The position numbers and the translations under genes are program-made. A stretch of DNA of 39,825 bases from an uncultured Oleiphilus sp. (lineage in GTDB: Bacteria > Pseudomonadota > Gammaproteobacteria > Pseudomonadales > Oleiphilaceae): contig CAJWBJ010000029.1 in NCBI GenBank assembly GCA_913020495.1, forward strand, positions 1 through 39,825, in the 5' to 3' direction. The notes below the pieces were generated by a model. It made no database searches, was not told where the DNA came from, and was given only the letters and a program-made list of their open reading frames with translations. Each line of letters opens with the position of its first letter. Position 1 is the first letter of the stretch. Shown here in pieces: positions 1 through 39,825 of the stretch.

Positions 1-32
1 AAAATTTACTGATTGAACATAAGGCTTTATAC

Positions 33-497
33 GTGAGTAATAACAAATTTATCGCCCCCTCCCCTTCTTACACTGTCATTCAACGTGAAGATGAAGGCGC
101 ACAGGTTTATGCAGCCGTTAATACCTCGCTCGCAAAATTAGACAATACACAGCGCCAACTGTTTAGCTGGCAACTATCGCTAATATTGGAACTGGAAACG
201 GAAGATGATAAAGGCTTAACTTTAGATCACGAAGCCAAGGCGATAGAACCTTTTTGCCAGCAACTTGAGAAGGATCTGCTAACAAATGGCAACGCGCTGC
301 CTCTGGCGAGAATTACCTGGCGTAAAACTCGTGAATTATTATTTCGCGTTTACAATCCAGTCGAAGCAGATGAGCATATCAAAGCCTTGATAGAAGCAGA
401 AACTAACCCACGCCCCTTTAGTTATTCCATTAACCCTGATGAAGAGTGGAAACTGGCCGATGATTACCTTAAACAATTTAATGATGCTGCCCAATAA
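33..497 (+). CDS. DUF695-domain protein, function unknown
   Basis: A 154-residue soluble protein with no signal peptide or membrane segment. The C-terminal half has the pattern I associate with the DUF695 family: a Trp/Arg-rich strand (ITWRKTRELLFRVYNP), then a helix, then PRPFSYSI followed by DEEW near the end. The family has no established function. The start is GTG at 33, preceded by AAGG about eight bases upstream; the window begins only 32 bases before it, so its upstream neighbour is unseen. The family assignment rests on recognising the C-terminal pattern, not on a search. Confidence 0.65.
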   Translation: MSNNKFIAPSPSYTVIQREDEGAQVYAAVNTSLAKLDNTQRQLFSWQLSLILELETEDDKGLTLDHEAKAIEPFCQQLEKDLLTNGNALPLARITWRKTRELLFRVYNPVEADEHIKALIEAETNPRPFSYSINPDEEWKLADDYLKQFNDAAQ

Positions 498-610
498 TTA
501 AATCAATAGACACAGAAACAAACGCTTACGCCTCATGTTATTCCTGAGGTTACTTAATTGGGAATCTATTCTCTTCAAGGTAGCATGGGCTTGCACCGCC
601 CTAAAAAACG

Positions 611-645
611 TGGATATCGGCTCAAGAGACTGCCGGTATGACATG
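611..645 (-). repeat. Diverged copy of the CATTCCGG palindromic repeat
   Basis: Read on the minus strand this stretch has TGTCATACCGGCAGTC, which differs at two of 16 positions from TGTCATTCCGGTAGTC at about 34955-34970. The neighbouring bases (TGGATATCGGCT on the plus strand) also align with the arm of the repeat pair at 32458-32493 (TGGATTCTGGCT). It lies in the 259-base gap between the DUF695 gene and proC, in which I see no other feature except the hairpin at 744-764. Confidence 0.5.
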
Positions 646-743
646 AGTACGGCATGACAATGGGAGCTGTAGGTAGGTTTGTAGCGTGTATTTTGCCCAC
701 CAATTACAATTTAACAAGCGTCTAAAAACTAATTTATGCCTCG

Positions 744-764
744 AAGGGTAACTGTTTTACCCTT
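744..764 (-). terminator. Hairpin overlapping the proC stop codon
   Basis: AAGGGTAA and TTACCCTT form an 8-bp stem around a 5-base loop. On the minus strand the TAA stop codon of proC lies inside the left arm. There is no immediate T-run after the stem, so it may be a weak or factor-assisted terminator, or an mRNA 3'-end stabiliser, rather than a classic intrinsic terminator. Confidence 0.45.
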
Positions 765-1584
765 TCAATTGCGCCGACATCTCTATTGAGCGCTCTGTAG
801 CGGCATTAATTGCCTGTTCAAAAATATCCACTAAGCCTAAAGACTCAAAGGTTTGAATAGCTCGTTCCGTAGTGCCACCTGGAGACATTACATTACGTTT
901 TAATTGCGCTGGTTCAACATCACTATTTAATACCATTTCAGCAGCACCCGCGACGGTCTGTGCAGCTAGTTTTCGGGCTGTTTCTGCCGATAAACCTTGT
1001 TTTACAGCTGCCGCCTCCATGGCTTCAATCACTAAAAATACATAAGCCGGCCCACTACCAGATAAGGCTGTCACAGCATGCATTTGCGATTCATCTTTTA
1101 CCCATTCAACCACGCCAATAGCTGAAAATAGTGCGCTAGTGGCTGCTTTTTGCACTTCAGATACTTGCTGATTAGCGATTAAACCACTCGCACCTTTAAG
1201 TACTTGCGATGGTGTATTGGGCATGCAACGAATAATGGGTAATTCTCCACCTAACCATGCATCAATGCTGTCGATACTGATACCGGCTGCAATCGAAATA
1301 ATCAGTGGTTTGTGTGCGAGTGAGCTTGAAATATCTTCACAAACATTCTGCAGTACCTGAGGTTTAACGCTTAAGACAATAATGTCGGCATTTGAGGCGG
1401 CAGTTTGATTGTTCGTCGTAGTTTGAATGTGTGAACTTGCTTTTATAGCTTGTAGATTTGCTTCACTCGGAGCACTGGCGATAATCTGCTCGCGAGGGAA
1501 ACCGTCTTTTACTAAGCCACCAACAATGCAGCTAGCCATGTTTCCAGCGCCAATAAAGCAAATTTTACTGTCATTTAAATTCAT
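757..1584 (-). CDS. proC: Pyrroline-5-carboxylate reductase ProC
   Basis: Cytosolic enzyme that reduces 1-pyrroline-5-carboxylate to proline with NAD(P)H, the last step of proline synthesis. It is 275 residues, close to the usual length of about 270. Residues 12-16 (GAGNM) are the Rossmann nucleotide-binding loop. CMPNTP, the LSGSGPAYVF stretch and MSPGGTTERAI near the C-terminus are conserved family motifs around the active site and dimer interface. The frame stays open upstream to 1680, but the ATG at 1584 fits the family N-terminus (MNLNDSKICFIGAGNM) and has an AGAGA-type ribosome site. It lies 13 bases after yggS and is probably cotranscribed with it, a common pairing in gammaproteobacteria. 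Confidence 0.97.
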   Translation of the reverse strand: MNLNDSKICFIGAGNMASCIVGGLVKDGFPREQIIASAPSEANLQAIKASSHIQTTTNNQTAASNADIIVLSVKPQVLQNVCEDISSSLAHKPLIISIAAGISIDSIDAWLGGELPIIRCMPNTPSQVLKGASGLIANQQVSEVQKAATSALFSAIGVVEWVKDESQMHAVTALSGSGPAYVFLVIEAMEAAAVKQGLSAETARKLAAQTVAGAAEMVLNSDVEPAQLKRNVMSPGGTTERAIQTFESLGLVDIFEQAINAATERSIEMSAQLKG

Positions 1585-1597
1585 TTTTACTGTCTCT

Positions 1598-2314
1598 TTA
1601 AATATTTTTTTCAGGGCGAGGGCCAAATAAAGCCGTGCCAACTCTGACCATGTTTGAACCGCATTCAATAGCCGTTTCAATATCGCCTGACATTCCCATG
1701 GAAAGAGTATCTATCGTGGGATGCTGTCGTTTTAAATTTACAAATAAAGCCTGCATCTCCAAAAAAGAAGCGTGCAGGGCTTCCTCTGACTGACTGGCTT
1801 TGGGGATCGTCATTAAACCTCTTAATTCAAGCAGGGGTAATGTATCGATTTGTTCACAAAGTGCTTTTACTTCCTGAATATTGATGCCTGACTTACTGGC
1901 TTCATGGTTGATATTTACTTGAATACAAACCTTGAGAGGGGGCATTTCAGGATTGCGTTGAGCATTTAAACGGGTCGCGATCTTTTCACGGTCAACACTT
2001 TGCACCCAATCAAAATGCTTAGCAATCACTTTGGTTTTATTTGATTGCACAGGGCCGATAAAGTGCCAGGCCAAGTTTGCATACTCTTCAACCGAGCATA
2101 ATTTCTGTAAAGCTTCTTGCTTGGAAATAGCTTCATTGACATAGTTCTCACCGAAACTTGTCAAGCCTGAAAGCATGGCTGAATATAGTTCTTCTGCGCT
2201 TCTGGTTTTGGTGACGGCCAACAAATTTACCGAATTTGGGGTACGTTTAGCCCTTATTTCTGCTTTTTTGATTCTTTGCCTAACGTTTATTAGCTTGTCT
2301 GCTATGCTGAACAT
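1598..2314 (-). CDS. yggS: Pyridoxal phosphate homeostasis protein YggS
   Basis: PLP-binding protein of the YggS/PROSC family, with an alanine-racemase-like TIM barrel. It has no known catalytic activity and is thought to buffer pyridoxal phosphate and influence amino and keto acid pools. It has 238 residues, near the E. coli length of 234. Lys36 in LLAVTKT is the expected PLP Schiff-base lysine. FGENYVNEA, WHFIGPVQSNKT and the C-terminal SMGMSGD...GSNMVRVGTALFG are family hallmarks. I chose the ATG at 2314; an upstream extension of 22 residues is open but does not look like family sequence, and no strong ribosome site is visible for either. It is divergent from pilT and upstream of proC. Confidence 0.95.
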   Translation of the reverse strand: MFSIADKLINVRQRIKKAEIRAKRTPNSVNLLAVTKTRSAEELYSAMLSGLTSFGENYVNEAISKQEALQKLCSVEEYANLAWHFIGPVQSNKTKVIAKHFDWVQSVDREKIATRLNAQRNPEMPPLKVCIQVNINHEASKSGINIQEVKALCEQIDTLPLLELRGLMTIPKASQSEEALHASFLEMQALFVNLKRQHPTIDTLSMGMSGDIETAIECGSNMVRVGTALFGPRPEKNI

Positions 2315-2420
2315 GATGTTATTCAATAAGATAGTGAGCTTTAAGTGAAGGCCATTTGAGCAAAAACCGAATAGATTCACAAGCTTTTATATAGACGGTA
2401 CTTCTCTCAAGAGGATGACA

Positions 2421-3455
2421 ATGGATATTACTGAGTTACTCGCCTTCTCTGCAAAGCAGGGCGCTTCTGATTTACACCTTTCTGCAGGCTTACCGCCTAT
2501 GATTCGAGTCGATGGCGATGTCCGTCGCATCAATCTTCCAGCGATGGAGCATAAAGAAGTTCATTCATTAATTTATGACATAATGAATGACAAACAGCGT
2601 AAAGATTATGAAGAGTTTCTTGAGACAGACTTCTCCTTTGAAGTGCCCGGGGTTGCCCGATTCAGGGTAAACGCATTTAACCAAAATCGTGGTGCCGCTG
2701 GGGTATTTCGAACCATCCCTTCCAAAGTACTCACCATGGAAGACTTAGGTATGGGCCAAGTATTTAAAGAAATTGCCGAAGTGCCTAGAGGTTTAGTATT
2801 AGTGACTGGGCCAACCGGCTCGGGTAAATCAACCACTCTAGCCGCGATGATTGATTACATTAACGATAATCGTTATGACCACATCCTCACCATTGAAGAC
2901 CCGATAGAATTTGTGCATGAAAGCAAAAAATGCTTAATGAATCAACGAGAAGTACATCGAGACACTTTGGGCTTTAATGAAGCACTACGCTCAGCGTTAC
3001 GTGAAGATCCCGACATCATCCTCGTTGGTGAGCTGCGTGATTTGGAAACTATTCGTTTAGCTTTAACGGCAGCGGAAACCGGCCACTTGGTGTTTGGCAC
3101 CTTGCACACCACCTCTGCGGCTAAAACCATTGACCGTGTGGTCGATGTATTTCCGGCAGAAGAGAAATCAATGGTTCGTTCCATGCTTTCAGAGTCATTA
3201 CAGGCAGTTATTTCCCAATCTCTATTGAAGAAAACCAATGGTGGTCGGATTGCGGCGCATGAAATTATGATTGGCACCCCGGCAATTCGAAACCTGATTC
3301 GGGAAGGCAAAGTAGCGCAGATGTACAGTGCGATTCAGACAGGGGCTTCCATTGGTATGCAAACTCTGGATCAATGCTTACAAGATCTGCTTAGTAAAGG
3401 GATGATTACGCGCGATACAGCGCGCGAAAAAGCTAAAATACCTGAAAACTTCTAA
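2421..3455 (+). CDS. pilT: Type IV pilus retraction ATPase PilT
   Basis: Hexameric cytoplasmic ATPase that depolymerises type IV pili to power twitching motility and DNA uptake. It has 344 residues, the typical PilT length. An N-terminal PAS-like region is followed by the RecA-like core: Walker A GPTGSGKST at 130-138, an Asp-box/IEDPIEF stretch, Walker B IILVGELRD around 199-207, a His box GHLVFGTLHT around 221-230, and AIRNLIRE at 288-295, the motif specific to PilT that is needed for retraction. An ATG at 2415 is in frame, but AAGAGG sits directly against it; the ATG at 2421 has proper spacing and gives the canonical MDITELL start. pilU follows after 59 bases on the same strand. Confidence 0.98.
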   Translation: MDITELLAFSAKQGASDLHLSAGLPPMIRVDGDVRRINLPAMEHKEVHSLIYDIMNDKQRKDYEEFLETDFSFEVPGVARFRVNAFNQNRGAAGVFRTIPSKVLTMEDLGMGQVFKEIAEVPRGLVLVTGPTGSGKSTTLAAMIDYINDNRYDHILTIEDPIEFVHESKKCLMNQREVHRDTLGFNEALRSALREDPDIILVGELRDLETIRLALTAAETGHLVFGTLHTTSAAKTIDRVVDVFPAEEKSMVRSMLSESLQAVISQSLLKKTNGGRIAAHEIMIGTPAIRNLIREGKVAQMYSAIQTGASIGMQTLDQCLQDLLSKGMITRDTAREKAKIPENF

Positions 3456-3514
3456 ATTGACCCCCTATCAGGTATTAACTGGATAAATGAAAGGACAGGA
3501 AAAAGGATAAAACA

Positions 3515-4651
3515 GTGGACTTTGAAAAGCTCTTAAAAATTATGGTTGAGAAAGGTGGCTCCGACTTATTTATTACAGTTGGTGTGCCACCCAGCATAAA
3601 AATTCACGGTAAAATTGTACCGGTGACCAAACAAGCTTTAACGCCTGAGCAGAGTCGTGAAATTGTTTTTGATATCATGAGTGAAAAGCAGCGTGCCGAG
3701 TTTAACGAGCATAATGAGTGTAATTTTGCGATTAGTTCGCGTGGTATTGGACGCTTCCGGGTGAGTGCTTTTTATCAGCGAAACCTATGCGGTATGGTAC
3801 TTAGACGTATCGAAACTAATATTCCGCACATTGAAGACCTTGGTTTACCCGAGGTAATCAACCAACTGGCAATGACCAAGCGCGGCTTAATTATTTTTGT
3901 TGGCGCCACAGGCACAGGTAAATCAACTTCTTTAGCATCAATGATCGGACACCGAAACCGCAATAGCCGCGGCCATATTATTTCTATTGAAGACCCAATT
4001 GAATACATTCATCAGCATGAAAATTGTATTGTCACTCAACGAGAGGTAGGTATTGATACCGAAAGCTTCGATGTAGCGCTTAAGAATACCTTAAGACAAG
4101 CACCAGACGTAATTATGATTGGTGAAATTCGAAGTAAGGAAACCATGGACTACGCAGTCACCTTCGCTGAAACAGGGCACTTGTGTTTAGCTACCTTACA
4201 CGCCAACAATGCTAACCAAGCGCTTGACCGTATTATTAACTTCTTTCCGGCAGAGCAACAAAACCAGATCTGGATGGACTTATCACTCAATCTGAAAGCG
4301 ATAGTCGCCCAGCAATTAATTCCGACACCGGATGGAAAAGGCCGTAAAGCCGCTATCGAAGTCTTGTTGAACACCCCTTTATGCGCCGACCTGATTCGTA
4401 AAAAGGAAGTGCACAAACTGAAAGAGCTCATGACCAAATCACGAGACATCGGTATGCAAACCTTTGATCAGGCCTTGTATGACCTTTATGCGGCGGGTGA
4501 TGTTACTTATGAAGATGCACTTGCTTATGCTGACTCAGCGAACGACTTAAGACTACTTATTAAGTTAGGTTCAGATGCAAGCACGCCGAGTCAACTAAAT
4601 TCGACAACAGACAGATTTAGTATGCAAGAGGATATTAATTTTAAACCTTAA
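3515..4651 (+). CDS. pilU: PilT-dependent pilus retraction ATPase PilU
   Basis: Paralogue of PilT that assists retraction under load. It has 378 residues, near the usual 380. Walker A is GATGTGKST at 130-138, Walker B is VIMIGEIRS, and a GHLCLATLHA His box is present. The PilT signature AIRNLIRE is replaced by LCADLIRK, as expected for PilU. The C-terminal tail after about residue 345 is polar and poorly conserved. The start is GTG at 3515, with AAAAGG about eight bases upstream. It probably forms an operon with pilT and ends just before the palindrome at 4656-4685. Confidence 0.97.
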   Translation: MDFEKLLKIMVEKGGSDLFITVGVPPSIKIHGKIVPVTKQALTPEQSREIVFDIMSEKQRAEFNEHNECNFAISSRGIGRFRVSAFYQRNLCGMVLRRIETNIPHIEDLGLPEVINQLAMTKRGLIIFVGATGTGKSTSLASMIGHRNRNSRGHIISIEDPIEYIHQHENCIVTQREVGIDTESFDVALKNTLRQAPDVIMIGEIRSKETMDYAVTFAETGHLCLATLHANNANQALDRIINFFPAEQQNQIWMDLSLNLKAIVAQQLIPTPDGKGRKAAIEVLLNTPLCADLIRKKEVHKLKELMTKSRDIGMQTFDQALYDLYAAGDVTYEDALAYADSANDLRLLIKLGSDASTPSQLNSTTDRFSMQEDINFKP

Positions 4652-4655
4652 TAAT

Positions 4656-4685
4656 ATGTAGGTCGGATTAAAACCCGACCTACAT
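4656..4685. repeat. GTAGGTCGG-type hairpin repeat between convergent genes
   Basis: ATGTAGGTCGG and CCGACCTACAT form a perfect 11-bp stem around an 8-base loop. It sits between the ends of pilU and the convergent GGDEF-EAL gene and could act as a bidirectional terminator. The same stem core recurs at 15679-15698 and twice, in mirror orientation, inside the element at 35951-36181, so it is a dispersed family and not a one-off terminator. Confidence 0.8.
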
Positions 4686-4702
4686 GGGTGTCAGCTTCGC
4701 TC

Positions 4703-7531
4703 TTAAAGCATTTTAGGTATCTGACTTTCGAGTACTTGCTCCATCTTTTCAGCGCTTAGTGGTTTAGACACCAGATAGCCCTGAATGAAATCACAGCCAT
4801 AGCTACTTAATAGCGATAACTGAGCTTCATTTTCTACCCCTTCAGCCACTATCTGAAGATTCAAACTATCACCCAGTACGATAATCGCCTTGACGATGGC
4901 TTTTTGAGCCTTTGAACTTTCCACACCTTCAACGAAAGAACGGTCTATTTTCAGAATATCGACCGGCAACTCTTTTAGATAACTCAAAGACGAATAACCC
5001 GTGCCAAAATCATCGATTGAAATCTTGATGCCCAGAGAACGTAAAGTATTCAGCAATTGAATAGCACCCTTTGAGTCTTCCATTATGGTGCTTTCAGTAA
5101 GTTCCAATTCAAGGTTTTCGGCAGGAATACGGGTTGTTTCAAGCGTTTTAATGATTAATGCTTCTAGGTCAGCATCACGTAACTGTCGAGGCGATAAATT
5201 TACTGAAACACTTAGTTGTCCTAGGCCTTGTGCTTCCCAGGCTTGAGTCTGGGTACAAGCAGCTTGTAACACATAGGCACCCAACTCAGAAATCAAACCG
5301 CACTCTTCGGCAACATTAACGAACTCATGCGGAGAAATTTGCCCTTTGACCGGGTGGTTCCAGCGAATCAAAGCTTCCACTGAGCGGATTTTGTTTTGGC
5401 TAACATCCAGCTTGGGTTGATAGTAAACCTCAAGTTCGTCATTACTGAAGGCCTTGCGCAAGGCTAGTTCCATTTCGAGGCGCTGACGTGAAAAGGATTC
5501 TAAAGACGCATCAAATAACTGGATCTGATCACCGCCCTGATACTTGGCTTTTTGCACCGCAAGAGATGCATTTTGCATAAGGGTTTCAATATCTTGCGCG
5601 TCTTCTGGTACCTGAGAAACGCCAATACTGCACGATAATGCGACTTCCTGGTTATCGATTTCGTAATGGTTGTGCGTGACACATTTGAATAAGCGTTCAG
5701 CAAAATTCATCACATCAAACTTTGGATTACTGGCCACGATACATGCAAACTCATTGCCGCCGACACGGGCTAAAATATCAACTTTCTGTACATTTTTACT
5801 GAGTCGATCAGCAATCGCACACAATAGCTGATCGGAGGCATCATGACCAAAGCTGTCATTAAATTGCTTGAAGCGGTCAATATCCAGCACAACTAATGCA
5901 AAGGGGATTAGTTCATCTTTATAACGTAATAGGGCTCGGTGAAGTTGGTCTTTAAACTGCACCCTGTTGGCTAGTTTAGTAAGATCATCATAATTAATCA
6001 GGTAGTCTAATTTTTTATCCGCGGCTTTACGATCTGAAAGGTCAGAAACAAGACCTGCATAATATTTTGTGTTGCCACGTTCATCAAAAATAGGGTTAAT
6101 TTGAGTCCATTGCGGGTAGTAGTCACCATGGCGGCGTTTTTCTAATAACTCGCCTTGCCACTGGCCTTGCTCTTTAACTTCATCCAGCAACTGACTAAAA
6201 ACATCTGAGCGGTTTGGGGTTTCACTGATATCAAAAATGGAACGACCAACCAACCATTCAGCATTGTGCCCGCTAATCGCTGAATATGCAGGGTTTACCG
6301 ATAAAAAGCAGGCATTTTGATCTAACACGAAAACACCCTCAGAGGTTTGGTCAAAAACGGACTTAGCCAAGCGGACTTGTTCATCTCGCAGTACTTCGGA
6401 GTGAATGTTACGGCGCGTTCCTAGTATGCGCTCTGCACGACCTTTGGCGTCGTGATCGACAACCTTGCCGCACTCCTCTATCCATATCCAGCTGTCTTCG
6501 TGCTGTACTCGGTATTGAATCTGGTATTCTGCACGACCGCCTTCCAAGCAGGCATTCAAGGTATCCCGCACTTCAATATAATCTGCTGGGTGAATGACTT
6601 TTTTTAATGTTTGTATTACTTCGTTTGTACTTTGTTCTTTCTCACCAAAAAGAGAATGAAAAGCCGACTGATAAAACTGGCCTTTCAAAATATCCCAGTC
6701 AATCAAGCCTAAATGAGAGGCATCAATAGCTTGGGTTAAACGTGTCTGGCTTTTCACCAGTGCATCACTAATTCTTTTACGCAAGGCTATTTGCTGGCCC
6801 AGCTTGGCATTGGTATCGCGTAATTCTTTGGTGCGATCAGAAATAACTCGTTCTAGATTGTTTTCTTTCTCAATTAAGTCGACTTCAATTTTTGCACGTA
6901 TTGCCGCTTCTTTTTGAAAAGTGTCGTGGAGAATATTCAGTTCCTGGCTGGCTTCATCCACTGAGAGGTTAGCTTTTTGTTGGCTCATAAGCTTTGACGC
7001 TCGTGCTGCGCCATACCAAAGCACCATGAAATTAAAATCCATGAGTAAAGCAATGTTCAGGCTGTCAGTCCAGTTTGCTTTGATCACCAAATAATTGAGT
7101 GCAAAGACGATGGGAACTGAAAATGCGAACACGACATACATACCCAAAGGTACGGTCGAAAATAAATAAACAACAGATAATAAAATAAAGAAGAAAATAC
7201 TCGCTGAATGGTTTTGTGCCAAAATGCTTGCGTCTGGCGTAAAAAGTGACAAACCCAACCACAAAAAACCTAATACAATCGGTGCGAACTTTTCAGGTAT
7301 CAGTTGATTTAGCAGGGTAAGCTCTGGGAAAAAAATGCGAACATACTGCCAGCATGCAAATAACAAAGTGATGAAAGAGAATATACAAAACCCAGTATTC
7401 TCAGTGCCTAATTCAAACCACCAAGCCAAAACAACAACAATACTCAAACCATAAAACATCAGGCGATCAAGCCGTGATACATCGTTAGATATGCCTAACT
7501 TGGCAAATTCTGTTATTAAATTAAATGGCAT
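4703..7531 (-). CDS. Membrane PAS-GGDEF-EAL c-di-GMP protein, degenerate GGDEF
   Basis: A 942-residue inner-membrane signalling protein. Residues about 24-175 hold roughly six hydrophobic segments. A coiled coil (about 190-265) and two PAS domains (about 265-385 and 390-510) follow, then GGDEF (about 515-680) and EAL (about 690-935). The cyclase motif is GGNEF (591-595) where an active enzyme has Asp or Glu at the third position, and the inhibitory-site Arg is a Gln (QKVD). The EAL half looks intact: EAL at 719-721, NLSPRQL, ELTEST, IDDFGTGYSS, LKIDRSF and EGVEN. By family knowledge I infer a c-di-GMP phosphodiesterase, with the GGDEF domain possibly a GTP-binding regulator. No clear ribosome site precedes the ATG. 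It converges on pilU. Confidence 0.93.
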   Translation of the reverse strand: MPFNLITEFAKLGISNDVSRLDRLMFYGLSIVVVLAWWFELGTENTGFCIFSFITLLFACWQYVRIFFPELTLLNQLIPEKFAPIVLGFLWLGLSLFTPDASILAQNHSASIFFFILLSVVYLFSTVPLGMYVVFAFSVPIVFALNYLVIKANWTDSLNIALLMDFNFMVLWYGAARASKLMSQQKANLSVDEASQELNILHDTFQKEAAIRAKIEVDLIEKENNLERVISDRTKELRDTNAKLGQQIALRKRISDALVKSQTRLTQAIDASHLGLIDWDILKGQFYQSAFHSLFGEKEQSTNEVIQTLKKVIHPADYIEVRDTLNACLEGGRAEYQIQYRVQHEDSWIWIEECGKVVDHDAKGRAERILGTRRNIHSEVLRDEQVRLAKSVFDQTSEGVFVLDQNACFLSVNPAYSAISGHNAEWLVGRSIFDISETPNRSDVFSQLLDEVKEQGQWQGELLEKRRHGDYYPQWTQINPIFDERGNTKYYAGLVSDLSDRKAADKKLDYLINYDDLTKLANRVQFKDQLHRALLRYKDELIPFALVVLDIDRFKQFNDSFGHDASDQLLCAIADRLSKNVQKVDILARVGGNEFACIVASNPKFDVMNFAERLFKCVTHNHYEIDNQEVALSCSIGVSQVPEDAQDIETLMQNASLAVQKAKYQGGDQIQLFDASLESFSRQRLEMELALRKAFSNDELEVYYQPKLDVSQNKIRSVEALIRWNHPVKGQISPHEFVNVAEECGLISELGAYVLQAACTQTQAWEAQGLGQLSVSVNLSPRQLRDADLEALIIKTLETTRIPAENLELELTESTIMEDSKGAIQLLNTLRSLGIKISIDDFGTGYSSLSYLKELPVDILKIDRSFVEGVESSKAQKAIVKAIIVLGDSLNLQIVAEGVENEAQLSLLSSYGCDFIQGYLVSKPLSAEKMEQVLESQIPKML

Positions 7532-7752
7532 GATAATAGTATTTATTCTTAATGCTGGTTATTTATAGTATATATACAGTGTTTATTTAAATTATATCGC
7601 TCATATTGTAACCTTATTTTGTATGAAAATACGGTTATCTGTATAAATGTCTAAAAAGATGGGCACAATCATTTTCTGACTTTAGCGGGTACCTAGTGAG
7701 CTGATATACTTGCTTTCTTTAACCTTACCTTAATGGCAAATAAGCATATTCC

Positions 7753-9924
7753 ATGGATGTTTCACATATTTTAGACGGTTTAAATGACGCACAGCGTGAA
7801 GCAGTTGCGGCTCCCATGCAAAATTTATTAGTACTGGCAGGGGCCGGGAGTGGTAAGACTAGAGTATTGGTGCACCGCATTGCTTGGTTGATGGAAATCG
7901 AAAAACTGAGTCCGTCATCAATTATGGCTGTGACCTTTACCAATAAAGCCGCGAAAGAAATGCGCGGACGAATTGAACAGCTGTTAGATATACCTGCAAG
8001 AAGCTTATGGTTCGGAACCTTTCACGGCATTGCTCATCGTTTTTTACGTGCTCATTCTCGCGATGCCAAGTTACCTGAGAATTTTCAGATATTAGATTCT
8101 GATGACCAGTTGCGTATCATCAAACGCATCATGCGTGAGTTTAATGTAGATGAAACTCGCTGGCCGCCCAAGCAAGTACAGTCATTTATTAACAGCAAAA
8201 AAGATGAAGGCATACGGGCTGCTTACTTACCGCCCACTCACTCTCAATATGACCACACCCTAGCTGAAATTTATAAGCATTATGAAGCACAATGCCAACA
8301 ATCCGGCATGGTGGATTTTGGTGAGTTGTTATTACGCTCTCATGAGTTATGGTTAAACAACCCGGCACTGTTGGCACATTATCAAGACCGTTTCCGCTAT
8401 TTATTGGTTGACGAGTTTCAGGATACCAATACCATTCAATATGCATGGTTAAGAGTATTGGCAGGCAGTCGCATCCCGATTATGGTGGTTGGTGATGACG
8501 ACCAGTCTATTTATGGCTGGCGTGGCGCTAAAATTGAAAATATTCAGCAGTTCCAGCACGATTTTGATTCACCTATTGTTGTAAAACTTGAACAAAACTA
8601 TCGTTCAACCAGCACAATTCTGAAAGCAGCCAATGCACTCATTGCGAATAATGGTAATCGCTTGGGTAAAGACTTGTGGACTGATGGGAATGAAGGTGAG
8701 TTAATCGACCTTTATGCTGCTTTTAATGAACAGGATGAAGCGAATTATATCGCCGATCGAATCAGTGCTTGGGTAGATCAAGGCAGACAACGCTCAGACA
8801 GTGCTATTTTATATCGCTCTAATGCTCAGTCACGGGTATTAGAAGAATTTCTGATTCGCCAGGCAATTCCTTATCGCATCTATGGCGGTTTACGATTTTA
8901 TGATCGTCAGGAGATTCGTAATGCCGTAGCTTATCTTAGGTTGGTATTTTACCGTCATGATGACGCAGCCTTTGAGCGCGTAGTAAATGTGCCAACACGT
9001 GGTGTCGGTAATAAAACAGTCAATGATTTACGTGTTCATGCACGGGAACAATCCATTTCTCTCTGGCAAGCCTGTGTTGAACGGCTGGAATTAGGTTTGA
9101 TCAAAGGCAAAGCCAAACAATCACTAACGCATTTTATTGAACTGATTGATGACTTAAGCGCTGAACAAGACCAAATTAGTCTTGCTGCGCTGACTGAACA
9201 AGCCATTAATCGCTCAGGCCTGAAAGACTTCCATGCAAAGGAAAAAGGCGAAAAGGGCCAAGCGCGCATTGAAAACCTGAATGAATTACTCACAGCTGCT
9301 CGAGGTTTCAGTAATGATAATGAGCAAGAGGATGAAGAGCTCTCTCCTCTAGCAGCCTTCATTGCGCAAGCCGCATTGGATGCCGGAGAGCAACAAGCGG
9401 ATGAGCACCAGGATTGTGTACAAATGATGACGCTACACTCGGCCAAAGGACTGGAGTTCCCCTTAGTGCTACTTGCGGGGATGGAAGAAGGCTTATTTCC
9501 CCATCAAATGTCGATGGAAGATCCTGGCCGCTTAGAAGAAGAGCGTCGCTTATGCTATGTGGGCGCTACCCGGGCAATGGAAAAACTTGTTATTACCTAT
9601 GCCGAGTCACGTCGTTTGTATGGCCAGGAGAAGTTTAACCCCGTCTCTCGTTTTGTACGTGAAATTCCAGCGGACCTGATTCAAGAAGTACGTATCAAGA
9701 ACAGTGTCTCTATGCCGGTTTCATTTGCCGGTAGTCAATCGGGGAGTTTCGGTGAAGAAAAATCCGAATTCCAATTAGGACAACTTGTTTATCATGCCAA
9801 ATTTGGTGAAGGTACTGTGCTAAATTACGAAGGCCAAGGCTCTCATGCCCGAATTCAAGTTAACTTTCTAGACTTTGGCAGTAAATGGCTGGTGTTATCG
9901 TATGCCAAACTGGAAGCTCTTTAA
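7753..9924 (+). CDS. uvrD: DNA helicase II UvrD
   Basis: Superfamily 1A 3'-5' helicase acting in nucleotide excision repair and methyl-directed mismatch repair. At 723 residues it is close to E. coli UvrD (720), and the N-terminus MDVSHILDGLNDAQREAVAA is almost the same as that protein's. Visible motifs are Walker A AGAGSGKT (29-36), TFTNKAA, LLVDEFQDTN, GDDDQSIYGWRGA, QNYRST, TLHSAKGLEF and VGATRAM. The C-terminal 60 residues (LGQLVYHAKFGEGTVLNYEG) form the Tudor-like domain typical of UvrD. The ribosome site is weak. The divergent intergenic region before it has only LexA half-sites, so SOS control is not supported here. Confidence 0.97.
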   Translation: MDVSHILDGLNDAQREAVAAPMQNLLVLAGAGSGKTRVLVHRIAWLMEIEKLSPSSIMAVTFTNKAAKEMRGRIEQLLDIPARSLWFGTFHGIAHRFLRAHSRDAKLPENFQILDSDDQLRIIKRIMREFNVDETRWPPKQVQSFINSKKDEGIRAAYLPPTHSQYDHTLAEIYKHYEAQCQQSGMVDFGELLLRSHELWLNNPALLAHYQDRFRYLLVDEFQDTNTIQYAWLRVLAGSRIPIMVVGDDDQSIYGWRGAKIENIQQFQHDFDSPIVVKLEQNYRSTSTILKAANALIANNGNRLGKDLWTDGNEGELIDLYAAFNEQDEANYIADRISAWVDQGRQRSDSAILYRSNAQSRVLEEFLIRQAIPYRIYGGLRFYDRQEIRNAVAYLRLVFYRHDDAAFERVVNVPTRGVGNKTVNDLRVHAREQSISLWQACVERLELGLIKGKAKQSLTHFIELIDDLSAEQDQISLAALTEQAINRSGLKDFHAKEKGEKGQARIENLNELLTAARGFSNDNEQEDEELSPLAAFIAQAALDAGEQQADEHQDCVQMMTLHSAKGLEFPLVLLAGMEEGLFPHQMSMEDPGRLEEERRLCYVGATRAMEKLVITYAESRRLYGQEKFNPVSRFVREIPADLIQEVRIKNSVSMPVSFAGSQSGSFGEEKSEFQLGQLVYHAKFGEGTVLNYEGQGSHARIQVNFLDFGSKWLVLSYAKLEAL

Positions 9925-10016
9925 GGTAATGATTATTCGCTCGTGACTACTTATTCCAGCAGTCTATGGAGATTAAGCTATGCTTAAAAAAACAGACAAA
10001 TAGGGCTACAGTATTC

Positions 10017-10997
10017 ATGGCATCGCCAGAGGCATTACAATTAGAACAAAAACAACGGGCATTGAAGCTTAAAGACGACGCGTTAAGCCGCCAGGCTGAA
10101 CAGCAGTTACGTACTGAAAAGCGCATTAAAGAGCACCAAAAAAATGTAGCCGAAAAAGAGCGTGCCAACCAAATAAAATCCCAAGATTTAATTACCCGTG
10201 AACTCAAATATAAAGAAGAAATCAGTGCATTAAATAAAGAGCGCCAACACTTACTTGATGCACAAGAGACGCTAGAAAGTTCACGTCAAAAGCCATGGCT
10301 ATTCATAGTGCCTTTTTTACTGCTTGCATGTTCTTTAGCAGGCTATTTTGCTTATGAGCAACTTAATAAAAAAGCTCAGCATTTTGAGCAAGTTGCCGTT
10401 GCATCAAAGAACATTGATAAACTGGCAAAATTACTCAGTAGCACGCAAGATAAAGTACTTACAGCCTCTAATGAACTATTAGATAAAAAAGACGAGCTAA
10501 GCAAAACCAAAAGCATGCTGCTGGGACTGAAAAATACCACCGACCAGCTACAGTTTGAAATAACTCAACTTAAAGGCAGCCAGGAAACCAGCGCAGAAGA
10601 AAAATCCGCTTTGACTCTATCTGCCAACTCTCTATCAGAGCAATTAGCGATCTTAAAAACACAACTTGAAGATAAATATTTAACAATCGATATCAATGAA
10701 GCCTTCATCGACTATCAGGAAAATGATTTAAACGTATTTAAAGCAGCCTTAACATCGCAGCAAGAAACCATTCAACAAAAAGAAGATGCGCTGTCAGACC
10801 AAATACAACAACAGCAAGATCTTGAAAATGCCTTAAAGAGTAAAGAGCAGCACTTGCAAGCACAAAGCACACAAGTATCTACTTTAAATAATGACTTGCG
10901 GGCATTAAAGAACAAATTAACACTTTTGCAAAGTGTTAATTCAAACCTAAAACAGCAAAATGCAGTATTAACTTCGGCCCAGAAAACTACGGAGTAG
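10017..10997 (+). CDS. Coiled-coil protein with one membrane segment, unknown
   Basis: I do not recognise this gene. It encodes 326 residues: a charged, Gln/Lys/Glu-rich N-terminal coiled coil (about 1-90), one membrane span (about 94-113, starting WLFIVPFLLLACSLAGYF), then a long coiled coil to the C-terminus. There is no N-terminal signal peptide, so the first third is probably cytoplasmic and the rest periplasmic. An in-frame ATG at 9966 would add 17 residues but has no ribosome site. The ATG at 10017 has AGGG 11 bases upstream, and I prefer it. The composition suggests a structural or scaffolding role, but no function is assignable. It is followed by a bidirectional terminator. Confidence 0.75.
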   Translation: MASPEALQLEQKQRALKLKDDALSRQAEQQLRTEKRIKEHQKNVAEKERANQIKSQDLITRELKYKEEISALNKERQHLLDAQETLESSRQKPWLFIVPFLLLACSLAGYFAYEQLNKKAQHFEQVAVASKNIDKLAKLLSSTQDKVLTASNELLDKKDELSKTKSMLLGLKNTTDQLQFEITQLKGSQETSAEEKSALTLSANSLSEQLAILKTQLEDKYLTIDINEAFIDYQENDLNVFKAALTSQQETIQQKEDALSDQIQQQQDLENALKSKEQHLQAQSTQVSTLNNDLRALKNKLTLLQSVNSNLKQQNAVLTSAQKTTE

Positions 10998-11020
10998 AGA
11001 GTTCCTGATTTCAGATACAA

Positions 11021-11047
11021 AAAAGCCCCAGATAAACTGAGGCTTTT
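11021..11047. terminator. Bidirectional terminator between coiled-coil gene and pckA
   Basis: AAAAGCCCCAG and CTGAGGCTTTT pair over 11 positions with one mismatched position, around a 5-base loop, with an A-run on one side and a T-run on the other. It serves two convergent genes. Confidence 0.85.
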
Positions 11048-11073
11048 AGATTTTACTTTAAAAGTAAAGCTTA

Positions 11074-12606
11074 TTAAGTTTTTGGCCCTGCAGCAACGAT
11101 TGCTTCAGATACGTCAAACTTCTTAAAGTTTTCAACGAACTGCGAGATCAAATCGGTCGCTTTAGCATCATACTCTTCAGTGCTTGACCAAGTGTTACGA
11201 GGGTTAAGCAAGTTAGCATCAACGCCTTCAACTGCTTTTGGCACATCAAGGTTAAGACCTTCAAGATGCTCTGTTTCTGCATCGACTAAGGCACCGCTCT
11301 GGATCGCACTAATAATTGCACGCGTAACAGGAATACTGAAACGTTGACCGGTGCCATGCGCACCACCTGTCCAACCAGTATTAACCAAGTAAACCTTACT
11401 ACCAAACTCTTCCATACGCTTCATTAACAATTCAGCGTATTCACCTGCTGGGCGCGGGAAGAATGGTGCACCAAAACACGTGGAGAAGGTTGACTTAAGC
11501 TTTGAGTCTGAACCCATTTCGGTTGAACCAACAAGCGCAGTATAACCACTTAGAAAGTGGTAAGCCGCGCCTTCTTTGGACAATAAAGATACCGGAGGTA
11601 GTACACCCGTCATATCACAGGTTAAAAAAACAATTGCATTTGGCTCGCCAGCTAAATTCTCCGCGACACGCTTTTCAACGTGCTCTAGAGGGTAAGCACA
11701 ACGGCCATTTTCTGTAATGCTGGTATCAGCATAATCTGGTGTACGTAGCTCGTCATCAATGGCAACGTTCTCTACGATGGCACCAAAACGAATTGCATTC
11801 CAAATGATCGGCTCATTCTTTTGAGACAAATCGATAGTTTTTGCATAGCAGCCACCTTCGATATTAAAGACAACACCTTTGCCCCACCCATGTTCATCAT
11901 CACCAATGAGGTAACGGCTTTCGTCTGCTGAAAGTGTCGTTTTACCCGTACCTGAAAGACCAAAGAAAAGACAAGTTTCGCCGTCATCACCTACGTTAGC
12001 AGAGCAATGCATGGGCAGTACGTCTTTTTCAGGAAGCAAGAAGTTTTGTACAGAGAACATCGCTTTCTTCATTTCACCGGCATAACGCATACCCGCCAAT
12101 AAAACACGACGCTTGGCAAAGTTGATCATTACCGTGCCATCACTGTTCGTACCATCACGCTCAGGTACACACTCAAAACTGGCTACGTTAAGAATTTCCC
12201 ATTCTTGCTTATCTGCAGGGTTGTATTCTGCAGGACGAATAAACAAGTTACGCCCGAATAGATTCTGCCATGCAGTTTCAGTGGCCACTTTTACGGGTAA
12301 ATAATGATCTGCATCTGCGCCAACATGCAGATGAGACAAATAACTTTCTTTCTCGGCGAGATAAGCCTCTACACGTTCCCACAATGCATCAAATTTGTCT
12401 GCATCGAATGGGCGATTGATTGGACCCCAGCTGATCGCATCCGAAGTACTCGGCTCATCAACGATATAACGGTCCAAAGGCGAGCGTCCAGTTCTCTTTC
12501 CGGTGGTAACGACGAAAGAACCATTGGCCGCTAATCGGCCTTCTTTACGCTCAAGGGCGTGTTCAACAAGCATTGCTGAACTTAGATCTATATAAGTGTT
12601 ACTCAC
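11074..12606 (-). CDS. pckA: Phosphoenolpyruvate carboxykinase (ATP)
   Basis: Cytosolic enzyme converting oxaloacetate and ATP to phosphoenolpyruvate and CO2, the entry step of gluconeogenesis from TCA-cycle carbon. It has 510 residues, near the usual 510-540. Motifs seen are the substrate-binding TGKRTGRSP near the N-terminus, the P-loop GLSGTGKTT around residue 220, the [10 protein letters not shown] metal/ATP-binding stretch, and NTGWTGG with [10 protein letters not shown] toward the C-terminus. The ATP-dependent class is clear from the P-loop and overall length. The start is GTG, with GAGGT five bases upstream. hslO ends 213 bases upstream on the same strand; that gap holds a nested inverted repeat (12753-12795). 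Confidence 0.98.
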
Positions 12607-12752
12607 TTCGACCTCACTAGGTTAGGTTTGATCACGCTTGGTAATACATGATCTCTCAAAATTTGGGGGCGCTATTATGCCAAATTGCTGTACAAAAAAC
12701 GACTAAATTTAATTCTAGCCACAATTATTCACATTCGAAAGCGCTAGCTTTT

Positions 12753-12795
12753 ATTTGTACAATTCCGAACTCTATTTGTTCGAATAAATACAAAT
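12753..12795. other. Nested inverted repeat between hslO and pckA
   Basis: An outer pair ATTTGTA/TACAAAT (12753-12759 and 12789-12795) encloses an inner pair CGAAC/GTTCG (12766-12770 and 12778-12782). It lies downstream of hslO and about 150 bases upstream of the pckA start. It could be an operator, a transcript-end hairpin or chance in AT-rich sequence; I cannot tell which. Confidence 0.35.
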
Positions 12796-12818
12796 ACGTC
12801 TCATTTATAAAAATTTAG

Positions 12819-13676
12819 TTAATGGCTTGTGCCTAACTGGAATAACTCAACAACATCTGAGCGATCAAACTCGTAGTGCTGACGACAAAATTGGCAATCA
12901 ACCGCTATAGTGGCGCTATTTTCTAATATTTCAAGCGCTTCTTCCTGCCCCAAACTCTCAATTGAAGTCAAAGTTCGCTCTCTTGAACAAGAACACTCGA
13001 ATTTTACCGGTTCTTGTTCAAAAGATAAGACCTGCTCTTCATGAAAAAGACGTAGCAATAATGTTTCATTGTCCGTTTCCATAAATTCATCAATTTTTAA
13101 GGTTTTGGCAAACTGAACAATTCTATTCCAAGCATCCTGATCTTCAATTGTTTTGTAGTCAGGTAGTTTTTGAAGCATCAATCCAAAACAACCACTTTCA
13201 TTCGCCTCAAGCATTAGAAAAGTATCCAATTGTTCAGATAGTTCAAAGTAATGTGCCAGACACTCACCCAGTGTTTCACGCTCCAAAGGGACAACACCTT
13301 GGTAACGAGCGCCTTTATCTGGGTCAATTGTGATTGCTAGTTGAGCATTGCCTAGCTGCTCTGTTAATGGTGCATCTTGAGCTATCTCCCCCTCCCAATT
13401 AACCAGCCCACGAAAAGTACGTCGATTTGTTGCTTCTGCCATCAACAAACTCACTGGCCCTTCACCTCGGGCATGAATCGATAAACGACCATCAAACTTT
13501 AACGTGCCAGTCAACAATACCGAAGCTGCGACAGCTTGTCCTAAAAGGGATTTTAGACTTTCAGGGTAGTCTACAATTTGAGTCGCCTGCTGAAAGCTAT
13601 CACTGAGCCGAACCCATTCTCCACGAATGTTCAGTTCTTCTAGTAGAAAGCGCTGAAAGGTATCACCTTCAATCAT
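12819..13676 (-). CDS. hslO: Redox-regulated chaperone Hsp33
   Basis: Cytoplasmic holdase chaperone activated by oxidative stress through disulfide formation and zinc release. It has 285 residues, close to the E. coli length of about 292. The redox switch is visible at the C-terminus: CSC around residue 230 and CQFC around 262, giving the four zinc cysteines in the usual CxC...CxxC arrangement. The N-terminal domain keeps family stretches such as LLGQAVAASVLLTGTLKF and the GEGPVSLLMAEA strand. The ATG has GAGTG upstream. It follows hslR by 17 bases and belongs to the yrfG-hslR-hslO run. Confidence 0.97.
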   Translation of the reverse strand: MIEGDTFQRFLLEELNIRGEWVRLSDSFQQATQIVDYPESLKSLLGQAVAASVLLTGTLKFDGRLSIHARGEGPVSLLMAEATNRRTFRGLVNWEGEIAQDAPLTEQLGNAQLAITIDPDKGARYQGVVPLERETLGECLAHYFELSEQLDTFLMLEANESGCFGLMLQKLPDYKTIEDQDAWNRIVQFAKTLKIDEFMETDNETLLLRLFHEEQVLSFEQEPVKFECSCSRERTLTSIESLGQEEALEILENSATIAVDCQFCRQHYEFDRSDVVELFQLGTSH

Positions 13677-13693
13677 AATATTTCACTCTGATT

Positions 13694-14092
13694 TTATACG
13701 TCTGAATTTATATTTTTGAATCGATGAATTAACCTTCGATCCCGTTTACTTGGTTTGCGGACAGGTAAACTTTGGTCTCCTATCATATGCTTGCGTTCCA
13801 AAGCGGCTTTTTCTCTTTTAACAATGCTCTCTTCAGTCTCTTCATATAACTCTTGAGCAAACGTAGCGTTTCTTCGCTGGCCGCTAATTTTTAGTATGAT
13901 GATCTCTTTTTCAACAAAGCCTTGTCGAATACTCAGTTCGGCCCCTACTTCAACCGTCTTACTGGGCTTACACCGCTGTTGGTTGTAATGAATTTTCCCA
14001 CCATCCACAGCGTCTTTGGCAAGACTACGCGTCTTAAAGAACCGCGCTGCCCAAAGAAATTTATCAAGCCTTACTTTTATTTCTTCCGTCAA
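13694..14092 (-). CDS. hslR: Heat shock protein 15, S4-domain ribosome rescue factor
   Basis: Hsp15 binds free 50S subunits carrying stalled peptidyl-tRNA and helps recycle them. It has 132 residues, matching the family. The N-terminal S4 RNA-binding domain is plain (VRLDKFLWAARFFKTRSLA, then VDGGKIHYN), and the C-terminal tail is rich in Arg and Lys. The start is a TTG whose last two bases are the first two of the yrfG stop TGA on the same strand, so translation is probably coupled to yrfG. The rare start codon and weak ribosome site fit coupling. Confidence 0.93.
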   Translation of the reverse strand: MTEEIKVRLDKFLWAARFFKTRSLAKDAVDGGKIHYNQQRCKPSKTVEVGAELSIRQGFVEKEIIILKISGQRRNATFAQELYEETEESIVKREKAALERKHMIGDQSLPVRKPSKRDRRLIHRFKNINSDV

Positions 14093-14739
14093 ATTAATAA
14101 ATCCATAAAATCATGCACTAAGGGAAACTCACTTTCTGATCGCGCTTGCTTCTGACTATCTGGCTGCGCAATTGAATAAAGATATTGAATACCGAACACT
14201 TTTGCTGAATGTAATACCGCATCATTATCATCAAAAAAAGCAGTTTTGTTCATGTTAAAGGGTCTTTTGCTTTGTAGAGCAGTCCAAAATTCAGGCGCTT
14301 CTTTAGGAATATTATAGTCATGCGAGCAAATAATTTCATCGAAGTAATCACCCAGATCTGTTAGCTCCAGCTTTAAAGCAACGCTATCTCTGTGGGCGTT
14401 AGTGACAATCGCGACATCCAAACCTTTGTCGTGAATTATTTTGAGGAATTTTTGCACATTAGGCCGATATGAAATACGCGAGCTAACTTCTCGCTTGAGT
14501 GCAACCACATCAACATCTAACTCAGCTGACCAGAAATCCAGACAATACCAGTTTAACGAGCCTTGATGATCATCATACATAGCGTGTAAACGTCTTTTAG
14601 TCTCCTCTGGAGAGGTATTCTTCAATTCAGTATAGCGCTTTGGTAAATGGTCCAACCAAAAATAATTATCGAAATGAAGGTCCAATAAAGTCCCGTCCAT
14701 ATCAAAAAACACTGTTTCTATTTGGTTCCAGTCAAGCAT
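14089..14739 (-). CDS. yrfG: HAD-family GMP/IMP nucleotidase YrfG
   Basis: HAD-superfamily phosphatase resembling E. coli YrfG, a purine 5'-nucleotidase with preference for GMP and IMP. It has 216 residues. Motif I is FFDMDGTLLDL, motif II is the TNA in IVTNAHRD, the motif III lysine is in NIPKEAPEFW, and motif IV is FFDDNDA. The stretches FDNYFWLDHLP and LNWYCLDFWS are shared with YrfG, which separates it from other HAD phosphatases such as phosphoglycolate phosphatase. It is the first gene of a minus-strand run with hslR and hslO and is divergent from cysQ. Confidence 0.9.
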   Translation of the reverse strand: MLDWNQIETVFFDMDGTLLDLHFDNYFWLDHLPKRYTELKNTSPEETKRRLHAMYDDHQGSLNWYCLDFWSAELDVDVVALKREVSSRISYRPNVQKFLKIIHDKGLDVAIVTNAHRDSVALKLELTDLGDYFDEIICSHDYNIPKEAPEFWTALQSKRPFNMNKTAFFDDNDAVLHSAKVFGIQYLYSIAQPDSQKQARSESEFPLVHDFMDLLI

Positions 14740-14844
14740 GAATCAATTTATACTCTTGTCAGTAAGGTATACCACTAAAGATGTACATGGTAACGCCCCC
14801 ACTCTATTCATACAATCCAGCATTGTTAAAAGGAAGAAGCATTT

Positions 14845-15666
14845 ATGCCTGAGCTAGAACATTTGATTTCACCATTAAAGAAAATCATTATTGAGGCTGG
14901 CGCCGCAATCTTAGATGTTTATCACTCTGATACCCCTATTGAAGTGGAGAATAAGTCAGATGATTCTCCCGTGACAAAGGCCGACCATGCTGCACACATT
15001 ATTATTGATAAGGGACTGAAGGCACTAGCTACTTCATACCCAGTATTATCTGAAGAAGGTGGTATGGAGTCTTTTGAGGAGCGAAGAATTTGGCAGCGCT
15101 ACTGGTTAGTCGACCCTTTAGATGGCACAAAAGAGTTTATTAACAAAAATGATGAATTTACTGTAAATATCGCATTGATCGATGGTGCAGAAGCCATACT
15201 CGGTATGGTTTATGTGCCTGTTACCGGTGCTTTATATTATGGCGCTAAAAAGTTAGGCGCATGGAAAGAAACCAAAGACTCAAAAGAGAAAATACAAGCG
15301 AAGCCAGTCAAGCTTGGCCAAGACTTAACTGTCGTTGGAAGCCGTCGGCATGGCGCTGAAGCACTGGAAATAATGTTAAAAACGATCGAACCTAAGTTCA
15401 AATCAATTAACTTAGTCAGCATGGGTAGCTCTTTAAAAATATGCGCCTTAGCTGAAGGAACTGCTGACTGGTACCCTCGTTTAGCCCTGACTAGCGAATG
15501 GGATACCGCTGCAGCTCACGCGGTCTTAAGTGCTGCGGGTGGAAAAATCATGGACGCACAGTTAACACCATTAGAATATAACCAGAAAGAATCAATTTTG
15601 AACCCTTTCTTTCATGCGGTAGGTGATAGTAGTTTTGACTGGGAAAGCTTGATTGATGTGAATTAA
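14845..15666 (+). CDS. cysQ: 3'(2'),5'-bisphosphate nucleotidase CysQ
   Basis: Magnesium-dependent phosphatase of the inositol monophosphatase family. It hydrolyses 3'-phosphoadenosine 5'-phosphate, the by-product of PAPS reduction, to AMP, so it supports sulfate assimilation. It has 273 residues. Motifs are DDSPVTKADHAA, the metal-binding WLVDPLDGTKEF, and EWDTAAAHAVLSAAGG near the C-terminus. VGSRRHG and LVSMGSSLKICALAEG are also CysQ-like. The ribosome site GGAAG is well spaced from the ATG. Its end is followed by a GTCGGGC hairpin (15679-15698). Confidence 0.95.
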   Translation: MPELEHLISPLKKIIIEAGAAILDVYHSDTPIEVENKSDDSPVTKADHAAHIIIDKGLKALATSYPVLSEEGGMESFEERRIWQRYWLVDPLDGTKEFINKNDEFTVNIALIDGAEAILGMVYVPVTGALYYGAKKLGAWKETKDSKEKIQAKPVKLGQDLTVVGSRRHGAEALEIMLKTIEPKFKSINLVSMGSSLKICALAEGTADWYPRLALTSEWDTAAAHAVLSAAGGKIMDAQLTPLEYNQKESILNPFFHAVGDSSFDWESLIDVN

Positions 15667-15678
15667 ATGAAGAATTCT

Positions 15679-15698
15679 GGTCGGGCATTAGCCCGACC
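15679..15698. repeat. GTCGGGC hairpin after cysQ, same family as 4656-4685
   Basis: GGTCGGGC and GCCCGACC form a perfect 8-bp stem with a 4-base loop, between the convergent ends of cysQ and the small exported-protein gene. The core matches the GTAGGTCGG family. It may also stop transcription from both sides, though no long T-run follows. Confidence 0.7.
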
Positions 15699-15720
15699 TA
15701 AACACGAACTATAATCAAAA

Positions 15721-16062
15721 TTATTCAGACTCTTCGACCTGCTGAACAACTGTAGTCACTTTTCGACCATTCATCGTACAACCCAGACATCTAACAAATG
15801 TGGTCTTGAAAGGGGTGCTCACTAGTTGGTCCCAGGACTCATCAATATTTCCTCCCAAGGCAGCAAAAGGTGAGGATACAAGAAAAACAACACCACCTAG
15901 AACCGTCACAACCATCATCGCAGGCCTTACAAAAATAGCATCACCGGTCATAGCAAGTGGTGATGGTACTTCTTCTACAGTATTTGACCAACCCGTTGAA
16001 GGAACAACCAATACTAAGGCAAGTAATACGGTTTTACATAAATTAATTAATTTTGAGTGCAT
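15721..16062 (-). CDS. Small exported membrane protein, unknown function
   Basis: A 113-residue protein with an N-terminal signal peptide (hydrophobic LLALVLVVPSTGWS, possible cleavage near residue 25) and one further hydrophobic segment (FVRPAMMVVTVLGGVVFLV). It ends in a polar tail containing FVRCLGC, a CxxC pair. The arrangement GDAIFVRP, a hydrophobic span, SPFAALGGN and then RCLGC resembles a widespread proteobacterial family that databases often label a transporter without evidence; I know of no proven function. I chose the ATG at 16062, which has AGGAG upstream; an open extension adds seven residues. Confidence 0.75.
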   Translation of the reverse strand: MHSKLINLCKTVLLALVLVVPSTGWSNTVEEVPSPLAMTGDAIFVRPAMMVVTVLGGVVFLVSSPFAALGGNIDESWDQLVSTPFKTTFVRCLGCTMNGRKVTTVVQQVEESE

Positions 16063-16171
16063 TTTTAACTTTCTCCTGAGCACGTATTCAGAAAATACGC
16101 AGTTACCGAAATCTTAATATAAAATACTTTAATATCTTAAACTATAGCGGCTATATCAGTGCTGTCGAATT

Positions 16172-16981
16172 CTAACTCTGACAATGTGAACAAAATACGC
16201 TAGATCGATTATTTTGTCTGACTTCTTGCAGAGTTTCTTTACATTTTTTGCATGATTCTCCGGCTCGGCCATATACATGCAACTGCTGCTTAAAATAACC
16301 TGGCTTTCCATCACTGCCTACAAAATCTTTTAATGTTGTGCCACCTTGTTCAATGGCATCGCTTAACACTTGTTTGATGCACGCGACCAATATTTTCATT
16401 CTTTTAAGCGAGATAGAACTAGCCGCTCGGCCTGGGTGAATGCCTGCCAAAAACAAAGCCTCATTCGCATAGATATTTCCCACACCAACCACCAGCTTAC
16501 TATTCATAATAAACTGTTTAATCGTAGTTTTTTTACCTTTTGCTCTGGTGTGCAAGTAGCTCCCTGTAAAAACCTCAGTTAAAGGCTCCAAGCCTAAACC
16601 CTGTATCAATTTATGCGCCTGCCAGTTATCAGTCCATAAAACACACCCAAATCGGCGTGGGTCATTATACCGAATGATTTTTCCTGAATTTACCAAAAAA
16701 TCAACATGGTCATGTTTTTGAACTGGAACTCCAGATTCGACAACACGCAAATTACCGGACATTCCTAAGTGTATAAGTAATGCGCCATTTTCAAAGTGAA
16801 CAATAATATACTTCCCCCGACGGGAAACATTTTGCACATTTTGGTCTTGAAGCTGATGTACTTGTACCGGTACAGGCCACCTTAATGAGCTATTTCGCAC
16901 GACAGTAGACTCAATGTCATATCCAAGTAGAAAAGGCTCTATCCCTTTTAATGTTGTTTCAACTTCTGGTAGTTCTGGCAC
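16172..16981 (-). CDS. mutM: Formamidopyrimidine-DNA glycosylase
   Basis: Bifunctional glycosylase/AP lyase that removes 8-oxoguanine and formamidopyrimidines from DNA. It has 269 residues, the usual length. The catalytic N-terminus PELPEVET (Pro2 nucleophile, Glu3) is intact, Lys57 in RRGKYI is conserved, and the helix-two-turn-helix NIYANEALFLAGIHP follows. The C-terminal zinc finger has CKKC and CSHC. Pro2 must be exposed by Met removal, so the GTG start at 16981, with AGGA six bases upstream, is fixed. It is divergent from the thioesterase gene, 62 bases away. Confidence 0.97.
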   Translation of the reverse strand: MPELPEVETTLKGIEPFLLGYDIESTVVRNSSLRWPVPVQVHQLQDQNVQNVSRRGKYIIVHFENGALLIHLGMSGNLRVVESGVPVQKHDHVDFLVNSGKIIRYNDPRRFGCVLWTDNWQAHKLIQGLGLEPLTEVFTGSYLHTRAKGKKTTIKQFIMNSKLVVGVGNIYANEALFLAGIHPGRAASSISLKRMKILVACIKQVLSDAIEQGGTTLKDFVGSDGKPGYFKQQLHVYGRAGESCKKCKETLQEVRQNNRSSVFCSHCQS

Positions 16982-17043
16982 AAAAATTCCTATATGTTGA
17001 AAGTCATTCCAGCTTTATTCGTTTATAAAAAGGTTGATTCAGT

Positions 17044-17472
17044 ATGGCAAAACCAATTTCTCACGGTGATTATAAAGTTTTTTACCCTATCGTCACGCGC
17101 TGGATGGATAACGATACCTATGGTCATGTCAATAATGTCACTTACTACTCTTATTTTGACTCCGCCGTTAACCGTTTCTTAATTGAAGAAGGTGGCTTAG
17201 ACATTCAAAATGCCGCTATTGTCGGGTTCGTCGTTAGCTCAAATTGTAACTATCGTTCGCCAATCTCATACCCTGAAAATATCTCTGTAGGAATCCGAGT
17301 GAATCGACTTGGGAATAGCTCTGTCACTTATGGGGTAAGCATCTTTAAAGAAGACTGCAGTGAAGCCGCTGCATTTGGAGAGTTCACTCATGTTTTTGTT
17401 AGCCGGGCAGAAAATCAATCTGTCCCAATTCCTACTCCGATTCGACAAGCTCTGGAAAAACTTCTAATTTAG
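17044..17472 (+). CDS. Hotdog-fold acyl-CoA thioesterase
   Basis: A 142-residue protein of the 4-hydroxybenzoyl-CoA thioesterase/YbgC-like superfamily. The hallmark is TRWMDNDTYGHVNNVTYYSY near residues 18-37, containing the catalytic Asp in DxDxxGHVNN. NCNYRSPISYPENISV is the central strand pair. The likely role is hydrolysis of an acyl-CoA; the substrate cannot be told from sequence. AAGG lies nine bases before the ATG. Its stop codon overlaps the end of the convergent solute-binding gene by four bases, so neither gene has room for a private terminator. Confidence 0.9.
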   Translation: MAKPISHGDYKVFYPIVTRWMDNDTYGHVNNVTYYSYFDSAVNRFLIEEGGLDIQNAAIVGFVVSSNCNYRSPISYPENISVGIRVNRLGNSSVTYGVSIFKEDCSEAAAFGEFTHVFVSRAENQSVPIPTPIRQALEKLLI

Positions 17473-18254
17473 TCACAAGTGGCTGCGTAATTATTTTCAT
17501 ACTCCAATAATATTTTCTCGAAGGTGCCATTCTGCTTAATTTTATCCAAACCTTGGTTAAAGCGTTCTAAATGATTTTGACTACTTAGTCTTAACGTCCT
17601 AGGAGTCGGCTCACCTATTTTCTGAAATTTAAATCTGTTGACCAAATGCTTACCTCCACGAATAAGTTTGCTCGAAAAAATATTTCGATCAGAGATAGCA
17701 ATATCAATGCGCTTAAGAACCAGCATTTCTGCTTGCATTTCCTGATCAGAATCTTCGGTATAGTTTGGATTATGGTTTGCCATCAATTCAAACTCTGGAC
17801 CTAAAGTATTTTTTGCGGTTTTAAAGCCCCAGATCGTTTTATCTTCATAGTCTTTAATCGATGCGAGTATGAAATTTTGTTCCGCTAATGTGATCGCACA
17901 ATCGACATAGTCAATTGTCTTGTTAGAGGGGTAAAACTCTACATCCCGCTGATCATAGGCATAATTAGTCATATTTGAAACAATGCCCTCGATAAGCCCC
18001 TGTTCAAGCATATTTATCGCACGTTTATAATGCACATTATGTATCTTCCCTAAAGTCATACCCTCCGCTTTAAAAGCCTCATAAATGATATCTCTCTCAA
18101 TACCAGAGTTCATATCTTTACTTAAATAAGGTGGCATGGAATAGGTAAAAGCAATGGATATTGGCTGTTCTTTGATATATTCCCCATAAGAGGAGAAACT
18201 CACAATAAAAAGAACGAGCATCACGCTCAAGGGTAAATACATAGAAGTATTCAT
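17469..18254 (-). CDS. Periplasmic solute-binding-like protein, SBP family 3
   Basis: About 261 residues. A signal-peptide-like stretch (MYLPLSVMLVLFIVSFSSYG) is followed by a type II periplasmic-binding fold of the amino-acid-binding family 3 kind: ISIAFTYSMPPYLSKD, then GIERDIIYEAFKAEGM, INMLEQGLIEGIVSN, and a C-terminal LDKIKQNGTFEKILLEY. No permease or ATPase gene lies nearby, so it may be an orphan sensor or binding protein. The start is uncertain. I chose the ATG at 18254 because it places the hydrophobic stretch at the N-terminus; open extensions reach TTG at 18314, and none has a good ribosome site. Confidence 0.8.
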   Translation of the reverse strand: MNTSMYLPLSVMLVLFIVSFSSYGEYIKEQPISIAFTYSMPPYLSKDMNSGIERDIIYEAFKAEGMTLGKIHNVHYKRAINMLEQGLIEGIVSNMTNYAYDQRDVEFYPSNKTIDYVDCAITLAEQNFILASIKDYEDKTIWGFKTAKNTLGPEFELMANHNPNYTEDSDQEMQAEMLVLKRIDIAISDRNIFSSKLIRGGKHLVNRFKFQKIGEPTPRTLRLSSQNHLERFNQGLDKIKQNGTFEKILLEYENNYAATCD

Positions 18255-18452
18255 AAAATTTTGTACCGTATTATTCTCGGGCTCAACCATAAAAAACTCA
18301 ACAAACTTGTACAAAACATTTAGTTTCTATATTAGTCTAAAATCAAAAAAAAGCTCGAAGTGAACCTCTTTCGAGGCATCTTACCGCTTAAGATGCAAAC
18401 TCAAACACAAATCACTATTCCATCATCCTTGTAGTTAAGGTATAACGGCGAC

Positions 18453-19313
18453 ATGAAAATCCCAAAACGAATACAACCTTTAGTTGAAGACGGTTTAGTC
18501 GACGAAGTTATCAGCCGTTTAATGAGCGGCAAAGAAGCTGATGTTTATATTGTACGCTGCGGTTCTGAGATCCGCTGCGCAAAAGTATACAAAGAGGCGG
18601 CTAAACGAAGTTTCAAAAAAGCAGTGCAATATCAGGAAGGCCGAAAGGTTCGGAATACCCGCCGTGCCCGTGCAATGGAGAAAGGCTCTAAATTTGGCCG
18701 TAAGCAGCAAGAAGAGACCTGGCAAAATGCTGAAGTAGATGCACTCTATAAATTAGCCAATGCAGGCGTTCGTGTACCTGAACCTTTTGGCTGCTTTGAT
18801 GGCGTATTATTAATGGAGCTCATCACCGATGATGACGGTGATGTTGCTCCTCGCCTCAATGATGTCGCAATGTCAGTAGAACAAGCTATCGAAGATCACA
18901 CTTTGATGATGCAATATGTCATGCGAATGCTTTGCGTTGGCCTAATTCATGGAGACTTATCAGAATTCAATGTTCTGGTTGATGAATATGGCCCCGTCAT
19001 TATTGATTTGCCTCAAGCTGTTGATGCTGCCGCAAACAATCACGCTCAGTCCATGTTGGCACGTGATGTAAATAACATGACGACTTACTACTCCCAATTC
19101 GCCCCAGAATTAGCAAAAACCAAGTATGCGAAAGAAATGTGGGCATTGTTCGAGGAGGGTGATTTACACCCCGACCTTGAATTAACAGGATTGTTTGAAG
19201 AAAGTAATGAAGGTGCTGACGTTGACTCTGTCATCGATGAAATTAAAGCAGCATGGGAAGAAGAACAAGCACGCCAAAAGCGAATTAATGACGCTGACGA
19301 AACAGACGACTAA
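18453..19313 (+). CDS. RIO-family serine/threonine kinase
   Basis: A 286-residue atypical protein kinase of the RIO1-like group. It has the nucleotide loop SGKEADVY (25-32), the ATP lysine Lys44 in RCAKVY, the catalytic loop HGDLSEFN with Asp168 and Asn173, and the metal Asp185 in IIDLPQAVD. All catalytic residues look intact. In eukaryotes and archaea RIO kinases act in small ribosomal subunit maturation; the bacterial substrates are not established. The C-terminal tail is acidic. The ribosome site is weak. A strong terminator follows (19322-19357). Confidence 0.92.
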   Translation: MKIPKRIQPLVEDGLVDEVISRLMSGKEADVYIVRCGSEIRCAKVYKEAAKRSFKKAVQYQEGRKVRNTRRARAMEKGSKFGRKQQEETWQNAEVDALYKLANAGVRVPEPFGCFDGVLLMELITDDDGDVAPRLNDVAMSVEQAIEDHTLMMQYVMRMLCVGLIHGDLSEFNVLVDEYGPVIIDLPQAVDAAANNHAQSMLARDVNNMTTYYSQFAPELAKTKYAKEMWALFEEGDLHPDLELTGLFEESNEGADVDSVIDEIKAAWEEEQARQKRINDADETDD

Positions 19314-19321
19314 AAAACAGA

Positions 19322-19357
19322 AATAGCGCTGATAGACCAAATCCTATCTGCGCTATT
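19322..19357 (+). terminator. Strong hairpin after the RIO kinase gene
   Basis: AATAGCGCTGATAG and CTATCTGCGCTATT pair over 14 positions with one mismatch around an 8-base loop, starting 8 bases after the stop codon. It is followed by ATTTCC. It could also serve the convergent membrane-protein gene ending at 19399. Confidence 0.75.
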
Positions 19358-19398
19358 ATTTCCTCAGTTCAATTTTTATCATCAATTTGATGACCCAT

Positions 19399-19938
19399 TT
19401 AGGGTTCAACAGTTTGTAGTTTAAAGTCCTCTGAAGCAAACGGGTTGGTAAATACCGAGCTTTTTCCTTGAACGATCGCCTCAGGGTGGCGTATAGCCAT
19501 TACACACCGAATCAACTCCTCATGTTGTTTATGTACATCAACCATAATCAAATACTGTCCTTGTGAGATCTGTTCATGAAAGCTTTGAATTTTATAATTT
19601 TCCTGAGAAATCCCACCTACAAAACCTGCCCAAGAGCCAAACAAGACACAAAAGAATGTTATTGCAAGCCATACGTTAAATGTAAAAGTCTCTATGTATG
19701 CCAAGGGCATCGTAAATAGAATTCCAAGAATTCCACCAGCAATCAAACCTCTCTCTACAAACCTGACGACATCAGTTCGATAGAGCAGTGAGGCAGAATG
19801 TAAATGGTGGGAGTAGAGTCCAGCTTCATCTCTGCTAACGATATGGAAATTCCAATCAGTGATACCTTTTTCATGCAGGTCATTAGACACCTGCTCAGCG
19901 CTATCAATGGAAGGGCTTAGATAATATAAACGTTTCAT
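19399..19938 (-). CDS. Small membrane protein, DUF1269-like
   Basis: A 179-residue protein. A soluble N-terminal part (MKRLYYLSPSIDSAEQVSNDL, then HIVSRDEAGL) is followed by two membrane segments (about 66-85 and 90-112) and a C-terminal half with YLIMVDVHK and IRHPEA. The order of an alpha/beta region, a glycine-containing hairpin of two membrane spans and another soluble part is like the DUF1269/general-stress families, whose function is unknown. It is convergent with the RIO kinase gene and divergent from putA. GGGGTGT lies six bases before the ATG. The 225 bases before putA hold no other gene. Confidence 0.75.
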   Translation of the reverse strand: MKRLYYLSPSIDSAEQVSNDLHEKGITDWNFHIVSRDEAGLYSHHLHSASLLYRTDVVRFVERGLIAGGILGILFTMPLAYIETFTFNVWLAITFFCVLFGSWAGFVGGISQENYKIQSFHEQISQGQYLIMVDVHKQHEELIRCVMAIRHPEAIVQGKSSVFTNPFASEDFKLQTVEP

Positions 19939-20163
19939 ATGACACCCCGAATACTAATTTGAAAAATTCAAAAACGGATTGTTTATAAACCTACTAACTT
20001 TTAAGAAATGTATTCAACAATTTCATTATACGCCTAACATTTTATTATGAAGCCCTATTAATAGATCTCTTTGTACTATCCACATTGGTATTAGACCCTA
20101 GCGTAGTAATGCATCACGAGACATAAACTATACTAGTGAGACAAGCTTGGTAGAGGTGATCTC

Positions 20164-23100
20164 ATGAGTCTTCAACAGTTAATCAACGACATCGGTCAGC
20201 ACTACTGTATTAATGAGCACGAACTCATTGAAAAACTTCGAACCTCTCTTCAGCGGTCTGAAGGCGATTTACAAGGCATCACTACCTTCGCCGCTAAAAT
20301 AAGCCGACTAGCACTTAAACAAGAAGATACAAGCGACACCTTACAAGCACTATTGCAGGAGTATCAGCTTTCATCCGACGAGGGTTTGGCGCTCATGGTA
20401 CTGACAGAAGCGCTGCTCCGAATTCCTGATCAAGCTGTTGCTTCGCAATTAATTGCTGACCGAACCCGCCCACTAAATTGGAGCGACCACCTACGCCCCG
20501 AAAGTCCTTTTATGCTCAATGCTTCCACATTGATGCTGATGTTAACCGGAAAAGTACTCAGCACCAGTTCAGAGCGCCCCATTGAAGGTCACATCCATCA
20601 CTTACTTCGACGAACATCCCAGCCATTTATTCACGCGGCAATGAAGAAAGTGATTCAAATTTTATCAAAGCAATTTGTTTTTTCACAAAGCATTGAACAA
20701 GCACTGGAACAGACATCTCAGAACGCCAATCCAAATGACTGCTTTTCACTCGATATGCTAGGGGAAGCAGCGCTTAGCCGAATCGATGCACAAAATTATT
20801 ATCGAAAGTATCATTATGCAATGGATGAAATTATCCTCAGAAAACGGCAAGAGCAGGTCTCTATCTCAATCAAGCTATCAGCCCTTCATCCTCGTTACGA
20901 ATACAGGCACGCATCCAGCAGCATAAAAGATATTGTTCAGACTCTCACGCCACTCATGATACATGCGAATGAGCATAATATTGACTTAACCATTGACGCT
21001 GAAGAAGCAGATAGACAGGCGCTGGGGCTGAAGGTATTTTCTCAACTTTTCACCCTTCCATCTTGTGGAAAAACGACGCATCTTGGTTTGGCCGTTCAAG
21101 CCTATAGCACCCGTTCATTGCCTCTGCTAAAGTATTTAAAACACCTTTCAGAGTGCAGCGGTCGAAAAATTTCAGTACGTTTAGTAAAAGGCGCCTATTG
21201 GGATAGTGAAATAAAACAAGCCCAAGCAGAGGGCTTAAGCTACTACCCCGTATTCACGCGTAAAAATCATACTGAAATATCCTACCTCGCCTGTGCTGAC
21301 TTCCTTTTAGATAACAGGCACTGTTTTTACCCTCAATTTGCGACACATAATGCCGTCACTATTTGCGATATCATCGCGCGCGTAAAACCAGATGAGTCAT
21401 ACGAGTTTCAGCGCCTTCATGGTATGGGAGCACCAATATATACCGCATTGAGAAAGCATTACCCCAAGCTCAGAGTCAGAATTTATGGGCCTGTTGGTGA
21501 GCATAAAGAATTACTCCCCTACCTGGTTCGCCGTGTATTAGAAAATGGTGCGAACAACTCATTTCTTAAACAGCTACTCGAACCAAGTACTCAAATAGAC
21601 CAGTTATGTCAACACCCTCTATCTACCAACACCCATGAACAGGAACTTCTACTACCTGATGATATTTACCTGCCTGCTCGCTGCAACTCAAAAGGCATTA
21701 ACCTAGCAAATGAAACAGAACGGGAAAAATTGCTGAATGAACTGGAACAGCTAAAAAACCATATTTGGCAAAGTGATGTCATCGTCAATGAAAAATATCA
21801 TCACACTGAAATAGTCGATATTTTAAGTCCCTACGATGGGCACTTTGTCGGTACATGCCACTCTGTCGACCAAGTAACCGCTATGGAAGCACTTACAAAA
21901 GCACAAGAATATTTCGGCATATGGAGGCATACAGACGCACAAGAACGATCTGAAATATTAAGACGTTACGCTAACAAACTTGAGGGTCACCAAACTGAGA
22001 TCATATCGCTATTGATCAGAGAATCAGGAAAAACAATTCCGGATGCACTAAATGAACTTAGAGAAACCATTGATTTTGCCATCTACTATGCGAACACAGG
22101 CCAGTCTTTGTTTTCTAAACCGTCCAATTTACCCAGTTTAACAGGCGAACAAAATACCCTCGAACTCAGAGGGCGCGGCGTTTTCCTTTGCATCAGCCCC
22201 TGGAACTTCCCACTTGCCATATTTAGTGGCCAAGTCTGTGCGGCATTAATGGCTGGTAACACTGTACTCGCCAAACCTGCCGAATTAACCCCCTTGATCG
22301 CCCGTTTCGCCATTAAATTATTATTTGAAGCTGGCATCCCTGAGCAGGCACTACATTTTATACCCGGTTCCGGTGAAGAGATCTGCCCTGGGCTATGTCT
22401 TGATAAAAAACTCGCCGGAGTCGCTTTTACAGGTTCGACACAAACAGCACAGAATATTAATCGCACCCTTGCTGATAGAAAGCATGGCATCATTCCATTT
22501 ATCGCAGAGACAGGAGGACAAAATGCAATGATTGTCGACAGCTCTGCTTTGCCAGAGCAAGTTGTCAAAGATGTTCTTCAGTCTGCATTTCATTCTGCCG
22601 GTCAACGCTGTTCTGCACTACGGGTATTATACTTGCAAAAAGAAACCGCCCAACCCGTTATCTCATTATTGAAAGGCGCCATGGCCGAGCTAACGGTTGG
22701 TGACCCATCAAGACTTGACTCAGACATCGGGCCAATCATTTCTATTGAAGCAAGGCACTCACTTGACCAGCATATTCAAGCTATGAAACAGTCTCACAAA
22801 CTCATTTACGCCTGTGACTTAAATTCTGAAACAAACCCCTGCAACCTCATCACCCCGCATGCCTTCGAAATTAATAACATCAATGAATTGAAATCAGAAC
22901 ATTTTGGACCTGTACTTCATATTATCACTTACGACTACAAAGCGGTTGATCAGGTTATTCAAGATATCAATCACTACGGTTATGGTCTGACTTGCGGCAT
23001 TCATAGCCGAAATGAGCAATGGGCAAAATCTATCGCCAAACAACTTAACATCGGCAATATCTATATCAACCGTAACATAGTTGGTGCAGTTGTGGGTTCT

Positions 23101-23241
23101 CAACCTTTTGGTGGGCAAGGTTTATCAGGAACGGGGCCAAAAGCTGGCGGCCCTAATTACCTACAACGCTTTATGACCGAGATATGCATTAGCAATAACG
23201 TGTCTGCAATTGGCGGAAATGTAGAGTTGCTAACCAAGTGA
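20164..23241 (+). CDS. putA: Bifunctional proline dehydrogenase/P5C dehydrogenase PutA
   Basis: Peripheral membrane flavoenzyme oxidising proline to glutamate in two linked steps (FAD, then NAD+). It has 1025 residues, the short form: there is no N-terminal ribbon-helix-helix DNA-binding domain and no long C-terminal extension, so it should not repress its own gene. The PRODH barrel occupies about 200-450 (SISIKLSALHPRYE, RLVKGAYWDSEIKQAQ, QRLHGMGAP, GANNSFL). The P5CDH half occupies about 540-1010: ISPWNFPLAIF, Glu782 in AETGGQN, and catalytic Cys816 in SAGQRCSALR. GAGGTGA lies seven bases before the ATG. No putP transporter is adjacent. Confidence 0.98.
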   Translation: MSLQQLINDIGQHYCINEHELIEKLRTSLQRSEGDLQGITTFAAKISRLALKQEDTSDTLQALLQEYQLSSDEGLALMVLTEALLRIPDQAVASQLIADRTRPLNWSDHLRPESPFMLNASTLMLMLTGKVLSTSSERPIEGHIHHLLRRTSQPFIHAAMKKVIQILSKQFVFSQSIEQALEQTSQNANPNDCFSLDMLGEAALSRIDAQNYYRKYHYAMDEIILRKRQEQVSISIKLSALHPRYEYRHASSSIKDIVQTLTPLMIHANEHNIDLTIDAEEADRQALGLKVFSQLFTLPSCGKTTHLGLAVQAYSTRSLPLLKYLKHLSECSGRKISVRLVKGAYWDSEIKQAQAEGLSYYPVFTRKNHTEISYLACADFLLDNRHCFYPQFATHNAVTICDIIARVKPDESYEFQRLHGMGAPIYTALRKHYPKLRVRIYGPVGEHKELLPYLVRRVLENGANNSFLKQLLEPSTQIDQLCQHPLSTNTHEQELLLPDDIYLPARCNSKGINLANETEREKLLNELEQLKNHIWQSDVIVNEKYHHTEIVDILSPYDGHFVGTCHSVDQVTAMEALTKAQEYFGIWRHTDAQERSEILRRYANKLEGHQTEIISLLIRESGKTIPDALNELRETIDFAIYYANTGQSLFSKPSNLPSLTGEQNTLELRGRGVFLCISPWNFPLAIFSGQVCAALMAGNTVLAKPAELTPLIARFAIKLLFEAGIPEQALHFIPGSGEEICPGLCLDKKLAGVAFTGSTQTAQNINRTLADRKHGIIPFIAETGGQNAMIVDSSALPEQVVKDVLQSAFHSAGQRCSALRVLYLQKETAQPVISLLKGAMAELTVGDPSRLDSDIGPIISIEARHSLDQHIQAMKQSHKLIYACDLNSETNPCNLITPHAFEINNINELKSEHFGPVLHIITYDYKAVDQVIQDINHYGYGLTCGIHSRNEQWAKSIAKQLNIGNIYINRNIVGAVVGSQPFGGQGLSGTGPKAGGPNYLQRFMTEICISNNVSAIGGNVELLTK

Positions 23242-23326
23242 AAGTTTTCATTAGCGCCTATGTTTCCTAAAGAGCTATTCTTAATCGAAATAGAGATTTT
23301 AAAACATATTCTTTTACAACGAGTTT

Positions 23327-24373
23327 TTAAACCACTATATCAATATGTTGAATGAGCCCTGGGGTGAAATCATCTTGCAGAAATAAGCCGTTTTTTCTGA
23401 CAATACCAGTGATTTCGTCATTTCCATCGAGCACGTTGAACGAAGCATCTAAGTTTGCCAGAAATATCGCCCCCACACGTCGCTCTGTCAGGCTAATCAA
23501 TTGCATTCCCCCTTGAGCATCTAGATTTGACAATCGAAGTTTGGGAAAAACTGAATCCGACTCATCAATAACCCCGTCTTGATTTTCGTCATAATGCGCG
23601 AGCTCAGCAAAACCATTTCCTGATAGCGCTCCAAATAACTCATTCCCATCATCAATTTGACCATTCCCGTTTTTATCTAACGCTAGAAAAGCACTTGCAC
23701 CTGAGGCATAAGACATTGAATCTATCTCGCCATCTGCATTTAAATCAAAGTCCACTTTTTTCTGGCTAAGTTCAACGTTTGATCCACTAAAAGTAAGTAC
23801 TAAAGGGTCTACAAGCTCACCATTAATGAGCATTTGGCTTTGTGTACTTATATTCCGGGTTTTGAACAAAGTCGAGTCAAAGCTCAAATCAATGGTGCTG
23901 CCATCCTCAAGTTGAAGCTTGGCAGAAGCCTGAAGTAATTGAGTTGTTTGGGTGCTGATTTGTGTTGTTCTTTCAGAAACAAATGGTTGAGGCTCATCTA
24001 TTCCAAATGAGCGCCGCTCTGCATGACTATGAGAAAATGCCATCGCCATTGAAATAGTCTTACTCTGCTGCTGTGAATTCTGCTGATTCTGCATAACCTG
24101 ATGATGCGGTATTTTCTTTCCCCACATGGCTTCAAACAAAAGCCGAATAAAGCGCAGTTCACTATCCTCGCTCAGTAAACTTTCTGGCGCAGCCTGCTCT
24201 AATTCAGGATATTTAGAAGAAAGCTGATTTAATGGTGTGACAAGACCAGTAGTCGATTGCTCAGATACTACGTCCTTTGACTCAGATCTATCAATTTGTC
24301 TTTCTTCGGTCTTCGTTACCGAAGTTTGCCTGCTAAATAAACTTAGATTGAGGTCATGGTTTGTAATGATCAT
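23327..24373 (-). CDS. EF-hand-like calcium-binding protein, unknown function
   Basis: A 348-residue protein with no signal peptide or membrane span. The N-terminal 150 residues are polar and Gln/Ser-rich and look disordered. The C-terminal half carries three Asp-rich loops of the calcium-binding type: DLNADGEID (210-218), DKNGNGQIDDG (233-243, followed by NELFG) and DENQDGVIDESD (262-273). The string KNGNGQIDDGNELFG is common in large calcium-binding and RTX-like secreted proteins of marine gammaproteobacteria, but here it stands in a short protein of unknown role. GGAG lies ten bases before the ATG. It is convergent with putA. Confidence 0.8.
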   Translation of the reverse strand: MIITNHDLNLSLFSRQTSVTKTEERQIDRSESKDVVSEQSTTGLVTPLNQLSSKYPELEQAAPESLLSEDSELRFIRLLFEAMWGKKIPHHQVMQNQQNSQQQSKTISMAMAFSHSHAERRSFGIDEPQPFVSERTTQISTQTTQLLQASAKLQLEDGSTIDLSFDSTLFKTRNISTQSQMLINGELVDPLVLTFSGSNVELSQKKVDFDLNADGEIDSMSYASGASAFLALDKNGNGQIDDGNELFGALSGNGFAELAHYDENQDGVIDESDSVFPKLRLSNLDAQGGMQLISLTERRVGAIFLANLDASFNVLDGNDEITGIVRKNGLFLQDDFTPGLIQHIDIVV

Positions 24374-24602
24374 ATTGACTTCACTCCCATATATAAAAAT
24401 TAACGGCCTCCAAAAAATATCTTTAAGAACCTTTTGCGATTACTAACATCGACAAAAGACCAATTAAGTAAAACGTAATTTGGAATACTGTTTTCCGGCA
24501 TTGCCACCACCACTATCTTCATGTTCAACTTCAGTTTGAAGTAATTTGAGGTCACACTAACAACCAAACATTCAAAAGAAAAAACACAAAGGAAGAGAAT
24601 TC

Positions 24603-24968
24603 ATGATTGGATACGTCACTCTAGGAACAAACAACTTTGATGCTGCGGCTAAATTCTACGATGAGCTTTTAGGTGAAATAGGTGCAAAGCGATTTATGGA
24701 TATGGGGACCTTTATTGCCTGGAGCACTTCTCCAGGAAAGCCTTCTTTAGCCATTACCAAACCTTTCAATAAGGAACAAGCTACAGTCGGTAACGGCACA
24801 ATGGTGGCTTTGTTTGTTGACTCACAAGATAAAGTGAACGCCATTTATGAAAAAGCGATTACGCTTGGCGGCACTGATGAAGGTAAACCTGGCTTACGCG
24901 GCGGATCATTTTATGCCGGGTACTTTCGTGACTTAGATGGCAATAAACTCAACATATTCACCATGTAA
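24603..24968 (+). CDS. VOC-family (glyoxalase/bleomycin-resistance fold) protein
   Basis: A 121-residue single vicinal-oxygen-chelate domain: MIGYVTLGTNNFDAAAKFYD at the start, a middle VALFVDSQDKVNAIYEKAI, and the closing FRDLDGNKLNIF typical of the family. Members range from metalloenzymes to binding proteins, so the substrate is not assignable. AAAGGAAGAG precedes the ATG with good spacing. A terminator hairpin follows 11 bases after the stop. Confidence 0.92.
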   Translation: MIGYVTLGTNNFDAAAKFYDELLGEIGAKRFMDMGTFIAWSTSPGKPSLAITKPFNKEQATVGNGTMVALFVDSQDKVNAIYEKAITLGGTDEGKPGLRGGSFYAGYFRDLDGNKLNIFTM

Positions 24969-24979
24969 TGAACGCTTAC

Positions 24980-25005
24980 ACAGTCTCCTAAAGCAAGGAG
25001 GCTGT
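24980..25005 (+). terminator. Terminator after the VOC gene
   Basis: ACAGTCTCCT and AGGAGGCTGT form a 10-bp stem (one G-U pair) with a 6-base loop, followed by AAAACGACTTTTT. The next 278 bases up to the 109-residue gene are AT-rich and hold no open gene; the promoter of that gene must lie there, but I see no convincing match to consensus. Confidence 0.75.
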
Positions 25006-25283
25006 AAAACGACTTTTTCAATAGAATATATTCCCATATCAAAGCCTTATTAATAGAACCTTTATTGATATCACTCCAAGTTTTCTTCGTTCTATCTCAG
25101 CCAAAAAATCAAGTAATTCTTTGAAATAGATAATTTTTTTAAATAGAACAGTCCTCCCTCCTGTTTTATTGTAAACCTGTCTCACCAACAGAGTCCGGAT
25201 AAAACCCCTTTACGAATATTTATTTTGAGGCTATATATAAAAGTGTTAATCCCACAGAATTAAATGAGGATTGAGGAAATATT

Positions 25284-25613
25284 ATGAAAAGCAAAATCTC
25301 CCAGCATATTGAAAAACTATACACTGAAAAACATTCAGATAACGCTCATTGTGATATTAGCAGTTCCCGAATTCAAATGGTGAAGACTCCAATACCTACG
25401 GAGTTATTCCATGAATTGGAAACACTTGCATCAGAATATAATCGCGATTTGCAATGTTTGGCAGGTGACTTTTTAACCCTCGCGCTTGAAGAAGCTCTTG
25501 CAAGTATTCCCAGGAAAGAGAAAGAGCACTTATATCTTGTCCGACAACAACATGAACATGATGAAGCTGAGCACCATAAAGAGCTATGTCAGTTTAATGC
25601 CGGAGGAACATAA
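25284..25613 (+). CDS. Putative ribbon-helix-helix-like small protein
   Basis: A 109-residue protein of no family I can name. The centre (about residues 30-75: IQMVKTPIPTELFHELETL, a turn, then helical LAGDFLTLALEEALASI) has the strand-helix-helix pattern and spacing of ribbon-helix-helix proteins, suggesting possible DNA binding. The N-terminus is polar. The C-terminus is a His/Glu-rich helix with repeated HEHDEAEHH, which could bind metal. The ATG has GAGG eight bases upstream, and the gene stands alone between two intergenic regions. The assignment is an inference from the pattern only. Confidence 0.65.
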   Translation: MKSKISQHIEKLYTEKHSDNAHCDISSSRIQMVKTPIPTELFHELETLASEYNRDLQCLAGDFLTLALEEALASIPRKEKEHLYLVRQQHEHDEAEHHKELCQFNAGGT

Positions 25614-25654
25614 ATAAAGCGTTTTGTACACCAGCGGTTTGACAAAACAACAAA

Positions 25655-25686
25655 GTCATTCCGGTGTGCTTTTCAGCCGGAATGAC
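25655..25686. repeat. CATTCCGG palindromic repeat, single copy
   Basis: GTCATTCCGG and CCGGAATGAC form a perfect 10-bp inverted repeat around a 12-base centre. It lies 41 bases after the 109-residue gene. The same half-sequence occurs at 611-645, 32392-32493 and 34951-34970. Confidence 0.8.
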
Positions 25687-25857
25687 AGGGGTTGTGTCCA
25701 GCAAGCTCTCAATATATATTTCTGAGCGTTTAAACTTCAAGATACTCTTAAACACTCAAAATTATATTAGTCATTTTTATTAATTAATTTCGCAGCCTGG
25801 AATAATAATATTTACAGGTTCTAAATTAATAGCATCACATTTGTCAGGGATGTCTAT

Positions 25858-26046
25858 ATGATTTTTAATAAACAAGCTGCACCACCTGTTATCACAAAGG
25901 AAAGCTCTATTTTTGAAGATCGTCGCATCATGTCTCCATTGAAATACAGGCATGAAACAGAAATAGTGCAGGATCGAAGAAAGCACCAATTTAACACCAG
26001 CGAAGACTGGTACCTTAGAGCATCATGCCTCTTAATCGAAAAGTAA
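25858..26046 (+). CDS. Possible 62-residue small protein
   Basis: No recognised family. The reading frame has an ATG with AGGGA about seven bases upstream, and a strong hairpin starts four bases after its TAA stop; this is why I include it. The protein is polar and basic, with two EDRR/QDRR-type motifs (FEDRRIM and VQDRRKH), and has no signal peptide or membrane segment. It is short enough to be chance in AT-rich sequence, and competing frames are open on the other strand but lack ribosome sites. Confidence 0.45.
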   Translation: MIFNKQAAPPVITKESSIFEDRRIMSPLKYRHETEIVQDRRKHQFNTSEDWYLRASCLLIEK

Positions 26047-26049
26047 AAC

Positions 26050-26075
26050 ATAAGCAGTCTAATAAGGCTGCTTAT
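26050..26075 (+). terminator. Hairpin after the 62-residue frame, before ornithine cyclodeaminase
   Basis: ATAAGCAGTCT and AGGCTGCTTAT form an 11-bp stem (one G-U pair) with a 4-base loop. No clear T-run follows, so it may be a terminator for the small gene upstream or an attenuation-type hairpin for the gene starting at 26126. Confidence 0.65.
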
Positions 26076-26125
26076 TAAGCCTGTCTCAAAGCCCCTAGTA
26101 TATTGATAAATAAGGGAGGTTTACG

Positions 26126-27130
26126 ATGCGACTTATCACGATTGACGATATTAAAAAAATCATTGACCACTTTGGGATTGAATCATTTTTGATTCAGGTT
26201 ATTGAGGCTTTAAGAGCAGATTTTTCGCGCTGGCCAGAGTTTAATAAATCCCCACGACATGCAATTCATTACCCCCAAGGGGTTATGGAACTAATGCCTT
26301 GTTCAGACAATAATTTTTACAGTTTTAAATTTGTGAATGGCCACCCAAGTAATACTGCCAAAGGCCGCTTATGTGTCACCGCTCTAGGTATGCTTGCAGA
26401 AGTTGAAAATGGCTACCCCTTAATGCTCAGTGAAATGACCTTGCTAACCGCTATTCGTACCGCAGCAACCACTGCTTTAGCTGCAAAGTATTTAGCTAGG
26501 CCTAACAGCCATCACTTAGCACTCATTGGTACTGGCGCTCAAGCTGAATTTCAATTTTTAGCGATTCAAACTGTGCTACCAATCAATACAGTCAGCTACT
26601 TTGACCCTGATACCTCAGCGATGAACAAATTCTATAAGAATTTGCATCATAAAGCGGACCTACACCCATGCCCATCAATCGAACTCGCTATCAAAAATGC
26701 CGACATGATTATCACAGCAACCGCCCAAAAAAAACAAAACTGCTTATTTGAAAAAACCGACATTATGCCCGGTACTCACATAAACGCGATGGGAGGAGAT
26801 TGCTCTGGTAAAACTGAATTTTCAGTCCAGCTACTCAAAGCTTGTAAAATTGTGGTGGAATATCTACCACAAAGCCAAGATGAAGGAGAAATTCAAAATT
26901 TGCCCGGTACCGAGATACATGCTGAACTATGGCGACTAATAACAGGCGAAAAAACAGGACGAAGCAATGATGAAGAAATTACCTTATTTGACTCAGTAGG
27001 CTTTGCCTTGGAAGACTTTTCTATTTTACGTTTAGTCTATAACTTGAGTGAGTCCTTGAATATTGGCCAACAAGTGAACTTAATTCCTACACCGGCGAAC
27101 CCAAAAGACCTATACGGGGTTTTGTTATGA
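26126..27130 (+). CDS. Ornithine cyclodeaminase
   Basis: NAD-dependent enzyme of the mu-crystallin/OCD family converting L-ornithine to L-proline and ammonia in one step. It has 334 residues, in line with the longer Pseudomonas-type enzyme. Matching stretches are GVMELMP, FKFVNGHPSNTAKG, LLSEM-type LMLSEMTLLTAIRTAAT, the Rossmann loop GTGAQ (135-139), the catalytic Asp225 in NAMGGDCSGKTE, VEYLPQSQDEGEIQ, and FDSVGFALEDF. These favour true OCD over alanine dehydrogenase or SbnB-like relatives. A strong GGGAGGT lies six bases before the ATG. Its last six bases overlap the convergent arginase gene, and the enzyme would use arginase's product. Confidence 0.93.
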   Translation: MRLITIDDIKKIIDHFGIESFLIQVIEALRADFSRWPEFNKSPRHAIHYPQGVMELMPCSDNNFYSFKFVNGHPSNTAKGRLCVTALGMLAEVENGYPLMLSEMTLLTAIRTAATTALAAKYLARPNSHHLALIGTGAQAEFQFLAIQTVLPINTVSYFDPDTSAMNKFYKNLHHKADLHPCPSIELAIKNADMIITATAQKKQNCLFEKTDIMPGTHINAMGGDCSGKTEFSVQLLKACKIVVEYLPQSQDEGEIQNLPGTEIHAELWRLITGEKTGRSNDEEITLFDSVGFALEDFSILRLVYNLSESLNIGQQVNLIPTPANPKDLYGVLL

Positions 27131-28015
27131 GTCTTCACCAAATATAGCAATCACCAACGCCGATATTAAATGTAGGGTTTTATCTTTCTGATCAAAATCC
27201 GGGGAGTACTCCGCAATCTCCAACCCTAATAATAATGGGTCATTATTAAATTGTTCTAGAGCTTCACAGAGTGAAGCCCCATTCAGACCATCAGGTTCAG
27301 GCACGCCCACAGCAGGCGCATCCTTTGGGTCAATAGCATCTATATCTATACTAATTGCAAAATAGTCCGCATGTTTCAACACAGTGTCACGCAAGTTTGT
27401 TAACCAATAAGTCAAGCTTTCTTGCTTAATTTGCTCCATGGTAATTTGCGTCACATTTAATCGGTCAAGTAGCACTGACTCATTTTTTTCAAAACTTCTA
27501 AGCCCTAATAAACCCAGATTCTTTGAATCCAATATTGGGCCATCGCCATAAATATCTTTGAGCGCATCATCCCCTTGACCTAATAATGCAGCAACAGGCA
27601 TACCATGCACATTACCAGATGGTGAACTTACAAATGTATGAGCATCCATGTGGGCGTCTATCCAGATCAAACCCAGTTTCTTTGCTCGGGGTTTATACAT
27701 AGCCAATGCAGACATGACACCTTTCCAGATACCCATCGCGTAAGCATGTTCACCACAGAAAAAGATGAAAGGTGTTTTATTATTAATACACGCTGATGAG
27801 GCTAATGCAGCCTGAGAGCAGAGTTGTTTTATTGCTTGATTCTTGTCTAGCGAGATATTCGCCGAGAGCATAGGAAGCCAATGAAGGTCGATGCCATTCT
27901 TTTTACATTGAGAGTTCAAATATTGCGAGTCACGTAAGGCAATAGGACCACGAGAACACCCCTCATGATTACCGGCTAACCCTGATGCAATACCTATGGT
28001 TTGTATCTGCTGCAT
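27125..28015 (-). CDS. Arginase-family enzyme (probable arginase)
   Basis: Ureohydrolase-fold manganese enzyme, probably hydrolysing arginine to ornithine and urea. It is 296 residues from the ATG at 28015. The metal ligands are present: His90 in FCGEHAYAMG, Asp120/His122/Asp124 in IDAHMDAH, and Asp224/Asp226 in SIDIDAID. GNVHGMPVAALLG and the EIAEYSPDFD glutamate also fit arginase. The usual GGDH before the first ligand reads CGEH, an uncommon variation. Agmatinase or formiminoglutamase are alternatives, but the neighbouring ornithine cyclodeaminase argues for arginase. An open TTG start at 28030 adds five residues; neither start has a strong ribosome site. Confidence 0.88.
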   Translation of the reverse strand: MQQIQTIGIASGLAGNHEGCSRGPIALRDSQYLNSQCKKNGIDLHWLPMLSANISLDKNQAIKQLCSQAALASSACINNKTPFIFFCGEHAYAMGIWKGVMSALAMYKPRAKKLGLIWIDAHMDAHTFVSSPSGNVHGMPVAALLGQGDDALKDIYGDGPILDSKNLGLLGLRSFEKNESVLLDRLNVTQITMEQIKQESLTYWLTNLRDTVLKHADYFAISIDIDAIDPKDAPAVGVPEPDGLNGASLCEALEQFNNDPLLLGLEIAEYSPDFDQKDKTLHLISALVIAIFGEDS

Positions 28016-28158
28016 ATAGTGACTATCCAAACTAATTGCTTATCTTTAGTTTAGTCTAAATTAGGTATAAGCATCTCTAAACTAATGCAGCAATCACCGT
28101 ACAACCAAGGTCACAAGCCAAGCCACAATTAACTTATCCATGACAATTTTAGACCTTA

Positions 28159-28521
28159 CTATACTTTTAAGGTATCGGTGTAAGGCGGCCACCCAAGCGG
28201 TTTACCGGCCAATAAGTGTAAATGAATATGATAAACAGACTGTCCACCATGCTCATTGCAGTTCATTACTGCACGATAGCCGTCTGAGGCAAAACCCATT
28301 TCTGAAGCCATCTGTTTAGCCACCCAAAATAAATGCCCGATTAGCTCTTTATCACTGGCTTCCATATCATTAATGGTCACAATTGGTTTCTTGGGAATAA
28401 TGAGTAAATGAGTGGGAGCTTGAGGTTGAATGTCTTTAAACGCCAAACATTGTTCGTCTTCGTAAACTATATCGGCCGGTATTTCACGATTTATTATTTT
28501 GGTAAAAAGTGTTTCTGACAT
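28159..28521 (-). CDS. hinT: HIT-family purine nucleoside phosphoramidase HinT
   Basis: A 120-residue histidine-triad protein hydrolysing AMP-lysine and other nucleoside phosphoramidates. The N-terminus TLFTKIINREIPADIVYEDE and the catalytic HIHLHLLAGKPLGWPP are the HinT signature. AGGAG lies nine bases before the ATG. It is 56 bases after ubiF on the same strand and may be cotranscribed with it. Confidence 0.96.
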   Translation of the reverse strand: MSETLFTKIINREIPADIVYEDEQCLAFKDIQPQAPTHLLIIPKKPIVTINDMEASDKELIGHLFWVAKQMASEMGFASDGYRAVMNCNEHGGQSVYHIHLHLLAGKPLGWPPYTDTLKV

Positions 28522-28577
28522 ATATTAATGCTCCTGTTTTATTTTGTATAAATCTTCACTTTATAAACAACTGACTA

Positions 28578-29870
28578 TTATGCGGGTTTTGCTAATTTTG
28601 GAAGATCTCCTGATGCACCAATCGCATATTTTACAACCTGATTCTTTACAATACCGGCATGATTTGCCAAGCCTAAGCCAAGGTTGCGCACAAGCCTTAA
28701 AGGAAAATTGTCATTGCTGAAACCATAATAAAAAGCATCCATTAAGTTCATCATGGTCTGATTTTCAAAACGTCGCCGTTTTTGGTATTCACTTAGCACT
28801 GATTTTGACGCGAAATTGTCATTATTCATCACAGCTTGAGCCACGACTTCAATCAATACTGCCGCATCGAGAAACCCCAAGTTCACTCCCTGACCGGCTA
28901 AGGGATTAATGGTATGTGCTGCATCGCCCGCTATAGCGACCCCTTCTTTTACATAATCGATCGCGTGAGATTTGAATAAGGGAAAACTTGCTCGGGCAAC
29001 AATGTGATTTAACACAGGCAGTTCACTTGGGTATTTACGTTGTAATGTGGCAAGTAACTCCGCATCACTCATATTTTTTAACGTTTTGATTGCGTCAGCA
29101 CTGTCATACCAAACAAGAGAAGCGTAGTGCTTTATTTGGCCATCAATTAAAGGGCCGCTATCCGCTAGAGGTAAAAAAGCCATCGGCCCATGTGAAGTAA
29201 AAGACTGCCAAGTGATATCATCTTGCTGCCCTTGGTATTCAACCGTACAAACAAACGCTTGCTGTTCATATTGTTCACGAAACTGGCCCAGATTTGCCTG
29301 TTCACGAACTTTCGATTGTGCGCCATCGGCACCTATCACAAGCTTAGCCGTCAGTACGCCATGCTGAGCTAACTCAATCTTTTTTTCATCGCCGTCCAAT
29401 TGCATACGGATTATTTGATCAGGACAAAAAAGCTCAATTTGATCAAGTTCGGCCATTGCCTCATGCAAACCTAGCTGTACAACATCATTCTCAACAATGT
29501 GCCCTAAATGACTCTGGCCCTGCCCCGGAAAAATATCATCTGCATTGAATTCAGTTCTGGCCCAAGCAGAAATATCAGGTAGCCATGCTGACAAACCATT
29601 TTTGGAAGGTCGCTCATTGACTGCGAGTCGACGATAAGGGCAAAGACGCTTATTCGCAATATGAGGCCAGGCTCCGACATGACGTAGCACTTGTTCACTT
29701 GCAAAACTTAAAGCTGAAACACGAATATGTGGCGCTTCATCTTCAATAAACGCAGGTGGTAATTGATGGTCAATAATAGCAACGTTTAAACCGGAGCGAG
29801 CTAGACCACAAGCGATGGTGGCTCCCACCATTCCAGCACCAACAATTATGACATCAAATACACTATTCAT
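28578..29870 (-). CDS. ubiF: Ubiquinone-pathway FAD monooxygenase UbiF
   Basis: Flavin-dependent hydroxylase of the UbiH/UbiF/UbiI group, likely adding the last hydroxyl to the ubiquinone ring (demethoxyubiquinol to demethylubiquinol). It has 430 residues. The FAD motifs are VGAGMVG (10-16), IGADGAQSKVRE, and GDAAHTINPLAGQGVNLG. The C-terminus MDAFYYGFSNDNFPLRLVRN followed by LGLGLANHAGIVKNQ closely follows E. coli UbiF, which is why I prefer UbiF over UbiH or UbiI. It reacts with molecular oxygen, implying aerobic ubiquinone synthesis. AGAGAAAG precedes the ATG. It is divergent from the protease gene. Confidence 0.88.
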   Translation of the reverse strand: MNSVFDVIIVGAGMVGATIACGLARSGLNVAIIDHQLPPAFIEDEAPHIRVSALSFASEQVLRHVGAWPHIANKRLCPYRRLAVNERPSKNGLSAWLPDISAWARTEFNADDIFPGQGQSHLGHIVENDVVQLGLHEAMAELDQIELFCPDQIIRMQLDGDEKKIELAQHGVLTAKLVIGADGAQSKVREQANLGQFREQYEQQAFVCTVEYQGQQDDITWQSFTSHGPMAFLPLADSGPLIDGQIKHYASLVWYDSADAIKTLKNMSDAELLATLQRKYPSELPVLNHIVARASFPLFKSHAIDYVKEGVAIAGDAAHTINPLAGQGVNLGFLDAAVLIEVVAQAVMNNDNFASKSVLSEYQKRRRFENQTMMNLMDAFYYGFSNDNFPLRLVRNLGLGLANHAGIVKNQVVKYAIGASGDLPKLAKPA

Positions 29871-29983
29871 TCTGCTTTCTCTTAGCTATCAATTTTTGGT
29901 ATAACTATTCAATATGACTTATTCGTTTAAATCATGCCTATTATGCAAGAAGGCTAAACACAATCACACAGGAGCTGATGTGA

Positions 29984-31387
29984 ATGTTATATATTCCTAG
30001 AATAAAATTAAGTTCTTTATTTTTTTCTGCCCTGATAACGCTGATTTCATCTACAAACTTAGTCTTGGCAAACGATTTCCCGCATCGTTTAATAGAAGGC
30101 AAAAGCCAGCCCTCCCTTGCTCCTATTATTGAACAAACAGCCCCTGCCGTCGTTAACATCGCGACCTATACGCTTAAAAAAGCTTATAACCCATTATTAC
30201 AGTCCCCCTTCTTCCAGCATTTTTTCTCTTTACCTGACGAACTAGAAGAAACACGTCGAATGCAAAGTGCAGGCTCAGGTGTCATTGTCGATTCAGAAAA
30301 TGGCTATGTACTGACGAACCATCATGTCATCGCTAATTCCGATGAAATCGAAGTAAAATTGCAAGACGGCCGCCATTTTAACGCTACTTTAATCGGCTCT
30401 GATGAAAAAGTAGATATCGCCTTATTAAAAATAGAAGCGGATCATTTACCTGCCGTCGCAATCGCGGACTCAAGCCAATTAGCTGTTGGCGACTTTGTGC
30501 TCGCCATTGGCAACCCTTTTGGATTAGGTCAAACCGTCACCAGCGGTATTGTCAGTGCCTTGGGACGAAATGGCTTAGGCATTCAAGGTTATGAAGATTT
30601 TATTCAAACGGATGCATCGATTAACCCCGGTAATTCAGGAGGTGCCTTAATTGATTTAAATGGTCGGCTCGTCGGTATTAATTCGGCAATTATTGCGCCT
30701 GCGGGCGGCAACGTAGGCATTGGATTTGCCATTCCTACCGAAGTCACCAGTGCAATCATGTCTCAATTGATCACCTATGGCGAAGTGCGGCGCGGAGGGA
30801 TTGGTGCTCGTTTTCAAGATCTAAGCCCCGAACTGGCTGAAGCCTTTTCAATTACAAACTCAGCATTACCAACCTATCAGGGAGCCATTATTTCCAGTAT
30901 TGCCAAAAATAGCGCCGCCGAAGATGCAGGTCTTCAAGCAGGTGATGTTATTATTAGCGCTAATGGGCGACGAATTACCAATACCATCGATATTCAAAAT
31001 AGAATTGGCTTATCTTCAATTGGTAAAACCCTGTCTTTAGAATTAATTCGTTTAGGCGAACGTTTAACGATAAAAACAGAAATCCGCCCCATTCCAATCC
31101 CGGAAGCCGAAGGCCAATCAATTTCAATTTATTTATCTGGGACACAATTAAAGGACTTAATTCTAAGCGATCAGGAAGAAGCCGTTGGTATTATTTTAGA
31201 ATCAGTTCAGGCTCGTTCTAACGCAGCAAAGCTAGGGTTTGAAAAAGGTGACATCATCTTTGGCGTAAACCGCACACGAATTAGAAATATCAAACAGTTA
31301 AAAAACTATATTGTTTCTCGATCTCGTACTATTCAGGCATTTAGAATTAGACGGGGCTATGAGGATTTGATGGTCTATGTGCGTTAA
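29984..31387 (+). CDS. degQ: Periplasmic serine protease of the Do/DegQ family
   Basis: HtrA-type periplasmic protease/chaperone acting on misfolded envelope proteins. It has 467 residues: a signal peptide (to about residue 29, ending VLA), the trypsin-like domain, then two PDZ domains (about 270-365 and 370-465). The triad is His114 in TNHHVI, Asp144 in VDIALL and Ser218 in NPGNSGG. Two PDZ domains and a cleavable signal point to DegP/DegQ and not DegS. The linker after the signal is short, closer to DegQ. AGGAG lies nine bases before the ATG. It is divergent from ubiF. Confidence 0.93.
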   Translation: MLYIPRIKLSSLFFSALITLISSTNLVLANDFPHRLIEGKSQPSLAPIIEQTAPAVVNIATYTLKKAYNPLLQSPFFQHFFSLPDELEETRRMQSAGSGVIVDSENGYVLTNHHVIANSDEIEVKLQDGRHFNATLIGSDEKVDIALLKIEADHLPAVAIADSSQLAVGDFVLAIGNPFGLGQTVTSGIVSALGRNGLGIQGYEDFIQTDASINPGNSGGALIDLNGRLVGINSAIIAPAGGNVGIGFAIPTEVTSAIMSQLITYGEVRRGGIGARFQDLSPELAEAFSITNSALPTYQGAIISSIAKNSAAEDAGLQAGDVIISANGRRITNTIDIQNRIGLSSIGKTLSLELIRLGERLTIKTEIRPIPIPEAEGQSISIYLSGTQLKDLILSDQEEAVGIILESVQARSNAAKLGFEKGDIIFGVNRTRIRNIKQLKNYIVSRSRTIQAFRIRRGYEDLMVYVR

Positions 31388-31524
31388 GTTTTCCATTAAC
31401 CCCTAGGCTAAAGCTCAGGCAAGCTTCATGTAGGCCCAGAGATTTGGAAAGTCTTTTATTGATTTGATCATCGACAGCACTTTGGCCATCGACCTTGCAT
31501 AGGTTACAAAAATATTCTTAATCT

Positions 31525-32037
31525 TTAACCCGCTTTTTTTCGAAGCATCCAGCTTGGCTTTTTAACACCAATTTTGGCAAAGCCTTCATTTAAAGTCATC
31601 GGATGAGCTAACTCTAGATAGTCCGTTAAACTCATTTTGATAATTTCATGATGATTTCCGGCTCTAAAGGCAATATCACCGTCTTCATCAAAACCTTCAT
31701 ACATATAAACAGGAATATCATAAAGAGCACCAAAAGGAGGCATCGCCCCCACTTCACATGAAGGAAATTGATCTTTAAATTCATCTTCAGTTGCGAGAGA
31801 AACTAGTTCAGTTCCCATGGCGTGCATGAACCGATCCCAACGAATTCGGCAGGACGCAGGTAAAACAACCATCGACATGCAACCATCAAGAACCACCATG
31901 ACTGTTTTAGCCATTTGGTCACCCTTGATATTCACTCGCTCAGCAATTTCTTTAGCTGTATAGGCAACGGAGTGTTCAATAGAAACGTACTGAACGTCGT
32001 TTGAATCTAAATAACTTTTTAACTGTTCAACTGGCAT
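31525..32037 (-). CDS. YbaK/ProX-type aminoacyl-tRNA deacylase domain protein
   Basis: A 170-residue stand-alone editing domain of the YbaK/ProRS-INS superfamily, which clears mischarged tRNAs in trans. Visible features are the N-terminal LDSNDVQYVSIEHSVAYTAKEIA, the conserved lysine in GDQMAKTVMV, the VGAMPPFG glycine-rich loop, and FRAGNHHEIIKMSLTDYLEL. The C-terminal tail is basic. The exact tRNA substrate is not assignable. GAGG lies nine bases before the ATG. The 985 bases upstream of it contain no intact gene. Confidence 0.9.
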   Translation of the reverse strand: MPVEQLKSYLDSNDVQYVSIEHSVAYTAKEIAERVNIKGDQMAKTVMVVLDGCMSMVVLPASCRIRWDRFMHAMGTELVSLATEDEFKDQFPSCEVGAMPPFGALYDIPVYMYEGFDEDGDIAFRAGNHHEIIKMSLTDYLELAHPMTLNEGFAKIGVKKPSWMLRKKAG

Positions 32038-32391
32038 CGTAACAACCTCTACATCTCTTGCGAGTGTGACGCTGCGGCGCGCCTTTACTCATGAGTTCTT
32101 TACAGATAAAAAATAGCTACTAATTACACTGAGCAGCTATGGTTAAATGTTCCAGATACTATTTAGTGCCTTCAATCAATATCTTTTTTGAAAGCATTAT
32201 TTAAGAGTTACTTTAATACTAGTCACGAAACTCAAATAATTGAAGTAACGAAAAGTATCTTTTTATGTTGCGAGTTACAGCTTCGTCTATCTCGTCAAAA
32301 AAATCTGTGAAGTAAACCCGATATGACATTTGTTTTCAAAAGAATGCAGGTTAGCCTGATCGTTATTCTTATAACTTTTAAAACCTCACCA

Positions 32392-32493
32392 CCTCTGTTA
32401 TTCCGGTGTGCTTTTTAGCCGGAATCTATTGTCTTTATGTCTAAATAACGAAAAAAAGCTGGATTCTGGCTAAAAAACTACCGGAATGACAGG
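32392..32493. repeat. Paired CATTCCGG repeat, about 100-bp imperfect inverted repeat
   Basis: The left arm (32392-32427) and the reverse complement of the right arm (32458-32493) share GT-ATTCCGGT, TTTTTAGCC and GAATC with few differences. The two arms surround about 30 unrelated bases. It is the fullest copy of the family in the window and sits in the gene-free stretch 32038-33022. In the remainder of that stretch I see only the mscS remnant at 32639-32905; 32038-32391 holds nothing I can name. Confidence 0.75.
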
Positions 32494-32638
32494 ACATTTA
32501 GCCAAATTTAAATCGTACATAGTTTTCATATTTTATTATCAGATATAAAAATTGGTATAAAAAAACTGTCTTTTACTAACGCCTAACCCAACCCGCCAAT
32601 AACTCAGAATCCGGAGTATTACTGAGCTAGATGCATAT

Positions 32639-32905
32639 TCACATTCTGCTAAGAGTTTCATAAAAAGCATTATTAAAGGCCTCATACATACAGAAATAAA
32701 CGCCCTATATTCTGCAATATTGACCCACAACCTAACGTTAAAGTTAACTGAACTGTTAGCAAGTTCAGAAACTACAAATACTGACTCAGGATCTTTCAAT
32801 ACGCGATCATCTTGGCCAGCCAGATTTCAAGTATTGACTTCGCCTTATCAATATCAACTCAATATAGCTTGCCATTTGATCCATTTTCTTAACAAATTCT
32901 CAATT
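32639..32905 (-). pseudogene. Decayed C-terminal remnant of an mscS channel gene
   Basis: Three successive minus-strand frames spell the end of a small-conductance mechanosensitive channel. The first has ASYIEL then DIDKAKSILEI, the second DDRVLKDPESVFVVSELA then NSSVNFNVRLWVNIAEY, and the third GVYFCMYEAFNNAFYETLSRM ending in TGA. These match in order the SYDADIDKAKSIL, DDRVLKDPEP, VSELADSSVNF-VRVW and VYF-E-IK-AF blocks of the MscS C-terminal domain. The frame shifts near 32820 and 32705, with a further shift near 32858. The membrane segments and beta domain are absent. It is a dead fragment, and nothing indicates that it is expressed. Confidence 0.8.
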
Positions 32906-33022
32906 GGTATCTCTTGGTTGTTGTGTGAAGTGCTTGTAATTATTATATTGTGATACAAGAAAGTAGCTTGAAATAGCCGCTACTAATCGTCAACGAAAAA
33001 CGATCCGCTATTCAGGTTCATT

Positions 33023-33679
33023 ATGATTCAAGTCGAAAATCTCAATTTAAATCTCCGCAAAACTTTGAGTAAGGGACAGGTGGCAATCAGTCAACCTGCG
33101 GGATGCCCTGATATTAATCTGTGGTTATTTAACCCGAAAGTTTTAGAAGGGCCCTTGAGCCATGATGAAGCTCAAGCCGTTGTTGCAGAACCCGCCTATT
33201 GGTCATTTTGCTGGGCCAGCGGCCAAGTATTGGCAAAATACATTTTATCTCACCCTGAAATAGTCAAAGATAAAGTCGTTGTAGATGTGGGAAGTGGCTC
33301 TGGTATTGTCGCTATTGCTGCTGCATTGGCGGGCGCTAAAGTAACTTATGCCTGCGATATTGACGAAGATGCGCTCGATGCAGTCACCATGAATGCGCAG
33401 GAGAATAAAGTAAAAGTTCAAACCGTTAAAAGTCTGGATGAAGTAAGCGAAGAGATCGACTTAATCACCGCTGCCGATGTGCTCTATGATCGCGATAACT
33501 TTTCGCTCCTGACACGCTTTACAGAATCAGCGCCTCAAGTACTGTTAGCCGACTCGCGCATTAAAACCTTGCCCGTTGACCACTATGAACTTCAAACAAC
33601 CATTGAAGCCCGCACTTGGCCCGATCTAAATGAGTTTGAAGAATTTAATCAGGTACGAATTTATCTTTCGGCGCTTTAA
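33023..33679 (+). CDS. Class I SAM-dependent methyltransferase, ETFB-lysine type
   Basis: A 218-residue methyltransferase. EPAYWSFCWASGQVLAKYIL precedes the SAM motif VVDVGSGSGIVAIAAALAGA, followed by the acidic CDIDEDALDAVTMNA and the ITAADVLYD motif. This pattern, W-S/A-G-ALA before the SAM site and a D-VLYD after it, is that of the METTL20/ETFBKMT group and related protein lysine methyltransferases. Bacterial members modify the electron-transfer flavoprotein beta subunit; the substrate here is inferred, not shown. AGG lies seven bases before the ATG. Its last 35 bases overlap the convergent VanZ-like gene. Confidence 0.88.
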   Translation: MIQVENLNLNLRKTLSKGQVAISQPAGCPDINLWLFNPKVLEGPLSHDEAQAVVAEPAYWSFCWASGQVLAKYILSHPEIVKDKVVVDVGSGSGIVAIAAALAGAKVTYACDIDEDALDAVTMNAQENKVKVQTVKSLDEVSEEIDLITAADVLYDRDNFSLLTRFTESAPQVLLADSRIKTLPVDHYELQTTIEARTWPDLNEFEEFNQVRIYLSAL

Positions 33680-34046
33680 AGAAAGGATTTAAGTGAGTCG
33701 CCATCACTAGAAAATATAAAACGACACCGAAAAAATCAGCACACCAGTCCCACAATGAAAACTCACGATAAGGTAAGTAGGCTTGAACTATTTCTATTAT
33801 TAAACCCAGCAAACTCAAGCCAATAATCAGGTAACGTTTTTTTGAATAGGGGTAAGCCAAATGAGCCAGCAAACCCATGAAAAGGAAACCAGTTGCATGT
33901 AAGAACTTATCATTAAGTTGTGGCTGTAAACCCGCTTCAGCAGGAGAGAAAGCAATCACACAACCTGCAACCACCACCGTATAAAAGACTAGTTTATTCA
34001 ACCAAATCGTTGTTATTAATGAATGTAATAAATATAAAGCTTTCAA
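33645..34046 (-). CDS. VanZ-like membrane protein
   Basis: A protein of about 133 residues with four predicted membrane segments and the VanZ-like pattern: LNDKFLHATGFLFMGLLAHLA, then LIIEIVQAYLPYREFSLWDWCADFFGVVL, in which DK-H, E-Q, R-FS-D and G are the conserved positions. The function of chromosomal VanZ-like proteins is mostly unknown. The start is uncertain: the first usable codon is TTG at 34046, no ATG occurs before the conserved region, and no good ribosome site is visible. The 3' end runs 35 bases into the methyltransferase gene on the other strand. Confidence 0.8.
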   Translation of the reverse strand: MKALYLLHSLITTIWLNKLVFYTVVVAGCVIAFSPAEAGLQPQLNDKFLHATGFLFMGLLAHLAYPYSKKRYLIIGLSLLGLIIEIVQAYLPYREFSLWDWCADFFGVVLYFLVMATHLNPFFKAPKDKFVPD

Positions 34047-34135
34047 ATCCGTATAATCTCATTTATTTTCAGCATCAATGAATAACCGCATTATATCGTA
34101 ATTTAACTAATCGCATCTTATACAGGGCGCTCTTT

Positions 34136-34921
34136 ATGAATGGAAACTTATTTCGTGGTTTCAGCTATCTCTTTCAGGGATTTAAAATTATCTGCCAACC
34201 AAAGTTCAGGCTATTTCTATTGGTGCCTTTTTGCGTCAATGTTGGTTTATTTACCTTATTAATCATATGGGCAAAGAGTTTATTCTCTGGTTGGATGGCA
34301 TCATTACTTGGCTGGATGCCTGAATGGCTAGCTTTTTTAGAATGGCTATTTTGGGGGGTCTATTTAATTGTTATCGTAATGACGCTGTTTTACGGTTTTG
34401 TCGCGGCAGCCAACCTGATTGGTGCGCCCTTTTATGGCTATCTGGCAGAAATGACTGAAAAGCACCTCACAGGAAAGGACTCAGAAATAGCCTTTTCATG
34501 GAAAGAACTCGCCTTGCTTATACCCAGTACGGTTAAGCGAGAATTACAAAAAATACTCTATTATCTGCCTCGGGTACTAGGCTTGTTCATTCTTGGGTTC
34601 ATTCCCGGTTTAAATGTTTTTGCAGTGCTGGGCTGGGTTATTTTTTCAGGCTGGATGATGGCAATTCAATACATTGATTACCCTGCAGACAACCACAAAA
34701 TGAGTTTTTCTGATATGCGGCGTTATTTATCTGCACATCGCTTAACGGCACTGGGCTTTGGAACGCTTACTTTTGGCGTAACACTATTCCCCTTAATAAA
34801 CCTACTCGCTCTGCCTGCGGCAGTATGTGGTGCCGTGGCATTTTGGGTAAATGAAAAATCTGGTGTGGGAAATATTAATATCGAGATTGGAGCAGCACAG
34901 GAAAGCAAAAAACTCAGATAG
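34136..34921 (+). CDS. cysZ: Sulfate transporter CysZ
   Basis: Inner-membrane protein of the CysZ/EI24 family mediating sulfate uptake for cysteine synthesis. It has 261 residues, near the E. coli length of 253. Matching stretches are GFSYLFQGFKIICQPKFR, LIGAPFYGYLAEMTEKHLTG, VKRELQKILYYLPR, FIPGLNV, WMMAIQYIDYPADNHK, and PLINLLALPAAVCGA. AGGG lies about eight bases before the ATG. It works in the same pathway as cysQ, although the two genes are far apart here. The end is followed by a repeat-rich 118-base gap. Confidence 0.94.
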   Translation: MNGNLFRGFSYLFQGFKIICQPKFRLFLLVPFCVNVGLFTLLIIWAKSLFSGWMASLLGWMPEWLAFLEWLFWGVYLIVIVMTLFYGFVAAANLIGAPFYGYLAEMTEKHLTGKDSEIAFSWKELALLIPSTVKRELQKILYYLPRVLGLFILGFIPGLNVFAVLGWVIFSGWMMAIQYIDYPADNHKMSFSDMRRYLSAHRLTALGFGTLTFGVTLFPLINLLALPAAVCGAVAFWVNEKSGVGNINIEIGAAQESKKLR

Positions 34922-34931
34922 TCGATGAATA

Positions 34932-35002
34932 AGCACTTTGCATGACACAGCCTCTGTCATTCCGGTAGTCTTTTTTGCCAAATGGCTCCCATGCAAAGTG
35001 CT
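34932..35002. repeat. Inverted-repeat element holding a half CATTCCGG repeat
   Basis: AGCACTTTGCATG (34932-34944) and CATGCAAAGTGCT (34990-35002) are perfect 13-bp inverted repeats. Between them lies CTCTGTCATTCCGGTAGTC (about 34952-34970), one arm of the CATTCCGG family. It lies between the convergent ends of cysZ and ubiA, so it could terminate both transcripts, though no strong T-run follows. Confidence 0.75.
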
Positions 35003-35039
35003 CTTATTAAAGCGTTAAAATATTACAGTTAACTGATAT

Positions 35040-35909
35040 CTACTTAACGATAAAGTCTAAAACGAGCCCCACAAAAATAACTAATCCTACCCAGTTATTA
35101 TTTAAAAATGCTTTAAAACACTCATCCCGATAACGAAGCCGTATCAGGTGTTGCTGGTAAATAAACAATATTGATGCGCTCACCACCCCTAGAAAGTAAA
35201 ACTGTCCTAATTTGAGCTGATCACCAATCATACAAAGGGTTAGAACTACAAGAGTCTGTAGGAAGGCGATTATGGCGCGATCAGCATTGCCAAATAAAAT
35301 AGCCGTCGATTTCACGCCAATTTTCAAATCATCTTCTCGGTCGACCATGGCATACATCGTGTCATAAGCAACGGTCCATAATACAGTCGCGGTATAAATT
35401 AACCAGATTACCGAAGGCAGTTCATTGGTTTGAGCAGCATAAGCCATGGGAACAGCCCAGGCAAAAGCGGCTCCCAAGACCACTTGTGGTAAATAAGTGT
35501 AGCGCTTCATAAAAGGATATGCAGCTGCTAAGGCTAGGGCACCAAATGATAGATAGATGGTGAGTTCATTCGTCTGTAACACCAGTAAAAAAGCAATCAG
35601 ACAAAGTGACGCAAAAAAGATTAGCGCATTTTTAGGGCTTATTTTTCCTGTTACCAAAGGACGGTCTTTAGTCCGCTCAACGTCACCATCAATATTTCGG
35701 TCAGCAAAGTCATTAATCACACAGCCTGCAGAACGCATCAGCACACAACCCGCGACAAAAATAGCCAAAACATCTAAAGAAGGTACACCTTCAGCCGCTA
35801 ACCACAAAGCCCAGAGCGTAGGCCATAAGACCAAAAAAATACCGATGGGTTTATCAATGCGCGCAAGTTTCACGTAATTATTTACATTAGAAGTAAGACT
35901 TTTTATCAC
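35040..35909 (-). CDS. ubiA: 4-hydroxybenzoate octaprenyltransferase UbiA
   Basis: Inner-membrane prenyltransferase attaching the polyprenyl chain to 4-hydroxybenzoate in ubiquinone synthesis. It has 289 residues, the usual length, with about eight membrane spans. The first Asp motif lies in [20 protein letters not shown] and the second in [40 protein letters not shown] is also typical. I chose the GTG at 35909, with GAGAG seven bases upstream. The frame is open to a GTG at 35960, but those 17 extra codons run into the flanking repeat and terminal inverted repeat of the element at 35951-36181 and are very probably not coding. Confidence 0.96.
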
Positions 35910-36005
35910 TGATATTCTCTCTTTATATCCATTAGGAATTAACACTGAACTGAATGGCACTTACTTAAAAACAAAAAACTAAATGATTCAGTATGTTATA
36001 TTTTA

Positions 36006-36029
36006 TGTAGGTCGGAACTCATTCCGACA
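36006..36029 (+). repeat. GTAGGTCGG hairpin, left copy inside the element
   Basis: TGTAGGTCGGAA pairs with TTCCGACA around a 4-base loop. It is the mirror image of the copy at 36107-36130 and shares its stem core with the isolated hairpin at 4656-4685. Confidence 0.75.
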
Positions 36030-36106
36030 AATGTTGCAAATTTCACAACATACTTTATAAACCACTATTAATGGTAGCTAAGGCGATCACTACTAGCGTA
36101 GTATCG

Positions 36107-36130
36107 TGTCGGAATAAATTCCGACCTACA
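36107..36130 (-). repeat. GTAGGTCGG hairpin, right copy inside the element
   Basis: TGTCGGAA pairs with TTCCGACCTACA around a 4-base loop. On the minus strand it reads TGTAGGTCGGAATTTATTCC, near-identical to the left copy, so the element is palindromic at two scales. Confidence 0.75.
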
Positions 36131-36194
36131 CGGCTAAGCAGTTGAACTAGCATTAGTTTTACTCTTAAGTAAGTGCCATTCAACACTAAACAAG

Positions 36195-36710
36195 TTAATC
36201 TTCAAATACCCGTGGCATAAACAACTCACTCACTAGCAGGGGTTTATTATGTAACAAAAATACTGAGCGCCGGCCATATACGCCTTTCAAACTCTGAGCT
36301 TTGGGCATGGCAATTTCAATGGGTTTTCGTTTCATGGTTTTTGATTTAAACAAAAAGGCACCTAAAGGCCGATTCCCCATAAATTGTAGCTGCTTTTCAG
36401 CGCCTGATAAGGTCGAATTGGGAATAACACTCCGCGCTGTAACCCAAACCTTACCAACACATAGTAATTCAACTTCTCGAACCAAAGCTTTTTGCCGTGT
36501 CGGAACATTGAGTACTTTCCTTTCATCACGAGACGGATAAGCCCACCCCTGAAAAGTAACACGGACCGAAAAGTCTCCCTGCGAGGCTTTGATTAAGCGT
36601 TTGGTTAATGAACCCGCATCTAAAACCCAAGCTCTTCGGTCTCGGGGTAGAGCATTTTCAGGCACTCGCCTAAAACGACGCCAAACCATTGCACCTTGTT
36701 TTGACCACAC
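36195..36710 (-). CDS. ubiC: Chorismate pyruvate-lyase UbiC
   Basis: Cytosolic enzyme removing pyruvate from chorismate to give 4-hydroxybenzoate, the first committed step of ubiquinone synthesis and the source of UbiA's substrate. It has 171 residues. Family positions seen are the N-terminal W...SLTKRL, VREVELLC, WVTARSVIPNSTLSG (the Arg and the loop at the active site), PLGAFLF, and GRRSVFLLHNKPLLVSELFMP with the conserved Arg and Glu. The GTG at 36710 lies three bases after the hpt stop, with AAAGGG about ten bases upstream; an ATG at 36689 is the alternative. hpt-ubiC-ubiA is probably one transcript, interrupted by the element. Confidence 0.9.
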   Translation of the reverse strand: MWSKQGAMVWRRFRRVPENALPRDRRAWVLDAGSLTKRLIKASQGDFSVRVTFQGWAYPSRDERKVLNVPTRQKALVREVELLCVGKVWVTARSVIPNSTLSGAEKQLQFMGNRPLGAFLFKSKTMKRKPIEIAMPKAQSLKGVYGRRSVFLLHNKPLLVSELFMPRVFED

Positions 36711-36713
36711 CCG

Positions 36714-37277
36714 CTATAAACCCTTTACCGCATAAATTCCGGCTGCATTGCGCCAATAACCCTGATAATCCATACCAAAACCAAAAACAAAACGGTCTTC
36801 AACTATTAAGCCTTCAAAGTCTGCCTTGAAACCTTTAAACGCTTTACGGTCATGCTGTTTATCTAGTAACACAGCCGTATAAACACGCTCAGCACCTTGG
36901 GCTTCACAATAGTCAATAATGGCTTTCAGGGTATGCCCTTCATCGAGTATGTCATCCAGAATGACAACAATTCTGTTAGTCATCTCGATACTAGGCTCAA
37001 CTAACCAATCCAGGTCACCACCACTTGTTTCAGCACGATAACGCGTAGCATGTAGGTAATCGAGCTGTAAGGGGAAGTTTAAATGCGGCATCAACTGCCC
37101 GCTAAACACCAAACCACCATTCATGATGGATAACAAAATAGGGTTTTTATCGGCTAACTCATCACTGATTTCACGCCCTATTTCAGCAACGGCTTTTTGA
37201 AGTTCATCTAAAGAATATAAACAATCAGATTCATCGAAAACTTGCTGCATTTGTTGGGGGATATTCGTTTGTGACAT
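36714..37277 (-). CDS. hpt: Hypoxanthine-guanine phosphoribosyltransferase
   Basis: Purine salvage enzyme forming IMP or GMP from the free base and PRPP. It has 187 residues. The PRPP-binding motif is VVILDDILDEGHTL, and LLSIMNGGLVFSGQL is the flexible-loop region preceding LDYLHATRYR. EDRFVFGFGMDYQGYWRN is the base-binding C-terminal region of hypoxanthine-type enzymes. This pattern fits the Hpt/HPRT-like group, not Gpt. A short AGG lies upstream of the ATG. It leads directly into ubiC. Confidence 0.92.
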   Translation of the reverse strand: MSQTNIPQQMQQVFDESDCLYSLDELQKAVAEIGREISDELADKNPILLSIMNGGLVFSGQLMPHLNFPLQLDYLHATRYRAETSGGDLDWLVEPSIEMTNRIVVILDDILDEGHTLKAIIDYCEAQGAERVYTAVLLDKQHDRKAFKGFKADFEGLIVEDRFVFGFGMDYQGYWRNAAGIYAVKGL

Positions 37278-37420
37278 GAATCGGCCTGAATAAAGATGGT
37301 GTAATAAAATATTGAGACTGATTATATCCTCCCTTTCTCACTATTTCTCTACTTTTGACTACACTTGTAGCGAGATAAAAATATCAACCGGCACTCCCTA
37401 ATTATAATAAGAGGTTTCAA

Positions 37421-39478
37421 ATGCGTAGTATTCTCAATTTTGGCGTGAAAGGTAGCAGTAGAAGCTTACTGTTTCTGTCTCTTTTAGCCAGCACACAAGC
37501 CTCTATTGCCACAGAAACAACATCTGAAAATCCGTCATTCACAGCCCTTCAGGAAGAAATTCTCTGGCTGCAAGAAGAGACCTATGTTTCAACGGCCACC
37601 AAAACACTTGAAAGTATTAGGAAAAGCGGCGCTACAGTATCGGTTATTACTGCGGCCGATATGAAAAATATGGGTGCCCGTAATTTGATGGATGCCTTAA
37701 AACGCATACCTGGGCTTGGCATTAACATTAATAATGTCGGACTACCTGTTGTGGAAGTTCGTGGTGTAAAAACAGATTTCAGTGAAAAAGTTTTATTTCT
37801 AATTAACGGCCATTCAATCAATAACAATTTAGTTAATGGCGGCGCTACGTGGGCTCACAATAATTTTATGGTTGATGAGATTAAACGTGTTGAAATTGTA
37901 AGAGGTCCGGGTTCTGCACTTTATGGGGCAAATGCTTTCGTTGCTGTCATCAACATCATCACCAACCAAGCAACAGATATTAATGGCACAAAAGTAACGC
38001 TTGGTATCGGCGACAATGAGACCAATAAAGTTAATATCCAAACAGGCAGAACAGTCGGTAATATTGATTATGCACTGAATGCCAGTTTTTTCGATACGGA
38101 TGGAAACAAAGAAAAAGTTGAGTCTGACTTTTGGGGTAACTCGGGAGAGTCATATGACTGGAATAAACGCTATGACTTAAGTTTCAATTTGAACGTCTCC
38201 AATTATACATTTCAAGGGAAATACCTTAAACGAAATAGTGGCCCTTATATCGGTTTTGGTAACGCCTTAAATGATGAGTCTGAGCAAGACTACGTTGAGT
38301 ATTTTCTTGAACTTGGTTATGAAAGAGCCCTATCCGAAGCAATACAAATCAATAGCAAAATATATTACAACAACTTTAAAACAAAAAATTTCTGGGAAGT
38401 ACACCCAGAAGGCTTTCCCCCGGGAGGGGGATTTCCAGACGGTTTATTAGGAAGCTCTCCTATCACCATCGAGTCAACAGGTGCAGAACTCCAATTTGAA
38501 TACACTATATATCAACATAAATTACTCTTTGGCCTTATGGCAGAACACCAAACACAGTTTGATGTTGGCTTTGAAGCTAACTTTGACCCCACAACTGGTG
38601 CGCCATTACCGGGAGGATTTCAAAATATTTACGATAGATGGCCGTGGATCGGACGCCAAAATCGAGACATTCAAGCTGCATTTTTACAAGATATTTGGGA
38701 TATGCGAAAAGATTTAAGGTTAATCATTGGCGCTCGTTATGACCGCTATAGTGACTTCGGCGGATCTTTAAACCCCAGATCAAGCCTTAGCTGGGAATTT
38801 ACTAAAGGTTATAACTTAGTCGCCACCTATGGTTCCGCTTTTAGAGCGCCTAATTTTGGCGAGCTATATAATGCCAATAACCCTGGAGCTTTAGGCAACC
38901 CGAACTTAGAACCAGAAGAAATTGAAACTTATGAGCTAAGCCTGAATGGTAAAATTAATAAACGTACCAATATGCGACTAACTGGCTTTAGAAATAATAT
39001 TTCTGACCTAATTGATTTCAAAAACATTGTTGCTAACAATGTAGGAAAGCTGGAAGTAAATGGTCTTGAAATGGAGCTAAACTCACGGCTTCGAACTGGA
39101 TCGAATATCAGCTTTAATTACACCTATCAATATGCCGTAGATAAGCAAAGTAAACTGCGTGTCGCTGAAATTCCTATGCATAAAGCCAATGCCGCTTACA
39201 ATTATCGCCATTCAAAGCGCCTAAGTAGTTATGTGGGCCTTTCACATGTAGGAAAACTCAAGCGCGCTGCGGGGGATAATCGTTCAGAGGTATCTGACCA
39301 TACTACGGTTGATATTGCTCTTAACCTTCAAAATACTAGTGAGGACGTTAGTATTAAAGCCTCTATTTACAATCTATTTAATAAGAAGTATGTGGATGCT
39401 GCGCCACAAGGAACAGTCGCCTCAGACTTTCCCAAACCAAGTCGAAACCTAATGGTTGAGGTAAGTTACAAACTTTAG
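37421..39478 (+). CDS. TonB-dependent outer-membrane receptor, ligand unknown
   Basis: A 685-residue receptor: signal peptide (to about residue 28-30), a TonB-box-like ETYVSTA (53-59), plug domain (about 60-180, with SVITAADMKNMGARNLMDAL, LFLINGHSINN, and VEIVRGPGSALYGANAF), then the beta-barrel. FRAPNFGELYN and NPNLEPEEIETYELSLNG mark the usual barrel repeat, and the protein ends VEVSYKL. The length and plug resemble the BtuB/CirA group, but no siderophore or transport partner gene is adjacent, so the ligand is unknown. AGAGG lies seven bases before the ATG. A strong terminator follows. Confidence 0.95.
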   Translation: MRSILNFGVKGSSRSLLFLSLLASTQASIATETTSENPSFTALQEEILWLQEETYVSTATKTLESIRKSGATVSVITAADMKNMGARNLMDALKRIPGLGININNVGLPVVEVRGVKTDFSEKVLFLINGHSINNNLVNGGATWAHNNFMVDEIKRVEIVRGPGSALYGANAFVAVINIITNQATDINGTKVTLGIGDNETNKVNIQTGRTVGNIDYALNASFFDTDGNKEKVESDFWGNSGESYDWNKRYDLSFNLNVSNYTFQGKYLKRNSGPYIGFGNALNDESEQDYVEYFLELGYERALSEAIQINSKIYYNNFKTKNFWEVHPEGFPPGGGFPDGLLGSSPITIESTGAELQFEYTIYQHKLLFGLMAEHQTQFDVGFEANFDPTTGAPLPGGFQNIYDRWPWIGRQNRDIQAAFLQDIWDMRKDLRLIIGARYDRYSDFGGSLNPRSSLSWEFTKGYNLVATYGSAFRAPNFGELYNANNPGALGNPNLEPEEIETYELSLNGKINKRTNMRLTGFRNNISDLIDFKNIVANNVGKLEVNGLEMELNSRLRTGSNISFNYTYQYAVDKQSKLRVAEIPMHKANAAYNYRHSKRLSSYVGLSHVGKLKRAAGDNRSEVSDHTTVDIALNLQNTSEDVSIKASIYNLFNKKYVDAAPQGTVASDFPKPSRNLMVEVSYKL

Positions 39479-39488
39479 GTTTAAAACT

Positions 39489-39517
39489 AAAAGCCCAGAA
39501 TAGTACTCTGGGCTTTT
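39489..39517. terminator. Bidirectional terminator after the TonB receptor
   Basis: AAAAGCCCAGA and TCTGGGCTTTT form a perfect 11-bp stem around a 7-base loop, with A- and T-runs on both sides. It serves the receptor and the convergent racemase-family gene. Confidence 0.95.
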
Positions 39518-39534
39518 CAAACCATAACCTCAAA

Positions 39535-39825
39535 TTACATAGAGCACTGGCTCGGATCCGTTACAAGTTTTGCATCCGATTTATAGTAGGTCAAACGACT
39601 TTGCGATAATCCACATCGTATAAGAGACTGAAGCGAGCAGACAGCAGCAAAGGTAGGATCAATGACTGGCGCAGGCAAGCCCGCTTTCTTCAATTCATTT
39701 GCCACCGTTTCAACGACATCTAGCATCCCGGTACAACCAAGAACAATGGCTTGGGCGCCATCCACCGTTATCGCTTGTTTACTCTCTTCAACGAGATGTG
39801 CAATGAGTTTCTTCTTATCAGAAAG
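39535..39825 (-). CDS. Asp/Glu/hydantoin racemase-family protein, 5' part missing
   Basis: The C-terminal 96 residues of a gene that enters from beyond the right edge; the frame is open to the last base. VEESKQAITVDGAQAIVLGCTGM holds the second catalytic cysteine (in GCTGM) of the aspartate/glutamate/hydantoin racemase superfamily, followed by APVIDPTFAAVCSLQSLIRCGL, the typical closing helix. The first cysteine would lie outside the window. Which substrate is used (hydantoin, aspartate or another) cannot be told. A GTG at 39765 is internal and should not be taken as the start. Confidence 0.85.
   Translation of the reverse strand, partial: LSDKKKLIAHLVEESKQAITVDGAQAIVLGCTGMLDVVETVANELKKAGLPAPVIDPTFAAVCSLQSLIRCGLSQSRLTYYKSDAKLVTDPSQCSM

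Follow-up and report, generated by a model that had tools for sequence, protein, structure and literature searches.

Bacterial MITEs are short elements without coding capacity, carry terminal inverted repeats (TIRs), are flanked by a target duplication and are present in several copies. REPs form a separate class of mobile repeats, and their spread is attributed to RAYT transposases. The dimers of GTAG REPs are composed of a GTAG tag plus hairpin, arranged head to head (PMC3733652), and the same tag-hairpin and head-to-head anatomy is described for REPINs (PMC3116915). For CGTC REPs, no dedicated transposase is known according to the account of these repeats in PMC3733652. In A. variabilis and H. 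neapolitanus, the REP dimer is regularly located inside a longer inverted repeat (PMC3733652, section 7). These palindromes are of other sequences than those described below, and section 7 of that article links none of them to an insertion sequence (IS). As to the IS4 family, both IRL and IRR of ISPen1 are printed with the terminal sequence (T)GGCACTTACTTAA (PMC7378034).

Within a stretch of 39,825 nucleotides from an uncultured Oleiphilus sp., hereafter the window, the region between ubiC and ubiA includes an element related to all these systems (for coordinates see the table). With the ISPen1-like IS of the IS4 family it shares the terminal sequence and the duplications of 10-12 bp, and the transposase of a relative's element with these ends (L206) matches IS4 models, but the window element is only 230 bp in length and lacks a transposase. 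Unlike the described bacterial MITEs, it holds a REP dimer in its interior as a second mobile repeat. With the GTAG REPs and REPINs (PMC3733652, PMC3116915) it has the tag, the hairpin, the head-to-head dimer and free genomic copies in common, whereas the dimer in the window is enclosed in IS4 ends. Each part is already known, and the REP dimers within other palindromes (PMC3733652, section 7) are a close precedent; the open-access literature searched yielded no account of REP dimers recurring in IS4 MITEs. We conclude that the element is very probably a MITE of an ISPen1-like IS4 insertion sequence, which an IS4 transposase would have inserted after ubiC and the ancestor of which would have acquired the REPIN earlier.

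Table. Features of the ubiC-ubiA region, in positions of the window
Feature	Position	Strand	Remarks
ubiA	35040..35909	-	probable start GTG 35909-35907
Target duplication, left copy	35941..35951		AACACTGAACT; 9/11 identical to right copy when read in the family's 11-bp register
MITE	35951-36182		non-coding, about 230 bp, between ubiC and ubiA
Left TIR	35951..35968	+	TGAATGGCACTTACTTAA; family consensus GAATGGCACTTACTTAAG
Left REP	36006..36029	+	GTAG tag, then hairpin (GTAGGTCGGAACTCATTCCGACA)
Spacer between REPs	36030..36106		common to other genomic copies
Right REP	36107..36130	-	inverted, GTAG tag outward; head-to-head dimer, REPIN-like
Right TIR	36165..36182	-	perfect; exact reverse complement of left TIR
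Target duplication, right copy	36182..36192		AACACTAAACA
ubiC	36195..36710	-	upstream neighbour, same strand; name from first-pass annotation
hpt-like gene	36714..37277	-	upstream, same strand; name from first-pass annotation

The ends of the MITE are perfect inverted repeats of 18 bp, in agreement with the 17-18 bp claimed in the first-pass annotation, and the inverted pair reaches 26 nt at 88%. The first T of the left repeat overlaps the target duplication (position 35951). The claimed lack of a reading frame was borne out in that the ORF list of the window includes no ORF of at least 60 aa inside the MITE, which thus lacks a transposase gene. The two mirrored hairpins of the interior were confirmed as such, with arms of 24 nt that are 92% complementary and each a hairpin by itself, but they are better described as a pair of GTAG-tagged REPs, which are mobile repeats of another class. 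The expected folding of the transcript into a long hairpin was supported by the predicted fold of the operon-strand RNA, at -99.6 kcal/mol (z -11.2), for which none of 200 shuffled sequences was as good. By consensus scan, neither terminator-like nor promoter-like sites were detected inside the MITE, all the sites recorded (two terminator-like against 1.4 expected, two promoter-like against 3.9 expected) being located outside. The sole match in Rfam, MIR8007, scored 28.4 bits (E 0.0018), compared with a gathering score of 195, and was put down to chance similarity with a long hairpin. The ubiA ORF as listed starts inside the end repeat of the MITE, at GTG 35960. The downstream GTG given in the table, about 40 nt past the MITE, is judged from sequence to be the likelier start. 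We infer only that the long RNA hairpin might affect ubiA.

The length of the target duplication was determined from 58 non-redundant pairs with the end sequence of this MITE. Exact duplications of 10-12 bp were observed for 22 of the 58 pairs (15 pairs with 11 bp, four with 10 bp and three with 12 bp), the other 36 being without exact duplication; altogether 38 of the 58 were scored as duplicated, compared with only 21 of 3306 pairs with swapped flanks. In the register of this family, the duplication in the window matches at 9 of 11 positions, and at lengths of 7-10, 12 and 13 bp it gives at most three matches each. The flanking repeat of 10 bp with one mismatch noted earlier is present, but is therefore better read as a decayed one of 11 bp with two mismatches. 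A nine-bp duplication, our first reading from the window alone, was dropped once the family register gave 11 bp.

The end repeat was detected in 10 of 121 genomes of the family, own genome included, and the reversed control gave a single match overall. The transposase with the same ends that the first-pass annotation had proposed to look for was identified in a relative (G065), in which an element of 1507 bp (L206) is bounded by these ends and by an exact 11-bp duplication. Its ORF of 345 aa matches PF01609 at 1.2e-20 and the IS4 model NF033592 at 1.1e-49. The same IS4 transposase, at 49-100% identity, is encoded by 8 of the 13 elements that have these ends and a length of 700-2000 bp, a count in which the 100% case is the query's own element, L206; one more of the 13 carries a transposase fragment of 36 residues. 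The sole printed match found for the ends was ISPen1, again of IS4. In the own genome, of which the assembly is 83% complete, no intact cognate transposase was detected, the only trace being a fragment of 36 residues with a stop (E 2.2e-4). Likewise, protein search gave no transposase match for G022, which carries 34 ends. Among plasmids, 557 records include relatives of the transposase, none of which reaches 60% identity even where it matches best. In G001, of the same genus, the end repeat is located six times at 60-130 bp from the contig start (C5, C24, C29, C38, C42, C48), as would be expected if the assembly had been interrupted by an IS present in several copies. The sequence flanking these edge ends resembles the end of the transposase in translation by eye, and protein search of G001 for the transposase gave no match.

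The search for further copies, suggested in the first-pass annotation, yielded 19 matches in the own genome, distributed over 12 places. At 9 of the 12 places, the window included, the ends, the spacer or both are present in addition to the REP, and the other three (C163, C3:72442 and C114) are REP-only. The copies have diverged, with 81% identity over 165 positions for the best of them. At up to three mismatches, the terminal inverted repeat matches the own genome 22 times, and the reversed pattern 9 times. Matches to the MITE were observed in 4 of 58 genomes, own included, two of the four matching the end repeat only; the relative G027 carries a family member (74% over 180 positions) at a different place. 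The sequence between ends and REPs is common to the copies of the window family. Several variants were noticed in the own genome. At C3:84067-84309 (L002) and from C36:13823 on (L006), the loop of one REP is enlarged (GGGCCTGCCCCGCGA..GTGAGTGCTTTGGGT), in opposite arms after alignment in the same direction. At C123:2593-2803 (L022) and C39:1163 (L023), the same ends enclose another interior with hairpins of the GTCATCCCGG type. The copy at C169:4932-5010 (L217) is shortened, includes one REP and is itself flanked on both sides by ATCTGATAC.

The interior of the window element shows the anatomy of a REPIN, with GTAG tag plus hairpin and two such units head to head. The REP motif is of low copy number in the own genome, with 13 matches against none for the reversed control. 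Seven of these fall in copies whose end repeat can be recognised, one falls in a copy without it (C63), and five are free of the end repeat. Since the motif is TIR-free at C163 and C3:72442, both as dimers, and at C114 as a single REP, the REPs exist apart from the MITE. The 77-bp spacer in the window compares with one of about 20 bp in each of the two free dimers.

One alternative is a hairpin that regulates the hpt-ubiC-ubiA unit locally, functionally conserved and not mobile. The very stable predicted fold and the position between co-directional genes are both in its favor, but comparison of the ubiC-ubiA gap contradicts it. After ubiA was located in 13 of 13 genomes, the MITE was found to be absent between ubiC and ubiA in all of the 12 relatives, of which four belong to the same genus, the 12 gaps including neither the end repeat at up to four mismatches nor the REP at up to five. 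A stray 4-mismatch end match in G027 is within the coding part of ubiC. The proposed comparison with an empty site thus gave relatives lacking the MITE, but their gaps are too diverged for a base-exact empty site. The further copies in the own genome and the target duplication also argue against a local structure, which we regard as most improbable. A solitary element conserved at this site, which the first-pass annotation had named as the sign of such a structure, is not what was observed, because of the further copies in the genome, the absence from all 12 relatives and the autonomous IS4 element in G065. The ends, the duplication, the copies and the relatives' gaps without MITE altogether agree with the original reading as a non-autonomous transposon. 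Another alternative concerns the enzyme: a RAYT-type tyrosine transposase might move the unit and recognise the outer repeats as its ends, as in a TIRtron-like element (Di Nocera et al.). The REPs are indeed GTAG-tagged, and the own genome carries RAYT-family genes, two of three matches being above the cut-off and one of these two having stops. Also in its favor, one MITE copy, L217, is separated by about 130 bp from a RAYT-like gene that has two stops (C169:4456-4800); a REP was seen near a RAYT-like gene only through this copy. The outer ends, however, bound elements with the IS4 transposase, the duplications are 10-12 bp in length, and no REP or TIR was detected at the thresholds used within 3 kb around the RAYT-like genes on C23. 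Movement by a RAYT is thus quite unlikely, if slightly less so than the local hairpin.

Movement of the REPIN-bearing MITE by an IS4 transposase is likely to account for the ends, the duplication, the copies and the interior alike. Weighing against it are the transposase of the own genome, found as a fragment and not intact, the 34 ends of G022 with no transposase match, the 36 of 58 pairs with no exact duplication and the 26 of 46 short elements with no REP by both strict detectors. The IS4 transposase would have cut at the inverted ends and inserted the MITE just after ubiC, with duplication of 11 bp; it would act on the MITE in trans. The ancestor of the MITE would have acquired the REP dimer (REPIN) at an earlier stage, and because of this acquisition each IS4-driven jump would also have copied the REPs to a new place, the REPs hitchhiking. 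As for the order of events, we infer that the REPIN entered the MITE and do not read it directly, because among the copies of the window family none was seen that had the ends and lacked the REPs. The reverse order, in which two IS4 ends captured a pre-existing REPIN and the MITE formed around it, is possible though somewhat doubtful. It is in line with the finding that REP-bearing and other interiors have only the ends in common, as seen from 27 clusters among the matches listed. The end-to-REP sequence shared by the window-family copies speaks against it, although this sharing shows only common descent.

Recurrence of REP dimers between these ends was then examined for 46 distinct elements below 700 bp, among the matches listed, collected from the own genome, from relatives and from an exact-end scan (at least 120 stretches); in a collection of that size, a handful of exact 18-mer matches is estimated to arise by chance. 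Among these, REP dimers were detected in 15 of 46 by the dimer detector (shuffles 0.00, flanks 0/89) and REPs in 18 of 46 by the tag detector (shuffles 0.05, flanks 2/89), while tagged head-to-head dimers were present in six elements (shuffles 0, flanks 0/89). The union of the two strict detectors, again among the matches listed, covers 20 of the 46 elements and 10 of the 27 interior clusters, which may be joined through REP similarity alone, and leaves 26 short elements with no REP by both; the survey covered this single MITE family, so that the enrichment is not to be taken as specific to it. Five further elements (L081, L102, L166, L205 and L214) show REP-like hairpins by eye, missed by the detectors and left out of the counts. 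The REPs are of different types, GTAG in the window, G027 and L136, and CGTC in L103, L121, L192, L198 and others. Of the 64 CGTC-REP matches in G022, 20 are inside 11 such elements (0.06 expected), which are probably copies of one lineage; the corresponding numbers are 2 of 47 for G010 and 0 of 32 for G027. With 20 of 46 elements on the one side and these three genomes on the other, the association is strong from the side of the MITE and variable from that of the REP. Away from the listed end repeats, G022 also includes an array of five CGTC-type REP matches with alternating orientation and regular spacing (C1:471478-471666).

From these observations we tentatively propose, at somewhat below even confidence, that MITEs of ISPen1-like IS4 elements are general vehicles of REP dimers, which REPs of unrelated types, including CGTC, repeatedly entered and in which they were copied by the IS4 transposase, as a second route of spread besides the RAYTs. 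The weight of this route would differ between genomes, given the range from nil in G027 up to a third of the matches in G022. Were REP dimers indeed cargo of IS4 MITEs, a transposase of the cut-and-paste type would be another route by which REPs spread.
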